Part shown: positions 1 to 64,000 of the stretch, piece by piece
Position numbering within the stretch: position 1 is the first letter of the stretch
How the letters are laid out: each line of letters opens with the position of its first letter
The notes under the pieces: generated by a model
What the model was told of the DNA's origin: nothing
What the model saw: the letters and a program-made list of their open reading frames with translations, nothing else
The model's database searches: none
From: Planctomycetia bacterium
GTDB taxonomy: Bacteria; Planctomycetota; Planctomycetia; Pirellulales; PNKZ01
DNA length: 64,000 nucleotides
Assembly (NCBI GenBank): GCA_021413845.1
Contig: JAIOPP010000006.1
Coordinates: forward strand, 62,001 to 126,000
Direction of reading: 5' to 3'
Program-made: the position numbers and the translations under genes

Positions 1-2
1 GC

Positions 3-2672
3 GACGACGGAGATCTCGTCGCCGCAGCAAGACCGACCTTCCCATTCTCGCGAGCTCTAACGCTCGCTCTCATGCTGACCATCGGGCTCGGCCCCACTTC
101 GGCTCGGGCCGATTTCGACGAGGCCTTCGCGGCCTTTCAAACCGGCAATTACGCCGAGGCTCTGACGGCGACCGACGTGGCCGTCAAGCAAAACTATGCC
201 GAAGCTCGCTGGTGGCGATTGCGGCTGGAATGCCTGACGACGCTCGGCCGCTATGCCGAAGGAGTCGAAGCGCTCGAACTTTCGCGACGACATCACTATA
301 TCGACGCTTCGCTTCGGGTCGTGGGCTTCGAGGTAATGCGACAAGCGGGCGACCCGAAGAAAGCCGAAGACTCGCTCGTCGAGTTGATGCGGGTCGCCGT
401 CAATTCTCCATGGCGATTCAGTTCGGCCGAAGATCGAGTCTGGATCGGCCGAGCGGCCGCGCTGCTCGGTGCGGATGCCCGACAGGTGCTGGAAAGCTAT
501 TACGAGCCGGCGCAAAAGCTCGATGCCGAGTTGCGCGTCGCCTATCTCGCGATCGGCGAACTGGCGCTGGCAAAACGCGATCTCGCGGTTGCGACCGAAA
601 ACTATCGTGCCGCCCTGAAGCGCTATCCCGAAGACCCCGATTTTATGTGCGGGCTGGCGCGGGCCGTCGATGAAGAGTCGGAAGAGGAGAGTCGCAAGCT
701 GGTCGCGCAAGCGCTGGAGCGCAACGCCGCGCATGTCCCCAGCCTGCTCTTCACGGCCGAAGAAGCGCTCGCGCATGAAGACTTCAGCGGCGCCGCGGCG
801 GCTCTCGATAAGCTCGCAAGCGTCAATCCGCAGCACGCGATCGGCTGGGCCCTGCGCGCAGCGCTGTGCTATCTAAAAGCCGATTCCTTCGGCACCTGGT
901 ATTGTCGCGAAGCGGCGCTGGAGACTTGGAGCGACAATCCCGAGGTCGACCACGTACTCGGCGAAAAGCTCTCGCGCGCGTATCGCTTCGCGGAAGGGGC
1001 GAAGTATCAACGGAGCGCGCTGGCGATCGACGCCAAGTATCTGCCGGCTCGCACGCAACTCGCGCAAGATCTATTGCGGCTCGGGGAATCGGATGAAGGT
1101 TGGCGGCTCGTCGAAGAGGTGCAGCAGGCCGATCCGTACGACGTCGTCGCTTACAATCTGGCGACGTTGAAAGATCGACTCAAAGATTACACGACGCTCG
1201 ACACGAAGCATTTTCGCTTGCACATGGAGCGGCGCGAAGCAGCCGTCTACGGCCCGCGCGTGCTGGAGCTTTTAGAACGAGCGCGGATCACGCTCGGCCA
1301 GAAGTACGGCTGGATGCCTGCGCGACCGGTCGTGGTCGAGATTCTAACGCGGCAACAAGATTTCGCGATCCGGACGTTCGGCCTCCCCGGCGGCGACGGC
1401 ATCCTCGGCGTCTGCTTCGGCATGGTGATTACGGCGAATAGCCCGGCGGCGCTCGCCGGACAAACGACGAACTGGGAAGCGACTCTCTGGCACGAGTATT
1501 GTCACGTCGTCACGCTCGAACTCACGCGACATCGCCTGCCGCGTTGGCTCAGCGAAGGGATTTCGGTTTACGAAGAGCGCCAAGCCGATGCCACGTGGGG
1601 GAATCGACTCAATCGCGAACTCCGCACGATGATCGTCGCCGGAGAGCTCACGCCCCTCTCGAAGTTGAACGAAGCGTTCCGCAAGCCGAAGTCGGGCGAG
1701 CATTTCAATTTGGCGTATTACGAAGCTTCCCTCGCGATCGAATACTTGGTCGAGAAACACGGCTTCGCGACTTTGCGAAAGATCCTCGGCGACGTCGGCG
1801 CCGGGCTGCCGATCAACGAAGCGCTCGTGCTCCGCGCCGGTTCGCTTGACGCGCTGGATAAGTCGTTCGGCGAGTTCGCGCTTGCTCGGGCCGAGGCCTA
1901 CGGCCCCAAAATCGATTGGTCGGACGAACCGATGAAGACGTTTCCGCGCGGCTCGGCGGAAGGGATCGCGGCGTGGCTCAAGGATCATCCGCAACACTAC
2001 CTCGGCCGTATGCGCTACGCGCAAGCCTTGATCGAGGCGAAACGCTGGGACGAGGCCGCGAAGACGCTCGACGCGCTCATTGCCGATGTGCCGCAATGGG
2101 CCGGGGACGGCAGCCCTTACTCGCTCTTAGCTCGCGTGCGCCGGGAACAAGGGGATGTGCGCGCGGAGCGAACAGTGCTCGAAGCTTCGGCTGCGACCTC
2201 GGACGATGCGCTCGAAACGTATCGCCGCTTGATCGAATTGGCGCTCGCAGCGGGCGACGACGGCGCCGTGCGCACGAACGTCGAACGCTATCTCGCCGTT
2301 CAGCCGCTCGACGAATTTCCGTATCGCACCGCAGCCGAACACGCCAAGGGGGCCGGTGCGAACTCCGCCGGCGCGACACGTCAGGCGATCGCCGCGGCAC
2401 GCTCGCTCTTAGCGCTCGACCCGGCCGATCGTGCGGGAGCGCATTATCTTTTCGCCTCGCTGTTGCACGCCCGGCACGACCCCGAAGCCAAGCGCCAAGC
2501 GCTCCTCGCACTCGAAGAAACGCCCCGCTATCGCGATGCGCAAAAACTGCTGCTCGCGATCGTCGCGCAGGAAACCGAAGCAGCCCAGCGCAACGAAAAA
2601 GCAAAGCTCGACGAACCGGAAAAGAAGCCGGTTTCGCCGCTGCCGAAGAAGCCCCTCACGGTGGAGCCATGA
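3..2672 (+). CDS. Secreted TPR protein with gluzincin-type metallopeptidase motif (5' end outside window)
   Basis: A long TPR-rich protein surrounds a zinc-peptidase-like core. Counted from the ATG at 72, HEYCH lies at residues 474-478 and a second acidic motif WLSEG at 492-496, the HExxH...E layout of gluzincins (peptidase MA-like). TPR-like helix pairs lie on both sides, for example residues 10-370 and 620-860. The frame stays open to the left edge with no other ATG, GTG or TTG. The upstream codons add a hydrophobic stretch that runs into LTIGLGPTSARA, so the real signal peptide, and probably the true start, lies before the window. The ATG at 72 would leave a signal without a basic n-region. 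The stop overlaps the next start (ATGA). It is the first visible gene of the MoxR operon. Peptidase activity is inferred; a scaffold role is also possible. Confidence 0.75.
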   Translation, partial: DDGDLVAAARPTFPFSRALTLALMLTIGLGPTSARADFDEAFAAFQTGNYAEALTATDVAVKQNYAEARWWRLRLECLTTLGRYAEGVEALELSRRHHYIDASLRVVGFEVMRQAGDPKKAEDSLVELMRVAVNSPWRFSSAEDRVWIGRAAALLGADARQVLESYYEPAQKLDAELRVAYLAIGELALAKRDLAVATENYRAALKRYPEDPDFMCGLARAVDEESEEESRKLVAQALERNAAHVPSLLFTAEEALAHEDFSGAAAALDKLASVNPQHAIGWALRAALCYLKADSFGTWYCREAALETWSDNPEVDHVLGEKLSRAYRFAEGAKYQRSALAIDAKYLPARTQLAQDLLRLGESDEGWRLVEEVQQADPYDVVAYNLATLKDRLKDYTTLDTKHFRLHMERREAAVYGPRVLELLERARITLGQKYGWMPARPVVVEILTRQQDFAIRTFGLPGGDGILGVCFGMVITANSPAALAGQTTNWEATLWHEYCHVVTLELTRHRLPRWLSEGISVYEERQADATWGNRLNRELRTMIVAGELTPLSKLNEAFRKPKSGEHFNLAYYEASLAIEYLVEKHGFATLRKILGDVGAGLPINEALVLRAGSLDALDKSFGEFALARAEAYGPKIDWSDEPMKTFPRGSAEGIAAWLKDHPQHYLGRMRYAQALIEAKRWDEAAKTLDALIADVPQWAGDGSPYSLLARVRREQGDVRAERTVLEASAATSDDALETYRRLIELALAAGDDGAVRTNVERYLAVQPLDEFPYRTAAEHAKGAGANSAGATRQAIAAARSLLALDPADRAGAHYLFASLLHARHDPEAKRQALLALEETPRYRDAQKLLLAIVAQETEAAQRNEKAKLDEPEKKPVSPLPKKPLTVEP

Positions 2673-2701
2673 ACGGTGGAACAATGAACGGTGGAAGCAT
2701 G
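2669..2701 (+). repeat. Tandem 15-base repeat carrying three in-frame start codons
   Basis: The sequence ATGAACGGTGGAACA is followed by ATGAACGGTGGAAGC and then another ATG. Each ATG is preceded by a GGTGGA ribosome-binding-like stretch, the first of them inside the end of the upstream gene. The encoded N-terminus reads MNGGTMNGGSM. Confidence 0.8.
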
Positions 2702-3520
2702 CCACGACGTCGGCTGATGTTACTCGCCATCTTCGGGCTCGCCGCGTCGCTCGTATTCGGCGTCGCTTACGCGCAGCGTCGTTATCGCGAGCGGCAGATC
2801 CAAGTCGATCGCAACGGGGTGCCGATGTGGGAAGTCGACACGGACATGCCGGACGAGGTGTTCACGTTCGCGCGCTTGCGCTACCGCTCGTCGCATCGGG
2901 GCTATGCTTGGGCGACCGACTATCCCGACGCCGATCTGAACCTTTCCTATCGTTTGCAGCAGCTCACCTCGATGCGCTCGCACCCGGAAGGGAAGGTCGT
3001 CGACATCGACGACCCGACGCTGTTCGACTATCCGTTCGTCTACATGATCGAGCCGGGCGACATTCAGATCACGGACGAAGAAGCGGCGACCCTGCGGCGC
3101 TACTTGCTGAGCGGCGGCTTTCTGATGGTCGACGATTTCTGGGGCGACTACGAGTGGGAAAGTTTTCATTTCGCATTCAAGCAGATCTTTCCCGATCGCG
3201 AACTAACCGAGCTACCGGTCGAGCATCCGGTGTTTCATTGCGTATACGACTTGAAGGAGAAGCCGCAGGTTCCGTCGATCGGGATGGCGCATGCCGGCCG
3301 CTCGCAAGGGATCACCTACGAACGCTCCGATGCTCGCGAGCCGCATTACAAGGCGTGCTTCGACGACAAAGGGCGCATGATGATGATCGTCTGCCACAAC
3401 ACCGACCTCGGCGACGGTTGGGAACGCGAGGGAGAAGACGAATGGTACTTCCGCGAGTTCTCGGAAAAGAAATCGTATCCGCTGGGGATCAACATCCTCT
3501 TCTACCAATTCACGCACTAA
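2669..3520 (+). CDS. DUF4159 family membrane-anchored protein
   Basis: This protein has up to 283 residues, a hydrophobic segment near residues 16-35 and then a soluble domain. Features such as MWEVDTDMPDEVFTFARLRY, LLSGGFLMVDDFWG and PLGINILFYQFTH fit DUF4159, a domain usually found next to MoxR/DUF58/VWA genes and related in fold to class I glutamine-amidotransferase-like domains. The first ATG (2669) overlaps the upstream stop. Two further in-frame ATGs (2684, 2699) follow in a 15-base repeat, each preceded by GGTGGA, so the exact start is uncertain; 2699 gives a conventional MPRRR n-region. Its function is unknown, but context suggests envelope stress or assembly together with the VWA partners. 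Confidence 0.85.
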   Translation: MNGGTMNGGSMPRRRLMLLAIFGLAASLVFGVAYAQRRYRERQIQVDRNGVPMWEVDTDMPDEVFTFARLRYRSSHRGYAWATDYPDADLNLSYRLQQLTSMRSHPEGKVVDIDDPTLFDYPFVYMIEPGDIQITDEEAATLRRYLLSGGFLMVDDFWGDYEWESFHFAFKQIFPDRELTELPVEHPVFHCVYDLKEKPQVPSIGMAHAGRSQGITYERSDAREPHYKACFDDKGRMMMIVCHNTDLGDGWEREGEDEWYFREFSEKKSYPLGINILFYQFTH

Positions 3521-3575
3521 GCCTGCCGCATAGTTTTCGTTCCCACTCCACCTACCGCTCGCGCAACTTCCCGCC

Positions 3576-4586
3576 ATGCAGCTTACCTACGAAGAAGAAC
3601 AAGCGGACGTCGAACAGATCCGTTCGGGCAAGGCCCGCGTCGATGCCGAATTGTCGAAGGTCATCGTCGGACAAAAAGAAGCGGTCGAGCAACTCTTGCT
3701 CGCACTCTTCGCCGGCGGCCACTGCCTGCTCACCGGAGCGCCGGGCCTGGCGAAAACGTTGCTCGTGAAGTCGATCGCGCAGGTGTTTCATCTCAAGTTT
3801 CAGCGCGTGCAATTCACGCCCGACTTGATGCCGGCCGACATCACCGGCACCGAAATCCTGCAAGAAAACGATGCCGGACGCCGGACGCTCACGTTCGTGC
3901 GCGGGCCGGTCTTTTGCAACGTGCTGCTGGCCGACGAAATCAACCGGACCCCGCCGAAGACGCAAGCCGCACTGCTGGAAGCGATGCAGGAGCATCAAGT
4001 CACGGCGGCCGGCGTGCGCTACCCGTTGGACGAGCCGTTCTTCGTCTTAGCGACGCAGAACCCGATCGAAATGGAAGGCACCTACCCGCTTCCCGAAGCG
4101 CAGCTCGATCGCTTCATGTTCAACGTCGTGATCGACTACTTGCCTGAGAACGATGAAGTCGAAGTGGTCAAGCAAACCACCTCGCGCAAGCCTGCCGCGA
4201 TCGAGCCGTTGTTCACCGGCGACGACGTGCTCCGCTTTCACGAGCTCGTGCGCCGCGTGCCGGTCGCGGAGGAAGCGGTGCGCTATGCCGTGCGGCTCGC
4301 GGCGATCAGTCGTCCCGGGCAGCCCAACACTCCGGACTTCGTGAAGCAATGGGTCAGCTGGGGTGCGGGGACCCGCGCCGCGCAGTACCTCATTCTCGGC
4401 GCGAAAGCTCGGGCCTTGCTCGCCGGCCGCGTGCATGTATCGGCCGACGATATTCGCGCGCTCGCGCTGCCGGTGCTGCGCCATCGCGTGCTCGTCAACT
4501 ATCGCGCCGAGGCCGAAGGAGTAACGGTCGATCAAGTCGTCGCGCGGATCATCGAGCACGTTCCCGGCCCGATCGAACCCAAGTAG
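3576..4586 (+). CDS. MoxR family AAA+ ATPase
   Basis: This is a 336-residue AAA+ ATPase of the MoxR/RavA class. Walker A is GAPGLAKT at residues 54-61 and Walker B is NVLLADEINR at 115-124. Sensor 1 lies in FFVLATQNPIEMEGTYPLPEAQ and a C-terminal lid domain follows. MoxR ATPases act as chaperones that mature or activate VWA-domain partners, and here DUF58 and VWA genes follow directly. There is a 55-base gap after the DUF4159 gene and no clear Shine-Dalgarno sequence before the ATG. The length is normal for the family. The family call is secure; the client proteins are inferred from the neighbours. Confidence 0.95.
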   Translation: MQLTYEEEQADVEQIRSGKARVDAELSKVIVGQKEAVEQLLLALFAGGHCLLTGAPGLAKTLLVKSIAQVFHLKFQRVQFTPDLMPADITGTEILQENDAGRRTLTFVRGPVFCNVLLADEINRTPPKTQAALLEAMQEHQVTAAGVRYPLDEPFFVLATQNPIEMEGTYPLPEAQLDRFMFNVVIDYLPENDEVEVVKQTTSRKPAAIEPLFTGDDVLRFHELVRRVPVAEEAVRYAVRLAAISRPGQPNTPDFVKQWVSWGAGTRAAQYLILGAKARALLAGRVHVSADDIRALALPVLRHRVLVNYRAEAEGVTVDQVVARIIEHVPGPIEPK

Positions 4587-4637
4587 TTTTCCTCTCCCGA
4601 TGTTTTCCGTTCCCCGCCTTCCGACGAACGATTCACG

Positions 4638-5618
4638 ATGAACGATCCTTCCGCACAGCCGAACGAAAGCCCTCGTCGCGGCGCGGCGGGATGGATCGAC
4701 CCGGCCGCGCTGATGCGCATCAAGAATCTAGAGCTGCGGGCTCGCTTCGTCGTCGAAGGTTTCTTTTCAGGCCTGCATCGGAGCCCGTTTCACGGCTTCT
4801 CCGTCGAGTTCACGGAGTATCGGCAATACTCTCCGGGCGACGATCCGCGCTATCTCGATTGGAAACTCTACGCGCGCAGCGATCGCTACTACATCAAGCG
4901 CTTCGAAGACGAGACGAATCTTCGCTGCCACTTGGTCGTCGACTTCAGCCGCTCGATGGACTACGGTTCGCTCGGCTTCACGAAGGCCGACTACGCGCGC
5001 ACGCTCGCCGCTACGCTCGCCTACTTCCTCAACTCGCAGCGCGATGCCGCCGGCCTCGCCACGTTTCACGATCAGCTCCTCGATTATCTTCCCGCTCGTT
5101 ATCGCCCCGGCCATCTGCGGCGCTTGATGCTGTTGCTCGATCGGCCCGCCGAGGGGACTTCGACCAACTTGACGAAGCCGCTCGAGCGCGTCGCCGAGCT
5201 GCTCGGCAAACGGGGCGCCGTGGTGCTCGTCTCGGATCTCTTGGCTCCGCTCGACGGCCTGTCGCAGCAACTCGCTGCGCTCACTTCGCGCGGCCATGAA
5301 GTCTCGATTTTCCAAGTTCTCGATCCGACGGAAGTTCGTTTCGAGTTTCCCGATCCGGCCTTGTTCGTCGATGTCGAAAGCGGTCGCGAGTTGTATGTCG
5401 ACCCGCAAGCCACGCGTGCCGGTTATCTGCGTCGGTTCGAGGAACATCAACAAGAGTTGCAAGCGTTGACGGATCGCTTGGGGGTCGAGCTCGTTCGGCT
5501 CACGACCGATCGCCCGCTCGAGCAAGCGCTGTTCGACTACCTGCAAAGCCGTTCGCGGCGCGGCCGCCCGACCCGACGACGAGCCATGTCGTCGGGAAGC
5601 AAGGGGGGTAGCCCATGA
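4638..5618 (+). CDS. DUF58 (VWA-like) domain protein
   Basis: This 326-residue protein carries the DUF58 signature PGDDPRYLDWKLYAR (residues 66-80) and a VWA-like metal-binding DxSxS motif, DFSRS, starting at D102. No membrane segment is visible, so it is probably cytoplasmic. DUF58 proteins nearly always sit next to moxR and are thought to be MoxR partners. The stop codon overlaps the ATG of the next gene and lies just after a purine-rich AAGGGGGG site that serves that gene, which points to translational coupling. Confidence 0.93.
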   Translation: MNDPSAQPNESPRRGAAGWIDPAALMRIKNLELRARFVVEGFFSGLHRSPFHGFSVEFTEYRQYSPGDDPRYLDWKLYARSDRYYIKRFEDETNLRCHLVVDFSRSMDYGSLGFTKADYARTLAATLAYFLNSQRDAAGLATFHDQLLDYLPARYRPGHLRRLMLLLDRPAEGTSTNLTKPLERVAELLGKRGAVVLVSDLLAPLDGLSQQLAALTSRGHEVSIFQVLDPTEVRFEFPDPALFVDVESGRELYVDPQATRAGYLRRFEEHQQELQALTDRLGVELVRLTTDRPLEQALFDYLQSRSRRGRPTRRRAMSSGSKGGSP

Positions 5619-7948
5619 GCTTCCTCGCTCCGTGGTTCGTCGTGGCGGGAATCGCGGCCGTTTCGCTGCCGATTTTGTTTCACCTCTTCCGCCGCACGCC
5701 GCGCGATCGGCTGCCGTTCAGCACGTTGATGTTCCTCGCGCCGTCGCCGCCGCGCGTGACGAGTCGGAGCCGCCTGGAGAACTGGCCGCTGCTGTTGTTG
5801 CGCGCCCTGGTGTTGGTGTTGTTGGCGCTCGCTTTCGGGCGGCCGTTGTTGCGCGAGCTGTTGGAATCGCAATCCGATGTGCCGGTCGGAAGTCGCACGG
5901 TGTTGCTCATCGACACCAGCGCCAGCATGCGCCGCGGCGATCTTTGGACACGAGCCCTAAAGGAAGCCGACGCCATCGTCGCCGCCTCCGGTCCGCACGA
6001 CGAGATCGCGGTCCTGGCGTTCGACGCGACGACGCATCGAGCGCTGACGTTCGAAACATGGCGCTCCGCCCCGCTCGGCGAGCGAGCCGCATTCGCGCAG
6101 GCTGCGTTGTCGGAATTGAAACCTTCCTGGTCGGCGACGCGATTGGACTTCGCGCTGACTGCGGCGGCGGAAGAACTCGATGCGGCCGATGATGAAGCCG
6201 GCGACGGCGCTCGGGCCGGCGAGAAGCAAGCGCTCGACGTGCGGCGATCGAACCGCATCGTGCTGATCTCCGACTTGCAAGCTGGGAGCCGGACGACCGG
6301 CTTACAGAGCTACGAATGGCCGAAGCAGGTTGAACTGCGTGTCGTTCCGCTCGCGCTCGAAACGGCGAACGCCGGCCTGCACGCACTGGAGACGACGCTC
6401 GAAACGGACCAAGCCAAAACCGAGCGGACCGAAACCAAACAAGCCGGAGTCGAAAAGACCGAACCGGCGGCGAAGAGCCCGCGCGTGTTGGTGACGAACG
6501 CCGCGGACTCGAAGCGCGAGTCGTTCGACTTGGTGTGGCAATCGGTCGGCAAGACGGCCGAGGCGGACGCTCCGACAGTGAAGACCTATGTGCCGCCCGG
6601 CCAAACCAGGATCGTGCGCAGCCCTCCGTTGCCGGCCGGCGAAACGGCGCAACTCGTCTTGCGCGGCGACGAAGAACCGTTCGATAATGACGTCTGGTTC
6701 GTGCCCCCTAAGAAAGAACGGCTGCGCATCCTGCACCTCGCGACGGAAAAGGCCGACGATCCGCAGACACTCCGCTATTTTCTCGAACGGGCCTTTAGCG
6801 ATGCGCAAGCCGCGCGCGTCGTCGTCGTCGAAACGATCGACCCGGCGGTGCCGGGGTTGCGCGCCCCTAAGGAGCGCGACCTCGACGACGTCGCGTTGGT
6901 CGTCGTCGCGACCGAGAAGCCGATCTCCGAGGCGTGGAACCAAGCACTCGCGGCGTGGATCGAGCGGGGAGGCGCTGCGACCGCGGTGCTCGAAAGCTCC
7001 GCCGACGCAGCGTGGCGAGCGCTGCTTCCCGCCGAGCTCGCCGAGCCGAGCCGCATCAAGATCGCCGCTGCCGATCGCGCGCGCGAGTATGCTCTTATGG
7101 GGGTGATCGACTTCAAGCATCCGATCTTCGCGCCGCTGGCCGATCCGCGCTTCTCCGATTTCACGAAGATTCGCTTCTGGCGACATCGCAAAACAACGCT
7201 CGACGACGTCGCGACGAAAACGGTTCGCGTGCTCGCTCGCTTCGACGACGGCGACCCCGCGGTATTGGAAGTCTCGCGCGGCTCGGGCCGGATCGTACTC
7301 TTCGCTTCCGGGTGGCAGCCGCGCGAAAGTCAGCTCGGTGTCTCCAGCAAGTTCATACCGCTGATGACGACGCTCGTCGATCTCGGAAGCCGTCGCCCGC
7401 CGGCGATCGCGAACTACGAAACCGGCGCGACGATCGACCTCGCGCATCTCAGCGCCGTCGCGGAGCCCGCGGAATCGAAGTCGGCATCGAGTCCGACGGC
7501 GACCCCAACTTCTACTGCGAAGCCGGAAAGCACGGCGAAATTGGATGTCGTTTCTGCTCGATCGCCCGGGCCCTGGATTGTTCGCTCGCCCGCTGGACGA
7601 GAAACGACCGTCGGTATCGAAGCGCCGCGATTCGCGTTCGCCGATGGGCCCGGTATCTATGAAGTGCGCTCCGGGGCAGGGCTACGGCGAATCGCAGTGA
7701 ACGTGCCTGCCGAGGAATCGAAGACCGCGCCGCTCGCGGTCGAAGCGCTGGAATCGCTCGGGGTGCGGCTCGCGAAAGCGGAGACGCCGACGACGCCCGA
7801 GACGATCGCGGAACGGCAGACGTTGCAGGTCCGAGAAATGGAATCGCGGCAGCAGTTGTGGCGCTGGTGTTTGGCTGCGGCATTGGGTGTGATCGTGATC
7901 GAAACATGGTATGCAGGCCGCGTTGCGCGGCGGGAGTCGGTCGCATGA
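5615..7948 (+). CDS. BatA-like membrane protein with VWA domain
   Basis: This 777-residue protein has an N-terminal BatA-type membrane region (segments at about residues 5-24 and 57-75) around a basic loop. A VWA domain follows with the complete MIDAS motif DTSAS at residues 100-104. The long periplasmic part ends in a C-terminal membrane segment (WRWCLAAALGVIVIETWYAG). An Ala/Thr/Glu-rich linker near residues 270-290 and a Ser/Thr/Pro-rich stretch near 620-650 look like flexible spacers. The ATG overlaps the DUF58 stop and has a strong AAGGGGGG site. The usual Bacteroides aerotolerance BatA is about 330 residues, so this is the enlarged planctomycete form. Confidence 0.88.
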   Translation: MSFLAPWFVVAGIAAVSLPILFHLFRRTPRDRLPFSTLMFLAPSPPRVTSRSRLENWPLLLLRALVLVLLALAFGRPLLRELLESQSDVPVGSRTVLLIDTSASMRRGDLWTRALKEADAIVAASGPHDEIAVLAFDATTHRALTFETWRSAPLGERAAFAQAALSELKPSWSATRLDFALTAAAEELDAADDEAGDGARAGEKQALDVRRSNRIVLISDLQAGSRTTGLQSYEWPKQVELRVVPLALETANAGLHALETTLETDQAKTERTETKQAGVEKTEPAAKSPRVLVTNAADSKRESFDLVWQSVGKTAEADAPTVKTYVPPGQTRIVRSPPLPAGETAQLVLRGDEEPFDNDVWFVPPKKERLRILHLATEKADDPQTLRYFLERAFSDAQAARVVVVETIDPAVPGLRAPKERDLDDVALVVVATEKPISEAWNQALAAWIERGGAATAVLESSADAAWRALLPAELAEPSRIKIAAADRAREYALMGVIDFKHPIFAPLADPRFSDFTKIRFWRHRKTTLDDVATKTVRVLARFDDGDPAVLEVSRGSGRIVLFASGWQPRESQLGVSSKFIPLMTTLVDLGSRRPPAIANYETGATIDLAHLSAVAEPAESKSASSPTATPTSTAKPESTAKLDVVSARSPGPWIVRSPAGRETTVGIEAPRFAFADGPGIYEVRSGAGLRRIAVNVPAEESKTAPLAVEALESLGVRLAKAETPTTPETIAERQTLQVREMESRQQLWRWCLAAALGVIVIETWYAGRVARRESVA

Positions 7949-10900
7949 AGAATCCGAATACGCTGGAAGGCGAACTACGATCGGTCGCGGCTCGCTTTCG
8001 GCGACGAGCTCTGTGGCGCAGTCTGACGATCGTTTGGATCGTGGCGATCGTTGCTCTAGCGGCGACGTATTTCATCGTGCCCGATCGATTTCGCGCCGGG
8101 CTCGGAGGCGGCCTGTTTCTCGGAGCGATCGGAGCCGCCGCCGTGGCGGTCGCCGTTGCTCAGCTACGGAAATTCGATTTGCGCAAGGTGGCTCATGAGG
8201 TTGAGCTGCGCTATCCCGATCTGCAAACGAAACTACTCGCGGCCTTCGAGCAAGAACGGGCCTCGATGACCGGGCAGCGAGGTTTTCTCGAACAGGAATT
8301 GATTAAAGAGGCCCGCATCCACTCGCTGACGCACGCTCGTTGGCGGGAGACCGTGCCGACGAGCGAACTGCGGATGTGGGCCGTCGCGCAGGGTGCGGTC
8401 TCGCTGATCGTGCTGCTCATGTTCGGACTTCAGATGCTCTCGCAACGCCGCGAGAGCGGGATGGAGACGAGCGTCGCCGCCGATGAAACGCCGGCAAAAC
8501 CGCTTTGGAAATTCGAAGTCGAGCCGGGGGACGTCGAACTCGAGCGAGGAACCGATCTGCTGGTGCTCGCCCGTTTTCCCGAGCCGATCAAACTCCCGCG
8601 CGAAGCCGTGCTGCACGCCACCGACGTAGCGGGCGAACAACGACACCCGCTCGTGCAGAGCTTGAGCGATCCGGTGTTCGCGGCCCGCGTTCCGGAAGTG
8701 CGGGCGGATCTCACCTATCGTCTGACGTTCGAGGATCAGACTTCGCGCGAGTTCAAGGTCTCGGTGTTCGACTATCCCGAGTTGGAGCGGGCCGACGCGG
8801 AGTTGAACTATCCTTCATATACCGAGCTTCCCAAGCGACGCATCGAAGACGTGCGGCAGTTGAGCGTGCTCGAAGGGAGCGAGGTCAAGCTGCTTTGTCG
8901 CTTGAACAAACCGGTCGCTTCGGCAAGCCTAGTCCCCGCGGAAGGGGAAGCGATTGCGCTCGCCCCGTCTCCCGATGACAAGCAACTTTACATCGCGGCG
9001 CAAGTCGTATCGAAGAGCGTTCGTTGGCGACTGGAGCTTGTCGACGAGCGCGGCCGCAAGAACCGTGAGAACGTCGAGTTCGTCGTCGAGGTGGTGCCGA
9101 ACCGACCGCCGGAATTGAAACTTTTGTTTCCGCGCAACGACGTGGCCGTGTCGCCGTTGCAAGAGGTTCCGTTGGAAGTGGAAGCGTCCGACGATTTCGG
9201 GGTGGTCCGGTGGGGCTTAGCTTACGAGTTGACCGGCAAGAAGACGAGCTCGTTGACGCTCGGCGAGAAACTCCCGGCGAAGGAAAAGCGGAGCGGCAAG
9301 CACTTGCTCGCGCTCGAAGACTTGAAGGCGGTTCCCGACGAACTCCTGGCATGGCACGTGTGGGCCGAAGACCTCGGGCCCGACGGCAAACTGCGCCGCA
9401 CGACGAGCGACATCTACTTCGCCGAGGTGAATCCGTTCGAAGAGATTTTCCGCGAATCGACGATGGAAGGAGGGGGACCGCCGGGAGAAAAGTCGCCCGT
9501 CGACGAAACGGCGAAGCTGCAAAAAGAGATCATCTCCGCGACGTGGAATCTGCGCCGGCGCGAAAGCGGCGAGAAACCCTCGGCCCCCTACGGTTCCGAT
9601 GTGCGCGTGATCGCCGAAGCGCAGCAAAAGACGCTCGATTCGTTGGAGAAGATGAAAGAGAAACTCCGTTCGCCCGATGCGCTCGCGATCGTCGCCGAGA
9701 TCGAGAAGCAAATGCAAGCCGCCAAGGCGGAACTCACCGCCGCGGCCGACTCAGCCACGCTTCCACCGCTCGACAAAGCCTTGCCGCCGGAGCAGGCCGC
9801 CTATCAAGGTTTGCTCAAACTTCGGGCTCGCGAGACCCGCATCATGCGTATGAAGAATGCGCAAGGCGGGGGCGGTGCCGAAAGCCCGGCGGGCCAGAAG
9901 CTCGATCAACTGGAACTCAGCGAAGAAGAGAACCGCTACGAAAAGCGAGGGAAGTCGGCCGACCCGAACGAGACGCCCGCTCAACGCGAACGGGAAGCGT
10001 TTCTGAATCGGCTGCGCGAGTTGGCCCGTCGACAAGAAGACATGAACGAGAAGATCAAGGAACTCCAAGCGGCCTTGGAAGCGGCGAAAAATGAAGAGCA
10101 AAAGAAGGAACTCGAACGGCAGCTCAAGCGCCTCCGCGACGAGCAGCGCGAGCAGCTGCGCAACGTCGACGAACTTAAGAACAAGCTCGACAAGCCGGAG
10201 CATAACGAACCCCTCGCCGAAGCGAGCAAGAAGCTGGAAGAGACTCGCGAGAACATTCGGCAGGCTTCCGATGCGCTGGAGAAGGGGCAAACCCCGCAAG
10301 CGCTGACCGCGGGTGCTCGCGCCGAGAGCGGGCTCGACAAGCTGCGCGAAGACTTCCGCAAAAAAACCGCCGGCCGGTTTGCGGACGAAGTGCGCGATCT
10401 CCTCGACAGAGCCCAGCAGTTGGACGACCGCCAACAAGCGATCGGCCGAGAACTGGCGGATGACAAACAGCAACCGAAGGGAGCCGGTTTGAAATCGAAG
10501 GGAACCGCCGCGGAGCCGAAGCTGGCCGAACGTCTCGCCGGTCAGCAGAAGGAGCTCGCCGGCGTGCTCGATCAAGCGCGCGAAATCACCGAGCGCGCCG
10601 AAGGAAACGAGCCGCTCCTGACCAAGCAGCTCTACGACGCGATTCGCGAATCGAGCCAGAAGCAGACGCCGCAAGCGGTCGATATGCTTCGTCAACTAGT
10701 CGAGCACGGACTGTCGCAAGAAGCGAAGAAAGTCGAACCTCGGGCCCGCGAAGGAATCAGCCAACTGCGCGACAAGATCGAGAAGGCGAGCCAAGGGGTG
10801 CTCGGCAACGATATCGAAAGCTTGCGCCGCGCGAAAAGCGAAGTCGACCGCCTTGCGCAAGCGCTCGAGGAAGAACTTCGGCGCGAAGATCCGAGCGCCG

Positions 10901-11952
10901 CGCCAAGCGGCAAGCCGGGAGATCGGGCCGGCAACGATCCTGCCGACAAAAACTCGCAACAAGCAAGCGCGGCACAGTCCAACAGTAACGGTAACGGTAA
11001 CGCGAACAAGAAAGAGGGCGAAGGCTCGCAGCAAGCGCAAGGTAAAGAGCCCGGCAAGGAAGCTGGTAAGCAACCCGGCTCGGAATCCAGCGGCGCATCG
11101 GGCGCGAACGAGAAGCCCGAAGCGAAAGGGAGCGGTAAGGGAGCTACTCCGAGCGAAGGGCGAACTCCTTCCGGCAGCGAATCGCCGAGCGGCTCGCCGG
11201 GAGAAAAACCGATGCCCGGAGATCAGCCTGGAGGCAAAGAAGGACAAGCGGGGAAAGGCGATGCGCCTGGCAAGGGGGATGCGCCCGGTGAAGGAAAGCC
11301 GAGTGGAGATAAGCCCGGTGAAGGCAAAGCGCCGAGCCCCTCGGCTCAGGCAGGCCGCACGCCGGGCTTGCGCGGCAAGGGAGCGCAGCCGTCGCCGGGT
11401 GAGGGAGAAGGCGAAGGGAAAGGCCAAGGTGAAGGCAAGGGACAAGGCAAGGGACAAGGTGAAGGGCAGGGACAGGGTGAAGGGCAGGGGCAAGCCTCGT
11501 CGGGCCAAGGGTCGTCGGGTAAGCCGTCGTCGTCGCCAGGCAAGCCGAGCAGCCGGCCACAGCCTGGCGAACGCGAAACCGCGAACGCCAATCAAGCGGG
11601 CACCGGTTCGCATGGCGCGCTCACCGGCCCCGACTGGCGTGAGTGGTCCGACTCGTTGCGCAACGTCGAAGAGTTCGTGCCCGGCACGCGGTTGCGTTCG
11701 GAGGCGGCGCGCGTGCGCGAGGAAGCACAAGCGATCCGCACCGAAGCGAAGCGCCACTCGAAGGCCCCGAACTGGAGCTTGGTGCGCGAAAAAGTTTACG
11801 ACCCGCTCATCGAACTGCAGCAACAGCTGGATGAAGAGCTGGCAAGGCGCGAATCGCCTGAGGCCGCCGTGCCGCTCGATCGCGATCCCGTGCCCGATCG
11901 TTTCGGCGAGGCCGTGCGGCGCTACTACGAACGCCTCGGGAGCGGCCGATGA
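7945..11952 (+). CDS. Large membrane protein: beta-rich region, coiled coil and Gly/Lys/Gln low-complexity tail
   Basis: This protein has 1335 residues. Three membrane segments lie near residues 28-48, 52-72 and 150-172. Next comes a periplasmic, probably beta-sandwich region (about 190-510) and a long charged coiled coil (about 600-980, rich in Glu, Lys, Arg and Gln). A Gly/Ser/Pro/Glu/Lys tail (about 985-1215) follows and then a final helical segment. The layout resembles DUF4175/TIGR02302-type proteins by eye only. The start was chosen at 7945, where ATGA overlaps the upstream stop; an in-frame upstream extension would only overlap that gene. Its place between two VWA proteins suggests a structural envelope component of the MoxR system. 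Its function is unknown. Confidence 0.8.
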   Translation: MKNPNTLEGELRSVAARFRRRALWRSLTIVWIVAIVALAATYFIVPDRFRAGLGGGLFLGAIGAAAVAVAVAQLRKFDLRKVAHEVELRYPDLQTKLLAAFEQERASMTGQRGFLEQELIKEARIHSLTHARWRETVPTSELRMWAVAQGAVSLIVLLMFGLQMLSQRRESGMETSVAADETPAKPLWKFEVEPGDVELERGTDLLVLARFPEPIKLPREAVLHATDVAGEQRHPLVQSLSDPVFAARVPEVRADLTYRLTFEDQTSREFKVSVFDYPELERADAELNYPSYTELPKRRIEDVRQLSVLEGSEVKLLCRLNKPVASASLVPAEGEAIALAPSPDDKQLYIAAQVVSKSVRWRLELVDERGRKNRENVEFVVEVVPNRPPELKLLFPRNDVAVSPLQEVPLEVEASDDFGVVRWGLAYELTGKKTSSLTLGEKLPAKEKRSGKHLLALEDLKAVPDELLAWHVWAEDLGPDGKLRRTTSDIYFAEVNPFEEIFRESTMEGGGPPGEKSPVDETAKLQKEIISATWNLRRRESGEKPSAPYGSDVRVIAEAQQKTLDSLEKMKEKLRSPDALAIVAEIEKQMQAAKAELTAAADSATLPPLDKALPPEQAAYQGLLKLRARETRIMRMKNAQGGGGAESPAGQKLDQLELSEEENRYEKRGKSADPNETPAQREREAFLNRLRELARRQEDMNEKIKELQAALEAAKNEEQKKELERQLKRLRDEQREQLRNVDELKNKLDKPEHNEPLAEASKKLEETRENIRQASDALEKGQTPQALTAGARAESGLDKLREDFRKKTAGRFADEVRDLLDRAQQLDDRQQAIGRELADDKQQPKGAGLKSKGTAAEPKLAERLAGQQKELAGVLDQAREITERAEGNEPLLTKQLYDAIRESSQKQTPQAVDMLRQLVEHGLSQEAKKVEPRAREGISQLRDKIEKASQGVLGNDIESLRRAKSEVDRLAQALEEELRREDPSAAPSGKPGDRAGNDPADKNSQQASAAQSNSNGNGNANKKEGEGSQQAQGKEPGKEAGKQPGSESSGASGANEKPEAKGSGKGATPSEGRTPSGSESPSGSPGEKPMPGDQPGGKEGQAGKGDAPGKGDAPGEGKPSGDKPGEGKAPSPSAQAGRTPGLRGKGAQPSPGEGEGEGKGQGEGKGQGKGQGEGQGQGEGQGQASSGQGSSGKPSSSPGKPSSRPQPGERETANANQAGTGSHGALTGPDWREWSDSLRNVEEFVPGTRLRSEAARVREEAQAIRTEAKRHSKAPNWSLVREKVYDPLIELQQQLDEELARRESPEAAVPLDRDPVPDRFGEAVRRYYERLGSGR
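11395..11495 (+). repeat. In-frame Gly-Glu/Gln/Lys short repeat
   Basis: An imperfect six-base repeat (GGNGAR/GGNCAR/GGNAAR) encodes an alternating Gly-x tract of Glu, Lys and Gln after each Gly. It sits in the low-complexity tail of the large membrane protein. It is probably a disordered spacer and is prone to length changes. Confidence 0.75.
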
Positions 11953-14333
11953 GCGGTAGCTCCGCACAACTGCTCGGAGCGCTGGTGTGGGGCGCGCGCG
12001 CTTGGCTACTACCGGCCGTCGCGATCACGACCATCGCGCTTGCCGTGCTCGCTTGGGGCTACCTGCGGCTCGGCGGTTCACGGCGCTTGCGCTTCACCGC
12101 GGCGACGTTGAAAGCGGTCGGTATCGCGCTGCTTGCGGCTATTTTGCTCGATCCCCTGTGGTCGGGCACGCGCGCTCGCCCCGGCGAAAACATTCTATTG
12201 ATCCTGGCGGACAATAGCCGCAGTATGCAAGTGCGCGGCGACTCCGGCACGAAGACGGTCGGGGATGCTTTCGCCGAGCAACTCGGTGGAACGCTCGGCG
12301 ACGAACGCTTGCCGTGGCTCGTGCGGTTGAAACAAGATTTCGATGTGCGCCGCTATGCGTTCGGCGATCGACTCGAGCCGCGCACTTCGTTCGCCGACTT
12401 CAAGTTCGACGGCCGCTCTTCGTCGCTGCATACGGCACTCCGCGCCTTGGCGACGCGCTTCGAGGGGCGACCGCTCGCGGGCATCGTCTTGCTGAGCGAT
12501 GGTTCCGCGACCGACGTACTTTCGCCGGCCGATCTTGCGAAGCTCCCGCCGATTTATACTGTGTTGCCGCCCGAAACGGCGCCGGCCGCGGAGGTGAGCG
12601 TTACGCAAGTCGCCGCGACGCAGACCGGCTTCGAAGATGCTCCGGTCACGTTGACGGCCGAAGCCCAATTGCGCGGATTCGCCGGCGAGCCGCTCGTTTG
12701 CCAAGTGATTGACGAGGCCGGGAAAGTCGTGCAAACACAGGAGCAAACGCCCGGCGAGCGCGACGGCACGGCCGCGTTTCGTTTTCAGTTTCGACCGGCG
12801 AAACCGGGACTTTCCTTCTATCGCGTGCGCGCGACGGCGAAATCGCAACTCGGCGTCTGGGAAAAGCCCGAGATGAGCCGCGAAGGGACGCTCGCGAACA
12901 ACGAACGAATGGTTCAAGTCGATCGAGGTCGAGGGCCGTATCGCGTGCTGTATGTCGGCGGCGCGCCGAATCCCGAGCATAAGTTTCTCGGTCGCTCCTT
13001 GGCCGACGATAAGCAAGTCGAACTCACCTCGCTCGTGCGCATCGCGCGACGCGAACCGAAGTTCGACTTTCGCACGCGGGCCGGAGAGACGTCGAACCCT
13101 CTGTTCCGCGGCTTCGATAAGACGGACGACGAGACCGAGCGCTACGACCAGCCGGTGTTCGTGCGACTCGGCATTCGAGAAGAAAACGAACTGCGCGACG
13201 GCTTTCCGAAGTCGGCCGATCAACTGTTCGCTTACCATGCGGTCGTGCTCGACGACGTCGAAGCCGAACTCTTTACGACCGACCAAATGGCGCTGCTTGC
13301 GCGCTTCGTTTCCGAGCGCGGTGGCGGCCTGCTCATGCTCGGCGGGCCCGACGGCTTCTCGAAGGGCCGCTTCGAGAAGACGCCGGTTGCGGACATATTG
13401 CCGGTTTATATGCAGCGCAGCGCAGCGACGATGCCGCGCCCCGAAGCCGGTTATTGTTGGAAGCCGACGCGCGAAGGTTGGCTCGAGCCTTGGCTTCGTC
13501 TGCGAGCCAACGAAGCCGACGAGCGACTCCGCCTCGAAACGATGCCGCCGTTTCGGACGTTGAATCGGACGTCGGGCATCAAGCCCGGCGCGGTGGTGCT
13601 GGCCGCGGCGGTCGATTCGTCGGGTGCGGAGCAACCGGCGTTGGTCGTGCAAAACTACGGGCGCGGGCGAGCGGCGGCGCTGCTCATCGGCGACATGTGG
13701 CGCTGGCGGCTGAAGATGGAACCGGAGAATCAAGACCTCGAAAAAACGTGGCGGCAACTGGTGCGTTGGCTCACCGCCGACGTGCCGGGCCGCATCACGG
13801 CTTCGAGCGAAGTCGTCGCCGATGAGCTGACGCAATCGGTGCGGATCGCCGTGCGAGCGCGTGATCCGGATTATCGCCCGCTCGACAACGCACAAGTGAA
13901 ACTGCGAATCGTTTCGCCCGACGGCACGACCTTGCCGCTCGATATGGAACCGAGCCGGCGCGAGGCGGGGATCTATGAAGCCTCTTATGTTCCCCGCGCG
14001 CCGGGGGCGTATCGGGCAAGCGTGAGCGTCGTCGACGGCTCCGGCAAAGAGATCGGCGGAAGCGAAACCGGCTGGACCAACGATCCCTCGGCCGATGAGT
14101 TTCGCCGGCTGGAGCCCGATCGAGACTTGCTGCGGAAGATTGCGACCGAAACGAAAGGGGACACGGTCGAACTGAAGGATCTCGAACGGTTCGCTTCCGA
14201 GCTCGCCGCCCGTCCGGTGCCGGAGACGGTGCAATCGCTGTTTCCGATCTGGCATACGGCTTGGGTCTTCGGGCTGGCGATCGCGTGTTTGGCCGGGGAG
14301 TGGGGACTGCGGCGCTGGAGGGGCTTGCCGTGA
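11949..14333 (+). CDS. Membrane VWA protein with GATase1-like domain
   Basis: This 794-residue protein has two N-terminal membrane segments (about 15-38 and 50-70) and a VWA domain whose MIDAS motif DNSRS starts at D88. A class I glutamine-amidotransferase-like region lies near residues 420-570 (GGGLLMLGGPDGFSKG) without an obvious nucleophile Cys. An Ig-like region and a C-terminal membrane segment (about 765-785) follow. The ATG overlaps the previous stop (ATGA). It completes the pair of VWA proteins on either side of the coiled-coil protein, as in other planctomycete MoxR loci. The MIDAS suggests metal-dependent protein binding rather than catalysis. Confidence 0.87.
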   Translation: MSGSSAQLLGALVWGARAWLLPAVAITTIALAVLAWGYLRLGGSRRLRFTAATLKAVGIALLAAILLDPLWSGTRARPGENILLILADNSRSMQVRGDSGTKTVGDAFAEQLGGTLGDERLPWLVRLKQDFDVRRYAFGDRLEPRTSFADFKFDGRSSSLHTALRALATRFEGRPLAGIVLLSDGSATDVLSPADLAKLPPIYTVLPPETAPAAEVSVTQVAATQTGFEDAPVTLTAEAQLRGFAGEPLVCQVIDEAGKVVQTQEQTPGERDGTAAFRFQFRPAKPGLSFYRVRATAKSQLGVWEKPEMSREGTLANNERMVQVDRGRGPYRVLYVGGAPNPEHKFLGRSLADDKQVELTSLVRIARREPKFDFRTRAGETSNPLFRGFDKTDDETERYDQPVFVRLGIREENELRDGFPKSADQLFAYHAVVLDDVEAELFTTDQMALLARFVSERGGGLLMLGGPDGFSKGRFEKTPVADILPVYMQRSAATMPRPEAGYCWKPTREGWLEPWLRLRANEADERLRLETMPPFRTLNRTSGIKPGAVVLAAAVDSSGAEQPALVVQNYGRGRAAALLIGDMWRWRLKMEPENQDLEKTWRQLVRWLTADVPGRITASSEVVADELTQSVRIAVRARDPDYRPLDNAQVKLRIVSPDGTTLPLDMEPSRREAGIYEASYVPRAPGAYRASVSVVDGSGKEIGGSETGWTNDPSADEFRRLEPDRDLLRKIATETKGDTVELKDLERFASELAARPVPETVQSLFPIWHTAWVFGLAIACLAGEWGLRRWRGLP

Positions 14334-15370
14334 AGTTTTGGCGAATCACGTTCGGCATTTCGTTCGTCTTCCTCAGCGCTGCGCCTTTACGGAGTGCGGC
14401 ACCGAGCAACTCGGCCGATGGGAAAACAAATGCGGAAGTCGCGGGTGCGCGGACGACGCTGATCGTCGTCCGTGGTGCGGACGGGGAAGAACGGTACGGA
14501 AAGATCTTCGCCGAAGAGACCGCGATCTGGCGTAAGACCGCCGCCGCGAGCGACGTTCGTTTCACGCTCATCGGCGAAGAAGAGGCCGAGGCTGACAAGG
14601 AAGCCGCTGCGAGCAGTTCGGATAAAGAGCGGCTACTAGCGCAACTTCAAACCGAAACGACCGCGGCTTCTCAGACTGTTCCGCTCTGGCTGATCTTCAT
14701 CGGACACGGCACGTTCGATGGCCGAACCGCGGCCTTCAACTTACGGGGTTCGGACGTGTCGAGCGTAGAGCTTTCCGAATGGCTCAAGGAATGCCGCCGG
14801 CCGATGGTCGTCGTGAACACGACCGCCGCGAGCGCGCCGTTTCTCACCGCGCTCAGCGCGCCGGGCCGAGTCGTCGTTACGGCGACGAAGAGCGGGCAAG
14901 AGCGAAACTACGCGCGCTTCGGACGCTACTTCGCCAAGCGCGTGACCGATCTCGGAGCCGACCTCGACAAGGATGAGCGAACGTCGCTCTTCGAGGCATA
15001 CCTTGCCGCGGCGCGCGATACGGCCGACTTTTATAAGAGCGACGGTCGGGTCGCGACCGAACATCCCTTGCTCGACGACGACGGCGACGGCAAAGGAGTG
15101 CGTGCCGACTTCTTCGAGCGTGATAAGCTGGTTAAACGCTCGCTCGGCGAAAAGGCCGTCGATGGCGATGCCGCCCGACGATTCTATCTGGCGCCGAGCC
15201 CGGCCGATGCCCAGCTCACGCCGGCTCAACTTGCCGAACGGGACAGCTTAGAAGCGGCTCTCGCGGCGCTGCGCGGTCGGAAGCAACAGTTGGCGGAATC
15301 CGACTACTTTGCCGAGCTCGAGCGCTTGCTTCTCAAGCTCGCTAGGTTACAAGTAGAGCCTACGAAATAG
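14330..15370 (+). CDS. Secreted caspase/legumain-fold protein lacking the catalytic Cys
   Basis: A GTG start overlaps the upstream stop (GTGA) and gives a clean signal peptide (MKFWRITFGISFVFLSAAPLRSAA). The mature domain has LIFIGHGTFDG, which matches the His motif of clan CD (C13/C14) peptidases. The strand that should end in the nucleophile reads VVVNTTAASAPFL, with no Cys. ERTSLFEAY and ATEHPLLDDDGDGKG near residues 215-255 are typical of bacterial C13-like proteins. A helical C-terminus follows. It is 346 residues long and the last gene in the coupled operon. I infer a catalytically dead pseudo-peptidase or binding module. The longer reading from 14261 would overlap the upstream gene by 73 bases. 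Confidence 0.72.
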   Translation: MKFWRITFGISFVFLSAAPLRSAAPSNSADGKTNAEVAGARTTLIVVRGADGEERYGKIFAEETAIWRKTAAASDVRFTLIGEEEAEADKEAAASSSDKERLLAQLQTETTAASQTVPLWLIFIGHGTFDGRTAAFNLRGSDVSSVELSEWLKECRRPMVVVNTTAASAPFLTALSAPGRVVVTATKSGQERNYARFGRYFAKRVTDLGADLDKDERTSLFEAYLAAARDTADFYKSDGRVATEHPLLDDDGDGKGVRADFFERDKLVKRSLGEKAVDGDAARRFYLAPSPADAQLTPAQLAERDSLEAALAALRGRKQQLAESDYFAELERLLLKLARLQVEPTK

Positions 15371-15433
15371 TCGATTTCGTGCCGCATCCTTTGCTGCGCC
15401 CCGCCTCGTTTGCCCCCGCCTCAAGTGAAACTC

Positions 15434-17509
15434 ATGCTCGCTTCGTCGCTCGCGCTCGTATTCCGCGCATCGTTCCAGTTCACGCTCGCTATCACGATCC
15501 TCCTCTCGCCGAGTTTTTCGTTCGCCGAGACCGAAGCGGCGAAGATGGGGACGAAGCCCGAGGCGTGGTGGCCGGTGCAGCCGCGGCCGTTGCCGCTGGT
15601 GCATCCGTTGTTCTCCGACGACATGGTATTGCAGCGCGAGATCGCCGCGCCGATTTGGGGTTGGAGCAAGCCGGGCGATGAGATCACGGTGTCGTTCGAC
15701 GGCGCTAAGAGCGGCACGACGGCGATTGCGGGAACCGACGGCCGTTGGTCGACGAAGATCGGCCCGTTCGCGCCGGGAGGCCCGCATAAGCTTTCGATCA
15801 AATCGTCGGAACAAGAAGTGACGCTGTCGAACGTGCTCGTCGGCGATGTGTGGCTTTGCTCCGGGCAATCGAACATGAATTGGCCGGTGCGTCTGGCGCA
15901 AAACGGTGCGCAGGAAGCTGCGGCGGCGGACAATCCGCACATCCGTTCGTTTACGGTGAATTTCTATCCTGCGGTCGTGCCGCAGAAGTTGCCGCCCCCT
16001 GCGAAGTGGGAAGTCTGCAACCCTGAGTTTGCGAAGAACTTTTCCGGCGTCGGTTATTTCTTTGCTCGTGAAATCAATAAGACGACGAAGGTTCCGATCG
16101 GCATCATTCATAGTTCGGTCGGCGCGACGTATGCCGAAACTTGGGTGAGCGCCGAGGCACTGCGCAACAAGATGCCGGAAGACTTTCCCGCGCAGTTGGA
16201 CGAAGTCGAGCAATGGGCTAAGGCCGACGGCGGCTCCGACGACTACTTCGCCGAGATCGAGCGCTGGGTGGCCGCGGTCGATCCGAATAGTGCGCGCCTC
16301 CGATATGCGTCGGCCGTCGACTTGAACCATGACGATGCGAAGGCCGGTGCGTGGCGCGAGATCGAAGTTCCGAAGCCGTGGGAAGAGGCCGGTTTCTCGG
16401 GGTTCGATGGTCTCGCGTGGTTTCGCCGCACGCTCGATATTCCTCAAGATTGGATCGGCGACGATCTGAAACTGCAACTCTCGCTCATCAACGATGTCGA
16501 TGTCGTGTGGTTCAACGGCACCCTCATCGGCTCGACGCAGCTGAAAGGGAGCCGCAACTACGTCATCGATCGGAAGCTCGTGAAGCCGGGTGCGAATCTG
16601 CTCTCCGTCGCGATTTTGAACCACACGGGACCGGGAGGGTTCTGCTCGCTGCCGCAGCACATGAACCTCGTGCCGATGAACAAAAAAACAACGACGACGA
16701 TTCGACCGGCGGGAACTTGGAAAGGGAAGGCCGCGGTCGCGATAACCGAGATCAAACTGCCGTTTCCGCAGCCGAAAGTTCGCAACTACAAAACGATCAC
16801 GTCGATGTACAACGGCATGATCGCGCCGCTCGCACCGTTTGCGCTGAAAGGGGCGCTCTGGTATCAAGGAGAAGCGAACGGACCACGCTGGTTGCAATAT
16901 CGCCGCTTGCTGCCGACGCTCATCGCCGACTGGCGCGAACGCTTCCAGGTCGGCGACTTTCCGTTCCTGATCGTCTCTTTGGCTAACTACAACCCGCTGC
17001 AAAAGCTACCGGTCGAGCCGGGTTGGGCCGAGATTCGTGAATCGCAATGGCGCACTGCGCGTATGGTGCCCAACGCGGGACTCGCCATGACGATCGACAT
17101 CGGCGGCGAAGACATTCATCCGCGCAACAAGCAAGAAGTCGGCCGACGGCTTTCGCTCGTTGCCCGACGCATGGTCTACGGCGAGAAAGACTTGCTCGAC
17201 TCGGGCCCGACGTTCACGAAGATGGAAATCGATCCGGCGATGAAGAATCGCGTCCGATTGCATTTCAAACACATCGGCGGTGGGCTCACGGTGCGCGCAG
17301 GGGATCCGAAGCTCACCGGGTTCGTCGTCGCCGGAGAGGATAAGAAATTCGTGTGGGCCGATGCCGTGATCGAGGGAGATACGATCGTCGTCTCGTCGCC
17401 CGACGTGCCGGAGCCGAAGCATGTACGCTACGGTTGGGCGTGGAACCCGTTGGTGAATCTTTTCAACAAAGAAGGCCTGCCGGCGATCACTTTCCGCACC
17501 GACGAGTAG
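15434..17509 (+). CDS. Secreted sialate O-acetylesterase (SASA/SGNH family)
   Basis: This 691-residue protein has a signal peptide (MLASSLALVFRASF...FSFA). The block with nucleophile CSGQSNMNWP has Ser at residue 146, and the C-terminal DIHP motif sits near residue 560. A galactose-binding-like jelly roll (about 310-400) is inserted in the catalytic fold, the long form common in planctomycetes and Bacteroidetes. The family removes acetyl esters from sialic acids or plant polysaccharides in the periplasm or outside the cell. The start at 15434 was preferred over TTG 15410 because it begins the signal peptide. A 63-base gap follows the MoxR operon, so read-through is possible. Confidence 0.9.
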   Translation: MLASSLALVFRASFQFTLAITILLSPSFSFAETEAAKMGTKPEAWWPVQPRPLPLVHPLFSDDMVLQREIAAPIWGWSKPGDEITVSFDGAKSGTTAIAGTDGRWSTKIGPFAPGGPHKLSIKSSEQEVTLSNVLVGDVWLCSGQSNMNWPVRLAQNGAQEAAAADNPHIRSFTVNFYPAVVPQKLPPPAKWEVCNPEFAKNFSGVGYFFAREINKTTKVPIGIIHSSVGATYAETWVSAEALRNKMPEDFPAQLDEVEQWAKADGGSDDYFAEIERWVAAVDPNSARLRYASAVDLNHDDAKAGAWREIEVPKPWEEAGFSGFDGLAWFRRTLDIPQDWIGDDLKLQLSLINDVDVVWFNGTLIGSTQLKGSRNYVIDRKLVKPGANLLSVAILNHTGPGGFCSLPQHMNLVPMNKKTTTTIRPAGTWKGKAAVAITEIKLPFPQPKVRNYKTITSMYNGMIAPLAPFALKGALWYQGEANGPRWLQYRRLLPTLIADWRERFQVGDFPFLIVSLANYNPLQKLPVEPGWAEIRESQWRTARMVPNAGLAMTIDIGGEDIHPRNKQEVGRRLSLVARRMVYGEKDLLDSGPTFTKMEIDPAMKNRVRLHFKHIGGGLTVRAGDPKLTGFVVAGEDKKFVWADAVIEGDTIVVSSPDVPEPKHVRYGWAWNPLVNLFNKEGLPAITFRTDE

Positions 17510-17603
17510 ACACCCATTCCGGGTGCGCCCGCCGAGCTTATTTTTGCGCATAGACGGTAATAGCGGCGTTTTCGGGTCATTCCGAATGTTTTTGCCAGGC
17601 GGG

Positions 17604-17612
17604 TGCTAGAAT
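17604..17612 (+). promoter_or_regulatory. Possible extended -10 promoter element of the metal-efflux unit
   Basis: TGCTAGAAT matches an extended -10 (TGnTATAAT) in the 188-base gap before the His-rich protein gene. No good -35 is spaced correctly. This is inference only. Confidence 0.3.
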
Positions 17613-17697
17613 AGATTAAGCGATTCCGTCACTTCGCTTGACCCGATTGCCGATAACTACGATAGTGCAAGTGGTAAGTTCGACTGAGTAAAACGTC

Positions 17698-18156
17698 GTG
17701 CGTAGCGTCATTTCTCACATCGTCGTCGCGGTCATGGCGCTGCATACGCTGCTGGGGTGCTGTTGGCATCATGGGCACGCGCATGCCGTCGAGATCGCGC
17801 ACGACGCCGCGGAAACACCGGCTCACGACGAGCACCACTGTCGCCATCATCATCACGATCACGACGCAGTAGCCGACGGTATCGAGTTGGCCGATGGCGT
17901 CGATGCGGCTGATCAAGATGAAGGCCGGCAGGCACCGGCTCCTTGTTCCGAATCATGCGGCGATAAGTGCCAATTCGTTTCGACGAGCCGGGTCGAACTC
18001 GAACGCCCGACGTTTTCGACCGACCTGCATTTCGCCTCGCTGCCGGCGATCGAGATCACGGGCGAGCTCTCCTTCGTACGGTTCGAGACACGCCGCACGA
18101 CCGTGGCTCCGCTGCCGATACGGCTGCATCTTTGGAATCGGCTGCTGTTGATTTAA
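17698..18156 (+). CDS. Small His/Cys-rich exported protein, probable metal-binding
   Basis: This 152-residue protein starts with GTG. An N-terminal hydrophobic segment ends in TLLGCC (residues 17-22), a possible but imperfect lipobox. A dense His cluster follows at residues 24-56 (WHHGHAHA, DEHHCRHHHHDHD), then CSESCGDKCQF (83-93). Such proteins next to heavy-metal RND genes probably bind or buffer Cu, Zn, Co or Ni in the periplasm. The next gene, 240 bases downstream, is the efflux adaptor. The ligand is not determined and no named family was recognised. Confidence 0.72.
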   Translation: MRSVISHIVVAVMALHTLLGCCWHHGHAHAVEIAHDAAETPAHDEHHCRHHHHDHDAVADGIELADGVDAADQDEGRQAPAPCSESCGDKCQFVSTSRVELERPTFSTDLHFASLPAIEITGELSFVRFETRRTTVAPLPIRLHLWNRLLLI

Positions 18157-18221
18157 TTCTTTGACGGGCTCGTCGGCAAGCTCCCGATAGCGGTAGCTCG
18201 GCCGCGATTCTTCGGCCCCTC

Positions 18222-18240
18222 AACCGGCTTTCCGCCGGTT
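18222..18240. other. Small inverted repeat between His-rich gene and efflux adaptor
   Basis: AACCGGC-TTTCC-GCCGGTT forms a perfect 7-bp stem with a 5-base loop, followed by TCTCGG rather than a T tract. It could be a weak attenuator or RNA-processing hairpin that separates the first gene from the adaptor. Nothing else was seen in the 239-base gap (18157-18395). Confidence 0.4.
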
Positions 18241-18395
18241 TCTCGGTAACGCATGGCCGCTTGCCCGCGTCCGTTCGTTGCCGCAGCGTTTCGATTCGTT
18301 TTCATTTTCCAAGATGCGTTGCGCTTGCGCCCTTCACGGCGACGGCGCGCAGCCGCAACTTCAAGACGTATGCCGTCTTTGCTTAGGAATGGTTT

Positions 18396-19805
18396 ATGAG
18401 TGCCAAATGTTTCACGCGCGGTCTTCTGATTCTCGTGCCGATGCTCATTGCGGCCTGTGCCGCAGGGGTATATTTCGCTCCTTCGCTACGAACCCGATTT
18501 CTCGCCGCGGTCGGTGCCGAAGCCGGCTACGAAAAGCCGGTGATGAAGCAACCCGACGAGCATGCGGGTCATGAGCACGGCAGCCATGACCATGCCGGAC
18601 ATAGCGAACAGAATTCGATCGAGCTCAGCACGCAGGCTCAAGCCAACATCGGCTTGAAGCTCGGGAAGGTCGAACTCACGACTTTCAACCGCACGATCTC
18701 GGTGCCGGGCATGTTGCGCGAACGGCCGGGTCGCTCGACCGTCGCGATCACGGCTCCGCTCACCGGCATCGTCACGCAGATTTTCCCGATTCTCGGCGAA
18801 GCGGTGCAGCCCGGCCAAAAGCTCTTCGAGTTGCGTCTGACGCATGAAGAGCTGGTACAGGCGCAAGGAGATTTTCTTCGCGTTGCCGAAGAACTCGACG
18901 TGATCGAGCGCGAGATCAAGCGATTGGAGAAGATCGCCGTCGACGGCGGCATCGCGGGGCGTCAGGTGCTCGAACGGCAATACGAACAACAAAACAAGCA
19001 AGCCGTGTTGAGGGCCCAACATCAAGCGCTCCTCTTGCATGGCCTATCCGAAGAACAAGTGAATGGGATTTTGACGAAGCGCACTTTGCTGCGAACGTTG
19101 ATGGTCTTCGTGCCGGAAGAACAAGAATCTGCGATCAAGAACGAGTCGCCGATACAAGTAACTTACGAAATTCAAGAACTGAAAATCGAGCGCGGGCAGA
19201 GCGTTACGGCCGGCGAAACGATGGCCGTGCTGACGGATCATGCGACGTTGTTCATCGAAGGAAGCGCGTTCGATAAAGACGTCCTCGCGGTCAATCGCAC
19301 GATCGAAAACGGCTGGCTCGTCGATGCGGCGATCGAAACGGAAGACGCGCCGCCGCAAGTCATCAGCAAACTGCCGATCTTATATGTGGCGGGAAAGGTC
19401 GATCCGGAAACGCGCACGTTTCATTTCTACGTGCCGCTTACGAATCCGCTGCTGCGCGACGTGAAATCGGCGGACGGTCATCGGTTTCTTAGTTGGCGCT
19501 ATAAGCCGGGCCAGCGCGTGCAAGTCGTGGTGCCGGTCGAGAAGTGGAAAGATCGGATCGTGTTGCCCGTCGGGGCCGTAGCTCAGAGCGGTGTGGAGAC
19601 CTACGTTTTCTCTCCCAACGGCGACCACTTCGATCGTCGAGCCGTGCATGTCGAATACCGCGATCGCTTCTCCGTGGTTATCGCCAACGATGGTTCGCTG
19701 TTTCCGGGCGATTCCGTAGTGCTAGCCGGTGCGCAACAAATGCAGCTGGCCTTGAAGAATAAATCGGGAGGGGCGATCGATCCGCATGCGGGACACAACC
19801 ACTAA
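18396..19805 (+). CDS. Heavy-metal RND efflux periplasmic adaptor (CzcB/CusB type)
   Basis: This is a 469-residue membrane-fusion protein. It has an N-terminal membrane anchor (about 9-28) and a His-rich metal-binding stretch at residues 55-69 (EHAGHEHGSHDHAGH). A barrel-sandwich half (TAPLTGIVTQIFPILGEAVQ) and an alpha-hairpin (about 150-220) follow, then beta-barrel and membrane-proximal domains, and a C-terminal PHAGHNH. The ATG at 18396 has AGGAA upstream. The adaptor links the inner-membrane pump to an outer-membrane channel; no CzcC/CusC-like channel is in the window. The His-rich ends favour Zn/Co/Cd or Cu/Ag, but the metal cannot be fixed by eye. Confidence 0.92.
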   Translation: MSAKCFTRGLLILVPMLIAACAAGVYFAPSLRTRFLAAVGAEAGYEKPVMKQPDEHAGHEHGSHDHAGHSEQNSIELSTQAQANIGLKLGKVELTTFNRTISVPGMLRERPGRSTVAITAPLTGIVTQIFPILGEAVQPGQKLFELRLTHEELVQAQGDFLRVAEELDVIEREIKRLEKIAVDGGIAGRQVLERQYEQQNKQAVLRAQHQALLLHGLSEEQVNGILTKRTLLRTLMVFVPEEQESAIKNESPIQVTYEIQELKIERGQSVTAGETMAVLTDHATLFIEGSAFDKDVLAVNRTIENGWLVDAAIETEDAPPQVISKLPILYVAGKVDPETRTFHFYVPLTNPLLRDVKSADGHRFLSWRYKPGQRVQVVVPVEKWKDRIVLPVGAVAQSGVETYVFSPNGDHFDRRAVHVEYRDRFSVVIANDGSLFPGDSVVLAGAQQMQLALKNKSGGAIDPHAGHNH

Positions 19806-19872
19806 CGCCGCCGTTCGTAATGCCGCACGCGAAGCTCGCACGCCCGTCACGTACGTTTGAGGAATTCCGTTC

Positions 19873-22800
19873 ATGCTCAATGCCGTCATTAAATTCTCGC
19901 TTCGCTATCGCCTCGTGACGATTGCTTTAGCGCTCGTCGTCACTTGTTACGGCGGTTATGAGCTGTCGCAATTGCCGATCGACGTCTTTCCGGATCTCAA
20001 TCGTCCGCGGGTGACGATCATGACCGAAGCTCCCGGCCTTGCTCCCGAAGAAGTGGAGACGTTGATCACGTTCCCGCTCGAGTCGGTGCTCAACGGTGCT
20101 ACCGGCGTGCAGGCGGTGCGAAGTTCTTCCGGAGTCGGACTGTCGGTGATCTACGTTGAATTCGCTTGGGGTACGGATATCTACGTCGATCGGCAGATTG
20201 TGGCGGAGAAGATCGCGCTCGCGAGCGATCGGATGCCGAAAGGAGTCAGGCCGCAGTTGGCCCCCATCTCGTCGGTGATGGGTCAGATCATGCAGATCGG
20301 AATCTGGAGTGAAGGAGGAAAGACCGATCCGATGGAGGTGCGCACCACCGCCGATTGGCTCGTGCGCCAGCGCTTGCTGACGATTCCGGGAATCGCGCAG
20401 GTCGTCACGATGGGAGGAGGCCGGAAACAATTTCAGGTGCTGGTGAATCCCGAGAAACTTCTGAAATACGACCTGACTTTGGAAGATGTCGAGCATGCCG
20501 TGGCGGCAAGCAACTCGAATGCCACGGGAGGCTATTTGAATCAAGGAGGGAACGAGCTGTTGGTCCGTTCGCTGGGACGGATTCAAAAGATCGAGGAATT
20601 GGAAAGCGTCGTCGTTAAGGCGTCGTCGGATCGTTCGGTGTTGCTCGGCGATGTGGCGCGCGTGGCGGAAGGAGCGCAAGTCAAACGGGGCGACGCCGCC
20701 GTCGATGGAATGCCGGCCGTCATGCTCACGATCTCGAAGCAGCCCGGTGCCGATACGCGCAAGCTGACGGATGACGTCGTCCGGGCTCTGGAAGATCTCA
20801 AGCCATCGCTCCCGGCCGATTTCCGCATCAATACCGATGTGTATCAGCAAAAAACGTTCATCGATTTGAGCATCCAGAACGTCGTCGAGGCGCTTCGCGA
20901 CGGGGGGATACTCGTCGTCATCATCCTGTTTCTGTTTTTGCTTAACTTTCGCACCACGTTTATCACACTGACGGCAATCCCGCTGTCGATCGTGGTTACA
21001 GGCTTGATTTTCAAATGGTTCGACATGTCGATCAACACGATGACGCTCGGCGGATTGGCCGTCGCCATCGGCGAGCTCGTCGACGATGCGATCGTCGATG
21101 TCGAGAACATTTTCCGTCGCTTGCGCGAGAACCAACATGCGGCGCACCCGAAAACCGCGCTGCGCATCGTCTACGAAGCCAGCAGCGAAGTGCGCAACTC
21201 GATCGTCTTCAGCACGATTCTCGTCGTGTTGGTATTCGTTCCTTTGTTCGCGCTCGGCGGGATGGAAGGACGCTTGTTCACGCCGCTCGGCGTGGCCTAT
21301 ATCGTGTCGATTTCGGCATCGCTCGTCGTCTCGCTCACCGTGACACCGGTGCTTTCTTATTGGTTGCTGCCGCAGGCGAAGGTCATGGCGCACGACAAGG
21401 ACGGGCTGTTGGTTCGTGTGCTTAAAAACATCGCGGGACATGCAATTCGCCTCAGCGTGCGGCATCCGTGGCCGATTTTGACGACAGTTGCCGCGGCGGT
21501 CGTCGTGAGCCTCGTGGTCGTTTCGCAACTCGGCCGAGATTTTTTACCGTCGTTCAACGAAGGGAGCGTGCAGATCAACGTGCTGCTTCCGCCCGGCACG
21601 TCGCTCGACACGTCGAACCAGATCGCGGGCATGGTCGACCAACGGCTGAAGAAGATGCAGACCGACGGCAAGGTTCTGGCCTTCGGCCGACGGACGGGCC
21701 GAGCGGAACTCGACGAGCATGCCGAGGGGGTGAACGTTTCCGAGATTATCGTCAGCCTCAATCCGAACGCACATCAATCGCGCGAGGAAGTGCTGGCCGA
21801 GATGCGCGAAGAGCTCACGCAGGTGCCCGGCGTTACGATTTCGGCGGAGCAACCGTTGGCGCATCTCATCAGCCATATGCTTTCGGGCGTGAAAGCGCAA
21901 ATCGGCATCAAGCTCTACGGCGACGATCTCACCGTCTTGCGCACGAAGGCCGACGAAATGAAGGCGGCGATCGAGACGGTGGCGGGAGTCAAAGATCTGA
22001 TGGTCGAACAGCAAATCGAAATCCCACAACTTCAGATCAACCTCGACCGCCGGCAACTCGCCGCCAACGGCATGACTTCCGACTACGTGAACGAGTTCAT
22101 AGAAACGGCGATGAACGGTCGTGTCGTTTCCGAGATCGTGCTGGGAGAGCGGAAGTTCGATCTGGTCGTTCGATTGGAAGACGAATACCGCCAAGACCCG
22201 ACGAAGCTGCAACGGCTATCGTTGAACCTTCCGAGCGGCGGCCGCATCCCGCTCTCGTCGGTCGCGGAAATCATACCCGGCACCGGCCCGAATACGATCA
22301 ATCGCGAGAGCGTCAGGCGACGGATCATTCTTCAATGCAACACGGCGGGCCGCGACCTGAACTCCGTCGTGACGGATATTCAAAAGCGATTGGAGCCGAT
22401 CCGAGCGTCGCTCCCGAACGGATATCTCATCGAATACGGTGGACAATTCGAGAGCCAGAAAAACGCTACGCGCACGATCGGCCTGTTAAGTTTGATTTCG
22501 CTTTCGGCGATGTTCCTGGCGCTGTACACGTTGTTTCGCTCGGTAAATATGGCCCTGCAAGTGCTGTCGGCGCTGCCGATGGCCGCGATCGGCGCCGTCG
22601 CGGCGCTCGTCATCACCGGGCAATCGCTGACCGTCGCGAGCATGGTCGGATTTATTTCGCTCTCGGGCATCGCCTCGCGCAACGGCATCCTGCTGATCGC
22701 GCACTATTTGCATCTCGTTCGCTACGAGGGAGAGAAGTTCACGCCGGAAATGATCGAGCGCGCCGGCAAGGAACGCTTGGCCCCGATGCTGATGACGGCG

Positions 22801-23037
22801 CTCACGGCCGGCATCGCGCTGATTCCGCTAGTGCTCGCCTCCGGCGAACCGGGCAAGGAAATACTTTATCCGGTTGCGACGGTAATTCTCGGCGGCTTGA
22901 TCAGTTCGACGCTGCTCGACTTCTTCGTTCATCCCGCATTGTTCTGGCTCTTCGGGCGGAAAGATGCCGAGCACCAAGTCGCGGTCGGCGACGGCGATGA
23001 ACTCGACGAAGCGATCGCCGCGCCCCAGTCGCGTTAA
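19873..23037 (+). CDS. Heavy-metal RND efflux pump, inner membrane (CzcA/CusA family)
   Basis: This 1054-residue HME-RND transporter begins MLNAVIKFSLRYRLVTIALA and has PIDVFPDLNRPRV in the first strand region. The TM4 motif AIGELVDDAIVDVENIFRR carries the acidic residues of the proton relay. Twelve membrane segments fall in two repeats, with two large periplasmic loops, and the length is normal. GAGGA lies about 10 bases before the ATG. It is co-directional with the adaptor (67-base gap) and exports divalent or monovalent metal ions from periplasm or cytoplasm using the proton gradient. Its stop faces the end of the signalling operon with a 4-base convergent overlap (23034-23037). Confidence 0.95.
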   Translation: MLNAVIKFSLRYRLVTIALALVVTCYGGYELSQLPIDVFPDLNRPRVTIMTEAPGLAPEEVETLITFPLESVLNGATGVQAVRSSSGVGLSVIYVEFAWGTDIYVDRQIVAEKIALASDRMPKGVRPQLAPISSVMGQIMQIGIWSEGGKTDPMEVRTTADWLVRQRLLTIPGIAQVVTMGGGRKQFQVLVNPEKLLKYDLTLEDVEHAVAASNSNATGGYLNQGGNELLVRSLGRIQKIEELESVVVKASSDRSVLLGDVARVAEGAQVKRGDAAVDGMPAVMLTISKQPGADTRKLTDDVVRALEDLKPSLPADFRINTDVYQQKTFIDLSIQNVVEALRDGGILVVIILFLFLLNFRTTFITLTAIPLSIVVTGLIFKWFDMSINTMTLGGLAVAIGELVDDAIVDVENIFRRLRENQHAAHPKTALRIVYEASSEVRNSIVFSTILVVLVFVPLFALGGMEGRLFTPLGVAYIVSISASLVVSLTVTPVLSYWLLPQAKVMAHDKDGLLVRVLKNIAGHAIRLSVRHPWPILTTVAAAVVVSLVVVSQLGRDFLPSFNEGSVQINVLLPPGTSLDTSNQIAGMVDQRLKKMQTDGKVLAFGRRTGRAELDEHAEGVNVSEIIVSLNPNAHQSREEVLAEMREELTQVPGVTISAEQPLAHLISHMLSGVKAQIGIKLYGDDLTVLRTKADEMKAAIETVAGVKDLMVEQQIEIPQLQINLDRRQLAANGMTSDYVNEFIETAMNGRVVSEIVLGERKFDLVVRLEDEYRQDPTKLQRLSLNLPSGGRIPLSSVAEIIPGTGPNTINRESVRRRIILQCNTAGRDLNSVVTDIQKRLEPIRASLPNGYLIEYGGQFESQKNATRTIGLLSLISLSAMFLALYTLFRSVNMALQVLSALPMAAIGAVAALVITGQSLTVASMVGFISLSGIASRNGILLIAHYLHLVRYEGEKFTPEMIERAGKERLAPMLMTALTAGIALIPLVLASGEPGKEILYPVATVILGGLISSTLLDFFVHPALFWLFGRKDAEHQVAVGDGDELDEAIAAPQSR

Positions 23038-24647
23038 GGGGAGATTCCGCTGAGTGCATCCTTAAGGCGCGTTAGTTCGACCGGCTTGACCAAGTGTTGA
23101 TCGAACCCGGCGGCGCGCGTTCGTTTGCGGTCTTCGTCGGCACCGTAGCCGCTAAGCGCGATTAAGTGCAACGACGCCGACGAGGGATCGGCGCGCAGCG
23201 CTTGGGCGAGGGCGTATCCATCGAGTTCGCCCGGCAAGCCGAGATCGGAGATCACGACATTCGGATGAAAGGCTTTGACCGCGTTCAAGCCTGCGTTCCC
23301 GTCGCCGGCCACCTCCACTTGGTAGCCCAAGAACTTTAAGAGCATTTGTAGGCTTCTGGCCGCATCGACGTTGTCTTCCACGATGAGAATTCGCAATCCG
23401 CCGGCGAAAGACTTTGCGCTTTCCGAAACACTCAGTTCATTCGCAACGACGGCGACTTTCATGAGCGGGATTTTCATCGTGAAGGCCGCACCTCGATTCG
23501 GGCCTTCGCTACTTGCGCTCACGGAGCCGCCATGCAATTCGGCGAGCCCCTTTACGAGCGCCAAACCGAGCCCGAGCCCGCCGTTTTGACGATCCAAAGG
23601 TTGATCGGCCTGGCAAAACGGCTCGAACAAGTGCGCCATAACATCGGCGTCTAATCCGGCACCAGTATCGCTTACCGTGACGATTCCGATTCCCTTGTCG
23701 AGCTCCGCATCGACTTCGACCGTAACGTTCCCTCCCGGCGGCGTAAACTTTCCTGCGTTGTGCAGCAAGTTGCCGATCACTTGGGCCACGCGCGTCGGAT
23801 CGGCCATGAGCGGCAGCGAGCGTTGCCGCAAGACGATTTCGAAATGGACTCCGCTCGATGCCAATGTGGGCCGGTAATCTTCCGAGGTCTGTCGAACGAT
23901 CTCGACTAAGTCGCACCGTTCGGTTCGTAGTCGGACCTTGCCGCGAGCGATCCGCGCAACATCCAGCAGGTCGTCGATCAAACGCGACATGTGCGCCACT
24001 TGGCGCGAAAGAATCTCGCGCGCACTTTCGATGGTATCGTTCGTAGGGCCCGAGAGTCGAAGAATCTCGACCGCGTTTCGAACCGGTGCAAGCGGATTGC
24101 GCAGCTCGTGCGCAAGCATCGCGAGGAACTCGTCTTTTCGTCGATCCGCTTCCTTGAGCTCCGCAGCGTACTTCCGGCTTTCGTTGAGCAAGCGAACGTT
24201 CTCGTCCGTCGCGATCCGCAGTTCATCGCGCTGCAACGCGACCTCTTGCCGCTGCCGGTACAGCTCGAAGAAAACGTCGGTTTTGCTTCGCAGAATGTCG
24301 GGCTCGATCGGCTTATGAAGAAAATCGACCGCCCCGGCCTCGTAGCCCCGAAAGCGACGTTGCCGATCGGCGCTGCCGGCCGTGAGGAAGATGATGGGGA
24401 CGCGCCGCGTCCGTTCCGTCCCGCGCATCAACTCGGCTAGCTCGAAGCCGTCCATAATGGGCATCTGAACGTCGAGGATCGCTAAGGCGACGTCGTACTT
24501 CAACAAGAGCTCGAGTGCTTCGGTGCCGGACTTCGCTTTGAGCGCCACCAAGCCCTCGCGGCGCAGCAGCGCTTCGAGCGCCAAGAGATTCTCCGCAAGG
24601 TCGTCGACAAGCAGAAAATAAACGGGTTCGAGATGCGTGGCGCTCAT
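23034..24647 (-). CDS. Hybrid histidine kinase: REC - HisKA - HATPase - REC
   Basis: This 537-residue soluble kinase has no membrane segment. The N-terminal receiver has phospho-acceptor Asp59 (AILDVQMP). A short coiled coil leads to a HisKA with His180 (LAHELRNP), then a HATPase_c (DTGAGLDADVMAHLFEPFCQ, GGLGLGLALVKGL), and a C-terminal receiver (VVISDLGLPGE). The start was set at 24647, where ATGA overlaps the end of cheB; a longer reading adds 23 residues without family character. It is the last gene of the CheR/CheB operon. The N-terminal receiver probably lets an upstream kinase control this one. The target output is unknown. Confidence 0.9.
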   Translation of the reverse strand: MSATHLEPVYFLLVDDLAENLLALEALLRREGLVALKAKSGTEALELLLKYDVALAILDVQMPIMDGFELAELMRGTERTRRVPIIFLTAGSADRQRRFRGYEAGAVDFLHKPIEPDILRSKTDVFFELYRQRQEVALQRDELRIATDENVRLLNESRKYAAELKEADRRKDEFLAMLAHELRNPLAPVRNAVEILRLSGPTNDTIESAREILSRQVAHMSRLIDDLLDVARIARGKVRLRTERCDLVEIVRQTSEDYRPTLASSGVHFEIVLRQRSLPLMADPTRVAQVIGNLLHNAGKFTPPGGNVTVEVDAELDKGIGIVTVSDTGAGLDADVMAHLFEPFCQADQPLDRQNGGLGLGLALVKGLAELHGGSVSASSEGPNRGAAFTMKIPLMKVAVVANELSVSESAKSFAGGLRILIVEDNVDAARSLQMLLKFLGYQVEVAGDGNAGLNAVKAFHPNVVISDLGLPGELDGYALAQALRADPSSASLHLIALSGYGADEDRKRTRAAGFDQHLVKPVELTRLKDALSGISP

Positions 24648-25219
24648 ACGAGTCCGGCGACCTCGATGAGATAGGCAGCGATTTCCGGCAAACCGAGTAC
24701 GCGAGCGCCGGGACAAGCCGCGAGCGCAGATTCAGGCATCGCCGAGGCGTATGCCGATTTCGGACACTGAACTACGGTCGAGCCTCCCGCACGGTAGATG
24801 GCACGCAAGCCTTGAGAGCCGTCGCTATTGGCTCCGGTGAGAACGACGCCGACGAGGCCCTCGCCGTAAACATCGGCGGCGGATTCGAATAAGACATCGA
24901 TCGAGGGTCTGGAAAACAGCACGGGCTCTTCGCTCGAGAGCGATAGCCGATCGTCGGCCTCGACCAACACATGATAGTCGGGAGGCGCAATGTAGACAGT
25001 GCCGGCTTGAAGCGGTTCTTTATCTTCGATTTCCCTCACGTCGACTCGGCATTTCATCTGTAAAAGCTTAGCCATCACACTGTTTTTGTCCGGAGCAAGA
25101 TGCACGACTGCGATCACCGGCAGCGGATAATGACGCGGCAACAACGGTAGTATAGCCGATAGCGCTTCCACTGCGCCGGCCGAAGCACCGATGACGATCG
25201 CTCGAGCGCGCGACGGCAT
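24644..25219 (-). CDS. CheB-type methylesterase without receiver domain
   Basis: This 191-residue CheB catalytic domain has Ser13 in GASAGA, His40 in VVHLAPDK and Asp133 in GANSDGSQG, the full triad. The usual N-terminal receiver is missing, so this is the stand-alone form found in alternative chemosensory or stress pathways. The start at 25219 overlaps the cheR stop by one base (TAATG), and the stop overlaps the next kinase start. Its partner CheR is directly upstream. No methyl-accepting protein or CheA is present in the window, so the substrate may be a non-MCP target or an MCP encoded elsewhere. Confidence 0.9.
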   Translation of the reverse strand: MPSRARAIVIGASAGAVEALSAILPLLPRHYPLPVIAVVHLAPDKNSVMAKLLQMKCRVDVREIEDKEPLQAGTVYIAPPDYHVLVEADDRLSLSSEEPVLFSRPSIDVLFESAADVYGEGLVGVVLTGANSDGSQGLRAIYRAGGSTVVQCPKSAYASAMPESALAACPGARVLGLPEIAAYLIEVAGLV

Positions 25220-26046
25220 TAGGGGGTGCCTCGTTTTTGATAAATGCGCGCGTCGCGCGAGAACTCGGTGAAGTCGTCGGCATGTCGGGAGAATCGCAAA
25301 CTTTCTTTCGCACCTAAGCCGAGGAACCCTTTGCGCGACAAGGCGTCTTTGAACAAACCGACGGCCCGATTCTGCAGTTCCGGATCGAAATAGATGAGGA
25401 CGTTGCGACACGATACTAATTGGACTTCGGCAAAAACCGCGTCGGAGACGAGGCTATGGTCGGAAAACACGGTTCGACGGCGTAGGCTCTTGTCGAATAC
25501 CGCGGCTCCGTAGGCCGCGGTGTAATAATCGGACAACGACGACTTGCCTCCGGAACGACGATGGTTTTCCGTAAATAGCGGGATTCGATCCAGCTCGAAC
25601 ACTCCCGCCTCGGCCTTCTTCAGCGCTTCCAGGTTGATGTCGGTGCCGTAAAACAACGTGCGATCTTCGAGCCCCTCTTCGCGAAACAGGATCGCGAGCG
25701 AATACAACTCTTCGCCCGCACTACAGCCCGCCACCCATACCTTCAAGGAAGGATAGGTCCGTAAATGGGGGACGATGAGCTCGCGAATCGTGCGGAAATA
25801 CGCAGGATCGCGAAACAATTCACTGACTTGAACGGTTAAAAAAGAAAGCAGCGGAGAAAGCAGCGTCGGATCGTGCAGCAGCCGATCTTGAAGGAGCGAA
25901 AACGTTCGGCAACCGAAATGGTCCTTCGCGCGATGCAGTCTGCGCTTCACCGACGCCGGCGAATAGCCGCGGAAGTCGTAGTGGTACTTACGGAAGATCG
26001 CTTCGAGCACGAGGCGAATCTCGATGTCTTCGGTCGTGTCTGACAT
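25219..26046 (-). CDS. CheR-type SAM-dependent methyltransferase
   Basis: This 275-residue protein has an N-terminal helical CheR domain (residues 1-75) and a C-terminal Rossmann methyltransferase. The SAM motif is WVAGCSAGEELYSLAI, and YGTDINLEALKKAEAG and LVSCRNVLIYFD are family motifs. It transfers methyl groups to glutamates, normally on chemoreceptors. The start at 26046 (MSDTTED) fits family alignment better than the 16-residue upstream extension. It lies 54 bases after the big hybrid kinase and one base overlaps cheB, so the four genes form one operon. Confidence 0.92.
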   Translation of the reverse strand: MSDTTEDIEIRLVLEAIFRKYHYDFRGYSPASVKRRLHRAKDHFGCRTFSLLQDRLLHDPTLLSPLLSFLTVQVSELFRDPAYFRTIRELIVPHLRTYPSLKVWVAGCSAGEELYSLAILFREEGLEDRTLFYGTDINLEALKKAEAGVFELDRIPLFTENHRRSGGKSSLSDYYTAAYGAAVFDKSLRRRTVFSDHSLVSDAVFAEVQLVSCRNVLIYFDPELQNRAVGLFKDALSRKGFLGLGAKESLRFSRHADDFTEFSRDARIYQKRGTP

Positions 26047-26100
26047 CGCATTCTCTCTCAAGGGCACCTTCGACGCACGACCGCTTCGCTTCACTACCGC

Positions 26101-29100
26101 TTATCGAGGAATCCATACTCGTACCAACGACAGCAGCTTTTCCACATCCAACGGCTTTGCCATATAGTCGTTGGCACCGGCCGCGATGCACTGTTCTTGA
26201 TCGTTTTTCATCGCTTTGGCCGTCAACATGATCACAGGGAGCTTCTTCCATTCCGCTCGTTTACGGATCTCTTGAGTCGCCGTGATCCCGTCCATCTCAG
26301 GCATCATGACGTCCATCAGCACCAGATCGATCTCTTCGCCCTGCGCTTCGCGCGACTTCTCCAAAGCCGCCAACGCTTCCCGGCCGTTGCGGGCGAATTT
26401 GATGATCGCACCGCGCGGTTCGAGGATGCTTGTTAAGGCGAAGATGTTTCTCACGTCGTCTTCGACGATCAAGATTCGTCGACCTTCGAGCGCGGCGTCG
26501 CGACTGCGCGCCTTCTCCAAGAGCCGCTGCTGCTCGGCCGGTAAATCCGCCACGACTTGATGCAAAAACAACGTCACTTCATCCAGCAAGCGCTCGGGCG
26601 ATTTCGCTCCTTTGATGATAATGGATTTAGAATAGCGCCGGAGCCGCTGCTCTTCGTCGACCGATAGCTCTCGGCCCGTGTAGACGATGACCGGCGGAAA
26701 CGAGTAAGCATCTTCTCGGCTCAACGTTTCCAACAACGAATAGCCGGATGCGTCCGGCAAAGTCAGGTCGAGTACCATGCAATCGAAGGTCGCGTCTTTA
26801 AGTTGCTCGAGGCATTCGGCCGCGCTCCCGGCACCGACGGTTTCCACGTCGTGCGAGCCGAGCAGCTTGCGAAGACTATCGAGTTGCACGACGTCATCTT
26901 CCACGACTAAGACCCGACGCATCCGCTTCTCCAGCCGCGATTCCAAACGCTGCAGCGTATCGACCAATTCCTGTCGCGCGACCGGCTTAATCATGTAACC
27001 CACCGCTCCGAGCGAAATCGCCGTTTGTCCGTAGTCGCCGGCCGTGACGACATGCACCGGAATATGCCGCGTGCGAGCATCGTGCTTCAACCGATCAAGC
27101 ACGGAAAGGCCCGAATGATCCGGCAACCCGACGTCGAGCACCACAGCGCTCGGCAGGTATTGGACCGCCATGGCGATCCCTTCTTCGGCGGTCGCGGCGA
27201 TAAGGCACTGAAAGTTCAACTCATGCGCAAGGTCGATCAGAATCTTCGCGAAAGATTCGTCGTCTTCGACAACGAGAATCACGCGGCGATTGCCGGTCAA
27301 GCGCTCGCGATCGTCGTCGATACGGCGTGCCCGAGGCGCGCTCGGCGTCGGCGCGGCTGCCGGTCGAGCGAACGCCGGCGCATGCGATGTGGCGGGAGTG
27401 TTCAGCGGAAAAGCCATCGACTCCGACGATACATGGCGATGCGCAGCAGGCTTGTAAGCAGCGGTCAACGCTGCGTCGTAGACTTCGGGAATCGTCACCG
27501 TAAACACGCTGCCCCGGCCCGATTCGCTTTCGAGGCGAATCTCGCCGCCGAGAAGCCGCGTGAATTCGCGCGAGATGGAGAGGCCGAGTCCGGTGCCGCC
27601 GTATTTCCGATTCGTCGTTCCATCGGCTTGGCGAAACGCTTCGAACACGGCCTGCCGTTCGTGCTCCGCGATTCCGATGCCCGTGTCGATCACCGTAAAC
27701 GCGATCCGGCCGTCGACGTCGCGGCTCACCGTGAGCGCGACCTCGCCTTGTTCCGTGAACTTCATGGCATTCGACAATAAGTTCTTCAGCACTTGCTGCA
27801 GCCGTTGCCGGTCGCTCTCAATCGTCGTCGGGCAACCGGGCAAAAGCTCGGTTCGGAATTTCAGCCCCTTCTGCTCGGCTACCGGCTTGAAGGTGCGGAT
27901 GAGATCCTCGATCAGATACGACAGCGGCACTTGCTCCGGCCGGATCTCCATGTGGCCGGCTTCGATCTTCGACAGGTCGAGAATGTCGTTAATGAGCGAG
28001 AGCAGATCGTTGCCGGCGGCGCGGATCGTTTCGGCATACTGCACTTGCTCGGCCGAGAGATTCCCCTCGGAGTTATCGGCCAAGAGCTTGGCGAGAATGA
28101 GCGACGAATTGAGCGGCGTCCGCAACTCGTGCGACATATTCGCCAGAAAGTCCGATTTGTACCGGCTCGCTTGTTCCAACTCGCGGGCCTGCATTTGCAG
28201 CGAGGTCTTCGCGCGGCTCGCTTCGTCGCGTTGTACTTCGAGAAGCTGCGCCTGCTCTTCCAATTGAGAGTTCGTCTGCTCGAGTTCGGCTTGCTGTTGT
28301 TCGAGGCGCGATTGCGATTCCTTCAAGGCACGGCTCTGCTCTTCGAGTTCTTCATTCGATACGCGCAGCTCCTCGCCTTGCGTCTGAAGTTCTTCGGTCT
28401 GACGTTGCGTTTCTTCCAGCAGGTTCTGAAGATGTGCGCGATAATTCGCGGAACGAATCGCGACGCCGATCAGCTCGTATGCCTTCTCGAAAAGCTCCGT
28501 CGCCTCCTCATCGACGGGATGCACGAACCCCAGTTCGATCACTCCATTGACCGCGCCGTCCGCAGTGACCGGGGCGACGATGAGATTGCGCGGCTTGCTA
28601 TGCCCGAGCGCCGATCCGAGCGACAAATAACCGTCGGGGACGTCTCTCACGATAAAAGTCCGCACGTCTTTCGCGGCTTGGCCGAGCAGTCCGTCGCCCG
28701 GCTCGAAGCTCTGAGGGATCGAGCTTTCGGCGGGCACCCCATAAGCGGCGCTGCGGCGAAACCGGCTGCCGTCTTGCACGAAGAACGCGCCGGCCTGTGC
28801 GTCGAGATATTCGGCGAGGAACTTGAGGACGCTATCGCCGAGTTGCTCCAAGCGCGGATCGCCGGCCATCGCTTGGCTTAAGCCGATCTGTCCGAACTGC
28901 AGCCAATCTTGCCGACGACGGGCCAGCGCTGCGCGGCGCATCAAGTAGCCGACGACGCCTAGCAGCACGACTCCGACGATCCCGGTCAGGATTCCGCTGC
29001 CGACGGCAACTTGATAGGCGTTCTCCGTTTCTACGACTCGGATCTTCAAGAGCGCCAGTTCGTCGTCCTTCATCGTTCCGATCTGAGTTCGGATCGATTC

Positions 29101-29577
29101 CATCGCGACCTTTCCGCGATCGGTCGAAATACTCGCTCGCGCTGCGTCGAAGCCGTTTTCGCGACGCAGGGTGATGACTTCATCGAGAAACCCGATCCTC
29201 AGGGCGACGGCTTGCTTAATGCCGACCGTACGAGCTTGCTGTACCGGGTTGTCTACGGTCAACCGCTCGACTTCTCGTTCGCGATCGTGGACGCGTAGAA
29301 TCGTCGTCGCATACGTTGCCAGATATTTCTCATCGCCCGTAATCACATAACCGCGCTGCCCGGTCTCGGCAATCGTGACGAGTGACATGACGTCGTCCAA
29401 CGCCGCCAAAACTTCATGGGTGTGCGTCACCCACCACGAGTTGTCGCTGAGTGCGCGGGTATTTAGATACGACACGAGCCCGCTGGTGACGAACAGAATC
29501 AAAACCGTGGCGAGGCCGAGAGTCAGATTGACGCCGGCTCGAACGCCGAGCGTCGCAGGAGTCGTCCGCTGGGTCAT
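26101..29577 (-). CDS. CHASE3-GAF hybrid sensor kinase with three C-terminal receivers
   Basis: This protein has 1158 residues. TM1 (about 14-36), a periplasmic CHASE3-like helical domain (about 40-185) and TM2 (about 192-215) come first. A GAF domain (about 240-370), a long coiled coil (about 375-470), HisKA with His483 in SHELRTP, and HATPase_c (GTGLGLSISREFTRLLGG) follow. Three receivers begin at VILVVEDDESF, VLVVEDDVVQ and ILIVEDDVRN. It is the sensor at the head of the CheR/CheB operon. The three-receiver layout resembles kinases of stress and biofilm signalling modules paired with receiver-less CheB and CheR. The signal is unknown. Confidence 0.92.
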   Translation of the reverse strand: MTQRTTPATLGVRAGVNLTLGLATVLILFVTSGLVSYLNTRALSDNSWWVTHTHEVLAALDDVMSLVTIAETGQRGYVITGDEKYLATYATTILRVHDREREVERLTVDNPVQQARTVGIKQAVALRIGFLDEVITLRRENGFDAARASISTDRGKVAMESIRTQIGTMKDDELALLKIRVVETENAYQVAVGSGILTGIVGVVLLGVVGYLMRRAALARRRQDWLQFGQIGLSQAMAGDPRLEQLGDSVLKFLAEYLDAQAGAFFVQDGSRFRRSAAYGVPAESSIPQSFEPGDGLLGQAAKDVRTFIVRDVPDGYLSLGSALGHSKPRNLIVAPVTADGAVNGVIELGFVHPVDEEATELFEKAYELIGVAIRSANYRAHLQNLLEETQRQTEELQTQGEELRVSNEELEEQSRALKESQSRLEQQQAELEQTNSQLEEQAQLLEVQRDEASRAKTSLQMQARELEQASRYKSDFLANMSHELRTPLNSSLILAKLLADNSEGNLSAEQVQYAETIRAAGNDLLSLINDILDLSKIEAGHMEIRPEQVPLSYLIEDLIRTFKPVAEQKGLKFRTELLPGCPTTIESDRQRLQQVLKNLLSNAMKFTEQGEVALTVSRDVDGRIAFTVIDTGIGIAEHERQAVFEAFRQADGTTNRKYGGTGLGLSISREFTRLLGGEIRLESESGRGSVFTVTIPEVYDAALTAAYKPAAHRHVSSESMAFPLNTPATSHAPAFARPAAAPTPSAPRARRIDDDRERLTGNRRVILVVEDDESFAKILIDLAHELNFQCLIAATAEEGIAMAVQYLPSAVVLDVGLPDHSGLSVLDRLKHDARTRHIPVHVVTAGDYGQTAISLGAVGYMIKPVARQELVDTLQRLESRLEKRMRRVLVVEDDVVQLDSLRKLLGSHDVETVGAGSAAECLEQLKDATFDCMVLDLTLPDASGYSLLETLSREDAYSFPPVIVYTGRELSVDEEQRLRRYSKSIIIKGAKSPERLLDEVTLFLHQVVADLPAEQQRLLEKARSRDAALEGRRILIVEDDVRNIFALTSILEPRGAIIKFARNGREALAALEKSREAQGEEIDLVLMDVMMPEMDGITATQEIRKRAEWKKLPVIMLTAKAMKNDQEQCIAAGANDYMAKPLDVEKLLSLVRVWIPR

Positions 29578-29928
29578 GAAAGGAACACGTTGAGATTTTT
29601 GAGGAACATCGATGTCCGCGACGATACGAACGGAGAGCCGCTAATCTAGCAGGGAGTCAGCCCGATTGGAGCGGCTCGCTACCGGAGGTCGCACATTAGC
29701 GCTTTCGGCAAGCAACGAGAGGTCGGCGGACGAAAATCGGCTTGAAAGCCGGATGAGAGCAAAAATTGCGCCTCGTCGGATTTCCGCAACCGATGATCGA
29801 ACGTCTTGGCCTGGAACCGGGAACGAAATGGCCCGACCACCTCAAGCTCAGCACAAACGAGGCGCGATCGATGGTCGTTCAGCCGCCGGCTTGGGCGACG
29901 AAGAGACAATAACGAGCCACATAGCGAT
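29578..29928. other. 351-base non-coding gap upstream of the sensor-kinase operon
   Basis: No gene with plausible codon use or a ribosome site was found. On the minus strand AATCTAGCA (29643-29651) reads TGCTAGATT, an extended -10 resembling the one before the efflux unit, but without a clear -35. The gap would hold the promoter of the kinase operon and the end of the glycosidase-like gene transcript. No terminator hairpin was recognised. Confidence 0.4.
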
Positions 29929-32900
29929 CTAATTTCCGGCTCGACTCACGGACTTGGGCGAGGCGCTCGAGCGCTCGCGATAAAGCTGTTGCACATCGGG
30001 CAGCTTGGCTTGCGACAATGCACTGAATTCGCCGAGCTTGTCGTCGGGAATCATGCGCAAATAGCGCAGCGCCAGAGGGAGCGATTTCCGCGAATCGATC
30101 CGCTGCAGGGCGCGGGCCGCAGCTTGGCAAGTTGCCGATTCAAGGCCGATCGTCTCCGGATAAAATTGTGCGTCGAGCAGTTGACGCGCTCGCTCGAGCT
30201 TGCGAATCGCGATTTCGGTTTCCCGAATTCGGGTCTTCGCTTCGAGGCCGGTTCCTCCTTGTTGGATAGCGTCGCGCAGGCCGGCTCTTGCCCCTTCGAG
30301 TATCCAACGCTGACGCCAAGCGTAGAACGGCAGCTCCAAGACTCCTTGGCAAAATTGCTCGGCGGTCTCGGCATTGCGCCGACCGCAACGCCATAAAGCC
30401 TGCGCAACGAAGGGGCGTAAGAGTCGCGTTCGATAAATGTCGAAGACCGTCGACGTGTTGTAGTTGTCCGCGACTTGCAGCGCCGTCCATTTCACATCTT
30501 GATCGGCAAGCTGGCGGAGCTCCGCTTCGAGCGTCGGCAGAGCCGCCGGATCGGCACTCGCGGCGATGCATCGCAAGCGCATCACCGGGTCTTGCAGCTT
30601 CCAAGCTTGAATCGTCTCGAAGCGAATCGACTTCACCGACGTCGCGGCGATCTCCGCCACGAGCGTCTCGAGCATCAGCGGCGGGGCTTTGAGAAATTTT
30701 TCGCCGAGTTTCGACCAACCTGCGTCGTTCTTGATCTTAAAGCCGATGCTCTCGATCAATTCGTTGTAAGCTTGCGGGTCGACCTTGCTCGGATTCTCCA
30801 ACAGATACGTCGCGACCACCAATGCCTCGGCCTCGCCTCCTTGAGCGAGTAAAAAGCGGAGTCGATCGAGCCCTTCGGTTTTGGGCTTCGTCACCGCTTG
30901 TTTCGAGCTTCCTCCCAGGGCATCCTCGAAAGCCTCGCTCGTCAACATCTTCACTTCTTTCGCCAAGCGTGCTGCGATCTCGGGCGAAGGGGTCGAGCGC
31001 TGCTCAGCCCCTTTCGTGAGCGATTTCAACATTTGAGACACGAGCTTCGGCCATGCGGCGTTTTGCCAATACGGAGTTTCCGGCATCCCGGAATGCGAAC
31101 CGGTCCAGACTAAAACATTTCCTGCGCCGAAATTTCCCCCGATTAATAGAGGAGCCTCGCCGACCTTCATCAGCACCTTCGCCGCCGGACGAACTCGCAC
31201 GTGATTGATCCATTCGATCGCCGCCGAAGTTCCGAAGTCGGGAGCCGACGCGCCCAGAGCGGCGGCGTAGTCGGCCGTCGCAGCGAACGATCGATGCGAC
31301 TCTTGAAGGCGCAACAGATGTCCTGCTTGCAGAGTTTCGAGCGGTAATGCTTCTTCGAGAAAGCTCCCTTCCCAAGAGCCTTTGGAAAGAGAGTACCAGC
31401 CTCCCATGACGAGCAAAGAACCACCCGCCGAGACGTAGTCGCGCAGATCGCGCCGCTGTTCCAGCGTGAACGCCGTGGCCGGAAGATCGTCGAGCACGAC
31501 GGCATCCATCTCCGCTAATCCTTCGCGCGTGGGCCAACCTTCGAGACATGCGATGTTGTCCTTCGCCAGGGGGACACTGCACGCGATGCGGCCGTTGACG
31601 AGGCTCGCATCGTGAAGTTCGACGCTCGGCAACATCACCGCGGCTTGCTCGACCCGATCCCAATGCGAGAAGACGCCGCGAACGACCAGCACGTCGGGCC
31701 GACCGTTGCGGCGCAACTGAAACGGCGGAGCGGCCGGAATCCCCGCAACCAATTGGGCATCGACGTCCGCTCGATGCGCCGAGAAGTCGACCGGCAAATG
31801 AGCTTGAGCGCCGGGATTGTTGTCGATCGGCTCGCCTTGCGCAAGGATTTCGGCGAGCACTTCAGGCGTGACTTTCACACGGGCTTCGTTCACTGCGCGC
31901 ACCACTTCCGGGCCGGTCGATGCGCTTAATTGTAGCGCGGCCCGCGCCTTCTCCGCATCGACGCTCCCTGGCTTCGCGAAGTTCAACGGAATGTCGCACA
32001 GCGTATGCAGCGCCGGAGCCGATGTCTCTTTGCGAAGTTCGATCGCCACCAGCGACCACACACCGATGCTCGGCACCGTGACCAGCCCGTCGACCACGGG
32101 ACTCACGGTCGTGGTGAAATTCGTCGGATCGTCGCAGGCGACCACCGACAAGGCTTGATATCCGGCCGGCAGCGCGAGCTTAAACGTGACGTTTTCTCGC
32201 GGACCACTCACGCCGCTCGGCGGCTGATTCTGACCGTGCAGAGTCAGCTTGTCCGTGGCGTTAACAAGTTGCATCACCAACCACGAGCGATCCGGCCCCG
32301 CCGATTTCTCGTAGACGAAAGCGTCCCAACGGAAGTCCGCGTTGTTGACCGGTTGAACGACTTTGCGCGGATCGGCCAAGCGTCGGAGACCGGGATCGAA
32401 CATGAATTCGGAGAAGCGCGTCGCGAACTTATTGAAGTGCCCGCCCCCGCCCATCGGCCGCGCGCCGCCGGCCAGCATCAACGCTTGATTCCAGACCGAA
32501 GATTCGTCGGAGATGCAAAGAAAGTAGCCGCCGTGCAAGCGCGTGGCATCGCCGACCGAACGAAGATGCTCGATGTTCGTCGGCACCGGTCCCAGAATGC
32601 CGCGATAATACTCGGACATGATCAAGCCGCCGGCTCGCGCGCACGCGGCGAGCTCGACATCGGTCGCCGCACCTTCGGCCGTATTATGTTGCGGGCCGCA
32701 GTAGTTGTAGCCCAGTGCGAAGCCGGGTATCTGCGATTGGATTCGATCGGCGGCGTGCTTCACCATCCGCGCCGACATCGCGGGGTTCTGATAGTAATTG
32801 AAGTGGCCGTCGTAGCGCACGCCGTCCCAACCGAATTGCTTCGCCGAGCGGACGATCTCATCGCAACCGAAATCGGTCGCGGCATGATTGCCGATCAACG

Positions 32901-34287
32901 TCCAACTCGAGATCCAGGATTGCCAAAAATCCTCATCGCGACCATGCCGGCGATACCGATTTTCCAACATCCGGTCGAGCACATCGACGCTGATCGCTTC
33001 ATGCGCGAAACCGGCTTTCGAAAAAACATTCATCTGCTCGGGATGCTTCAGCGCGTATTCGACGCCCGGCACTCCAGCCGCGCACGACTTACCGTAGGTG
33101 ATGCATGCCAAGCCGTAGCGATGAAAAACACGATGCAACGTCGCAAGCGCGGCGCGGTTCTTCGTGTACTGCGTTTGTCCGGAATGGAACGTGGCGTCGT
33201 CGTCGATCGTCATCTTGCTGAAGTCGCACGGGGCCCACGCAAAGGCCTCGTACATATTCGCGTAGGCGGCCATGTTGGCTTGCGCGATTCGTTCCGCTTC
33301 TTGCTCGGCTTGCTCGGGAGTCCAGCGTTCGCTGCCGAACTGCGGCAGACCTCGCCCATGCAGCGCGACCATCCACGGATTCGTTACGACGCTGAAGGCA
33401 TGCGTGCCGACATCGGAACCTTCCGGGGTTTCAAGTCGCACTTCGACGCCGCGTCCCCAAAGTGCCGACCCGACCGGTGCCGAATAACTTTGAGCAACCG
33501 TACCGCCGGCGGGGAGTTGCACGTCGCCGGAAAAAATGGGAGTGCGCTCGCTCAAGCCTTGAACCAGCTCGACGGTCAGCTTTCCCTGCGTAGGCTTAGT
33601 GCTTAAATTCTCCAGCGCGACCATGATCTTCGCCGTATCGCCGGGACGATAGGTGAGCCGGTCGCTGCCGACCGTGGACACCAACACCGGACCGGACAGC
33701 GATCGAACCTCGATCCGATCGAGCAACACCATCGGCAGCACGCTTGCCGAGGCATCGACCGGCGGAGCTTCGGAAAGCCCTAACTCGGCAAGCGGATCAT
33801 CGCTCTTCTTTTTCTTGGGCTTACCGCTTCCGGAGCCGGGGCCGCTCAAGGTTCCGGTCGTCGTCTCGAGTTTCAGCACTTCCTTCTTGGCGTCGACGGA
33901 GAGCTGTCCTTGTTGAACGCGAATCGCCAAGCGATCCGCGCGGTTGATCAGATCGATCGAGAGGGGAGCGCCGGCAGAGAGCGCGTCGACCGTCATCTTC
34001 GCGGAGGCGTCGCCGACGGAGAGCGTGATGGGAGTCGAACGGAAGGCGGTTCCCTTACCGTTGTCGCGCAGAAAGGCTTGCACCCTGACGCGACCGAGGC
34101 CGAGCGGCACCGATGCGGCGACATCCGTCGCTACGACGAATGTTTGCGGCACATCTTTCAAGCGAGCCTTCGTGCCGGGCAACTTCTCTCCTTGGATCAC
34201 GACGGGAGGTGCCGCAAACGACCACGCGGCCGGAAGCAAGAGCGATAGGAAGATGAGGGCCGGCAAACGCGCAGAAGACTTCGACAT
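29929..34287 (-). CDS. Large secreted protein with glycosidase-like barrel and GATase-like domain
   Basis: This protein has 1452 residues. A signal peptide (residues 1-25) precedes an Ig-like N-terminal part and a charged linker (KPKKKKSDD, near 155-165). An Ig-like domain (about 190-320) follows, then a TIM-barrel-like region (about 325-690) with YGKSCAAG and GWDGVRYDGH (near 486-495), which looks like a retaining glycosidase Asp motif. Next come beta domains and a GATase1-like/ThuA-like segment near 925-990 (LRDYVSAGGSLLVMGGWYS). The C-terminus (1150-1450) is helical and HEAT-like. AGGAT lies 7 bases before the ATG at 34287. No specific family was recognised; the substrate is probably an extracellular polysaccharide. 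Confidence 0.7.
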   Translation of the reverse strand: MSKSSARLPALIFLSLLLPAAWSFAAPPVVIQGEKLPGTKARLKDVPQTFVVATDVAASVPLGLGRVRVQAFLRDNGKGTAFRSTPITLSVGDASAKMTVDALSAGAPLSIDLINRADRLAIRVQQGQLSVDAKKEVLKLETTTGTLSGPGSGSGKPKKKKSDDPLAELGLSEAPPVDASASVLPMVLLDRIEVRSLSGPVLVSTVGSDRLTYRPGDTAKIMVALENLSTKPTQGKLTVELVQGLSERTPIFSGDVQLPAGGTVAQSYSAPVGSALWGRGVEVRLETPEGSDVGTHAFSVVTNPWMVALHGRGLPQFGSERWTPEQAEQEAERIAQANMAAYANMYEAFAWAPCDFSKMTIDDDATFHSGQTQYTKNRAALATLHRVFHRYGLACITYGKSCAAGVPGVEYALKHPEQMNVFSKAGFAHEAISVDVLDRMLENRYRRHGRDEDFWQSWISSWTLIGNHAATDFGCDEIVRSAKQFGWDGVRYDGHFNYYQNPAMSARMVKHAADRIQSQIPGFALGYNYCGPQHNTAEGAATDVELAACARAGGLIMSEYYRGILGPVPTNIEHLRSVGDATRLHGGYFLCISDESSVWNQALMLAGGARPMGGGGHFNKFATRFSEFMFDPGLRRLADPRKVVQPVNNADFRWDAFVYEKSAGPDRSWLVMQLVNATDKLTLHGQNQPPSGVSGPRENVTFKLALPAGYQALSVVACDDPTNFTTTVSPVVDGLVTVPSIGVWSLVAIELRKETSAPALHTLCDIPLNFAKPGSVDAEKARAALQLSASTGPEVVRAVNEARVKVTPEVLAEILAQGEPIDNNPGAQAHLPVDFSAHRADVDAQLVAGIPAAPPFQLRRNGRPDVLVVRGVFSHWDRVEQAAVMLPSVELHDASLVNGRIACSVPLAKDNIACLEGWPTREGLAEMDAVVLDDLPATAFTLEQRRDLRDYVSAGGSLLVMGGWYSLSKGSWEGSFLEEALPLETLQAGHLLRLQESHRSFAATADYAAALGASAPDFGTSAAIEWINHVRVRPAAKVLMKVGEAPLLIGGNFGAGNVLVWTGSHSGMPETPYWQNAAWPKLVSQMLKSLTKGAEQRSTPSPEIAARLAKEVKMLTSEAFEDALGGSSKQAVTKPKTEGLDRLRFLLAQGGEAEALVVATYLLENPSKVDPQAYNELIESIGFKIKNDAGWSKLGEKFLKAPPLMLETLVAEIAATSVKSIRFETIQAWKLQDPVMRLRCIAASADPAALPTLEAELRQLADQDVKWTALQVADNYNTSTVFDIYRTRLLRPFVAQALWRCGRRNAETAEQFCQGVLELPFYAWRQRWILEGARAGLRDAIQQGGTGLEAKTRIRETEIAIRKLERARQLLDAQFYPETIGLESATCQAAARALQRIDSRKSLPLALRYLRMIPDDKLGEFSALSQAKLPDVQQLYRERSSASPKSVSRAGN

Positions 34288-34499
34288 CGAAAGATCCTGA
34301 TGGAACAACGATCGACGCGCCGTTTACGGAAGGGGCGCAGGGGGGATTTCGCAGGCAGGGGAGCGCAAGGTGGTAGGCGCGCTCGGAATCCGATCGTCGC
34401 TTACGAGTCGGTGGGGCACCGACACGCAGGCCACGAATCGGTCCCCATTTTACCCACAGAATGCCCCCCGATGGGGAGCGATGAGAGATTTTTTCCCGT

Positions 34500-34526
34500 T
34501 TCTCCTTAAGCCCTGATTAAGGAGAA
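34500..34526. other. Perfect 10-bp inverted repeat downstream of pstB
   Basis: TTCTCCTTAA, a 7-base loop and TTAAGGAGAA form a perfect stem in the 285-base gap between the pst operon end and the start of the large secreted protein gene. Another interrupted hairpin (CGATCG arms, A/T-rich loop) lies at 34537-34563. Neither is followed by a T tract on the relevant strand, so a factor-dependent terminator, RNA-processing site or operator are all open. Confidence 0.55.
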
Positions 34527-34572
34527 CTTACGCTCGCAACGATCGCTTTTTACGATCGCGTTGTCGTGCGGC

Positions 34573-35391
34573 TTAGCTGAATTCGCCGCGTAGATAGTCT
34601 TGCGTATGTTTCTCGTGCGGGTTCTCGAAGAGCTCGTCGGTCTTCCGATGCTCGACGAGATAACCGGTTCGGCCACCCTTCGTGGTGTCGACGTACATGA
34701 ACGCCGTCGAGTCGGCGACCCGTTTCGCTTGTTGAAGGTTATGCGTCACGATCGCGATCGTGAACCGCTCCTTCAATTCCTTCATCAGATCTTCGATGCG
34801 GCGCGTGGCGATCGGAGCGAGAGCCGAGCAAGGCTCGTCCATCAGCAACACTTCCGGCTCCGTAGCGATGGCGCGCGCGATGCAGAGTCGTTGCTGTTGT
34901 CCGCCGGAGAGCGAGAGGCCGCTCTTCGTCAACTTATCTTTGACTTCGTCCCACAACGCAGCACCCTTCAACGCCTTTTCCACGCGCTCCGCCACGCTAT
35001 CTTTGCACCGATTGATGCGCAGCCCGAAAGCGACGTTGTTGTAGATGCTCATCGCAAACGGATTGGGCTGTTGAAAGACCATGCCGATGTAGCGACGGAC
35101 GGCGACGGGATCGATTCCGGCACCGTAGATGTCCTTCCCGCGGAAATGGACATGGCCCTCAAAGTGAAAGCCGCGCACGAGGTCGTTCATGCGATTGATA
35201 CAGCGCAGCGCCGTGCTCTTACCGCAACCGGAAGGGCCGATGAAGGCCGTGATCGTCTTCTTGCGAATGGGAATGTGCGCATCGCGAACCGCGAGGAACT
35301 TGCCGTAGTGCAGGTTCTTGATCTTGCAGTCGATGATGACGTCCGAACGAGCGCTGACCGTGTGAACCGGGGCGTTTTTAACAGCAGACAT
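34573..35391 (-). CDS. pstB: Phosphate ABC transporter ATP-binding protein PstB
   Basis: This 272-residue ATPase has Walker [10 protein letters not shown] (residues 52-60), signature [16 protein letters not shown], Walker [12 protein letters not shown] and a switch His in [18 protein letters not shown] and [16 protein letters not shown]-type sequence around the Q-loop are characteristic of PstB. It powers high-affinity phosphate import together with PstC and PstA encoded just upstream on the same strand (12-base gap). It is the last gene of the operon in the window; no phoU follows. Confidence 0.96.
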
Positions 35392-35403
35392 TGCCCACCG
35401 CTC

Positions 35404-36306
35404 CTAATGCGTATGAGATCGTCGAGATAGTAGTTGACCGATAACGTTGAGAACGAGCACCAACATGACGAGGACGAGCGAGGCGGTCCAAGCGAGTTCG
35501 ATTTGATCGTCGGACGGCATGCCGGAAAAGTTGTAGATCATGACGGCGAGCGAAGCCGTCGGTTCCATCAGTTCGAGATTGCCGTTGTGGACGAGCCAAT
35601 CTTTGCTGAACAAGGCCGTAAAAATCAGCGGAGCCGTTTCGCCCGCCGCTCGCGCAACCGCCAGCATGACCCCGGTGAGAATCCCCGGAATCGCGGTCGG
35701 CAACAGCACGCGCCACGCCAGTTGCGTCGAGGTGCAACCCATGCCGATGGCCGCTTCGCGCATCTTCGCCGGAACCATGCGGATCGCTTCTTCCGAAGTG
35801 AGAATGATCGTCGGCAGCATCAGTAAGGAAAGTGCCACGCCGCCGGCAGGAGCCGAGAAACCACCGGTCAGCAGCACCACCATCGCATAGGCAAACACAC
35901 CGGCGAGAATCGAAGGCAGCCCGGTAAGCGTCTTCGCACAGAAGCGAACGGCGCTCGCCGTGCGTGTCGTCGGGCCGATTTCAGCTAAGTAAACCGCAGC
36001 CAGGATCCCGAAAGGAATCGCGATTGCGGAGGCGATCCCGACCATCGCCAACGTACCGACGATGGCGTTGCCGAAGCCGCCGTCGGCGAGCGATTCGGTA
36101 AGCACGGTCCAGTTCAGACGCTTTCCGCCGCGCCAGATCAGCATCGCCAAGACCGAAACGAGCGGGAACATCGCGAGCAACGTCATGCCGCCCGTAAGCA
36201 GGCTAAGACCGGCGCTGAACGCGGCGCGCGGCGTATACAGCGACTTCTCGAGTTGCGGCAGATCGACCCCTTCGAAGGGATCGCGAATTTCGAGTTGAGC
36301 GCTCAT
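35404..36306 (-). CDS. pstA: Phosphate ABC transporter permease PstA
   Basis: This 300-residue permease has six membrane segments and the ABC permease EAA-like motif (REAAIGMGCTSTQLAWRVLLPTAIPGILTG). The start at 36306 (MSAQLEIRDPFEG) overlaps the pstC stop by the ATGA arrangement; a longer upstream reading would run through pstC in another frame. With PstC it forms the membrane channel for phosphate. The length and topology are normal for PstA. Confidence 0.95.
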   Translation of the reverse strand: MSAQLEIRDPFEGVDLPQLEKSLYTPRAAFSAGLSLLTGGMTLLAMFPLVSVLAMLIWRGGKRLNWTVLTESLADGGFGNAIVGTLAMVGIASAIAIPFGILAAVYLAEIGPTTRTASAVRFCAKTLTGLPSILAGVFAYAMVVLLTGGFSAPAGGVALSLLMLPTIILTSEEAIRMVPAKMREAAIGMGCTSTQLAWRVLLPTAIPGILTGVMLAVARAAGETAPLIFTALFSKDWLVHNGNLELMEPTASLAVMIYNFSGMPSDDQIELAWTASLVLVMLVLVLNVIGQLLSRRSHTH

Positions 36307-37289
36307 TTGGAAATACCCGACAGACGTGACGAAGCGCGGGACAGAATCAACGCACCGAGGAAGTTGACGGCCAAGGTGATAAGCAACAACACGAGAGCGG
36401 CATACATCAGCACTTGCACTTCGTGAGTGCCGGCTTCCGGAAAATGGTTGGCGAGCAGCGCCGCCAACGTATTGCCGGGCGAAAACAGCGACCAACTCAA
36501 TTTGTTGGAGTTGCCGACGAGCATCGCCAGCGCCATCGTCTCGCCCAACGCGCGACCGAAGCCGAGAACCATCGAACCGAAGATCCCGGTCGACGCCGTC
36601 GGCACGATCACGCCGAGAATCGCTTCCCAACGAGTCGCACCAAGACCGACCGCCGCTTCCTTCAACTTATTGGGAACGGAAACCAGCGCATCGCGCGAGA
36701 TTGCGGAAACCGTCGGCAAGATCATGATGCCGAGTACGAGCGCGGCCGGAAACATGCCGGGCCCGCTCAGCGCCGTGCTGAAGAACGGCACCTGACCGAG
36801 ATGCTCATGCAACCAATTGGCCGGACCACGAATCAACGGAATGACGACGAAGATCCCCCACAATCCATAGACGACGCTGGGGATAGCGGCGAGCAACTCG
36901 ATGATGTTCTTCGCGACCAACTCGACTTTCGGCGGCAGAAAATCTTGACTCAAAAAGATCGCGATCGCCACGCCGAACGTCGAGCCGATCAACAAGCCGA
37001 GCACGCTGCTGTAGAGCGTCCCCAAAATTTCCGGCTTGAGGCCGAACTGATCTCGGTTGGCGTCCCAGGTATCGGAAGTAATCAGGCTCAAGCCGTATTG
37101 CTGAATAGCGGGCAGCGCCTTCTCGCCGATCTGAAACACGATGAGAGCGACGAGCAGGATCGTCGCCCAAGCGAAGAACACGGTCGAGCCCCGAAAGGCT
37201 CGATCCATGAACTTGTCGCCCGAACTCGGCGGCCGCGAAAGACCGACGACTTCCGTTTCTTCGTATTCGCTGCTGGTGATCGTCGCCAT
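36303..37289 (-). CDS. pstC: Phosphate ABC transporter permease PstC
   Basis: This 328-residue permease begins with a cytoplasmic stretch (residues 1-35, SRPPSSGDKFMDRAFRG) and has six to seven membrane segments. The family motif is PNKLKEAAVGLGATRWEAIL, followed by GFGRALGETMALAMLVGN. It pairs with PstA and overlaps it by 4 bases. PstS is encoded 75 bases upstream, giving the classical order pstS-pstC-pstA-pstB. Confidence 0.95.
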   Translation of the reverse strand: MATITSSEYEETEVVGLSRPPSSGDKFMDRAFRGSTVFFAWATILLVALIVFQIGEKALPAIQQYGLSLITSDTWDANRDQFGLKPEILGTLYSSVLGLLIGSTFGVAIAIFLSQDFLPPKVELVAKNIIELLAAIPSVVYGLWGIFVVIPLIRGPANWLHEHLGQVPFFSTALSGPGMFPAALVLGIMILPTVSAISRDALVSVPNKLKEAAVGLGATRWEAILGVIVPTASTGIFGSMVLGFGRALGETMALAMLVGNSNKLSWSLFSPGNTLAALLANHFPEAGTHEVQVLMYAALVLLLITLAVNFLGALILSRASSRLSGISK

Positions 37290-37364
37290 GAAAAACTACT
37301 CGAATGAAAATCAAAACGATCGGATCGATCGCATACTCGAACTTTCAACACCGCAGACGATCGA

Positions 37365-38444
37365 CTACGGCTTGATCTTGTCGAGCGCCTTGGCGACCTT
37401 ATCCGTCACAGCAGCCGGCAATGGGATATAGCCATGCTCTTCGCTGATCTTCTGGCCTTCGGTGAGGCCGTAGCGAATGACGTCTTTGAGAGTCTTCGCC
37501 TTGTCGGCGTCGGCGTAGTTCGTGTAGGTGAGCAGCCACGTGTAAGTGACGATCGGGTAAGAATCCTTGCCGGCCGGGTCCGGAATCCACACGATCAGAT
37601 TGTCGGGCATCGGCACCGAAGCGAGAGCGGCTTGAGCGCTCTTCGTTTCAGCTACGACGAAAGCACCTTCTTTATTCTCAAGCGCGGCGACGGAAAGCTT
37701 CGCTTGGCTGACGAATCCGAATTCGATGTAACCGATCGCGCCGGGAGTTTGCTTGATCGTCGCGGCGATGCCGTCGTTCTTCTTGGCGCCGATCGCGGCG
37801 GTTGCCGGCCAAGCCACGGTCTTGTCGGTGCCGGGACCCTTCTTCCATTCCTCGCTGATCGCCGACAAGTGTTGCGTGAAGACGAACGTGGTTCCGCTGC
37901 TATCGGCCCGATGGACCGGGGTGATCTTCGTATCGGGGAGCGTAACGCCGGCGTTCGACTTGGCGATCGCCTCGTCGTTCCATTTCGTGATCTTGCCGAG
38001 AAAGATGCCGACATAGGCTTCGCGCGAGAGCTTGATGTTCTCGGGCGCACCTGGAACGTTGTACGCAAGCACGATGCTGCCGGCCGTCATCGGCAACAGC
38101 ACGACGCCCCCTTCGACCTTCGCAATCTCGGCATCGGTCATCGCCGCATCGCTCGCCGCGAAGTCGACCGTCTTATTCGTCAGCTGCGTGATGCCGCCGC
38201 CGCTGCCGATTCCCTGATAGTTGATGCTCACGCCGGGATGCAGCTTCCGGTAGTCGGCAAACCATTTGTCGTAGAGCGGGAACGGAAAGCTAGCCCCTGC
38301 GCCGGCGAGCTTGACGTTTCCCGATGCAGCCGAGCCGGAGCCCCCCGCTGACGAGCCCGACGTCGAACCGGACTTCGAGCACGCAGCAATCGTGAAGCAG
38401 GTGAGAATCAAAAACGTGTACGGCAAGACGCGACGCATGGTCAT
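37365..38444 (-). CDS. pstS: Phosphate-binding lipoprotein PstS
   Basis: This 359-residue binding protein has a lipoprotein signal: a hydrophobic run ending in TIAAC with Cys22. Mature features are GAGASFPFPLYDKWFADY, YQGIGSGGGITQLTNKTVDFAASDAAM in two blocks, and SSGTTFVFTQHL, all typical of PstS phosphate-contact loops. It captures phosphate in the periplasm for PstCAB. A second ATG two codons later is possible. The gene is divergent from polyphosphate kinase across a 275-base shared upstream region. Confidence 0.95.
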   Translation of the reverse strand: MTMRRVLPYTFLILTCFTIAACSKSGSTSGSSAGGSGSAASGNVKLAGAGASFPFPLYDKWFADYRKLHPGVSINYQGIGSGGGITQLTNKTVDFAASDAAMTDAEIAKVEGGVVLLPMTAGSIVLAYNVPGAPENIKLSREAYVGIFLGKITKWNDEAIAKSNAGVTLPDTKITPVHRADSSGTTFVFTQHLSAISEEWKKGPGTDKTVAWPATAAIGAKKNDGIAATIKQTPGAIGYIEFGFVSQAKLSVAALENKEGAFVVAETKSAQAALASVPMPDNLIVWIPDPAGKDSYPIVTYTWLLTYTNYADADKAKTLKDVIRYGLTEGQKISEEHGYIPLPAAVTDKVAKALDKIKP

Positions 38445-38533
38445 AAATCACTCCGGATTAATTTCGCTTTCTCGTTGTGGGCGACTTCGATTCTGGCCGT
38501 GACGCGAAGGGCGTTCTAGGTGCGGAGCACGAT

Positions 38534-38551
38534 TTCACGGATTTCTCACAT
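38534..38551. promoter_or_regulatory. Candidate Pho-type direct repeat between pstS and ppk
   Basis: TTCACGG-ATTT-CTCACAT has two similar 7-base units with an 11-base period, the geometry of PhoB boxes, in the divergent pstS/ppk upstream region. The bases differ from the enterobacterial consensus, so this is a weak candidate. Nothing else definite was seen in 38445-38719 beyond the ppk ribosome site AGAAGGA (38705-38711). Confidence 0.25.
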
Positions 38552-38719
38552 ACAGCTTCGGACCCGCGATTTTGTGCGGATAATGCGAGCGAAATGTTCG
38601 GATTTCGTGAGCGCAATCCTGCCGATTGCGGCGGTGGAGCCGACTGGCGAGAATTTCTTGTTACTCCGGCGAGCCCCTCGGCATCCCATTGCGTCGCACT
38701 CATAAGAAGGAACCTTTCC

Positions 38720-40819
<2,100 letters not shown>

Positions 40820-40837
40820 CCGATTTCAAGCGACAGC

Positions 40838-42028
40838 TTAAATCCCGGCCAAGCCTTCTTCCAATGCGGCTAAGATCGCTTCCGGGCTTTCGATGCCGAC
40901 CGAGAGGCGGATCGTGCCCCCTGTGATCTGGAGCTTCGCGCGCTCTTCGGCGGTGAGCCCGCGATGGCTCGTTGATTCCGGATGGCTAAGCGTCGTGCTC
41001 AGATCGCCGAGCGAAGGGCAGAACGGAATTCGCTTCGCCGCGGTGATGAAACTTTGCGCCGCCGCGCTTCCGCCGGCCAACGTGAAGCTCAGCATCGATC
41101 CGAACCGGCCCGCGAACTGCCGCGCCGCCGTCGCATGGTCGGGATGGTCCTCAAGACCGGGATAGTAAACGCGCGCGCACTCCGCACGCTGCGCGAGAAA
41201 CCGTGCCGCCGCGAGTGCATTACTCGATGCACGTTCGGCGCGCAGCGCCAGCGTGCCGATGCCGCGAGCCGCGAGCCAGCTGTCGAACGGCGCGGCCGAG
41301 AGTCCGTAGCTGCCGACGACGCCGACCATCCGTTCCCAAGCATCGGCCCGACCGCAGACCGCTCCCAGCAGCACATCGCTATGGCCGTTCATGATTTTCG
41401 TCAAACTCTCGAAGACGATATCGGCACCCAGCTCCAACGGTCGGCAAAGCACCGGGGACGCAAACGTGTTGTCAACGACGAGCCGCGCCTGGCCCGCATG
41501 CGCCACATCGGCCAACTTCGCGACATCGACCACGCGTACCAAAGGGTTCGTGATCGTCTCGACGACGACGAGCTTCGTCGCCGGCGTCATCGCCGCGCGC
41601 ACCAGCGCCGGTTCGCACACATCGACTCGTGTCGAACGGATGCCGAGTCGCGAGAGTTCCTTTTCCAATAGCGTCAGCGTGCGACCGTACATCTGATCCC
41701 CCACGACGACATGATCGCCCGACGTCAGATGCGCCAGGAAGATCGCCGAACAGGCCGCCATGCCCGAACCGCAAACGATCGCCTTCTCGGCACCATGCAG
41801 CGCGCGCACGCGTTCCGCTAAAAGATCCGAATTCGGATTCCGATCGCGGCTATAAACATAACCCTCTTCCTGGCCCGAAAGCAGCCGCCCGGCCTGCTCG
41901 GGATCTTCGCAGCGATACACGGCTGCTTGGTAGATCGGCGATGCCAAAGGAGAAGTCGGCATCGCCGGCGGCTCGTCTGGCCGAGGACAAAGATCTTCGA
42001 TGCTGTCTCGCTCGGGAAGTTGCGCCAT
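40838..42028 (-). CDS. Cys/Met metabolism PLP-dependent enzyme (cystathionine gamma-synthase/lyase-like)
   Basis: This 396-residue fold-type I PLP enzyme carries the trans-sulfuration family motifs YSRDRNPNSDLLAERV, GSGMAACSAIFLA, VVDNTFASPVLCRPLELGAD and the PLP Lys211 in SLTKIMNGHSD. The C-terminus has LSVGIESPEAILAALEEGL. Members act as cystathionine synthases, lyases, methionine gamma-lyases or O-acetylhomoserine sulfhydrylases, and the exact reaction cannot be told from motifs. The ORF ends 19 bases from the end of ppk on the opposite strand. No other methionine or cysteine genes are nearby. Confidence 0.9.
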   Translation of the reverse strand: MAQLPERDSIEDLCPRPDEPPAMPTSPLASPIYQAAVYRCEDPEQAGRLLSGQEEGYVYSRDRNPNSDLLAERVRALHGAEKAIVCGSGMAACSAIFLAHLTSGDHVVVGDQMYGRTLTLLEKELSRLGIRSTRVDVCEPALVRAAMTPATKLVVVETITNPLVRVVDVAKLADVAHAGQARLVVDNTFASPVLCRPLELGADIVFESLTKIMNGHSDVLLGAVCGRADAWERMVGVVGSYGLSAAPFDSWLAARGIGTLALRAERASSNALAAARFLAQRAECARVYYPGLEDHPDHATAARQFAGRFGSMLSFTLAGGSAAAQSFITAAKRIPFCPSLGDLSTTLSHPESTSHRGLTAEERAKLQITGGTIRLSVGIESPEAILAALEEGLAGI

Positions 42029-42103
42029 CGGAGTTGCTCACGGATGTGATGTCGAAGAAGTAAACCGACGGAACGGGCGAGCACGTCGTCGTCCGGCAAG
42101 AAA

Positions 42104-42811
42104 TCAACGAACGCAGTGGTCGGGCAGCTTGCCGAAGCGTTCGATAAGCGAAGCCCGATAGAGCGCCGGAAGCGACTCCCACCACCGAGCCTTGCCGAGC
42201 GACTCGTTCGACGGCAACGGAAACGGCACGACCCGTCCTTCGAGATCGCCGACGAGTTCGTTCACGGCGCGTGCGGCAGCGCCGTGCGAAAGAATCCGGC
42301 AAGCGTTTTCGGCGGTCTCTTGCATGTAGCGCCGATAACGGGAATCGGTTCGCGCGACTTCGAACTCTTGAGGATGCGCCGACAACACGTAAGGGATACC
42401 GGCTTCCAGCGCCAAATGGCCGAACAACCAAACATGCTGCACATGCACGATGCACGGATCGTAAAGATCGATTTCGCGATCGAACTCGGCGCGCAACAGA
42501 TCGCGATAGTCGGAAAGTTGCCGATCGCTCAGCGCGGCGAATGTGACGTTGCTGCGCCCGGCTTCGGCCACGGCGGTCGGAGACGCAACGCCCCCGAACG
42601 TCGGCATCGCATGCGGGAACGGTGCGCGGCGATCGGTCGCATGGCAAACGACGCGCCGCACGTTCGGCTCGACCTCTTCCCCCGGCTCGTCGTCGACGCA
42701 CAGAATGCGCACCTGATGCCCGGCGGATGCGAGTCCGCGCGCAGCGCTATCGACGAAGCGGCCCGATACGGCACCGTCGAGCGGCTCGTGGCTGGTGAAC
42801 AAGATACGCAT
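42104..42811 (-). CDS. Short glycosyltransferase-like protein (GT4 N-terminal half)
   Basis: This 235-residue protein begins MRILFTSHEPLDGAVSGRF and has YDPCIVHVQHVWLFGHLALE and IPYVLSAHPQEFEV. These match the acceptor-side Rossmann half of GT4/GT-B glycosyltransferases. The C-terminal nucleotide-sugar-binding half (with its E-x7-E) is absent, since normal enzymes have 350-400 residues. The end is a clean TGA without a recognisable remnant downstream. It may be a truncated gene or a single-domain regulator. It is divergent from the HlyD-type cluster. The start was chosen at the family-typical MRILF. Confidence 0.65.
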   Translation of the reverse strand: MRILFTSHEPLDGAVSGRFVDSAARGLASAGHQVRILCVDDEPGEEVEPNVRRVVCHATDRRAPFPHAMPTFGGVASPTAVAEAGRSNVTFAALSDRQLSDYRDLLRAEFDREIDLYDPCIVHVQHVWLFGHLALEAGIPYVLSAHPQEFEVARTDSRYRRYMQETAENACRILSHGAAARAVNELVGDLEGRVVPFPLPSNESLGKARWWESLPALYRASLIERFGKLPDHCVR

Positions 42812-43025
42812 CGAAAAGCAAACGCGAAAGAAAATCGCAAAACGACATGTGCGGAGCGCGGCGAACGCCGACCCCGCTGCAAAAAGTAGCCGAAAGAATG
42901 CTAGCACGGCCCGAGTCGGGGGTCTACGGGTCTCGCCGAACTTGCGGCCAACCGAACGCTTCCCTTCGCGCCGGCAGTGGCGGTATCTGCGAGAGACTGG
43001 TACTGCATCGTAAACCCCGGGTCGG

Positions 43026-43031
43026 TATAGT
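43026..43031 (+). promoter_or_regulatory. Weak -10 candidate before the HlyD-type cluster
   Basis: TATAGT lies 52 bases before the ATG of the GAF-HlyD gene, in a 271-base divergent gap (42812-43082). No convincing -35 was seen and no small precursor-peptide gene was found in the gap. Confidence 0.25.
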
Positions 43032-43082
43032 CCGCACCGCGCGAATGTCGGCGAATGCCCGAGATCCGCGTCGGAGAATCTC

Positions 43083-45173
43083 ATGTCGACTACGCTCGAT
43101 CCAAGAACGCCGGCACCCGGCCCGACACCCAGCATTGAAAAGCTGCGCGAACTCCATGCGCGCCTCGCTGCGCAGGCGCGCGCCGCGAACCAGCCCGAAC
43201 GATTCTTTCGTGAGTTTCTTACCTCGACGACCGCTGCGCTCGACGGCACGGCGGGCGCAGTTTGGATCGCAGACCGAGGCAGCTTACGCCTAGCTGCCGA
43301 ACAGCACCTATCCACCGACGACCGCGCGCACTACGAACGACTGGCGGCCGAAGCGTTTGCCGAAGGAGCCGGGAGATTCGTCGGTCGCGACGGCCGAACG
43401 CTCGGCGAATCGCGCAACGAAAACCAGCCTCAAGCGCACACTGCGACGCAGCACGACGCCGTTATGTCGTATCCGATTCGCATCGGCACCGCGGTATTGG
43501 GAATCGTCTCGATCGGCTTCGCCGACGAGCCGGCACGCGGCGCCCAGAGCGCGTTGCAACGAACGCTCGTTCCGCTGTGCGACCACGCGGCCGATTATCT
43601 CTTTCGCCGCCGGATCGATACGAACACCACGAGCGACGATCGCGAGACGAGCTTTGCGCAGCGCATCGCGGAGTTCGCGCTCGAAGTCCACGCGCCGCTC
43701 GATTTACGACGGACCGCCGCCGCGATCGCCAACGAAGCGCGGCGCCTCACCGATAGCGATCGGGCCGGAATCTGCGTCTATCGTCGTCGCCGAGCCGAGG
43801 CGTTCGCCGTCAGTGGACAAGATTATTTGGATCGACGCTCGAATTTGGTTCGGCGCTTAGAAACCCTCGCGGCAGCCGTCGCCGCCAGCGGCGAGAAGCT
43901 TCGTTTCCCGCACGACGATACGGCACTCGCCCCGCAAGTGGAATCGGCTCTGCACGCATATCTCGATGAATCGCAAGCTCGCGAACTGACCGTGGTGCCT
44001 CTCCGTTGCGGAGCGACGGCAACCGATGAAATCGTCGGCGTGCTGACGATCGAACAAATCGCGACAGCCGCGCCGATCCCGAAGCCGCATATCTCGCAGA
44101 GCAGCGACGATCGTCGACAGAGCCCGACTATGGAGTCGACTCCGCATCACGAGGCAGAAGGCTTGAACCTCCTTGAGTCGCTGATTCCGCACGCCGCGAC
44201 CGCACTCACCAACGCGCTTCGTTACGATGCCGTGCCGCTCCGTTCGTTGACCCGACCGTTTGCCACCCTCGATGCCTTCACCGGCGGAAGCAGACTGAAG
44301 AAACGATTGCTGGCCCTCGGTGCGGCGGTCGGTATCGTTGCGGCGCTCTGCGTCGTTCCCTACGATTTCGCCGTCGAAGCGCGCGGCACGTTGCAACCGG
44401 TCGATCGTCGCGATGTGTTCGCCTCGGTCGATGGAATCGTGAATAAGATCTTCATCCGTCACGGCGATCGAGTACGTGTCGGCGACCCGCTCTTCGAACT
44501 GCGCAGCACCGACCTCGACGTGGCGGAAGCCGATCTCATCAAAGAGATCAACGAGACCGAACAAGAATTCGCAAACGCGCAGCGGCAATACAACGAAGGT
44601 CGTTCGCTGACGGCCGCGGAAATGCAGCGCCTCGTCGGCCAGATCGCCACGCTCGAACAGCGCCGCGAGAGCTTGCGCCGACAAGCGACGTTGTTTTCCG
44701 AAAAGCGGGCGCGGCTTCGCGTCGTCAGTCCGATGGTCGGGCAAGTCGCCACTTGGAACATCGAAGAGCTTCTCGCCGAGCGGCCCGTTCGCCAAGGGCA
44801 AACGCTTGCCGGCTTGGTCGATCCGGATGGCGAGTGGGAAGTCGAGATTCGCGTACCCGAGGATCGCTTCGGACACGTCGCCGAAAAGCATCGAGCCGGG
44901 CTTCCACCGCTTGAGATCACGTTCGTCCTCGCGACCGATCCGGGCCATGAATACAAAGGGACCGTCGTCGAGACGCACCTGGCGGCCGAGCCGCGCGGTG
45001 AGGAAGGAAACGTCGTGCTCGTCACGGCGAAGATCGATAAAAGCCTGCTCGCGCAACTTCATCCCGGCGCAGATGTCCGCGTCCGCGTCGAATGCGGTTC
45101 GCGCTCGCTCGGCTATGTGTTGCTGCATGATGTTTGGAGCTTCGTGCAGTCGCGAATTTTGTTCAAGCTTTAG
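43083..45173 (+). CDS. GAF-domain membrane-fusion (HlyD-type) protein
   Basis: This 696-residue protein has a cytoplasmic N-terminal half with two GAF-like domains (about 15-165 and 185-385) separated by short linkers. A single membrane segment lies near 407-425 (LLALGAAVGIVAALCVVPYD). The HlyD-type periplasmic part has a barrel-sandwich (RGTLQPVDRRDVFASVDGIV), a short alpha-hairpin (about 475-535) and a second half-motif (VVSPMVGQVATWNI). GGAG lies 7 bases before the ATG. Fusing a ligand-sensing domain to an export adaptor is unusual and suggests control of assembly by a cytoplasmic signal. It is followed by two more adaptor genes on the same strand. Confidence 0.85.
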   Translation: MSTTLDPRTPAPGPTPSIEKLRELHARLAAQARAANQPERFFREFLTSTTAALDGTAGAVWIADRGSLRLAAEQHLSTDDRAHYERLAAEAFAEGAGRFVGRDGRTLGESRNENQPQAHTATQHDAVMSYPIRIGTAVLGIVSIGFADEPARGAQSALQRTLVPLCDHAADYLFRRRIDTNTTSDDRETSFAQRIAEFALEVHAPLDLRRTAAAIANEARRLTDSDRAGICVYRRRRAEAFAVSGQDYLDRRSNLVRRLETLAAAVAASGEKLRFPHDDTALAPQVESALHAYLDESQARELTVVPLRCGATATDEIVGVLTIEQIATAAPIPKPHISQSSDDRRQSPTMESTPHHEAEGLNLLESLIPHAATALTNALRYDAVPLRSLTRPFATLDAFTGGSRLKKRLLALGAAVGIVAALCVVPYDFAVEARGTLQPVDRRDVFASVDGIVNKIFIRHGDRVRVGDPLFELRSTDLDVAEADLIKEINETEQEFANAQRQYNEGRSLTAAEMQRLVGQIATLEQRRESLRRQATLFSEKRARLRVVSPMVGQVATWNIEELLAERPVRQGQTLAGLVDPDGEWEVEIRVPEDRFGHVAEKHRAGLPPLEITFVLATDPGHEYKGTVVETHLAAEPRGEEGNVVLVTAKIDKSLLAQLHPGADVRVRVECGSRSLGYVLLHDVWSFVQSRILFKL

Positions 45174-45217
45174 AGGAATCGCAAACCCGAGTTTTGCGAT
45201 AGGGCAAGGATGCCGGT

Positions 45218-46558
45218 ATGAGAAGTCAGACACACAGCCGCTTCAACCGCTTACGCACGGCAGCCGTGGTTGCATGCGGCTTGGCGTCGGTTATCGGCGC
45301 GCAGATTTCAAGCGTGGTTGCGCAATCGTTCCATGCGAAGCCCGCCGCGCCGCAATCGCCGGTCGAGCCGCCGCAGGAATTGCCCGTCGGTATGGAATCG
45401 CGTCCGATCAACGAGGCTCGCCCGAACATCGATCCTCATCGCGCGGCGCGCGGCCGCAACGACGGGAGCGTTGCACCGACGCAATTCGTCGATCGCTACG
45501 GTAGCGGCGGCTATCAAGCTCCGGCGCAGAGCAACATCCATAGCAATCTTCCGACTAGCCCATCGAACCTACCGCAGGGCGGCGCGATTCCGCCTAGCTC
45601 GGCAAACGGTTCGTCGGCAAATAGCGCCGCCCTCGGCGGAACCGCCGCGGTGCCGGTGCTCCGGCATTGCGTGGTGAAGCTGATCGATCAGGTCACGGTC
45701 TCGGTGCAAGAGCCCGGCATCGTCACGGCTCTGGAAGTGCGCGAAGGGATGATGGTCGAAGCCGAGGCGCAGGTCGGGCGCGTGAGCGACAGTCAATCGC
45801 GTATGGCGAAGCTCGTCGCCGAGGCGGAGCATAAGATCGCGCAAGACCGCGCCGGAAACGATATCGAAATTCGCTATGCCGAGTCGGCGGCGAAGGTCGC
45901 CGAATTCGAGTACCGCGCCGGACTCCAAGCCAATCAGAAGGCCGCGAATTCGATCTCGCAAGTGAAGCTGCAAGAGATGGCTTTGTCTTACGAAAAAGCT
46001 CAGCGCCAGATCGAGCAAGCGCAACACAATTTGCAGATCTCGAAAGAAGAAGCCGAAGCGAAACGGGTCGAGGTCGATGCGGCCGAAGATAGCGTGCGAC
46101 GTCGCCAAATCACGAGTCCTATCGGCGGCGAAGTGGTCGAAGTGCCGGTGCATGTCGGCGAATGGGTTCAACCGGGCGATCCGATTTTTCGGATCATTCG
46201 CTTGGATCAACTGGCGGTCGAAGGTTTCTTACGCGCCGCCGACTATACTCCCGGCGAGATCGTAGGGAAACCGGTCGTCGTCGAGTTGCTGCTCGCGCGC
46301 GGGCGGCCGATGCAATTCACCGGCAAGGTCACGTTCGTACATCCTGAAATCGACGGCCGTGGTCAATTCCGCGTGAAGGCCGAAGTGACGAATGTCGCCG
46401 AAAACGGTCAGTATCTCCTTCGCCCGGGCCACGACGTCGATATGGCGATTCGCACCGATGCGGCTGCCGCCGCGCCGATCGCCATGCCTACCGAGCCGGC
46501 TGCGACGACGCCTCCCGTGCCGCTAACCGGTAGCTTGCCGGCCGCTCCCCAACGCTAA
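45218..46558 (+). CDS. Secreted HlyD-type periplasmic adaptor
   Basis: This 446-residue protein has a signal peptide or anchor (about 12-36) and a long Pro/Ser/Asn/Gly-rich linker (about 40-140). The first barrel-sandwich half reads VSVQEPGIVTALEVREGMMV. A coiled-coil hairpin of about 100 residues (190-290) and a second half (ITSPIGGEVVEVPVHVGEWVQPGD) follow, then a beta-barrel domain. The tail is Ala/Pro-rich. It sits 44 bases after the GAF-HlyD gene with AAGGA before the ATG. It probably oligomerises into a periplasmic conduit with the flanking membrane proteins. No ABC or RND transporter is adjacent, so the partner pump is unknown. Confidence 0.86.
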   Translation: MRSQTHSRFNRLRTAAVVACGLASVIGAQISSVVAQSFHAKPAAPQSPVEPPQELPVGMESRPINEARPNIDPHRAARGRNDGSVAPTQFVDRYGSGGYQAPAQSNIHSNLPTSPSNLPQGGAIPPSSANGSSANSAALGGTAAVPVLRHCVVKLIDQVTVSVQEPGIVTALEVREGMMVEAEAQVGRVSDSQSRMAKLVAEAEHKIAQDRAGNDIEIRYAESAAKVAEFEYRAGLQANQKAANSISQVKLQEMALSYEKAQRQIEQAQHNLQISKEEAEAKRVEVDAAEDSVRRRQITSPIGGEVVEVPVHVGEWVQPGDPIFRIIRLDQLAVEGFLRAADYTPGEIVGKPVVVELLLARGRPMQFTGKVTFVHPEIDGRGQFRVKAEVTNVAENGQYLLRPGHDVDMAIRTDAAAAAPIAMPTEPAATTPPVPLTGSLPAAPQR

Positions 46559-46576
46559 AACCGCGGCACGCGCCTC

Positions 46577-48820
46577 ATGTCGACGATCGCCGAACTGCCG
46601 ACGACTGCGAGCGAACGCGCTACGACGGTGCGGGCCCGCGTCGATCTTCGCGCGGTTCGGCAACTCCATCAAGGAGTCGTCGGCTGGATCATTAAGAACC
46701 CGCTGAGCCTCGACTACTATCGGCTGCTCGATGAAGAATACTTCTTGCTCCGTCAGCTCGACGGCCGCAAAACTCCGAGCGAGATCAAGCGAGCCTTCGA
46801 GTCGCGTTATGCTCCGCAAACGATCGACTTCGACGAGATCCAGCGCTACATTGCGCTCCTCCATCGCGACGGCTTGGTCGTTTCCGCAGCGGCCGGACAA
46901 GCCGAGCCGCTCGCACGTCGGAGCGAGGAACGGAAGCTGCAGATGCGGCGCGAGCGCTACGGCAACCCGTTCGCGCTCCGCTTTCGCGGCGTCGATCCCG
47001 ATCGATTGCTGAACGGACTTTATCCTTGGCTCGGCTGGTTCTTTTCGTCCTGGTGCGTGCTGATTTGCAGCGCCATGATCGGCGCGGCGGGGCTCGCGAT
47101 CGTGGCCCGGTTCGATGAGTTCGCGGCGGCTCTTCCGACGTTTCATCAGTTCTTCACGCCGTCGAATATCGCGTGGCTCGGCGTCTCGCTCGCGGTCGTG
47201 AAGGTGTTGCATGAGTTGGGGCACGGCCTCGCTTGCAAGCACTTCGGCGGAGAATGCCATGAGCTCGGTTTCATGCTTTTGTTTTTCACGCCGACGATGT
47301 ACTGCAACGTCTCCGACTCTTGGTTGCTGCCGAATAAATGGCAACGGGCCGCGATCGGTGCGGCCGGCATGTACGTCGAACTAGTGATTGCGGCGCCGGC
47401 CGTGTTTCTCTGGCGGTTCAGCGAGCCCGGAATTGTCCATAGCCTGGCGCTCAACGTGATCTTCATTTGCACCGTGAGCACGCTGCTGGTGAACGCGAAT
47501 CCGCTGATGCGCTACGACGGCTACTATATCCTTTCCGACCTCTTGGAGATTACGAACCTCGGCTCGAAAGCGACCGCCGCGCTCCGTCGCGGAGCCGGTC
47601 GGCTCTGTCTCGGCATTCGTTATGCCGACGCCGACGATCCTCTTCTGCCGCGCAAGCATGTCGGCCTGTTCGTCGCGTATGCCGTGGCGTCGAGCGTGTA
47701 TCGGTGGTTCGTCTTCTTCGGCATCTTGTGGTTCTTCAACAAAGTCTTCGAGCCGTACAGGCTCGACGTCGTCGGCCATGCGTTCGGCGCGATCGCCGTC
47801 GGCGGGCTGATTCTCATGCCGATCCGCGGCGTGCGACGATTTTTTTCGGTTCCTGGGAGGATGCAACTCGTGAACAAGTCTCGCGCGGCGGTCACGATCT
47901 CGGTGCTGGGAGCGATCGTCTTCGCGGCGCTCGTGGTTCCACTGCCGCATCGGGCCTACGCACCGCTCGAAGTTCGGCCGCGCGATGCACATTCCGTTTA
48001 CGTCGAAGTGCCCGGCACGATCGAAGCGGTCTTCGTGCGCCCAGGAGAAGCGATCGTCGCCGGCCAACCGCTGGCGAAGCTCGCGAATGTCGACGTGCGC
48101 ATCGAAGTCGACCGGCTCGTCGGCCGGCGCGATGAGGCACGCGTAATGTTGGCCTCGATGCAGAAGGAACGCTTCACCGATCCGTTGGCAGCGTCGCGCG
48201 CGGCGCTCGCCGAACAATCGCTCGCGGCGCTCGATCAACTGCTGGCGAAGCGCGAAGCCGATCTCGAGCGACTCACGATCCGCGCGCCGACGGCAGGCAC
48301 CGTGCTGCCGCCCCCGGAAACGGCACCGCAACCGACGGACGATGGCCGGCTGCGCGAATGGTCGGGCACGCCGCTCGATAAGAAAAACATCGGCAGCACG
48401 CTCCCTGCCGGAACGCTGTTCTGCCGGATCGGCGACCCGAACCGCATGGAGGCGATGCTGCTCGTCGATCAGGGAGACATCGAATTCATCCACCTCGAAC
48501 AACCGGTCGACGTGCGACTGAACGAGACGCCGGGTAGAACGTGGCATGCGCAAGTGCGCGAGATCTCGAAGACCGATGCGAAGATCGCTCCGCGGCAACT
48601 CTCGAATAAGTCGGGCGGCGAGATGGCGACCCGCACCGACGACACCGGCACGGAGCGATTGCGCTCCGCCGCGTATCAAGTGCGGGTCTTCCCGCTCGAC
48701 GATCCCCACGGCATGCTACGCATCGCACTCGCCGGCGAAGCGAAGATCTACGTCGGCACGCAGACCCCGGCACAGATGCTCGCGCGAGGGTTTCGACAGA
48801 CGTTTCATTTCGAATGGTGA
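46577..48820 (+). CDS. PqqD-like / M50-type membrane zinc protease / HlyD fusion protein
   Basis: This protein has 747 residues. Residues 15-95 look like a PqqD-type winged helix (YYRLLDEEYFLLRQLDGRKT, then LHRDGLVVS), a fold used as a RiPP recognition element. A polytopic membrane region (about 150-430) carries HELGH at 212-216 and NPLMRYDG with Asp314, the M50/site-2-protease zinc ligands. CHELGFMLLFFTPTMYCNVSDS follows the first motif, as in peptide zinc metalloproteases. The C-terminal third (about 450-735) is HlyD-type with a barrel-sandwich and short hairpin. It starts 18 bases after the preceding adaptor. I infer recognition and cleavage or export of a peptide. The substrate was not found. 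Confidence 0.83.
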   Translation: MSTIAELPTTASERATTVRARVDLRAVRQLHQGVVGWIIKNPLSLDYYRLLDEEYFLLRQLDGRKTPSEIKRAFESRYAPQTIDFDEIQRYIALLHRDGLVVSAAAGQAEPLARRSEERKLQMRRERYGNPFALRFRGVDPDRLLNGLYPWLGWFFSSWCVLICSAMIGAAGLAIVARFDEFAAALPTFHQFFTPSNIAWLGVSLAVVKVLHELGHGLACKHFGGECHELGFMLLFFTPTMYCNVSDSWLLPNKWQRAAIGAAGMYVELVIAAPAVFLWRFSEPGIVHSLALNVIFICTVSTLLVNANPLMRYDGYYILSDLLEITNLGSKATAALRRGAGRLCLGIRYADADDPLLPRKHVGLFVAYAVASSVYRWFVFFGILWFFNKVFEPYRLDVVGHAFGAIAVGGLILMPIRGVRRFFSVPGRMQLVNKSRAAVTISVLGAIVFAALVVPLPHRAYAPLEVRPRDAHSVYVEVPGTIEAVFVRPGEAIVAGQPLAKLANVDVRIEVDRLVGRRDEARVMLASMQKERFTDPLAASRAALAEQSLAALDQLLAKREADLERLTIRAPTAGTVLPPPETAPQPTDDGRLREWSGTPLDKKNIGSTLPAGTLFCRIGDPNRMEAMLLVDQGDIEFIHLEQPVDVRLNETPGRTWHAQVREISKTDAKIAPRQLSNKSGGEMATRTDDTGTERLRSAAYQVRVFPLDDPHGMLRIALAGEAKIYVGTQTPAQMLARGFRQTFHFEW

Positions 48821-49785
48821 GCGTGAGCGCGAAAGTCTCCCAGGCGCTGCCAAGTTCGACCGTCGCCGCTTGCGATTTCACGATCCCCACGCGCATCGTC
48901 TTCGTACAACTCCGGATGCACCAAGCGCGATAAGAGCTCCAGGCTATCCACGATCCTCGGTCCTGAGCGATTGAACAGCGCATTCCCGTTGACAGCATAG
49001 ACGTTCCCCGCGCGCACGGCCGTGAGCTCGTTCCAGCCCGGTCGTTGCGGTAGATCGGCCGCTTCGCGAAGCGTGCGCTCGAGATCGAAGCCGCACGGCA
49101 GGACGACGATCACCTCGGGATCGAAGGCGCGAATCGTTTCCCAATCGGTATAGGTGCTGTGTTCCCCGGCCGTAGTCGCCGCTTGAGTGCCGCCGGCAAG
49201 GTCGACGAGTTCCGGCGTCCAATTCGCGGCAACCATCAGCGGCTCGATCCATTCGATGCACGTCACACGTCGGCGACGTTCGGCGGGCAAGTTGCCCGTC
49301 CGTGCGCGAACCGTGTCGATTCTTGCCACCAAGCTCTTCACATACGCGGCACCCTCGTCCATCCGATTGGTTGCGATGGCGAGGCGGCGAATATCGCCGA
49401 GAATGTCGTGGAGAAAATGAGGGTTGAGCGCGACGATTTGCGTCGAGGCCAGCGCTTCTTCCGACTGGACCGTCGCGACGACGTCGTCGTAGCGGATCGC
49501 GCACACATCGCACTGCGCTTGCGTGACGATGAGGTCCGGCGCAAGCCGAACCAAGAGCTCTACGTCGATTTCGTACAATGGCTTCCCGGCCGCGACCAAC
49601 TCCTTCACCTGCCGGTCGATCATGGCGCTCGGAGCATCGGCCGAGATATTCGTGAACGAGATCTTCGGCTTCGCGAGAACCTCGGCGGGGAAATCGCATT
49701 CGTGACTCACCGCGACGACTTGCTCGCCGAGGCCGAGTCCGTAGAGCATTTCGGTAGCGCTGGAAATAAACGAAGCAATGCGCAT
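48805..49785 (-). CDS. BtuF-like (cobalamin/Fe-siderophore type) binding protein without signal peptide
   Basis: This 326-residue type III periplasmic-binding-protein fold begins MRIASFISSATEMLYGLGLG with VAVSHECDFP, typical of a cobalamin-binding subgroup. YEIDVELLVRLAPDLIVTQAQCDVC, EWIEPLMVAANWTPELVDLAGG and VRAGNVYAVNGNALFNRSGPR are further family motifs. No signal peptide is present, so it may be cytoplasmic, as in related planctomycete and cyanobacterial proteins. Its 3' end overlaps the end of the M50-HlyD gene by 16 bases on the other strand. No BtuC or BtuD gene is near. Confidence 0.85.
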   Translation of the reverse strand: MRIASFISSATEMLYGLGLGEQVVAVSHECDFPAEVLAKPKISFTNISADAPSAMIDRQVKELVAAGKPLYEIDVELLVRLAPDLIVTQAQCDVCAIRYDDVVATVQSEEALASTQIVALNPHFLHDILGDIRRLAIATNRMDEGAAYVKSLVARIDTVRARTGNLPAERRRRVTCIEWIEPLMVAANWTPELVDLAGGTQAATTAGEHSTYTDWETIRAFDPEVIVVLPCGFDLERTLREAADLPQRPGWNELTAVRAGNVYAVNGNALFNRSGPRIVDSLELLSRLVHPELYEDDARGDREIASGDGRTWQRLGDFRAHAHHSK

Positions 49786-49847
49786 GAGAATCGACGAGCC
49801 TTACGAAACCGAAATGGAAGCCGGATGTACGATCGCCGGTCGAGCGA

Positions 49848-49853
49848 TATAAT
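49848..49853 (+). promoter_or_regulatory. Perfect -10 (TATAAT) for the aldehyde dehydrogenase gene
   Basis: TATAAT lies 28 bases before the ATG at 49882, with TAGGAG in between as ribosome site (49873-49878). The -35 region (around 49825) is poor. It sits in the short divergent gap shared with the BtuF-like gene. Confidence 0.5.
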
Positions 49854-49881
49854 TCGCGCGACGCCATCAACCTAGGAGCGA

Positions 49882-51300
49882 ATGACGATGCGTATGTTTT
49901 ACGGCAGCGACTGGCACGACGCGACCCAAAAGATCGAGGTCCGTAATCCGTACGACGATTCGGTGGTCGGCACCGTTCCCTCGGCGACGCCGAGCGACAT
50001 CGAAGCGGCGCTCCAAGGAGTGACGGCCGGCGCGAAGACGATGGCCGCGCTTCCCGGCTATAAGCGCTATCAGATCTTGCTGAAAGCGTCGCAGCTTATG
50101 GAGGCCCGCGCCGACGATCTCGGGCGGACCATCAGCAGCGAAGAGGGAAAGACGCTCGCCGAAGGACGCATGGAAGTCCTCCGCGCGAAGGAGACGCTCG
50201 AGCTTTCGGCCGAGGAAGCGAAACGGATCGAAGGGGAAGTGCTCCCGCTCGATGGCGCTTCGGGCGGAGCCGGCAAGCTTGGGTTCACGCTCCGGATTCC
50301 TTGCGGCGTCGTGGCGGCGATCACGCCGTTTAACTTTCCGCTGAACTTGGTCGTACACAAAGTCGGTCCGGCATTAGCCGCAGGAAACTCCGTCATCATT
50401 AAGCCGGCCGGCGATACGCCTTTGTCGGCGCTGCGCATGGTCGAGGTGCTGCTTGAGGCGGGCCTTCCTCCGGACGGCATCGCGTGCCTCACCGGCTCCG
50501 GCAAGACGGTCGGCGAACCACTCGTGCGCGATGCCCGAGTGCGGAAGGTTACGTTCACCGGCAGCCGCGATGTCGGCGAGCACTTATGCAACATCGCGGG
50601 AATCAAACGGGTGACGATGGAGCTCGGGTCGAACAGCCCGCTCGTCGTGTTGCCGGATGCCGATCTGGAAAAAGTGGCGAATGCGATCGTGACGAGCGGC
50701 TACGGCAACGCCGGGCAGCTTTGCATTTCGACCCAGCGCGTGCTCGCGCTCGGCAGCGCCTACGGCGACTTGCTCGACTTGCTCCGGCCGAAGGTTTCGG
50801 CGTTGCGCTTCGGTAATCAGCTTGATCCACAGACACAGATGGGCCCGATGGTGCGCGAAGCGGATGCGGTGCGCGTCGAGCAATGGATCAACGAAGCGGT
50901 GGCCGGGGGAGCGCGAGTCGTATGCGGCGGGAAGCGCAACAAGACCGTGGTCGAGCCGACCGTCTTGGCCGATGTGCGACCGGAAATGAAAATCAGTTGC
51001 GATGAGTTATTCGGTCCGGCGGTCGGCGTGACGCGCGTCGCTACGGTCGACGAGGCGATCGCGCTTGCCAACTCGACGCGCTACGGCTTGAGTGCGGCGA
51101 TCTTCACGCAGAACATCGACTCGGCGTTGAAGTTCGCCCGGCAAGTCGAGAGCGGCAACATCCACATCAACTGGGGAACCGCCTGGCGGGCCGACTTGAT
51201 GCCGTACGGCGGCCTGAAGGATTCCGGCCTGGGGAAAGAGGGGCCCAAGTACGCGATCGAGGAAATGACCGAGACGAAGACCGTGATTATTCACGGGTGA
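49882..51300 (+). CDS. NAD(P)-dependent aldehyde dehydrogenase
   Basis: This 472-residue ALDH has the cofactor/oxyanion motif ITPFNFPLNLVVHKVGPALAAGN, the general base in TMELGSNSP, and the catalytic Cys281 in GNAGQLCIS. DELFGPAVGVTRV and PYGGLKDSGLGKEGP complete the family signature. It oxidises an aldehyde to the acid. It resembles the lactaldehyde/phosphonoacetaldehyde-type branch by eye, but the substrate is not resolved. It is an isolated gene with its own probable promoter. TAGGAG precedes the chosen ATG. Confidence 0.93.
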   Translation: MTMRMFYGSDWHDATQKIEVRNPYDDSVVGTVPSATPSDIEAALQGVTAGAKTMAALPGYKRYQILLKASQLMEARADDLGRTISSEEGKTLAEGRMEVLRAKETLELSAEEAKRIEGEVLPLDGASGGAGKLGFTLRIPCGVVAAITPFNFPLNLVVHKVGPALAAGNSVIIKPAGDTPLSALRMVEVLLEAGLPPDGIACLTGSGKTVGEPLVRDARVRKVTFTGSRDVGEHLCNIAGIKRVTMELGSNSPLVVLPDADLEKVANAIVTSGYGNAGQLCISTQRVLALGSAYGDLLDLLRPKVSALRFGNQLDPQTQMGPMVREADAVRVEQWINEAVAGGARVVCGGKRNKTVVEPTVLADVRPEMKISCDELFGPAVGVTRVATVDEAIALANSTRYGLSAAIFTQNIDSALKFARQVESGNIHINWGTAWRADLMPYGGLKDSGLGKEGPKYAIEEMTETKTVIIHG

Positions 51301-51414
51301 GGCTGTGCGTGCGCGGCGGGATTGCCGCAGCCGGCACGTGCGCCCCCAGATATTCATCTGGGGCTATTGAACGGAGATGCGCGAAGTAGCATGCTTTCTC
51401 GGCACGCGCTACGT

Positions 51415-52719
51415 CTACACGAACAGCGCGGCTTCCGCTGCTAATCCTGGCCCGAAACCTAAGGCGACGCACGGCATCTTCGCGCCCGAGGCGCGTAGGC
51501 GTTGCAGGATGAAGAGGACGGTCGGCGACGACATATTGCCGCATTCGGCGAGGACTTCGCGCGACACGGCCGTAGCGGAGCGCGGCAGGCCGAGGCTTTC
51601 TTCGACCGAAGAGAGAATGCGCGGCCCGCCCGGATGCACGGCCCAACTCCCGACGTCTTCGATCTTGAGCCCTTGCGCCGCCAGCCACGACTCGAACCAC
51701 GGTCGCAGGTGCTTGCCGATCAAGTCGGGCACACGCGACGAGAGGAACATCTCGAACCCGTTGTCGCCGAGGTTCCACGACATCGCATCGGTGGAATCGG
51801 GAATGACGCACGAGCCGGTCGCAGCGCAACGCAACGTGCCGCCGTCGTTGGCGGATGCGGCATTGGGTGCGGAGTCGGCGTGGCCGATGACGAGCGCTGC
51901 CGAGCCATCTGCGAAGACCGCGTTGCCGACGGCGCGAGTCGGGTCCCATTGAAACGAGTAGTGCAAACTGCAAAGTTCGACTGCGCACAAGAGAACGCGA
52001 TTCTTCGGATCGGCTTGCGCAATCGCGGTGGCGGCGCGGAGGCCGTTGATCGCGCCGTGGCAACCCATGAAGCCGACTTGGATCCGGCCGACATCGCCGC
52101 GCAGGCCGAGTCGATTGATGATCGAGATATCGATGCCCGGCGCAAAGAAGCCGGTGCAGGTAACGGTGACTAAATGCGTGATCGCGGCGGCAGCGACGCC
52201 GGAATCGATCAGCGCGAGTTCCGCGGCATGTACGGCGAGTTCGGGTGCCGCTTCCGCGAAGATCTGCATCCGTTCGGCGGTCGAAGGGCCGCGATGGACC
52301 GGACCATCCGACTCGGGCAAGTCGCCGAGTTCTTCTTCGGTCATGTCTTCGATATGCGCGTCGTCGAGCATGCCGTCGATGATGCGGCGGCGACCGTTAG
52401 CGGAGGCGGCGTGACCGTTGCCGTTGTGGGACGAACCGTTCTTCGACGCACCGACTTCGGCGTGCAAGGCGGCAGCGCCGACCGTCGAGACGACGGTTGC
52501 CGGAGCGGCAAGCCACTCGAGAGCGATTTGATAAGGTACGCAGGTGGCGCGTTGTTTAACGCCTGCCTTGCGATAGAGAACCTTGACGAGTTTCTTCTCC
52601 GCTTCGTCGCGGCAGCAAATTTCTTGGGCGAGCATGACGGCATCGTCTTGCGCCATCAGGTATTCGGGCTGAGCGGTTCCGAGTCCGAGAATCGCGGCAT
52701 GCGAAGACGACTGCGTCAT
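51415..52719 (-). CDS. Type III polyketide synthase with a 60-70 residue insertion
   Basis: This 434-residue thiolase-fold enzyme of the chalcone/stilbene-synthase type has Cys220 in VGFMGCHGAINGLR, His in WAVHPGGPR and Asn in CGNMSSPT, the full triad. It condenses acyl-CoA starters with malonyl-CoA. KAGVKQR and PSTAERM are the usual flanks of a continuous N-terminal region, but here about 75 residues (68-143), rich in Asn, Gly and Ser and then acidic, separate them. Normal enzymes have 350-390 residues. The start at 52719 (MTQSSSH) was preferred to TTG at 52734. No tailoring enzyme is adjacent, and the product is unknown. Confidence 0.9.
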   Translation of the reverse strand: MTQSSSHAAILGLGTAQPEYLMAQDDAVMLAQEICCRDEAEKKLVKVLYRKAGVKQRATCVPYQIALEWLAAPATVVSTVGAAALHAEVGASKNGSSHNGNGHAASANGRRRIIDGMLDDAHIEDMTEEELGDLPESDGPVHRGPSTAERMQIFAEAAPELAVHAAELALIDSGVAAAAITHLVTVTCTGFFAPGIDISIINRLGLRGDVGRIQVGFMGCHGAINGLRAATAIAQADPKNRVLLCAVELCSLHYSFQWDPTRAVGNAVFADGSAALVIGHADSAPNAASANDGGTLRCAATGSCVIPDSTDAMSWNLGDNGFEMFLSSRVPDLIGKHLRPWFESWLAAQGLKIEDVGSWAVHPGGPRILSSVEESLGLPRSATAVSREVLAECGNMSSPTVLFILQRLRASGAKMPCVALGFGPGLAAEAALFV

Positions 52720-53214
52720 GTCTGAGTTTCCCAAGCGACAAAAATACGAAACCGCCGACCTAATTCATTCGGACCGACACCGGACGCCGAGAGCATCGGC
52801 GAACCGAACGCACGAAGACGCCGACTGCCAGAGACGGCGTGCTTGTCGAATCGGCGCAGGTCTATTCGATAGAACAACTTAGCGTCGACTAAACGTCGCG
52901 ATCCGGCAATCCTTGCCCGCGAGCGGCTACCGAGGCGAACCGGTTCGGTGTTCGACTCTCTTCCGCCACCGGCTCGTTTGAAGAAGCGCGGCTGTTGAAG
53001 AGAGATTTGTGTCGAATCGAACCGCAATACAAGAGCGCCTCGTTCAGACTGATGTTACATCGATCTGTAGTGTAAAGGTTTACGCCGTCTTGAGTCAATG
53101 AGACGTGACCGGCCTTGAAGATGCGCAAAACGGCTGCCGGCAGGGTTCAAACCGTAATTCCGGCGATTCTTAAGAAGCCGCAATGCGAACGGGGGGAGCC
53201 GCGAAGCTTCGAGG
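52720..53214. other. 495-base non-coding gap upstream of the type III PKS
   Basis: No ORF with a good start site and plausible codon use was found. The minus-strand promoter candidate (53069-53098) lies in it and would give a leader of about 340 bases for the polyketide synthase. No riboswitch pattern was recognised. Base composition is slightly lower in GC around 53040-53110 than in the flanking genes. Confidence 0.4.
53069..53098 (-). promoter_or_regulatory. Sigma-70-like promoter candidate facing the type III PKS
   Basis: Read on the minus strand, TTGACT (53098-53093), an 18-base spacer and TACACT (53074-53069) match -35 (5/6) and -10 (4/6). It points to the polyketide synthase start about 350 bases away. 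Confidence 0.4.
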
Positions 53215-53706
53215 CTATGCTCCGCCGGTCGATTCCTTATGGTGCAGTTCCGCGTGTTCGTCGGCATCGTGCGGGCGGTTGTCGAAGCCGCGGACCGCGG
53301 AGAGCTCGATCCGATCGACGAACTTCACGTTGGCGCATTCATCGACCTCGGCCGAATGACAAGCTGCGAAGTCGGGCACGAAAAACCGAAACGGACCACC
53401 GGCCGCCACCGGCAAAGGCTCGCCCTGCAAACGATAGATGACGATCGCCCGCGCGCGAATCGCCGTGAGCGGAATGCTGGCGTGGAAGTCGTCGCGCGAG
53501 GCGTGCAGGGTCAGCCACGCGGCATCGGGTCGAACGCCCGAGCGTTGCAATAAGCCTTCCAGCCGGACGGCATCGCCGGAGCGCTTCGGGTCGAGCGTGC
53601 CGACATCGACGATTTGAAACTCCGCGTCGATCGCCGCCAGGTCGGCAAACGAAAGCCGGAGCGGAGCGTCGACTTCGCCGTCGATCACGAGCCGAGCATC
53701 AACCAT
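53215..53706 (-). CDS. Molybdopterin-binding-domain (sulfite-oxidase-like) protein
   Basis: This 163-residue protein matches a single oxidoreductase molybdopterin-binding domain. Features are LRLSFADLAAI, VRLEGLLQRSGVRPDAAWLTLHASRDDFHASIPL, LPVAAGGPFRFFVPD and VKFVDRIEL. The conserved Mo-ligating Cys of sulfite oxidases is not in its usual N-terminal place. DFAACHSAEVDECANVKF has Cys residues, but these look different. It may be a cofactor-binding or structural domain. There is no signal peptide. It overlaps the upstream small gene by 8 bases on the same strand, so the two form an operon. Confidence 0.78.
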   Translation of the reverse strand: MVDARLVIDGEVDAPLRLSFADLAAIDAEFQIVDVGTLDPKRSGDAVRLEGLLQRSGVRPDAAWLTLHASRDDFHASIPLTAIRARAIVIYRLQGEPLPVAAGGPFRFFVPDFAACHSAEVDECANVKFVDRIELSAVRGFDNRPHDADEHAELHHKESTGGA

Positions 53707-54073
53707 CCGGCAGCTCTCCCTCTGCGGTCAAATCGAATCGCGAGACATCGAACCCGACGGCCTTGAGGTCCTCTTTCCAAACATCGATCGCATTCACGAT
53801 CCGCTGCCGGGCCAATTGCTTTTGCGTCGCCATGATCCGCTTCTGCATCGCCAACACCGGCCAGAAGATCGGAATGATCGACATGCATCCTTGCAGCTTG
53901 CCGAACGAAGCGAAGACTTGTTCTTGTGCGCGAAGCTCGGCGATCGCGTTTCGTATGTAAAGCAGCTTCGCTTGCCGCATCTCGGTTTGCGGCAAGCCGG
54001 CGAGCGTAGCCGCGAAGAGTTGCAGCTTCTCGGGCGAAAGCGAGTTGTCGTTGAGCCCGGATCGATTTCCCAT
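53699..54073 (-). CDS. Small conserved-looking hypothetical protein
   Basis: This 124-residue protein of unknown family is helical. A moderately hydrophobic stretch near residues 58-73 (GCMSIIPIFWPVLAMQ) is followed by a basic amphipathic helix (KRIMATQKQLARQRI) and an acidic C-terminus. It overlaps the Moco-domain gene by 8 bases, which suggests coupled translation. The start at 54073 (MGNRS) lies only about 10 bases from a near-perfect -10, so the longer reading from 54103 would run into the promoter. I cannot assign a function. Confidence 0.65.
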   Translation of the reverse strand: MGNRSGLNDNSLSPEKLQLFAATLAGLPQTEMRQAKLLYIRNAIAELRAQEQVFASFGKLQGCMSIIPIFWPVLAMQKRIMATQKQLARQRIVNAIDVWKEDLKAVGFDVSRFDLTAEGELPDG

Positions 54074-54082
54074 ATGCCGGCG

Positions 54083-54112
54083 ATTATATCGGCATTCGAT
54101 CATCCGTGCGAA
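54083..54112 (-). promoter_or_regulatory. Promoter placing the transcript start next to the ATG (near-leaderless)
   Basis: On the minus strand, TTCGCA (54112-54107), an 18-base spacer and TATAAT (54088-54083) precede ATG at 54073. Transcription should begin near 54077-54075, leaving almost no leader and no Shine-Dalgarno sequence. Confidence 0.55.
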
Positions 54113-54160
54113 TCGAGACGACGAGAGGAGCCCGACGGCAGGCGTTAGAGCGTGGCGATT

Positions 54161-55216
54161 CTAAACGCTCGCCGTGCGCGGCCGGCGAAAACGGGAGCGC
54201 CATGCGCAAATCACGCAGAACCCGAAGCCGACGGCATTGAGCGTGCCGTGGATCGCGCGCATGTGAGGAATATCGAGGATCTTGATCGGGTAGACGCTGC
54301 GCAGGCCGTAGAGCGTGGCGAGAACCATTGCGGCAATCAGCGAAGCAGCGGCGACCGACCAAAGCCCACGCACGAGCGGAGTGTACTGCGCGCGTCCGGC
54401 CAACAGGAGATGCATCCAAGCCACGAGCGCTCCGGCGAGCGCCATAATGACCGCGGCGACCGTTTCGAGAGCCGAGCCGTATCCCAACTTCGCGGCGAGG
54501 ATGCCGGCGGCGGTGAGGGGAACCCCGATCATCGCGGCGATGCAGGCCGCTTTCGCAAGCAGGCTTTCGTTCAATTCCTTCGCCGCCCAGCCGGCTGCGA
54601 GCAGCAGCACGAATCCGGCATAGTGGAAGTGGAGCGCCGTGAGAATCTCGATGTTCGACTCGAAACCCCAAGGCCGCATGCCGGCCCTTTCGACGACGAC
54701 CCAAACACCGCCGATCGCAAGAAAGATGAAGGCGACATTGATGGTGAGCCCCCAGAGACAGCGCGTGCCGCGCTCGCGAATGGCGACGATGCCGGTCAGA
54801 GCGTAGAGGCACGTCATCGCGAGCCAGGGCAATGTCAGCGATGCGACGGCAATGCCGGGAACCATCAGATACGCGCCGATCAATACCGCGGCCGCCGACA
54901 GATGCATGCGCTCGATCAATTCCCACAACTTCACGGTCGCCGGCGTCACCGACTTCAGAAAAATGCCGACCGTCAACGGGACGATGACCAACGCCGCGAG
55001 CAGCAACAACATCTCCGACCAAAACGCTTCGAGCCTGACCGGCTCTTTCAGCAGCGCCGGGTTTTGCCATTGCCAATAGGCGAAGATCCCTAAGAAAACC
55101 CCGCCGACTACGGCCCTGACGATGTCGATGGTCGGCGCGACGACGGTCGACCCCGGAACGACCGGAACGGTTCCGGACGAAGCGCCGGAAGAGGCGGGTG
55201 CGGGAGTCGAAGTCAT
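54161..55216 (-). CDS. YndJ-like multi-pass membrane protein
   Basis: This 351-residue protein has about nine to ten membrane segments after a Pro/Ser/Thr/Val-rich N-terminus (residues 1-25). The conserved-looking motifs ILTALHFHYAGFVLLLAAG and IPHMRAIHGTLNAVGFGFC match the His-containing segments of the YndJ family of Bacillus. The function of that family is unknown. The two His-rich motifs within membrane helices hint at metal or heme binding, but that is inference. It lies 87 bases from the small protein gene and has a 253-base upstream gap (55217-55469) without recognised features. Confidence 0.75.
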   Translation of the reverse strand: MTSTPAPASSGASSGTVPVVPGSTVVAPTIDIVRAVVGGVFLGIFAYWQWQNPALLKEPVRLEAFWSEMLLLLAALVIVPLTVGIFLKSVTPATVKLWELIERMHLSAAAVLIGAYLMVPGIAVASLTLPWLAMTCLYALTGIVAIRERGTRCLWGLTINVAFIFLAIGGVWVVVERAGMRPWGFESNIEILTALHFHYAGFVLLLAAGWAAKELNESLLAKAACIAAMIGVPLTAAGILAAKLGYGSALETVAAVIMALAGALVAWMHLLLAGRAQYTPLVRGLWSVAAASLIAAMVLATLYGLRSVYPIKILDIPHMRAIHGTLNAVGFGFCVICAWRSRFRRPRTASV

Positions 55217-55469
55217 AGGGTGCTCGCGCGACGAGGTGTGGAACGATTCAAAGGTGAACGATTACTCGCCGATCGGGCCTCTCGCAAGGCGCGAAATCGG
55301 GCCGCTGCCGGAGGTCGGCAAGGCTAGACGCATTCTGCATTCCGCGTGCCGGCCACCGAACGAGCTCTCCGAATCTCTGTCGCACATTTCCTCACATCCT
55401 CGGCGACTTACAAGAGTGTAACGCAATGCAGCGGATTGCCGGATTAGTAGATCAAAGATTCGTGCGACG

Positions 55470-56417
55470 TTACGGAAGCGGCGGCGGCTGAGGCGGAGCC
55501 GGCAATGATTGGGTCGTCGATGGTTGGGTCGGCAATGGTTGGGCCAGCGATTTTTTATGTTGCTCAAGAACGAACTTGAGGCGCATGTCGTGCCGGTAGC
55601 GCAAATACATTTTCCAGGCTACGACCCCTCCTCCGACAATACAACCGACGACGATCATCACGATCGCAACGAGCGTCCAATCCATGCTTCGGGCGATTGC
55701 GCCGGGGATCTCGGCCAAGGGCTGAAGCGCCGCTTGCGAAAGATCACGTGTCCCGTCGATAAACGGCTTCGGATCGGCGAGGAACGCAGCGAGCCCGGCC
55801 GTTACGGCCAACTTCCCTTTGTTCCTCCAGATAAACTGCATCGCGTTATCGCCGTAGCGGCCGACGACATCGAGCAATTCCGCGTTTCGGGCCAGCGGTG
55901 CGGTCGCTTGGTCGGTCGACATCATCGCGAGAAGTCTGCCGTTTTGAGGATCGACCGCTTTGAGTGCCCGCACGGCCGCCTCGCCCGACTCCTTCAAGAG
56001 CGGCTCGGCAAGCTCCTTATGCTTCACGAGCACCTCGGCCGCGTCGTCGCCGTATTTCGAGGCGAGTTCCAGTCCCGCGGGCCGTTTGGCGATCCACACG
56101 ACGCCGTCGTCGCCGAAGCGCGCCATGGCGCGAATCGCCGCGGCGCTGTTCGGACCGGCTTCGTCGGCAATGCGAAGCGCGCGCGGACCGAGTTTGCGCA
56201 TCGCTTCAATCCCTTCGTCGCCATGTTTCGTGGCGAACACTTCGATCTTCTTAGCTAGGACTTCGAGCCCTTCTTCACCGGCCTCTTTCGAGAACTTCTT
56301 CGTGACGTATTCGACCGTCTCGCGCACCGCCTTCGCGGCGACTTCGGCCTGGGCCGCTTGCGGCGCATAGCAAAAACAAAGCGCCGCGAGCAGCGCGGCT
56401 TTCAACAGCTTCTTCAT
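55470..56417 (-). CDS. Exported membrane protein of unknown function (third gene of coupled operon)
   Basis: This 315-residue protein has a signal peptide (MKKLLKAALLAALCFCYAPQAAQA) and a helical region (25-195) with repeated GDD/GDE-type turns (KHGDEGIEAM, RFGDDGVVWI, KYGDDAAEVL, RYGDNAMQFI) at roughly 20-50 residue spacing, like degenerate helical repeats. A membrane segment near 246-270 (WTLVAIVMIVVGCIVGGGVVAWKMYL) and a Pro/Gln/Thr-rich tail follow. Its ATG overlaps the lipoprotein stop. I do not recognise the family. The domain is probably outside the inner membrane with a short cytoplasmic tail, or the reverse. Confidence 0.75.
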   Translation of the reverse strand: MKKLLKAALLAALCFCYAPQAAQAEVAAKAVRETVEYVTKKFSKEAGEEGLEVLAKKIEVFATKHGDEGIEAMRKLGPRALRIADEAGPNSAAAIRAMARFGDDGVVWIAKRPAGLELASKYGDDAAEVLVKHKELAEPLLKESGEAAVRALKAVDPQNGRLLAMMSTDQATAPLARNAELLDVVGRYGDNAMQFIWRNKGKLAVTAGLAAFLADPKPFIDGTRDLSQAALQPLAEIPGAIARSMDWTLVAIVMIVVGCIVGGGVVAWKMYLRYRHDMRLKFVLEQHKKSLAQPLPTQPSTTQSLPAPPQPPPLP

Positions 56418-56596
56418 GGGTTGGCTCCGTATTTCTTAGCGGCTTCCCGCGCAGCGGCCGCGCGTTCGTCGGCATTTTTTGCATCGAGCGAAGGGGAACT
56501 TCCGGCAACCGATCCGGCCGGCTTCGTCGGTTCTTGGCAACCGACCGACGCCGACAGCGCCAGAGCGACGATGCTTGCCGTGAACATTTTCTTCAT
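56414..56596 (-). CDS. Small lipoprotein of unknown function
   Basis: This 60-residue protein begins MKKMFTASIVALALSASVGC, a lipoprotein-like signal with Cys20, although the -3 position is Ser. A short, charged, Ala-rich mature part (NADERAAAAREAAKKYGANP) follows. Start and stop both overlap the neighbouring genes by ATGA, so the reading frame is well supported by coupling despite its size. Confidence 0.7.
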   Translation of the reverse strand: MKKMFTASIVALALSASVGCQEPTKPAGSVAGSSPSLDAKNADERAAAAREAAKKYGANP

Positions 56597-57759
56597 AACG
56601 CTTCTCCGGTTTCGTCGAAGACCAAACGACGCAGCGCTTCGCGGCGCAGTTTGGCTCGTGTTTCATGGAGCTTAAGCAATTCGCGGCGCAACCCCAAGCT
56701 GCCACCCGCCTCGATCGAATCGACCGCTTTTTGCGATTCAGCCCGAACGGTTGCATCGTTATCGGAACGAGCCATCGACCGCAACTTGTCCAACGCGGCC
56801 AGGGCTTCGGGATCACCTTCGACGAGCAGCGTGCGGACTTGCTTGAGAACGTCGCGGACTTTTTCGGAAATCTTTTCGGCCGGATCGTAGCCGGCGATCT
56901 TCGTAATCCGATCGATGGCGACGTCGATCGCCACGGCCGCAACCAAGCCGATGCCGAACGTCGCCCAACTCGAGGCGGCGCCTGTGCCGAGAATACCGGC
57001 GGACACGCCGAGCCGTGTCGCTACGGCCGTCGCGACGCGCACCGCGATCTGTGCCGCGATCTCGCCGGAAACGAACGACACTACCTCACGTGAGACGGCG
57101 AATTGCGAATCGCGCGCCACTGCCTCGGCAACATCTTGCAGCAGTCGCTCGAAGCGGCGACGGAATTCCTGCTCGGGCAGGGCGGCCAGAGGAGCGCCGG
57201 GCACCGCGAACTCGCGCTCGCTTAAATCGGCCCGCACATCGACGAGGAGTTGATTCTCGATTCCTTGTACGCGACTCACATAACCGCCGATCGCCGACTC
57301 GATCACGGTCTTGAGATCGGCGATCGCGAAAATGTTTTGCTCGAACTTCTCCTGCAGAAACTTGAGATGCGCGTCGTCGTCGACCGTCGGGAGTTTGCTT
57401 TTCACGAAGACCCATTTGCCTTGAAGCGACAGGACCGCTTCGGCGAACGGCTTCGTCCCGGCTCGACGTTCGTAGAAGAATTCATCGATCGAAGCGAGTT
57501 CGACTTTAAGGCACTCGAGCGCCTCGCGATCGGCTTCGTCGATGCGCGGCTCGATCTTGTCCCAAGCCTTGCGCCGCCAAGTAGTCCAATCGATCGGCGA
57601 GTTCGTCGCGGGGGGCGCAACGTCCGCTGGGGCGATCCTCAGTTCCGGCATGTGAGCGGCCGGCAGATAGAAACGACCGAGCCAAACCGCAGCGCCGAAC
57701 GAGACGATCAGCGTCGTCGCGAGAACGGTCGAAGCGGTAGTCGAGCGGCGCGGGTCCAT
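56593..57759 (-). CDS. Membrane-anchored protein with glycine-rich hydrophobic core (first gene of coupled operon)
   Basis: This 388-residue protein has an N-terminal anchor (about 9-30). Helical segments (60-200) lead to a hydrophobic Gly/Ala region at about 230-285 (GVSAGILGTGAASSWATFGI), followed by a charged helical C-terminus (290-388). The hydrophobic core between amphipathic helices resembles a membrane-insertion or glycine-zipper segment. No family was recognised. GGAAG precedes the ATG. It is the first gene of the three-gene operon. The 181-base gap upstream (57760-57940) shows no other gene. Confidence 0.75.
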   Translation of the reverse strand: MDPRRSTTASTVLATTLIVSFGAAVWLGRFYLPAAHMPELRIAPADVAPPATNSPIDWTTWRRKAWDKIEPRIDEADREALECLKVELASIDEFFYERRAGTKPFAEAVLSLQGKWVFVKSKLPTVDDDAHLKFLQEKFEQNIFAIADLKTVIESAIGGYVSRVQGIENQLLVDVRADLSEREFAVPGAPLAALPEQEFRRRFERLLQDVAEAVARDSQFAVSREVVSFVSGEIAAQIAVRVATAVATRLGVSAGILGTGAASSWATFGIGLVAAVAIDVAIDRITKIAGYDPAEKISEKVRDVLKQVRTLLVEGDPEALAALDKLRSMARSDNDATVRAESQKAVDSIEAGGSLGLRRELLKLHETRAKLRREALRRLVFDETGEAL

Positions 57760-57940
57760 GATCTTCCGTGCTTACGTCGCGAAGGAACTCGAGGTCGCAC
57801 GGCAATCGGGGCAAAAACGAATACCGTCCCGCAACCGTGGCTCGACGCTACAAGTGTATCACGAAAAACGGAAATCGCCGCAAGTCGGGTGCAATGCCGG
57901 CGACGGAAGCCGTTATCGGCGGAAAACATCCGTCGCGCGG

Positions 57941-58780
57941 CTACCAATCCACGATTTCGTGCAACGAGCGGTCGATCGTCGCACACAGTTCATCGAGCGG
58001 CAGATCGTCGCCATCGGTGCCGAATGGGTCTTCCGCTTCTTCCGCCAACACCTCGATGCCGACCATCAGATAGGCCACGAGCATCGTCACCGGCGCCGTC
58101 CACCATTCGAGCGTGTCGACGAGGCCCCAGGGAAGCGTGAGCACGTAGACCCAGATCGATTGCATGATGAACCGACGATAGCCGCCCGAGATCGGGGTCT
58201 TGTGGATGCGTTCGCAGCTACCGCAAATCTCTAACAGCGCCGCCGCATGGCGATCGAGAAACAAAAGTTCGAAGCCCCCGAGTTGCTCCGAGTGCCGCCA
58301 ACGCTCCAAGCGATCGTAGATGCGGGCCACGATAAACGAAGGGACATGCTTCGGCTGTTCGGTCGAGTCGTGAAAAGTCGGCAAGTCTTGCAGGCGAACC
58401 CCGCCGCGAAGATGGTCCTTCAACGCAAACGCGAAGGCCGAAAGCCGCTCGGCGATTTCGATCTTATCGCGCGGTTCGGCGCGCACGCAGGTGGCGATCT
58501 TCACGGCGAAGTTGCGCGTCTCGTTGACGAGTTGCCCCCACAGCTTGCGCCCTTCCCACCAACGGTCGTAGGCCGTGTTCGTGCGAAACACGAGCAGCAA
58601 GCCGAGGATCAAACCTAAGAGCGTATGAAACGCCGGCGTCAGATGAATCGCCCCGCCGGTAATTTGATCGATCCCGGAGACGACCAAGCAATAGAGCCCG
58701 ATGCCGATCACGACCGGCACGGTCTTACGAAGGGCGGCGCTCGACATAGCGGAAGGGGGGCGTTTGCTCGGAGAACTCAT
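57941..58780 (-). CDS. Bestrophin-like channel (bestrophin/UPF0187 family)
   Basis: This 279-residue protein has about four membrane segments. GLILGLLLVFRTNTAYDRWWEGRKLWGQLV and the acidic EDPFGTDGDDLPLDEL near the C-terminus are the bestrophin-family signatures. Bacterial members form pentameric cation or anion channels. The start at 58780 was kept, but a second ATG 11 codons in is possible. It sits 67 bases downstream of the threonine ammonia-lyase end on the same strand. Confidence 0.9.
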   Translation of the reverse strand: MSSPSKRPPSAMSSAALRKTVPVVIGIGLYCLVVSGIDQITGGAIHLTPAFHTLLGLILGLLLVFRTNTAYDRWWEGRKLWGQLVNETRNFAVKIATCVRAEPRDKIEIAERLSAFAFALKDHLRGGVRLQDLPTFHDSTEQPKHVPSFIVARIYDRLERWRHSEQLGGFELLFLDRHAAALLEICGSCERIHKTPISGGYRRFIMQSIWVYVLTLPWGLVDTLEWWTAPVTMLVAYLMVGIEVLAEEAEDPFGTDGDDLPLDELCATIDRSLHEIVDW

Positions 58781-58847
58781 GGCACCCGGTTAGTTCGAAG
58801 TAAAACGACGATCGACATGGCGTAGTATGCGCGGCGAGCGCGGGCGG

Positions 58848-60428
58848 CTAACGAAGAAATAAGCGATAGGCCGGGTTGTCTGTTTCATCGACGCACGGAT
58901 AGGCGAGTCCGGCGACGAACTCCTGAAACGCGTTCGAGCGAGCGGCGGGAACTTGAATTCCGACTAAGACGCGACCGAAATCGGCCCCTTGATTGCGATA
59001 GTGAAACAAGCTGATATTCCAATCGGGAGGCATCGACGACAGAAATCGCATCAACGCGCCGGGCCGTTCCGGAAAGTCGAATCGATACAATCGTTCGTCG
59101 TGCGCCAACCGACTCCGGCCGCCCACCATGTGCCGAACGTGCAGCTTCGAGAGTTCGTTATCCGTGAGATCGATGGTCGTGAAACCTGCGTCGTTCCACT
59201 CGCTCACGACGTGGGCCGCTTCGTCGCGACGATGGATCGAAAGGCCGACGAAGACGTGAGCTTCGTTTTCATCGGAGATGCGGTAGTTGAATTCCGTGAC
59301 GCTGCGGGGCCCGATCATCTCGCACAGCCGCTTGAAGCTGCCGCGGCGCTCGGGAATCGTGACGGCGAACAACGCTTCTCGCTCTTCTCCCACTTCGGCG
59401 CGCTCGGCGACGAACCGTAGCCGGTCGAAATTCATATTCGCGCCGCAAGTGATCGCGATCAACGTGCGCGCTTCGAGAGTATGCTCGGCGGCATACTTCT
59501 TCAATCCGGCGACTCCCATCGCACCGGCCGGTTCGAGAATGCTGCGCGTGTCTTCGAACACATCCTTGATCGCGGCGCACACGGCATCGCTATCGACGAC
59601 GACGAAATCATCGACGAGCGCGCGCGTCAGGCGAAACGTCTCTTCGCCGACGAGCTTCACGGCCGTGCCGTCGGAAAACAGGCCGACCTCGTTCAGCGTG
59701 ATGCGCTTACCGGCCCGAACGGAGCGGAGCATCGCATCGGAATCGATCATCTGCACGCCGATGATCTTGATCTCGGGCCGAACGGCTTTTAGATAGGCTG
59801 CCACTCCCGAGATGAGCCCGCCGCCGCCGATCGCAACGAAGACCGCTTCGATCGGATGCTGATGTTGCCGCAGGATCTCCATCGCGACCGTTCCTTGGCC
59901 GGCGATGACGTCGGGATCGTCGAACGGATGGACGAAGACCAAGCCTCGTTGTTCCGCCAGCGCGAGCGCATGCAGATAAGCGTCGGAGTAGCTCTCGCCG
60001 TGCAATACGACTTCGGCTTTCAAGGCCCGCACGGCATCGCTCTTCAGCTTCGGCGTCGTGACGGGCATGACGACGATCGCTTGGCAGTCGAGCTTTTGCG
60101 CGCTAAGCGCAACCCCTTGGGCATGGTTGCCGGCCGAGGCGCAGATGACGCCGCGACGGAGTTGCTCCGGCGCCAGCTGCGCCATTTTGTTGTACGCTCC
60201 GCGCAGCTTGAAGCTGAAGACGGGTTGCGTATCTTCTCGCTTGAGCAGTACCCGATTACCCAGTCGAGCCGATAAGCGCGGCGCCGCTTCCAATACAGAC
60301 TCGATCGCCACGTCGTACACGCGCGCCGTGAGAATCTTCTGGAGGTAATCGTGCAGTCCGAGTGGCGCGCTCCCGCCGGCTTCGCTTTTCAGCTTCGTGT
60401 CGACGGCGTCGCGATCGGACGGGACCAA
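58848..60428 (-). CDS. ilvA: Threonine ammonia-lyase (biosynthetic, IlvA)
   Basis: This 526-residue enzyme has the PLP lysine Lys74 in VFSFKLRGAYNK, SAGNHAQGVALSAQ, and the glycine loop VAIGGGGLISGVAAYLK. Two C-terminal ACT-like regulatory domains (about 345-525) carry feedback inhibition by isoleucine. It makes 2-oxobutanoate from threonine for isoleucine synthesis. Domain order and length match the long biosynthetic form. The start is TTG: AAGGAG at 60440-60435 lies 6 bases upstream, and no ATG gives the full N-terminal domain. No other ilv gene is nearby. Confidence 0.95.
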   Translation of the reverse strand: MVPSDRDAVDTKLKSEAGGSAPLGLHDYLQKILTARVYDVAIESVLEAAPRLSARLGNRVLLKREDTQPVFSFKLRGAYNKMAQLAPEQLRRGVICASAGNHAQGVALSAQKLDCQAIVVMPVTTPKLKSDAVRALKAEVVLHGESYSDAYLHALALAEQRGLVFVHPFDDPDVIAGQGTVAMEILRQHQHPIEAVFVAIGGGGLISGVAAYLKAVRPEIKIIGVQMIDSDAMLRSVRAGKRITLNEVGLFSDGTAVKLVGEETFRLTRALVDDFVVVDSDAVCAAIKDVFEDTRSILEPAGAMGVAGLKKYAAEHTLEARTLIAITCGANMNFDRLRFVAERAEVGEEREALFAVTIPERRGSFKRLCEMIGPRSVTEFNYRISDENEAHVFVGLSIHRRDEAAHVVSEWNDAGFTTIDLTDNELSKLHVRHMVGGRSRLAHDERLYRFDFPERPGALMRFLSSMPPDWNISLFHYRNQGADFGRVLVGIQVPAARSNAFQEFVAGLAYPCVDETDNPAYRLFLR

Positions 60429-60434
60429 TTCGTT

Positions 60435-60440
60435 CTCCTT
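60435..60440 (-). promoter_or_regulatory. Shine-Dalgarno AAGGAG that fixes the ilvA TTG start
   Basis: Read on the minus strand, AAGGAG followed by six bases precedes TTG at 60428. The rare start with a strong site may limit expression. Confidence 0.7.
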
Positions 60441-60498
60441 CTTCGACTGTCAGGGCATCCCACGGCCCTGGGTCGCTCTCGTCGATGCGTTTTACGGA

Positions 60499-61032
60499 TC
60501 AGAACTCGTAATGCTCGGCATCTTCATCGAGCATGTGTACGGAGCCGCGCAGATCCATCAGGAAACTGCGGATGTTCAAATTCCACAAGTCACGGTCTTG
60601 CCCCTGCTCGATCTTCACCTTGCAATGGGCGCCGATCGCATCGCGCAGATCGAAGGCATGCTTGCGGTGTTCGATTTCTTCGGCGTCGCGACCTGCCGTA
60701 CTGTCGTCGAAGTCGAAATCGGGCCCGAGGAAATGGGCATAAGCACCGCAGTTGCGATGCTCCATGATGTAGATGTCGCGGATGTTGTGCAGGTTCACGG
60801 CGATATCGAGATGCTGAAAGAAGACCTCGCGCCAGGCGGCGTGCGTCGGCTGCATCACGCCTAACGCCGCGCCGGCGAACACCAACTGGTCGTAGCGGTT
60901 GACGAGATTATCGCCTTCCATGAACTGCCCGATATCGTCGATGAACCGCAGATCCATGCAGCTCAACAGCAGCACGTTCTTACGCGGCGCGGCATAGGGC
61001 CGCTCCTGCGGCGAGCGTCGATGTATTTCCAT
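60499..61032 (-). CDS. Beta-carbonic-anhydrase-like protein, 5' end at a REP-type repeat
   Basis: This 177-residue protein has zinc ligands Cys25 (CMDLRF, with the Asp27/Arg29 dyad), His92 and Cys95 (EHRNCGAY), as in beta-carbonic anhydrases. FAGAALGVMQ and a C-terminal DLWNLNIRSFLMDLRGSVHM follow. The family reversibly hydrates CO2, but this divergent group may have another role. Its ATG abuts the 19-base repeat of the neighbouring RAYT element, with no ribosome site between. The original leader, and perhaps a few N-terminal codons, were therefore probably replaced. It is shorter than typical enzymes of 200-220 residues. Confidence 0.85.
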   Translation of the reverse strand: MEIHRRSPQERPYAAPRKNVLLLSCMDLRFIDDIGQFMEGDNLVNRYDQLVFAGAALGVMQPTHAAWREVFFQHLDIAVNLHNIRDIYIMEHRNCGAYAHFLGPDFDFDDSTAGRDAEEIEHRKHAFDLRDAIGAHCKVKIEQGQDRDLWNLNIRSFLMDLRGSVHMLDEDAEHYEF

Positions 61033-61051
61033 AAAGGGGACATTCTACTTT
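61033..61051 (+). repeat. REP-type repeat, left copy 1
   Basis: AAAGGGGACATTCTACTTT. Its left end touches the ATG of the carbonic-anhydrase-like gene (61032). Confidence 0.8.
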
Positions 61052-61054
61052 ATT

Positions 61055-61073
61055 AAAGGGGACATTCTACTTT
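61055..61073 (+). repeat. REP-type repeat, left copy 2
   Basis: An identical copy in the same orientation, 22 bases after copy 1. The stop codon of the transposase (61069-61067) lies inside it. Confidence 0.8.
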
Positions 61074-61843
61074 TTCACGATCATCTTCGGCTTCGACGTA
61101 CCGCGCGGCCGCCCTCGGGGACGAAGCGTGTGTTCGAGGTCGAGCTTTTCGGCCGTGCGGCTTTGCCACGCGCCGCTTCCGAACGGAGCGCCCCGCTGGA
61201 TGCTCGCGCGTACGGCCGCGACTTCGGCCTCGGTCTGCGGCTTGTTGACAAGCTCGGCCCAATTGCGCGGTAGCTTCACCGGCGACGGCGCAAGAATCTT
61301 CGGCAGATCGACGTTCATAACGATCGGCTCGGTCTTCGCAAGCTTGCGGCCGGGAGCCGCTTTTCCGGTCTGAGTTGTCCCAGTCTGAGCTTTCCCGATC
61401 TGCCCGACCCTGGCCGACAAACTCCCCCACGGCCACTGCTCGGCCCGAGCGACCAGCTTGGCCCGCAAGGGGTTGCGTTCGACATAGCGGAGCACGCTCA
61501 GCAAGTGTTCATCGGCCTGAATCGGAAAAGCCTTGTAGCGACCTTGCCAGACGTGCCCCTCCCCCTGATAGTGGCGATGGTAGCGACGGACATGCGAGGT
61601 CATCAGCCACTGCATCCAGCGGCCGAGATCGCCGTCGTCGAAGGGACGAAGGATCAGATGAAAATGATTCGGCATCAAGCACCAACCGAGAATCCGCATC
61701 GGCAACCGCTCGCAAGCCGGCGGCAACAGATCGAGGAAGGCGGCGAAATCTTCCTGCTTATGAAAGATTTCGGCCCGCGCGTTGCCGCGGTTGAGCACGT
61801 GATAACAAAGGCCGCCGACGGCGGCGCGAGCGGATCTTGGCAT
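61067..61843 (-). CDS. REP-associated tyrosine transposase (Y1/IS200-like, RAYT)
   Basis: This 258-residue Y1-type HUH enzyme has the metal-binding motif HFH in WCLMPNHFHLIL. YQGEGHVWQGRYKAFPI and LLSVLRYVERNPLRAKL carry the conserved catalytic-Tyr region. The N-terminal MPRSARAAVGGLCYHVLNRGN is typical of the family. A basic C-terminal extension (RPRGRPRGTSKPKMIVKK) probably binds DNA or RNA. The start at 61843 is the family-conserved MPRSAR. The stop lies within a flanking repeat. Such genes process REP sequences at single-stranded sites rather than acting as simple IS elements. Confidence 0.93.
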   Translation of the reverse strand: MPRSARAAVGGLCYHVLNRGNARAEIFHKQEDFAAFLDLLPPACERLPMRILGWCLMPNHFHLILRPFDDGDLGRWMQWLMTSHVRRYHRHYQGEGHVWQGRYKAFPIQADEHLLSVLRYVERNPLRAKLVARAEQWPWGSLSARVGQIGKAQTGTTQTGKAAPGRKLAKTEPIVMNVDLPKILAPSPVKLPRNWAELVNKPQTEAEVAAVRASIQRGAPFGSGAWQSRTAEKLDLEHTLRPRGRPRGTSKPKMIVKK

Positions 61844-61881
61844 GCGGGAGATGGTAGCGAACGCGACGGAAAGTGTCAATT

Positions 61882-61900
61882 AAAGTAGAATGTCCCCTTA
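61882..61900 (-). repeat. REP-type repeat, right inverted copy
   Basis: AAAGTAGAATGTCCCCTTA is the reverse complement of the left copies except for the last base. It ends 14 bases before the ATG of the two-heme protein gene and so may alter its leader. Confidence 0.8.
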
Positions 61901-61914
61901 TTTCGAGCCGTGCA

Positions 61915-63156
61915 ATGCTATCTCGCGCCTTATCGATCTCGCTCGTGTTGCTCTCCGCTACTTCGCTCACCTCGGCCGCCGAGCCGCCTCCCGCCGAAGT
62001 ATTCGAGCGGCGGATCGTGCCGATCTTTAAGTCGCCGAATCCTTCGAGTTGCACGCAATGTCATCTCGCCGGCGTCGATCTCAAGAACTACATCTTGCCG
62101 TCGAGCGAGAAGACGTTTCTTTCGTTGCGCGACCAAGGATTGATCGACCTCAAGAGTCCTGAGCAGTCGAAGATCTTGAAGCTGATCGCGATGCGCGACC
62201 CGGAACAGACGTCGGCAGCGGCGTTGATTCACGAGAAAGTGCGTCAGGTCGAACACGAAGCGTTCGCGGCCTGGATCGCGGCCTGTGCGGCCGATAAACG
62301 ATTGACGTCAGCGCCGAAGCTCGCGACTGCCGAGCTCGCCGAACCGCAGCGGCCGGTGGAAGTGATTCGCCATGCGCGAAAAGATCAGGTCTTAGAGTCG
62401 TTCGAGAGCTCCGTTTGGGCGATGCGCTTTCGCTGCATGAGTTGCCACATCGAAGGGACCAAAGACAACGACAAACTACGGGCCGAACACGGCGACCAAG
62501 TTGCCTGGATCAAGAAAGCCGGCTCTCAAGCAACGCTGGACTATCTCGTCGAAGCGAAGCTGATCGACCTCGAGCAACCGACCGAAAGCCTGCTGCTTAA
62601 GAAGCCGCTGATGACGGTCAAGCATGGGGGCGGCAAAAAGTTCTTGATGGGAGATCAGGGCTATAAAGCGTTCCGCGGCTGGATCGAAGATTATGCCAAG
62701 CTCAAGGCCGATGAATATGCGACTGCCGCGGCGCTGCCGAAGGAAAGCGACGTCGAGCGCGTCGGGTCCGACATCTGGATCAAGCTCATGAACACGCCGC
62801 CGGCTTGGGGCGATGCACTCGTGCAAGTCGACATCCATGCTTGGAACGACGGAACGCAAATGTGGGAAGCGAAGCCGATCGCTTCGACCGATCGTGCCAA
62901 CTTCGGCAAAGGCCGGCTCTGGCAACATAACCTTACGCTCTACAAGAATCGCGACGACAAGGCTGCGCCCCAAGCCGGCTTGCCCCCGGGCCGATACTTG
63001 CTCAAAGCGTTCGTCGATCGAACCGGAAAGCTGAGCGCCGATTGGACCGCACCGCTCGACGCGACCGACTTCGCCGGACAAACCGAATTCGAAGCGAAGT
63101 GGAAGCCCGGCTACGGCGGCATGACCGCGATCGACGGCGGGAAGCTGGCGAAGTGA
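61915..63156 (+). CDS. Secreted two-heme c-type cytochrome-like protein
   Basis: This 413-residue protein has a signal peptide (MLSRALSISLVLLSATSLTSAA). Heme-binding motifs are CTQCH at residues 46-50 and CMSCH at 174-178, each in a planctomycete cytochrome-like context (VPIFKSPNPSSCTQCHLAGVD and WAMRFRCMSCHIEG in two blocks). The C-terminal half (about 285-400) is beta-rich and may bind carbohydrate or protein. Related domains sit with secreted sulfatases or carbohydrate enzymes in planctomycetes. The start was chosen at 61915; a longer reading would include the RAYT repeat. Its role in electron transfer is inferred. Confidence 0.85.
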   Translation: MLSRALSISLVLLSATSLTSAAEPPPAEVFERRIVPIFKSPNPSSCTQCHLAGVDLKNYILPSSEKTFLSLRDQGLIDLKSPEQSKILKLIAMRDPEQTSAAALIHEKVRQVEHEAFAAWIAACAADKRLTSAPKLATAELAEPQRPVEVIRHARKDQVLESFESSVWAMRFRCMSCHIEGTKDNDKLRAEHGDQVAWIKKAGSQATLDYLVEAKLIDLEQPTESLLLKKPLMTVKHGGGKKFLMGDQGYKAFRGWIEDYAKLKADEYATAAALPKESDVERVGSDIWIKLMNTPPAWGDALVQVDIHAWNDGTQMWEAKPIASTDRANFGKGRLWQHNLTLYKNRDDKAAPQAGLPPGRYLLKAFVDRTGKLSADWTAPLDATDFAGQTEFEAKWKPGYGGMTAIDGGKLAK

Positions 63157-63285
63157 TGAGAGCTGCCTAGGCGAAGGGGAGAGGTCGGGCGACGGAACGA
63201 GATGCGCGACCGTGCGCTCGACATTGCCGGCCGCTCGGCGTAAGTTATCCGCGACTTTCACTTTCGCTCAGCGGAGAACTGGATC

Positions 63286-64000
63286 ATGCGCCTCAAAAAT
63301 AAAACCGCGATCGTCACCGGCGCAGGCTCCGGCATCGGGCGGGCCATTGCCGAGTTGTTCGCGCGCGAAGGGGCCGCGGTCGTCGTCGCCGATATCGATG
63401 AAACCGGCGGTCGGGCCACGGTCGAGGCCGTTGCAAAGGCCGGTGGTCGTGCGACGTTCGCGCGGTGCGATGTCTCCAAGGAAGCGGAATGCATCGCGGC
63501 CGTCGGCGTCGCCGTGGCCGAGTTCGGCGGGTTGAACGTCGTCGTCAATAACGCAGCCGCATTCATCTACGGCAGCGTCGAACAGACGACTTACGAACAG
63601 TGGCACAAAGTTTGGGACGTCAACGTGGTCGGGCAAGCGCAGATCGTGAAGTCGGCATTGCCCGCGCTGCGCAGAGCGGGGGGCGGGGCGATCGTGAACA
63701 TCGCTTCGCAGAGCAGCTTCATTGCGCAGGCCAATTACGTCCCTTACAATTCGTCGAAGGCCGGCATTCTTCAACTCACGCGCTGTCTCGCGATGGACTT
63801 GGCCGTCGACCGCGTGCGCGTCAACGCGGTCTCGCCCGGCACGATCAAAACGCCGGCCGTAGACCATTGCATTCGCACGCTCGGCATGACGCTCGACGAA
63901 GGGTACGAGCGCTTCGGCAACGATGCCGTTCTCAAGCGACTCGGCGAGCCGATCGAGATCGCCAACGCGGTGCTGTTCCTCGCTTCCGACGAAGCGTCTT
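63286..64000 (+). CDS. SDR family oxidoreductase (3' end cut by window)
   Basis: This classical short-chain dehydrogenase is visible for 238 residues. The NAD(P) motif TGAGSGIG lies at 11-18, with NNAA near 88-91 and Asn113 in DVNVVG. The triad is Ser141 (NIASQSS), Tyr154 and Lys158 (YVPYNSSK). NAVSPGTIKTPAVDH and LGEPIEIANAVLFLASDEAS follow the family pattern, so only about ten residues are missing. GGAG lies 8 bases before the ATG. Asp36/Asp38 at the end of the second strand suggests NAD rather than NADP. The substrate is unknown. Confidence 0.93.
   Translation, partial: MRLKNKTAIVTGAGSGIGRAIAELFAREGAAVVVADIDETGGRATVEAVAKAGGRATFARCDVSKEAECIAAVGVAVAEFGGLNVVVNNAAAFIYGSVEQTTYEQWHKVWDVNVVGQAQIVKSALPALRRAGGGAIVNIASQSSFIAQANYVPYNSSKAGILQLTRCLAMDLAVDRVRVNAVSPGTIKTPAVDHCIRTLGMTLDEGYERFGNDAVLKRLGEPIEIANAVLFLASDEAS

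Follow-up and report, generated by a model that had tools for sequence, protein, structure and literature searches.

Three consecutive genes of the window, that is, the whole stretch of 64,000 nucleotides of planctomycete DNA analyzed here, encode adaptors of the HlyD type, and in the last of them the adaptor is fused to a PqqD-like domain and a membrane protease. The locus raises the question of what such proteins recognize, cut and pass out of the cell. An earlier reading made from the sequence alone (the sequence-only reading) had proposed a peptide as the possible cargo, recognized and cut by the third protein and handed to a conduit built by the other two and gated by a cytoplasmic ligand.

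The Three Genes and Their Domains

The three genes, named A, B and C, all lie on the plus strand with gaps of 44 bases (A-B) and 18 bases (B-C), and the open reading frames and coordinates bear out what had first been read. Gene A (43083..45173, +) encodes a protein of 696 aa with a GAF domain at residues 207-331 (43701..44075; Pfam GAF, E 1.4e-11), one transmembrane segment predicted by a hydropathy scan at residues 406-433 (44298..44381) and a HlyD/barrel-sandwich part at residues 444-662 (44412..45068; Pfam HlyD_D23 and HlyD_3). Two GAF domains had been claimed for this protein; one of them, the transmembrane segment and the HlyD part were recovered, but the first GAF domain was not detected by Pfam. 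A GAF match in 17 of 19 homologues of protein A agrees with its description as a sensor. Gene B (45218..46558, +) encodes an exported HlyD-type adaptor of 446 aa, in which a hydrophobic N-terminal stretch (residues 15-35), a long linker and a HlyD region (approximately 247-426) were found, as expected for the secreted protein with a long linker described before.

Gene C (46577..48820, +) encodes a protein of 747 aa. It comprises a PqqD/RRE-like domain at residues 16-103 (46622..46885), assigned by AF2 modeling and Foldseek/VIA-align comparison; the zinc motif HELGH at residues 212-216 (47210..47224) and the motif NPLMRYDG, with Asp314, at residues 308-315 (47498..47521), both taken from the conservation in 33 homologues; and a HlyD adaptor part at residues 456-743 (47942..48805), detected by Pfam and by Foldseek of the full model. 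The positions first given for the two motifs were exact, and the adaptor domains of the three proteins support the proposed membrane-fusion conduit. A Peripla_BP_2 gene on the minus strand (48805-49785) runs toward gene C, shares 16 bases with its 3' end and seems unrelated.

No TolC-type gene or giant cargo gene was recognized within the window, and no SecA gene, TolC gene or giant with a leader was seen near the trio. The absence of ABC and RND pumps from the window, also part of the sequence-only reading, was wrong. An RND pump of the AcrB/CusA type is encoded at 19873-23037 (E 3e-267), 20 kb from the trio, and is accompanied by its own HlyD_D23 adaptor (18396-19805), forming a separate efflux pair. 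An ABC ATPase is encoded at 34573-35391, 5 kb or more from the trio and near a phosphate-type binding protein gene. Judging from its first and last frames, which were scanned, the minus-strand stretch at 34573-38444 resembles the locus of a phosphate (Pst) importer: it holds this ATPase, two membrane-protein-like open reading frames and a gene for a PBP_like_2 binding protein.

Protein C Combines an RRE-like Fold and an M50 Protease

Foldseek analysis of the full-length model of protein C returned the adaptors MacA, EmrA, AcrA and MexA and, since adaptors filled this list, the N-terminal domain was modeled separately. Residues 1-115 alone were modeled by AF2 (32 rows) with a pLDDT of 84 as three strands followed by three helices, the three-stranded sheet and three helices also seen in RRE structures. 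The best ten PDB matches found by Foldseek were all RRE/PqqD proteins, among them TbiB1 with leader peptide, PqqD, TigE, lasso B1 with leader and CteB, with modest E-values (2.5e-3 to 0.13) and probabilities near 1. VIA-align against TbiB1 gave a Z of 10.6 and 2.9 A over 86 residues; some other winged-helix proteins reach 8-9. At E<=0.1, the Pfam PqqD profile matched 20 of the 33 homologues, with 3.5e-4 as the best value; the protein of the window was unmatched at this threshold. The model and both structural comparisons thus support the PqqD-like fold that had been suspected in this region.

H212, E213, H216, N308, P309 and D314 were invariant across the 33 homologues, which share 35-60% identity with the window protein. 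Protein C gave an M50 match and has the HExxH motif and the distal Asp in membrane helices that define M50 (site-2) proteases. Over residues 37-422 it was matched by the NCBIfam daptide protease model (daptide_HExxH, NF041824; E 2.6e-51, 174.9 bits, under the 300-bit cut-off), and a second match was to the YydH/LiaK epipeptide protease model (NF058609; E 3.7e-12, 46.4 bits, under the 225-bit cut-off). The fold and the conserved protease residues favor leader recognition and cutting as first proposed, both binding and cleavage being predictions. The three findings that were to count against that proposal, namely a missing PqqD-like fold, loss of the HExxH/Asp residues and constant linkage to a drug pump, were not encountered.

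The Module in Other Genomes

The question of whether these genes occur together elsewhere was answered by 80 planctomycete loci with homologues of gene C. An adaptor gene was found directly upstream of C in 68 of them and two adaptors in 46, so that the arrangement is not due to chance. DUF3467 was encoded near C in 22/80 loci, SecA in 8/80 and OEP in 5/80, counts in which at least ten of the loci sit on short contigs. In the neighborhoods of C that were examined, the recurring elements were DUF3467, a short ATPase resembling SecA, channels of the TolC type and giants that start with an LExRxLL leader. Neither pumps (RND, MFS or ABC) nor genes for small precursors or for radical-SAM/modifying enzymes were observed as recurrent neighbors of C. 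The small-peptide cargo of the sequence-only reading is consequently unsupported, these other elements recurring in its place.

Of 59 planctomycete genomes, 14 have C and 12 have a secondary SecA; C is present in 11 of the latter (Fisher 1.5e-8). A SecA was classed as secondary by eye from the length of its open frame and the number of loci. The secondary SecA often lies within 350 bp of C. In genome G036 (L131:3-9020) and in the matching place of G052, a secondary SecA without an adjoining C has two giants with the leader LEDRTLL beside it. The DUF3467 protein, of approximately 110-140 aa, has conserved NFCRVTG and TAKR motifs (L009:8243-8560, L020 and plasmid operons) and is perhaps a chaperone or adaptor for the leader or for SecA.

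The module was described by Kamneva, Poudel and Ward (2015; PMC4452313), who reported in several phyla a secondary SecA_DEAD gene adjoining GAF+HlyD, HlyD and M50(-HlyD) genes. In their proposal, a SecA motor works together with an M50 part in the membrane; the wider role was described as "completely unknown". As in that module, GAF+HlyD, HlyD and M50+HlyD genes stand together in the trio, and a secondary SecA_DEAD gene is present in the genome, outside the window. A SecA-like motor, a HlyD conduit and GAF regulation are likewise suggested roles in both, and the two agree in that an OEP gene is sometimes near and SecA is sometimes unlinked. The window copy differs in that SecA, channel and cargo are all unlinked to the trio. 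The trio is a further copy of the module reported in 2015, whose cargo was then unnamed; the words PqqD and DUF3467 are absent from the main text of that paper. What is new here, to judge from the literature consulted, is that protein C has an RRE fold, that DUF3467 is a partner and that giants of the LExR/LEPR-XLL type are linked to the module as candidate cargo.

Paralogues and Likely Partners in the Same Genome

Eight copies of gene C, that of the window included, were found in the genome. The sequence-only reading had missed the seven further copies and the report of 2015. The locus of contig C126 contains A, B and C together with a short SecA-like ATPase and DUF3467. A TolC-type gene is divergent to the trio genes on contigs C90, C56 and C57 (at 68 kb), and TolC-type genes together with a short SecA occur on contigs C49 and C57 (at 92 kb). 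Giants of more than 2,200 aa adjoin the copies of contigs C56 and C57 (68 kb). Beside the copy of contig C49 (L013:4696-5618), two tiny proteins (71 and 86 aa) have LEDRITPS at their start and repetitive Gly/Ser/Lys/His tails; these may possibly be mini-cargo or gene remnants.

Five SecA_DEAD genes were found, one of full length and four secondary. Three of the secondary genes adjoin copies of C (contigs C126, C49 and C57), and the fourth, with DUF3467 before it, is located at contig C6:36247, which precedes the trio by 67 kb and falls beyond the window. On this contig (L020:8874-11148), the DUF3467 gene (8874-9215) is followed by the short SecA-like gene without an adjoining trio. The short SecAs retain the GEGKT Walker motif and the DEAD-box residues and end before most of the scaffold/wing, with Pfam SecA_SW absent or reduced to a 30-residue fragment; they thus lack most of the helical scaffold and wing domain of a canonical SecA.

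The contig C6 SecA is closest to that of contig C126 (54%), as is the window protein C to its paralogue there (44%). An unpaired TolC-type gene at contig C84:31510 shares 40-44% identity with the channels of the clusters. From these sequence relationships, the most likely partners of the window trio would be the SecA-like gene at contig C6:36247 and the TolC-type gene at C84:31510. Cargo was sought in this genome by profile and around the paralogues, and would be one or more giant LExR proteins encoded elsewhere in the genome.

Giant Proteins with an LExRxLL Leader

Plasmid-borne homologues of gene C in Proteobacteria often share an operon with a giant gene, which heads it. These giant genes measure between 7.0 and 48.7 kb, and the products of two are annotated as LEPR-XLL. 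All ten of the proteobacterial giants that could be read at their start carried a leader; the start of three more lies beyond the stretch of sequence examined. This leader is basic and non-hydrophobic and ends in [LMI]ExRx[LIMV][LF]. In operons with SecA-like and/or DUF3467 genes it reads MEPRVLLSAD, LEPRFLLSAD, LEPRVLLNAD, LEPRYLLSAD, IEPRILLSAD or LEPRLLLSAD, and in operons without either gene LEPRFMFDAA, LESRQLFDGA, LEPRMLFDGA or LEARYMFDAA. The two flavors, LLSAD/LLNAD in operons that have SecA and [ML]FDxA in those that do not (L112, L113, L169 and L173 against L108-L111 and L174), may mark two subtypes of the exporter. The neighboring protein read in the Magnetospirillum and Phyllobacterium plasmid loci had no motif. 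Since operons with LExR giants exist without SecA, protein C, as the constant element, is suggested by these arrangements to be the putative reader of the leader.

Planctomycete giants encoded close to C or to a secondary SecA often have a leader as well, such as LEDRRVLTA, LEPRLALTI, LEDRTLLSA and LESRQLLSA. In the genome of the window, LEDRRVLTA occurs beside the 68-kb copy of contig C57 and the variant YEDRILFSA beside its 92-kb copy. A cadherin-like giant beside the C56 copy (L011:738-8674, minus strand) has the leader MEERRVFA in another frame, and its open reading frame is therefore frameshifted or misassembled. The leaders are basic, with a median net charge of +5, and a Sec-like hydrophobic stretch was found in none of 25, versus 76% of 100 N-termini of OEP and adaptor proteins.

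The leader was present in 17 of 609 proteins of C/SecA loci, compared with 1 of 300 proteins from control loci (p 0.007); one evident false match per set had been struck out on visual inspection. With the motif reversed, there was no occurrence in the former loci and one in the latter. As four planctomycete giants had no NCBIfam match, the leader was defined from aligned sequences. A degenerate DNA pattern for the leader, run on 59 genomes, was overall no better than its reversed control and was replaced by a profile of 26 positions built from the aligned sequences and run on the same number of genomes. Pfam PF07595 gave weak matches over the genome of the window, and one giant matched it at E 0.0024, below the cut-off.

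With the profile (E<=0.05, frame of at least 1000 aa), leader giants were detected in 11 of the 14 genomes with C and in 1 of the 45 without it. After removal of the training genomes and their close kin, the proportions were 6/9 and 1/45 (p 2e-5), and at E<=0.01 and any length they were 5/9 and 2/45 in this reduced set (p 7e-4), p-values for which the cut-offs were chosen after the list had been seen and kinship among genomes was ignored. Three genomes with C (G018, G004 and G045) had no clear leader match by profile. Two genomes without C had strong matches, G033 (C58:8251) and G040 (C11:23182), arising by chance or from another exporter. Of the 35 strong matches in genomes with C, 6 had C or a secondary SecA no more than 20 kb away (approximately 0.9 expected), four of these six coming from one genus, and many leader proteins are encoded far from C.

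Discussion

The explanation that best fits these results, and which we hold to be probable though well short of certain, is that the trio forms the core, at the inner membrane and in the periplasm, of an exporter for giant surface proteins that resembles type I secretion, reads a leader, is assisted by SecA and works without an ABC transporter. The sequence comparisons indicate giant surface proteins with an LExRxLL start as candidate cargo. In such an exporter, the leader of the giant protein would be bound in the cytoplasm by the RRE domain of protein C, and the unfolded chain would be driven by the SecA-like ATPase in systems that have one. The M50 domain would remove the leader at the membrane, and the passage itself may be formed or gated by the membrane part of protein C. 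A funnel leading to TolC would be built from the HlyD parts of proteins A, B and C, with the GAF region of protein A as regulator of the exporter, and the window trio would use a SecA, a channel and a cargo encoded elsewhere.

The leaders of the giants beside C fit both the LEPR-XLL entry of NCBI and the planctomycete motif RRLxxExLExRxLLA, a putative novel export signal (Studholme et al., 2004; PF07595; cited in PMC8567305). Proteomics of Tuwongella detected 20 of 52 proteins with this motif, eight of them solely in the SDS fraction (PMC8567305). In the part of that source used here, the signal is only described and no exporter is named for it. Literature searches for LEPR-XLL returned only unrelated papers matching "LexR", those joining PqqD, M50, HlyD, TolC and giant proteins nothing on topic, and those for DUF4347 nothing useful. 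A more specific proposal, which we advance tentatively and with slightly less than even confidence, is that the trio reads this orphan signal, the RRE reading it, the intramembrane protease cutting it and the SecA-like ATPase pushing the protein through TolC in one step, and that the system shares its root with the removal of RiPP leaders by RRE-proteases.

Two known systems are instructive. The closest relatives studied so far are RRE-fused intramembrane proteases, which remove RiPP leaders. Among them, the RRE-dependent intramembrane peptidase MpaP removes the leader of daptides (PMC10036551), and the epipeptide and pearlin pathways likewise involve M50 proteases (PMC10885120). MpaP and protein C both join an N-terminal RRE to a protease of the M50/S2P type, but protein C has in addition a HlyD adaptor, neighbors that are adaptors, SecA or TolC, a probable giant substrate and a score below the family cut-off. 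The daptide precursor motif ELExMEAP resembles ExLExRxLL, a likeness that may serve as a lead. With type I secretion, the system shares HlyD-type adaptors, here in the window, and TolC, in the form of OEP genes beside the paralogues, and presumably the one-step export of large proteins. It differs in that no ABC transporter is found beside the trio or was seen to recur beside the homologues, in its N-terminal rather than C-terminal signal, in its SecA-like ATPase and in the fusion of the protease to an adaptor.

The weight of the exporter reading depends on how other explanations deal with the same data. If protein C recognized and cut a small modified precursor peptide that A and B passed outside, its RRE fold, the sub-cut-off matches to the daptide and YydH/LiaK proteases and the precedent of RRE-S2P proteins removing RiPP leaders would all be accounted for; the recurrence of leader-bearing giants would not, SecA and TolC suit a large protein better, and RiPP cargo was set aside as quite improbable because recurring small precursor or modifying genes were not seen. 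The giants might also leave by ordinary Sec or another exporter, their clustering reflecting surface-protein islands and the trio performing, for example, regulated intramembrane proteolysis. The many leader proteins unlinked to C and the two genomes with strong leader matches but no C speak for this. Against it stand the lack of a Sec-type hydrophobic core in the leaders, the co-occurrence at the genome level, which holds without the training genomes, and the giant at the head of the operon in Proteobacteria, and we regard it as unlikely. That A, B and C are plain adaptors for the efflux of small molecules or metals has very little probability in our judgment, despite the HlyD/RND_mfp and TolC domains and the RND pump within the window: that pump is distant and has its own adaptor, a machine of this kind would have no use for a protease and an RRE domain, what C was seen paired with is SecA or leader giants, and a plain pump was set aside since none was seen to recur beside C.

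The exporter proposed here links an export signal known since 2004 without an exporter to a module known since 2015 without a cargo, and makes both directly testable. If true, it would constitute a secretion route of Gram-negative bacteria in which an RRE-protease-adaptor fusion and a SecA-like motor replace the ABC transporter, a SecA-assisted counterpart of type I secretion for proteins of thousands of residues. It would also explain how the products of genes of up to 48.7 kb, the size of the largest operon partner, leave the cell.

Follow-up and report, generated by a model that had tools for sequence, protein, structure and literature searches.

In a planctomycete genome we found an operon of three genes, here called P1, P2 and P3, which we read as a periplasmic envelope module that lacks a GTPase, with P1 as a membrane tether or remodeller resembling the trunk of dynamins and acting together with P3. 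We give this reading a probability of about 40%. It draws on the conservation of the P1-P3 gene pair, on the predicted fold of P1 and one bacterial dynamin profile, which both point to the dynamin trunk, and on the membrane anchors predicted for both proteins. The dynamin-trunk-like fold that is modelled for P1, the link between P2 and an insert in P1, and the existence of copies on mobile elements go beyond the original prediction for this DNA.

Planctomycetes have unusual internal membranes. How these membranes are shaped is an open question on which the operon may bear.

The operon and its genes

The window, that is, the whole stretch of DNA analysed, comprised 64,000 nt of Planctomycetia bacterium (assembly GCA_021413845.1, contig JAIOPP010000006.1, positions 62,001 to 126,000 of the forward strand). 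Its contig is 257 kb long and the genome 7.08 Mb. The original prediction described three genes chained by ATGA overlaps, and we recovered the open reading frames on the minus strand with ATGA at both junctions (Table 1). The operon is flanked by a Bestrophin_2 gene on one side and a YndJ-like gene on the other, and the nearest genes on the same strand lie 181 bases upstream and 253 downstream of it. No sigma-70-type promoter was detected within 55100-58000. The same interval held three terminator-like sites, against a mean of 4.0 in shuffled sequences, and none of them was at the operon end.

Table 1. Features of the operon. Coordinates are those of the window.
Feature	Coordinates	Strand	Description or basis
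P1	56593..57759	-	388 aa, membrane-anchored, all-helical, dynamin-trunk-like model
P1 N-terminal membrane anchor, helix 8-31	57667..57738	-	hydropathy peak 8-28 and model helix 8-31
P1 Gly/Ala-rich hydrophobic hairpin, residues 231-281, candidate paddle	56917..57069	-	hydropathy and model
P1 38-residue insert, residues 315-352	56704..56817	-	alignment of P1s
P1/P2 ATGA overlap	56593..56596	-	
P2	56414..56596	-	60-aa predicted lipoprotein, C-terminal helix motif conserved
P2/P3 ATGA overlap	56414..56417	-	
P3	55470..56417	-	315 aa, predicted to be exported, alpha-helical repeats
P3 signal peptide, residues 1-24	56346..56417	-	by eye
P3 GDD/GDE helical repeats and conserved cap, residues 47-220	55758..56279	-	alignment and model
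P3 stretch 181-204, weak aureocin-like bacteriocin (PF11758) likeness	55806..55877	-	below Pfam cut-off
P3 C-terminal membrane segment, about residues 247-272	55602..55679	-	sequence and model

Between the window and its congeners, pN/pS was 0.46-0.49 for P1, 0.41-0.50 for P3 and 0.57-0.70 for P2, with synonymous sites near saturation. All three look like real genes: their substitution pattern is that of selected proteins, and relatives of P2 occupy the same slot in other lineages. The families, not recognised in the original prediction, stayed unnamed: nothing in Pfam, NCBIfam, PADLOC or PHROGs exceeded its cut-off on the P1, P2 or P3 of the window. Matches of the window proteins to PI3Ka, Cyclin_C_2, GT87, ZapG and similar families were at chance level. 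The operon was not found in the accessible parts of the open-licence literature on planctomycete dynamins and coats, GTPase-less dynamins and planctomycete conjugation.

P1 was expected to be an anchored chain with a Gly/Ala-rich hydrophobic core. This description held, as hydropathy peaked at residues 8-28 and 261-288, alongside the hairpin listed in Table 1. The AlphaFold model of P1 (pLDDT 82.9, pTM 0.76) ran from the anchor helix through long helices and the Gly-rich hairpin to four further helices. The hairpin was its least confident part, with pLDDT below 50 at 253-264.

The model of P3 was all helix (pLDDT 89.5, pTM 0.68). G[DE]x motifs were located at residues 47, 66, 102, 123, 145 and 189 of the window P3. 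Across 63 P3s they averaged 4.8 per protein, compared with a mean of 1.8 and a maximum of 2.1 in 50 composition shuffles, and their recurring spacings were 14, 20-22, 34-36 and 56. Thus the repeats foreseen for P3 were enriched over chance, and the membrane segment foreseen with them was predicted at the C-terminus in 53 of the 60 full-length P1-P3 pairs, with an N-terminal hydrophobic segment in 51. In P1 of the same pairs an N-terminal hydrophobic segment was predicted 57 times, so that the topology predicted for most pairs is an envelope one. No PDB fold matched the P3 model under E 0.001, and the best VIA hit was a designed repeat (Z 5.5); P3 may nevertheless have a known fold. No viral structure matched it.

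P1 and P3 are a conserved gene pair

A scan with a P3 profile, taking one genome per species, returned 71 loci, and IMG/VR added one more, giving 72. Four of these (L053, L054, L074 and L082) were cut within P3 by the end of the contig, leaving 68 in which an upstream neighbour could be sought. P1 was directly upstream of P3 on the same strand in 64 of them. P1 was missing beside P3 in four loci (L031, L033, L061 and L080), and at least two others (L172 and L174) had P1 but no P3. The original prediction would have been undermined by homologues found singly and scattered; this was the case for these few loci and not for the great majority, and the P1-P3 gene pair is conserved. P1 and P3 were joined by precisely an ATGA overlap in 11 of the 64 loci, a rough count, since it was taken on longest ORFs and some of these are overlong.

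Of 57 related genomes, 13 contained P1. A second, separate set of 393 genomes of Planctomycetota had it in 23 genomes, at 29 places. Of these places 27 were inspected by hand, and P3 adjoined P1 in 25; one of the other two lacked P3 (G367:C115) and one was cut by the contig end (G367:C162). The corresponding tally for P3, 43 of 393 genomes, was inflated by an unnamed family of about 670-715 aa (f53) that matched in the repeats only. The hosts in the P3 scan of one genome per species were mostly Planctomycetota; the others were Verrucomicrobiota, Akkermansia among them, one member of the Syntrophaceae and two genomes labelled Bacteroidetes, a MAG label that may be mistaken.

The loci were partly redundant: L018 and L121 repeat L048, and there were some near copies, such as L072 and L073. 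Alignments A3 and A4 kept proteins of 240-345 and 260-440 aa, which excluded overlong, split and truncated copies, and L083 was left out of A4.

Resemblance of P1 to the dynamin trunk

When the Foldseek candidates for the P1 model were realigned with VIA, the dynamin superfamily made up six of the top seven rows: BDLP (2j69) was the best (Z 9.1, 4.3 A over 229 residues), followed by dynamin (5a3f, Z 9.0), SynDLP (7zw6, 8.1), DRP1 (4bej, 7.9), Cj-DLP (5oxf, 7.1) and OPA1 (8ct1, Z 7.0, rmsd 7.5), the only other protein being a designed bundle (4uos, Z 8.8), and this range of 7.0-9.1 is within that of chance matches between helical bundles, for which the advised threshold is 13. The stretch of BDLP matched by the model, 369-648, was confined to the trunk, whose bounds are given as 360-656 in the portion of PMC2862293 available to us. 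In Foldseek's own ranking no PDB match to the P1 model was under E 0.001, and pore formers of the ClyA type headed the list.

Some sequence comparisons pointed in the same direction. The PADLOC profile LeoBC (PDLC03841), a bacterial dynamin profile, matched 27 of 58 P1s at E <=0.1, with a best value of 6.3e-8, while every other PADLOC family matched at most two. The window P1 scored E 0.0051. Among ten P1s scanned singly, LeoBC was recovered in six, five of them under 0.01, and the six matches shared one register, at profile positions 323-552, past the GTPase part. When the P1 profile was compared with a profile of the helical halves of 16 LeoBC-like proteins from planctomycetes, the probability was 29%, against 2.8% for the reversed target, 1.8% for the reversed query and 0.2% with P3 as query; with the whole LeoBC-like proteins it gave only 11.5%. 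In a global profile alignment (12%) the Gly-rich hairpin of P1 fell on their hydrophobic paddle.

Other comparisons were weaker. Our own profile of the 16 LeoBC-like proteins barely separated P1s from reversed P1s (best 16.0 versus 9.0 bits, medians 1.2 versus 0.4), and single-sequence phmmer reached E 0.054 at best. The P1 profile was negative or marginal on five P-loop ORFs, among them the window genome's own dynamin, which it missed. Against PDB sequences it retrieved no dynamin either. Neither P3 nor P2 contained anything pointing to dynamins. In L172, a single case, the gene after a P1 without P3 encoded a P-loop protein of 717 aa (MMR_HSR1 20.9 bits, cut-off 21.9; Dynamin_N E 0.014), and the one after that a 602-aa protein of no family. 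These were considered as dynamin partners of P1 and rejected, as profile comparison identified neither as a dynamin.

The P-loop motif GxxxxGK[ST] was absent from all 58 P1s, and Dynamin_N matched neither the window P1 nor appeared among the Pfam families matched by the 58. Since the GTPase, a defining feature, is missing from their sequences, P1 is not classed as a dynamin. Its likeness to the dynamin trunk is probably one of kind, and may or may not reflect descent.

P2 and the insert in P1

P2, foreseen as a tiny lipoprotein, has a predicted signal peptide with a lipobox cysteine in its 60 residues. By eye, the lipobox-like stretch ended in Cys20. The GC at residues 19-20 was invariant in all nine aligned P2s, and so were a Leu, an Arg and a Gly in the C-terminal motif. 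P2 is rarer than the P1-P3 pair. Its relatives lay between P1 and P3 in L019-L022, L028, L035, L037 and L050; in L028 both joints overlapped, as in the window.

The presence of P2 followed that of a 38-residue insert towards the C-terminus of P1. P2 accompanied eight of the ten aligned P1s with the insert and none of the 48 without it (one-sided Fisher 2e-8, which overstates independence because the rows are related). The four copies of insert plus P2 in the window genus form one clade, leaving perhaps five independent cases. The insert occurred without P2 in L023 and in the plasmid copy L048. By eye, the P1 insert and the P2 tail both resembled HEAT-type helices. Their association and their shared HEAT-like appearance suggest that P2 docks on the insert.

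Among the 393 Planctomycetota genomes a P2 profile matched 99 at E <=0.01. Only two (G000 and G003) exceeded 27 bits, and in both P2 lay in a P1-P2-P3 operon; the remaining matches reached at most 26.6 bits. Many of the weaker ones covered the signal-peptide half alone, and a phylum-wide spread of P2 was rejected.

Copies on mobile elements

A VirD4/TraG-type ATPase was encoded within about 5 kb, always on the same strand, in 14 of the 72 loci (L023, L024, L027, L036, L037, L041, L044, L046, L047, L048, L050, L068, L079 and L090). The ATPase model was seeded from eleven of these 14, so unlike ATPases may have been missed. Pfam confirmed T4CP domains in all three of the ATPases scanned. Neighbours in the 14 loci included a protein of 70-180 aa with a GMER-like ending (12, of which the one in L090 is fused to P1), ParB-like genes (11), integrases (9), a two-segment membrane protein (8) and, by our own labelling, an excisionase-like gene (8). 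L048 is the plasmid pSINAC03, in which the pair is located between ParB and a coupling protein that also has a MobF relaxase. The part of PMC5352709 (2017) seen by us states that pSINAC03 has 12 genes in common with a second plasmid and that a plasmid like it is seemingly integrated in a chromosome; it does not discuss the genes described here. A single P3 query found no relative among viral contigs. The one IMG/VR contig retrieved by the P3 alignment encoded an integrase and a VirD4-type ATPase, and is not necessarily viral.

In the P3 tree, which covered ten of the 14 mobile loci after four were removed by the length filter, the window clade grouped with nine of the ten mobile rows, with a weak support of 80. 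The mobile label changed four times on this tree, compared with 9.5 in shuffles.

These copies form the basis of the main rival to our reading, according to which P1 and P3 belong to the conjugation apparatus of planctomycete mobile elements or to an entry-exclusion system. They would either make up the envelope component that the VirD4-type ATPase serves or keep other elements from entering, and the chromosomal copies would be domesticated. The P1 profile from alignment A4 lends this some weight: three TraT chains led its matches to PDB sequences (E 0.049-0.12), a weak, sub-threshold resemblance of the P1 hairpin to this surface-exclusion protein. Profiles A1 and A2 gave nothing significant in the same search. 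However, 58 of the 72 loci lacked such an ATPase, though some contigs were short, and 13 of 18 coupling-protein stretches contained neither P1 nor P3, which shows that the machine works without them; the five with P3 had been chosen because P3 was already known there. No family of Mpf/VirB type from Pfam, NCBIfam or PHROGs matched P1, P2 or P3. PF02534, present in 68 of the 393 genomes, had no match in the window genome. We consider this explanation somewhat unlikely in its general form. The stricter version, in which the pair is an essential part of all VirD4 elements, was ruled out by the 13 stretches without it. As most coupling-protein stretches do without the pair, it is an accessory in these elements.

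The Oxidored_molyb gene downstream of the window operon had look-alikes at similar places in L019-L022. Because of this, and because PF02534 had no match in the genome, the window copy looks settled in the chromosome. It may possibly have derived from a mobile element.

Other explanations

A second alternative is a static envelope complex, for instance one that spaces the inner membrane from the outer, with the likeness to dynamins reduced to a chance resemblance of helical bundles. Anchors at both ends of the pair, the lipoprotein, the long helices and the repeats would all suit such a part, and every piece of dynamin evidence lies under firm thresholds. Yet the LeoBC matches were specific, with 27 P1s against two for the next family, and kept one register. 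A patchy distribution, with P1 in 23 of 393 genomes, is also ill-suited to a general structural component, and we regard this alternative as unlikely.

A membrane perforator resembling alpha-pore-forming proteins, used by P1 with P3 for competition, lysis or defence, is the most doubtful of the three: although the weak top list of Foldseek for P1 was rich in ClyA, XaxB, MakB, SmhB and Hbl-type proteins (best E 0.076), PF11758 matched 21 of 63 P3s at E <=0.01 (best 8.3e-7) and copies on mobile elements would fit a cargo role, ClyA fell well under the dynamins on VIA realignment (Z 5.0, rmsd 10.9 A), both proteins are predicted to be anchored in the producer's own membrane, no immunity gene recurred beside the pair, PADLOC found no known defence system apart from the LeoBC likeness, and the window P3 scored 16.5 bits on PF11758, under its gathering cut-off of 25. 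The corresponding value was 22.0 in L029 and 28.2 in L105, a distant P3-like protein of 674 aa.

Proposed mechanism and significance

Under the dynamin-trunk reading, the N-terminal helix of P1 would serve as the anchor and the helical bundle would lie in the periplasm. The hairpin would act like the paddle of BDLP, entering either the membrane that anchors P1 or the one opposite. P3 would be retained by its C-terminal helix and would be the obligate partner or scaffold of P1, and in lineages having P2 the lipoprotein, in the outer or the inner membrane, would dock on the P1 insert. Since the periplasm holds no nucleotide, assembly by itself would have to do the work, without GTP, much like the nucleotide-free tethering by Cj-DLP. 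The relevant part of PMC6104087 describes Cj-DLP1/2 as tethering liposomes in the absence of nucleotide.

A wider scenario is that a dynamin lineage shed its GTPase and moved to the periplasm, where an anchored, nucleotide-free trunk with a solenoid partner would act on the folded inner membrane of planctomycetes and would have been borrowed by mobile elements to join membranes during DNA transfer. We think this unlikely as a whole. If P1 does act as proposed, the half of dynamins that binds membranes is able to function by itself. This would also answer a puzzle raised in the part of the LeoA paper accessible to us (PMC4159319), that of a dynamin residing where there is no nucleotide. The operon is a small, testable gene set, and its mobile copies offer a handle on the movement of DNA between planctomycetes, a subject little covered in the open-licence literature as far as it was available.

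Comparison with known systems

Two of the likenesses concern parts or neighbours of the pair. The aureocin-like bacteriocins (PF11758) share a short motif with P3, but in P3, a repeat protein, it spans only about 24 residues. VirD4/TraG elements of the pSINAC03 type are genomic neighbours of P1-P3 in the 14 loci described above; many such elements lack the pair, and the window genome gave no PF02534 match.

Among dynamins, LeoABC of E. coli H10407 is the closest by profile, LeoBC being the sole PADLOC profile that recurred over P1s. In the sections of PMC4159319 at hand, LeoA is reported as periplasmic with a Gly-rich paddle and LeoC as having a membrane anchor. Unlike P1, the Leo proteins retain their GTPase motifs, and those sections mention no partner like P3 or P2. 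Cj-DLP1/2 of Campylobacter jejuni resembles P1-P3 in being encoded by two adjoining genes, and was among the fold rows of P1 (5oxf). However, both Cj partners are dynamins, whereas P3 is not. Mgm1/OPA1, in the mitochondrial intermembrane space, is anchored, as predicted for P1, on a periplasm-like face, but it is a GTPase with its own system, and the resemblance is limited to place and layout. BDLP1 from Nostoc provides the best fold match to P1 in its trunk, and the hairpin at its tip is hydrophobic, as it is in P1.

Variants and neighbours of the P1-P3 genes

At L031 and L033, P3, the exported protein with GDD/GDE repeats, was found without the membrane-anchored P1, in both directly downstream of a gene resembling, by eye, L-aspartate oxidase. 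At L172, a P1 relative without P3 had two genes behind it: the first encoded a P-loop protein (GQLNAGKST) of 717 aa, the second a helical membrane protein of 602 aa. The L050 form of the lipoprotein P2 was longer, the lipoprotein part being followed by an extra C-terminal domain.

The mobile P1-P3 cassette at L041 had upstream of it a NACHT protein with HEAT repeats, perhaps a defence gene. Less than 5 kb separated a Dynamin_N match from a VirD4-type coupling protein on a single contig at L195.

Long P3-like proteins (674-696 aa) were found in f53, an unnamed family that may represent anammox bacteria. Their C-terminal half was rich in YGDD-type repeats and had two membrane segments, and the L105 protein scored above the cut-offs of both PF11758 (aureocin-like bacteriocins; 28.2 bits) and SapB_2 (21.8 bits).

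Coordinates of variant and neighbouring features, within each locus or the window
Feature	Location	Strand	Length
f53 long repeat protein	L105 1117-3141	-	
f53 long repeat protein	L108 175-2265	+	
Longer P2	L050 6146-6577	+	143 aa
NACHT protein with HEAT repeats	L041 3372-7082	+	1236 aa
Dynamin_N match	L195 (G024:C106) 25202-25666		
VirD4-type coupling protein	L195 (G024:C106) 30077-31467		
P1 relative and two following genes	L172 7560-12386	+	
Type III polyketide (chalcone/stilbene) synthase family gene	window 51415-52734	-
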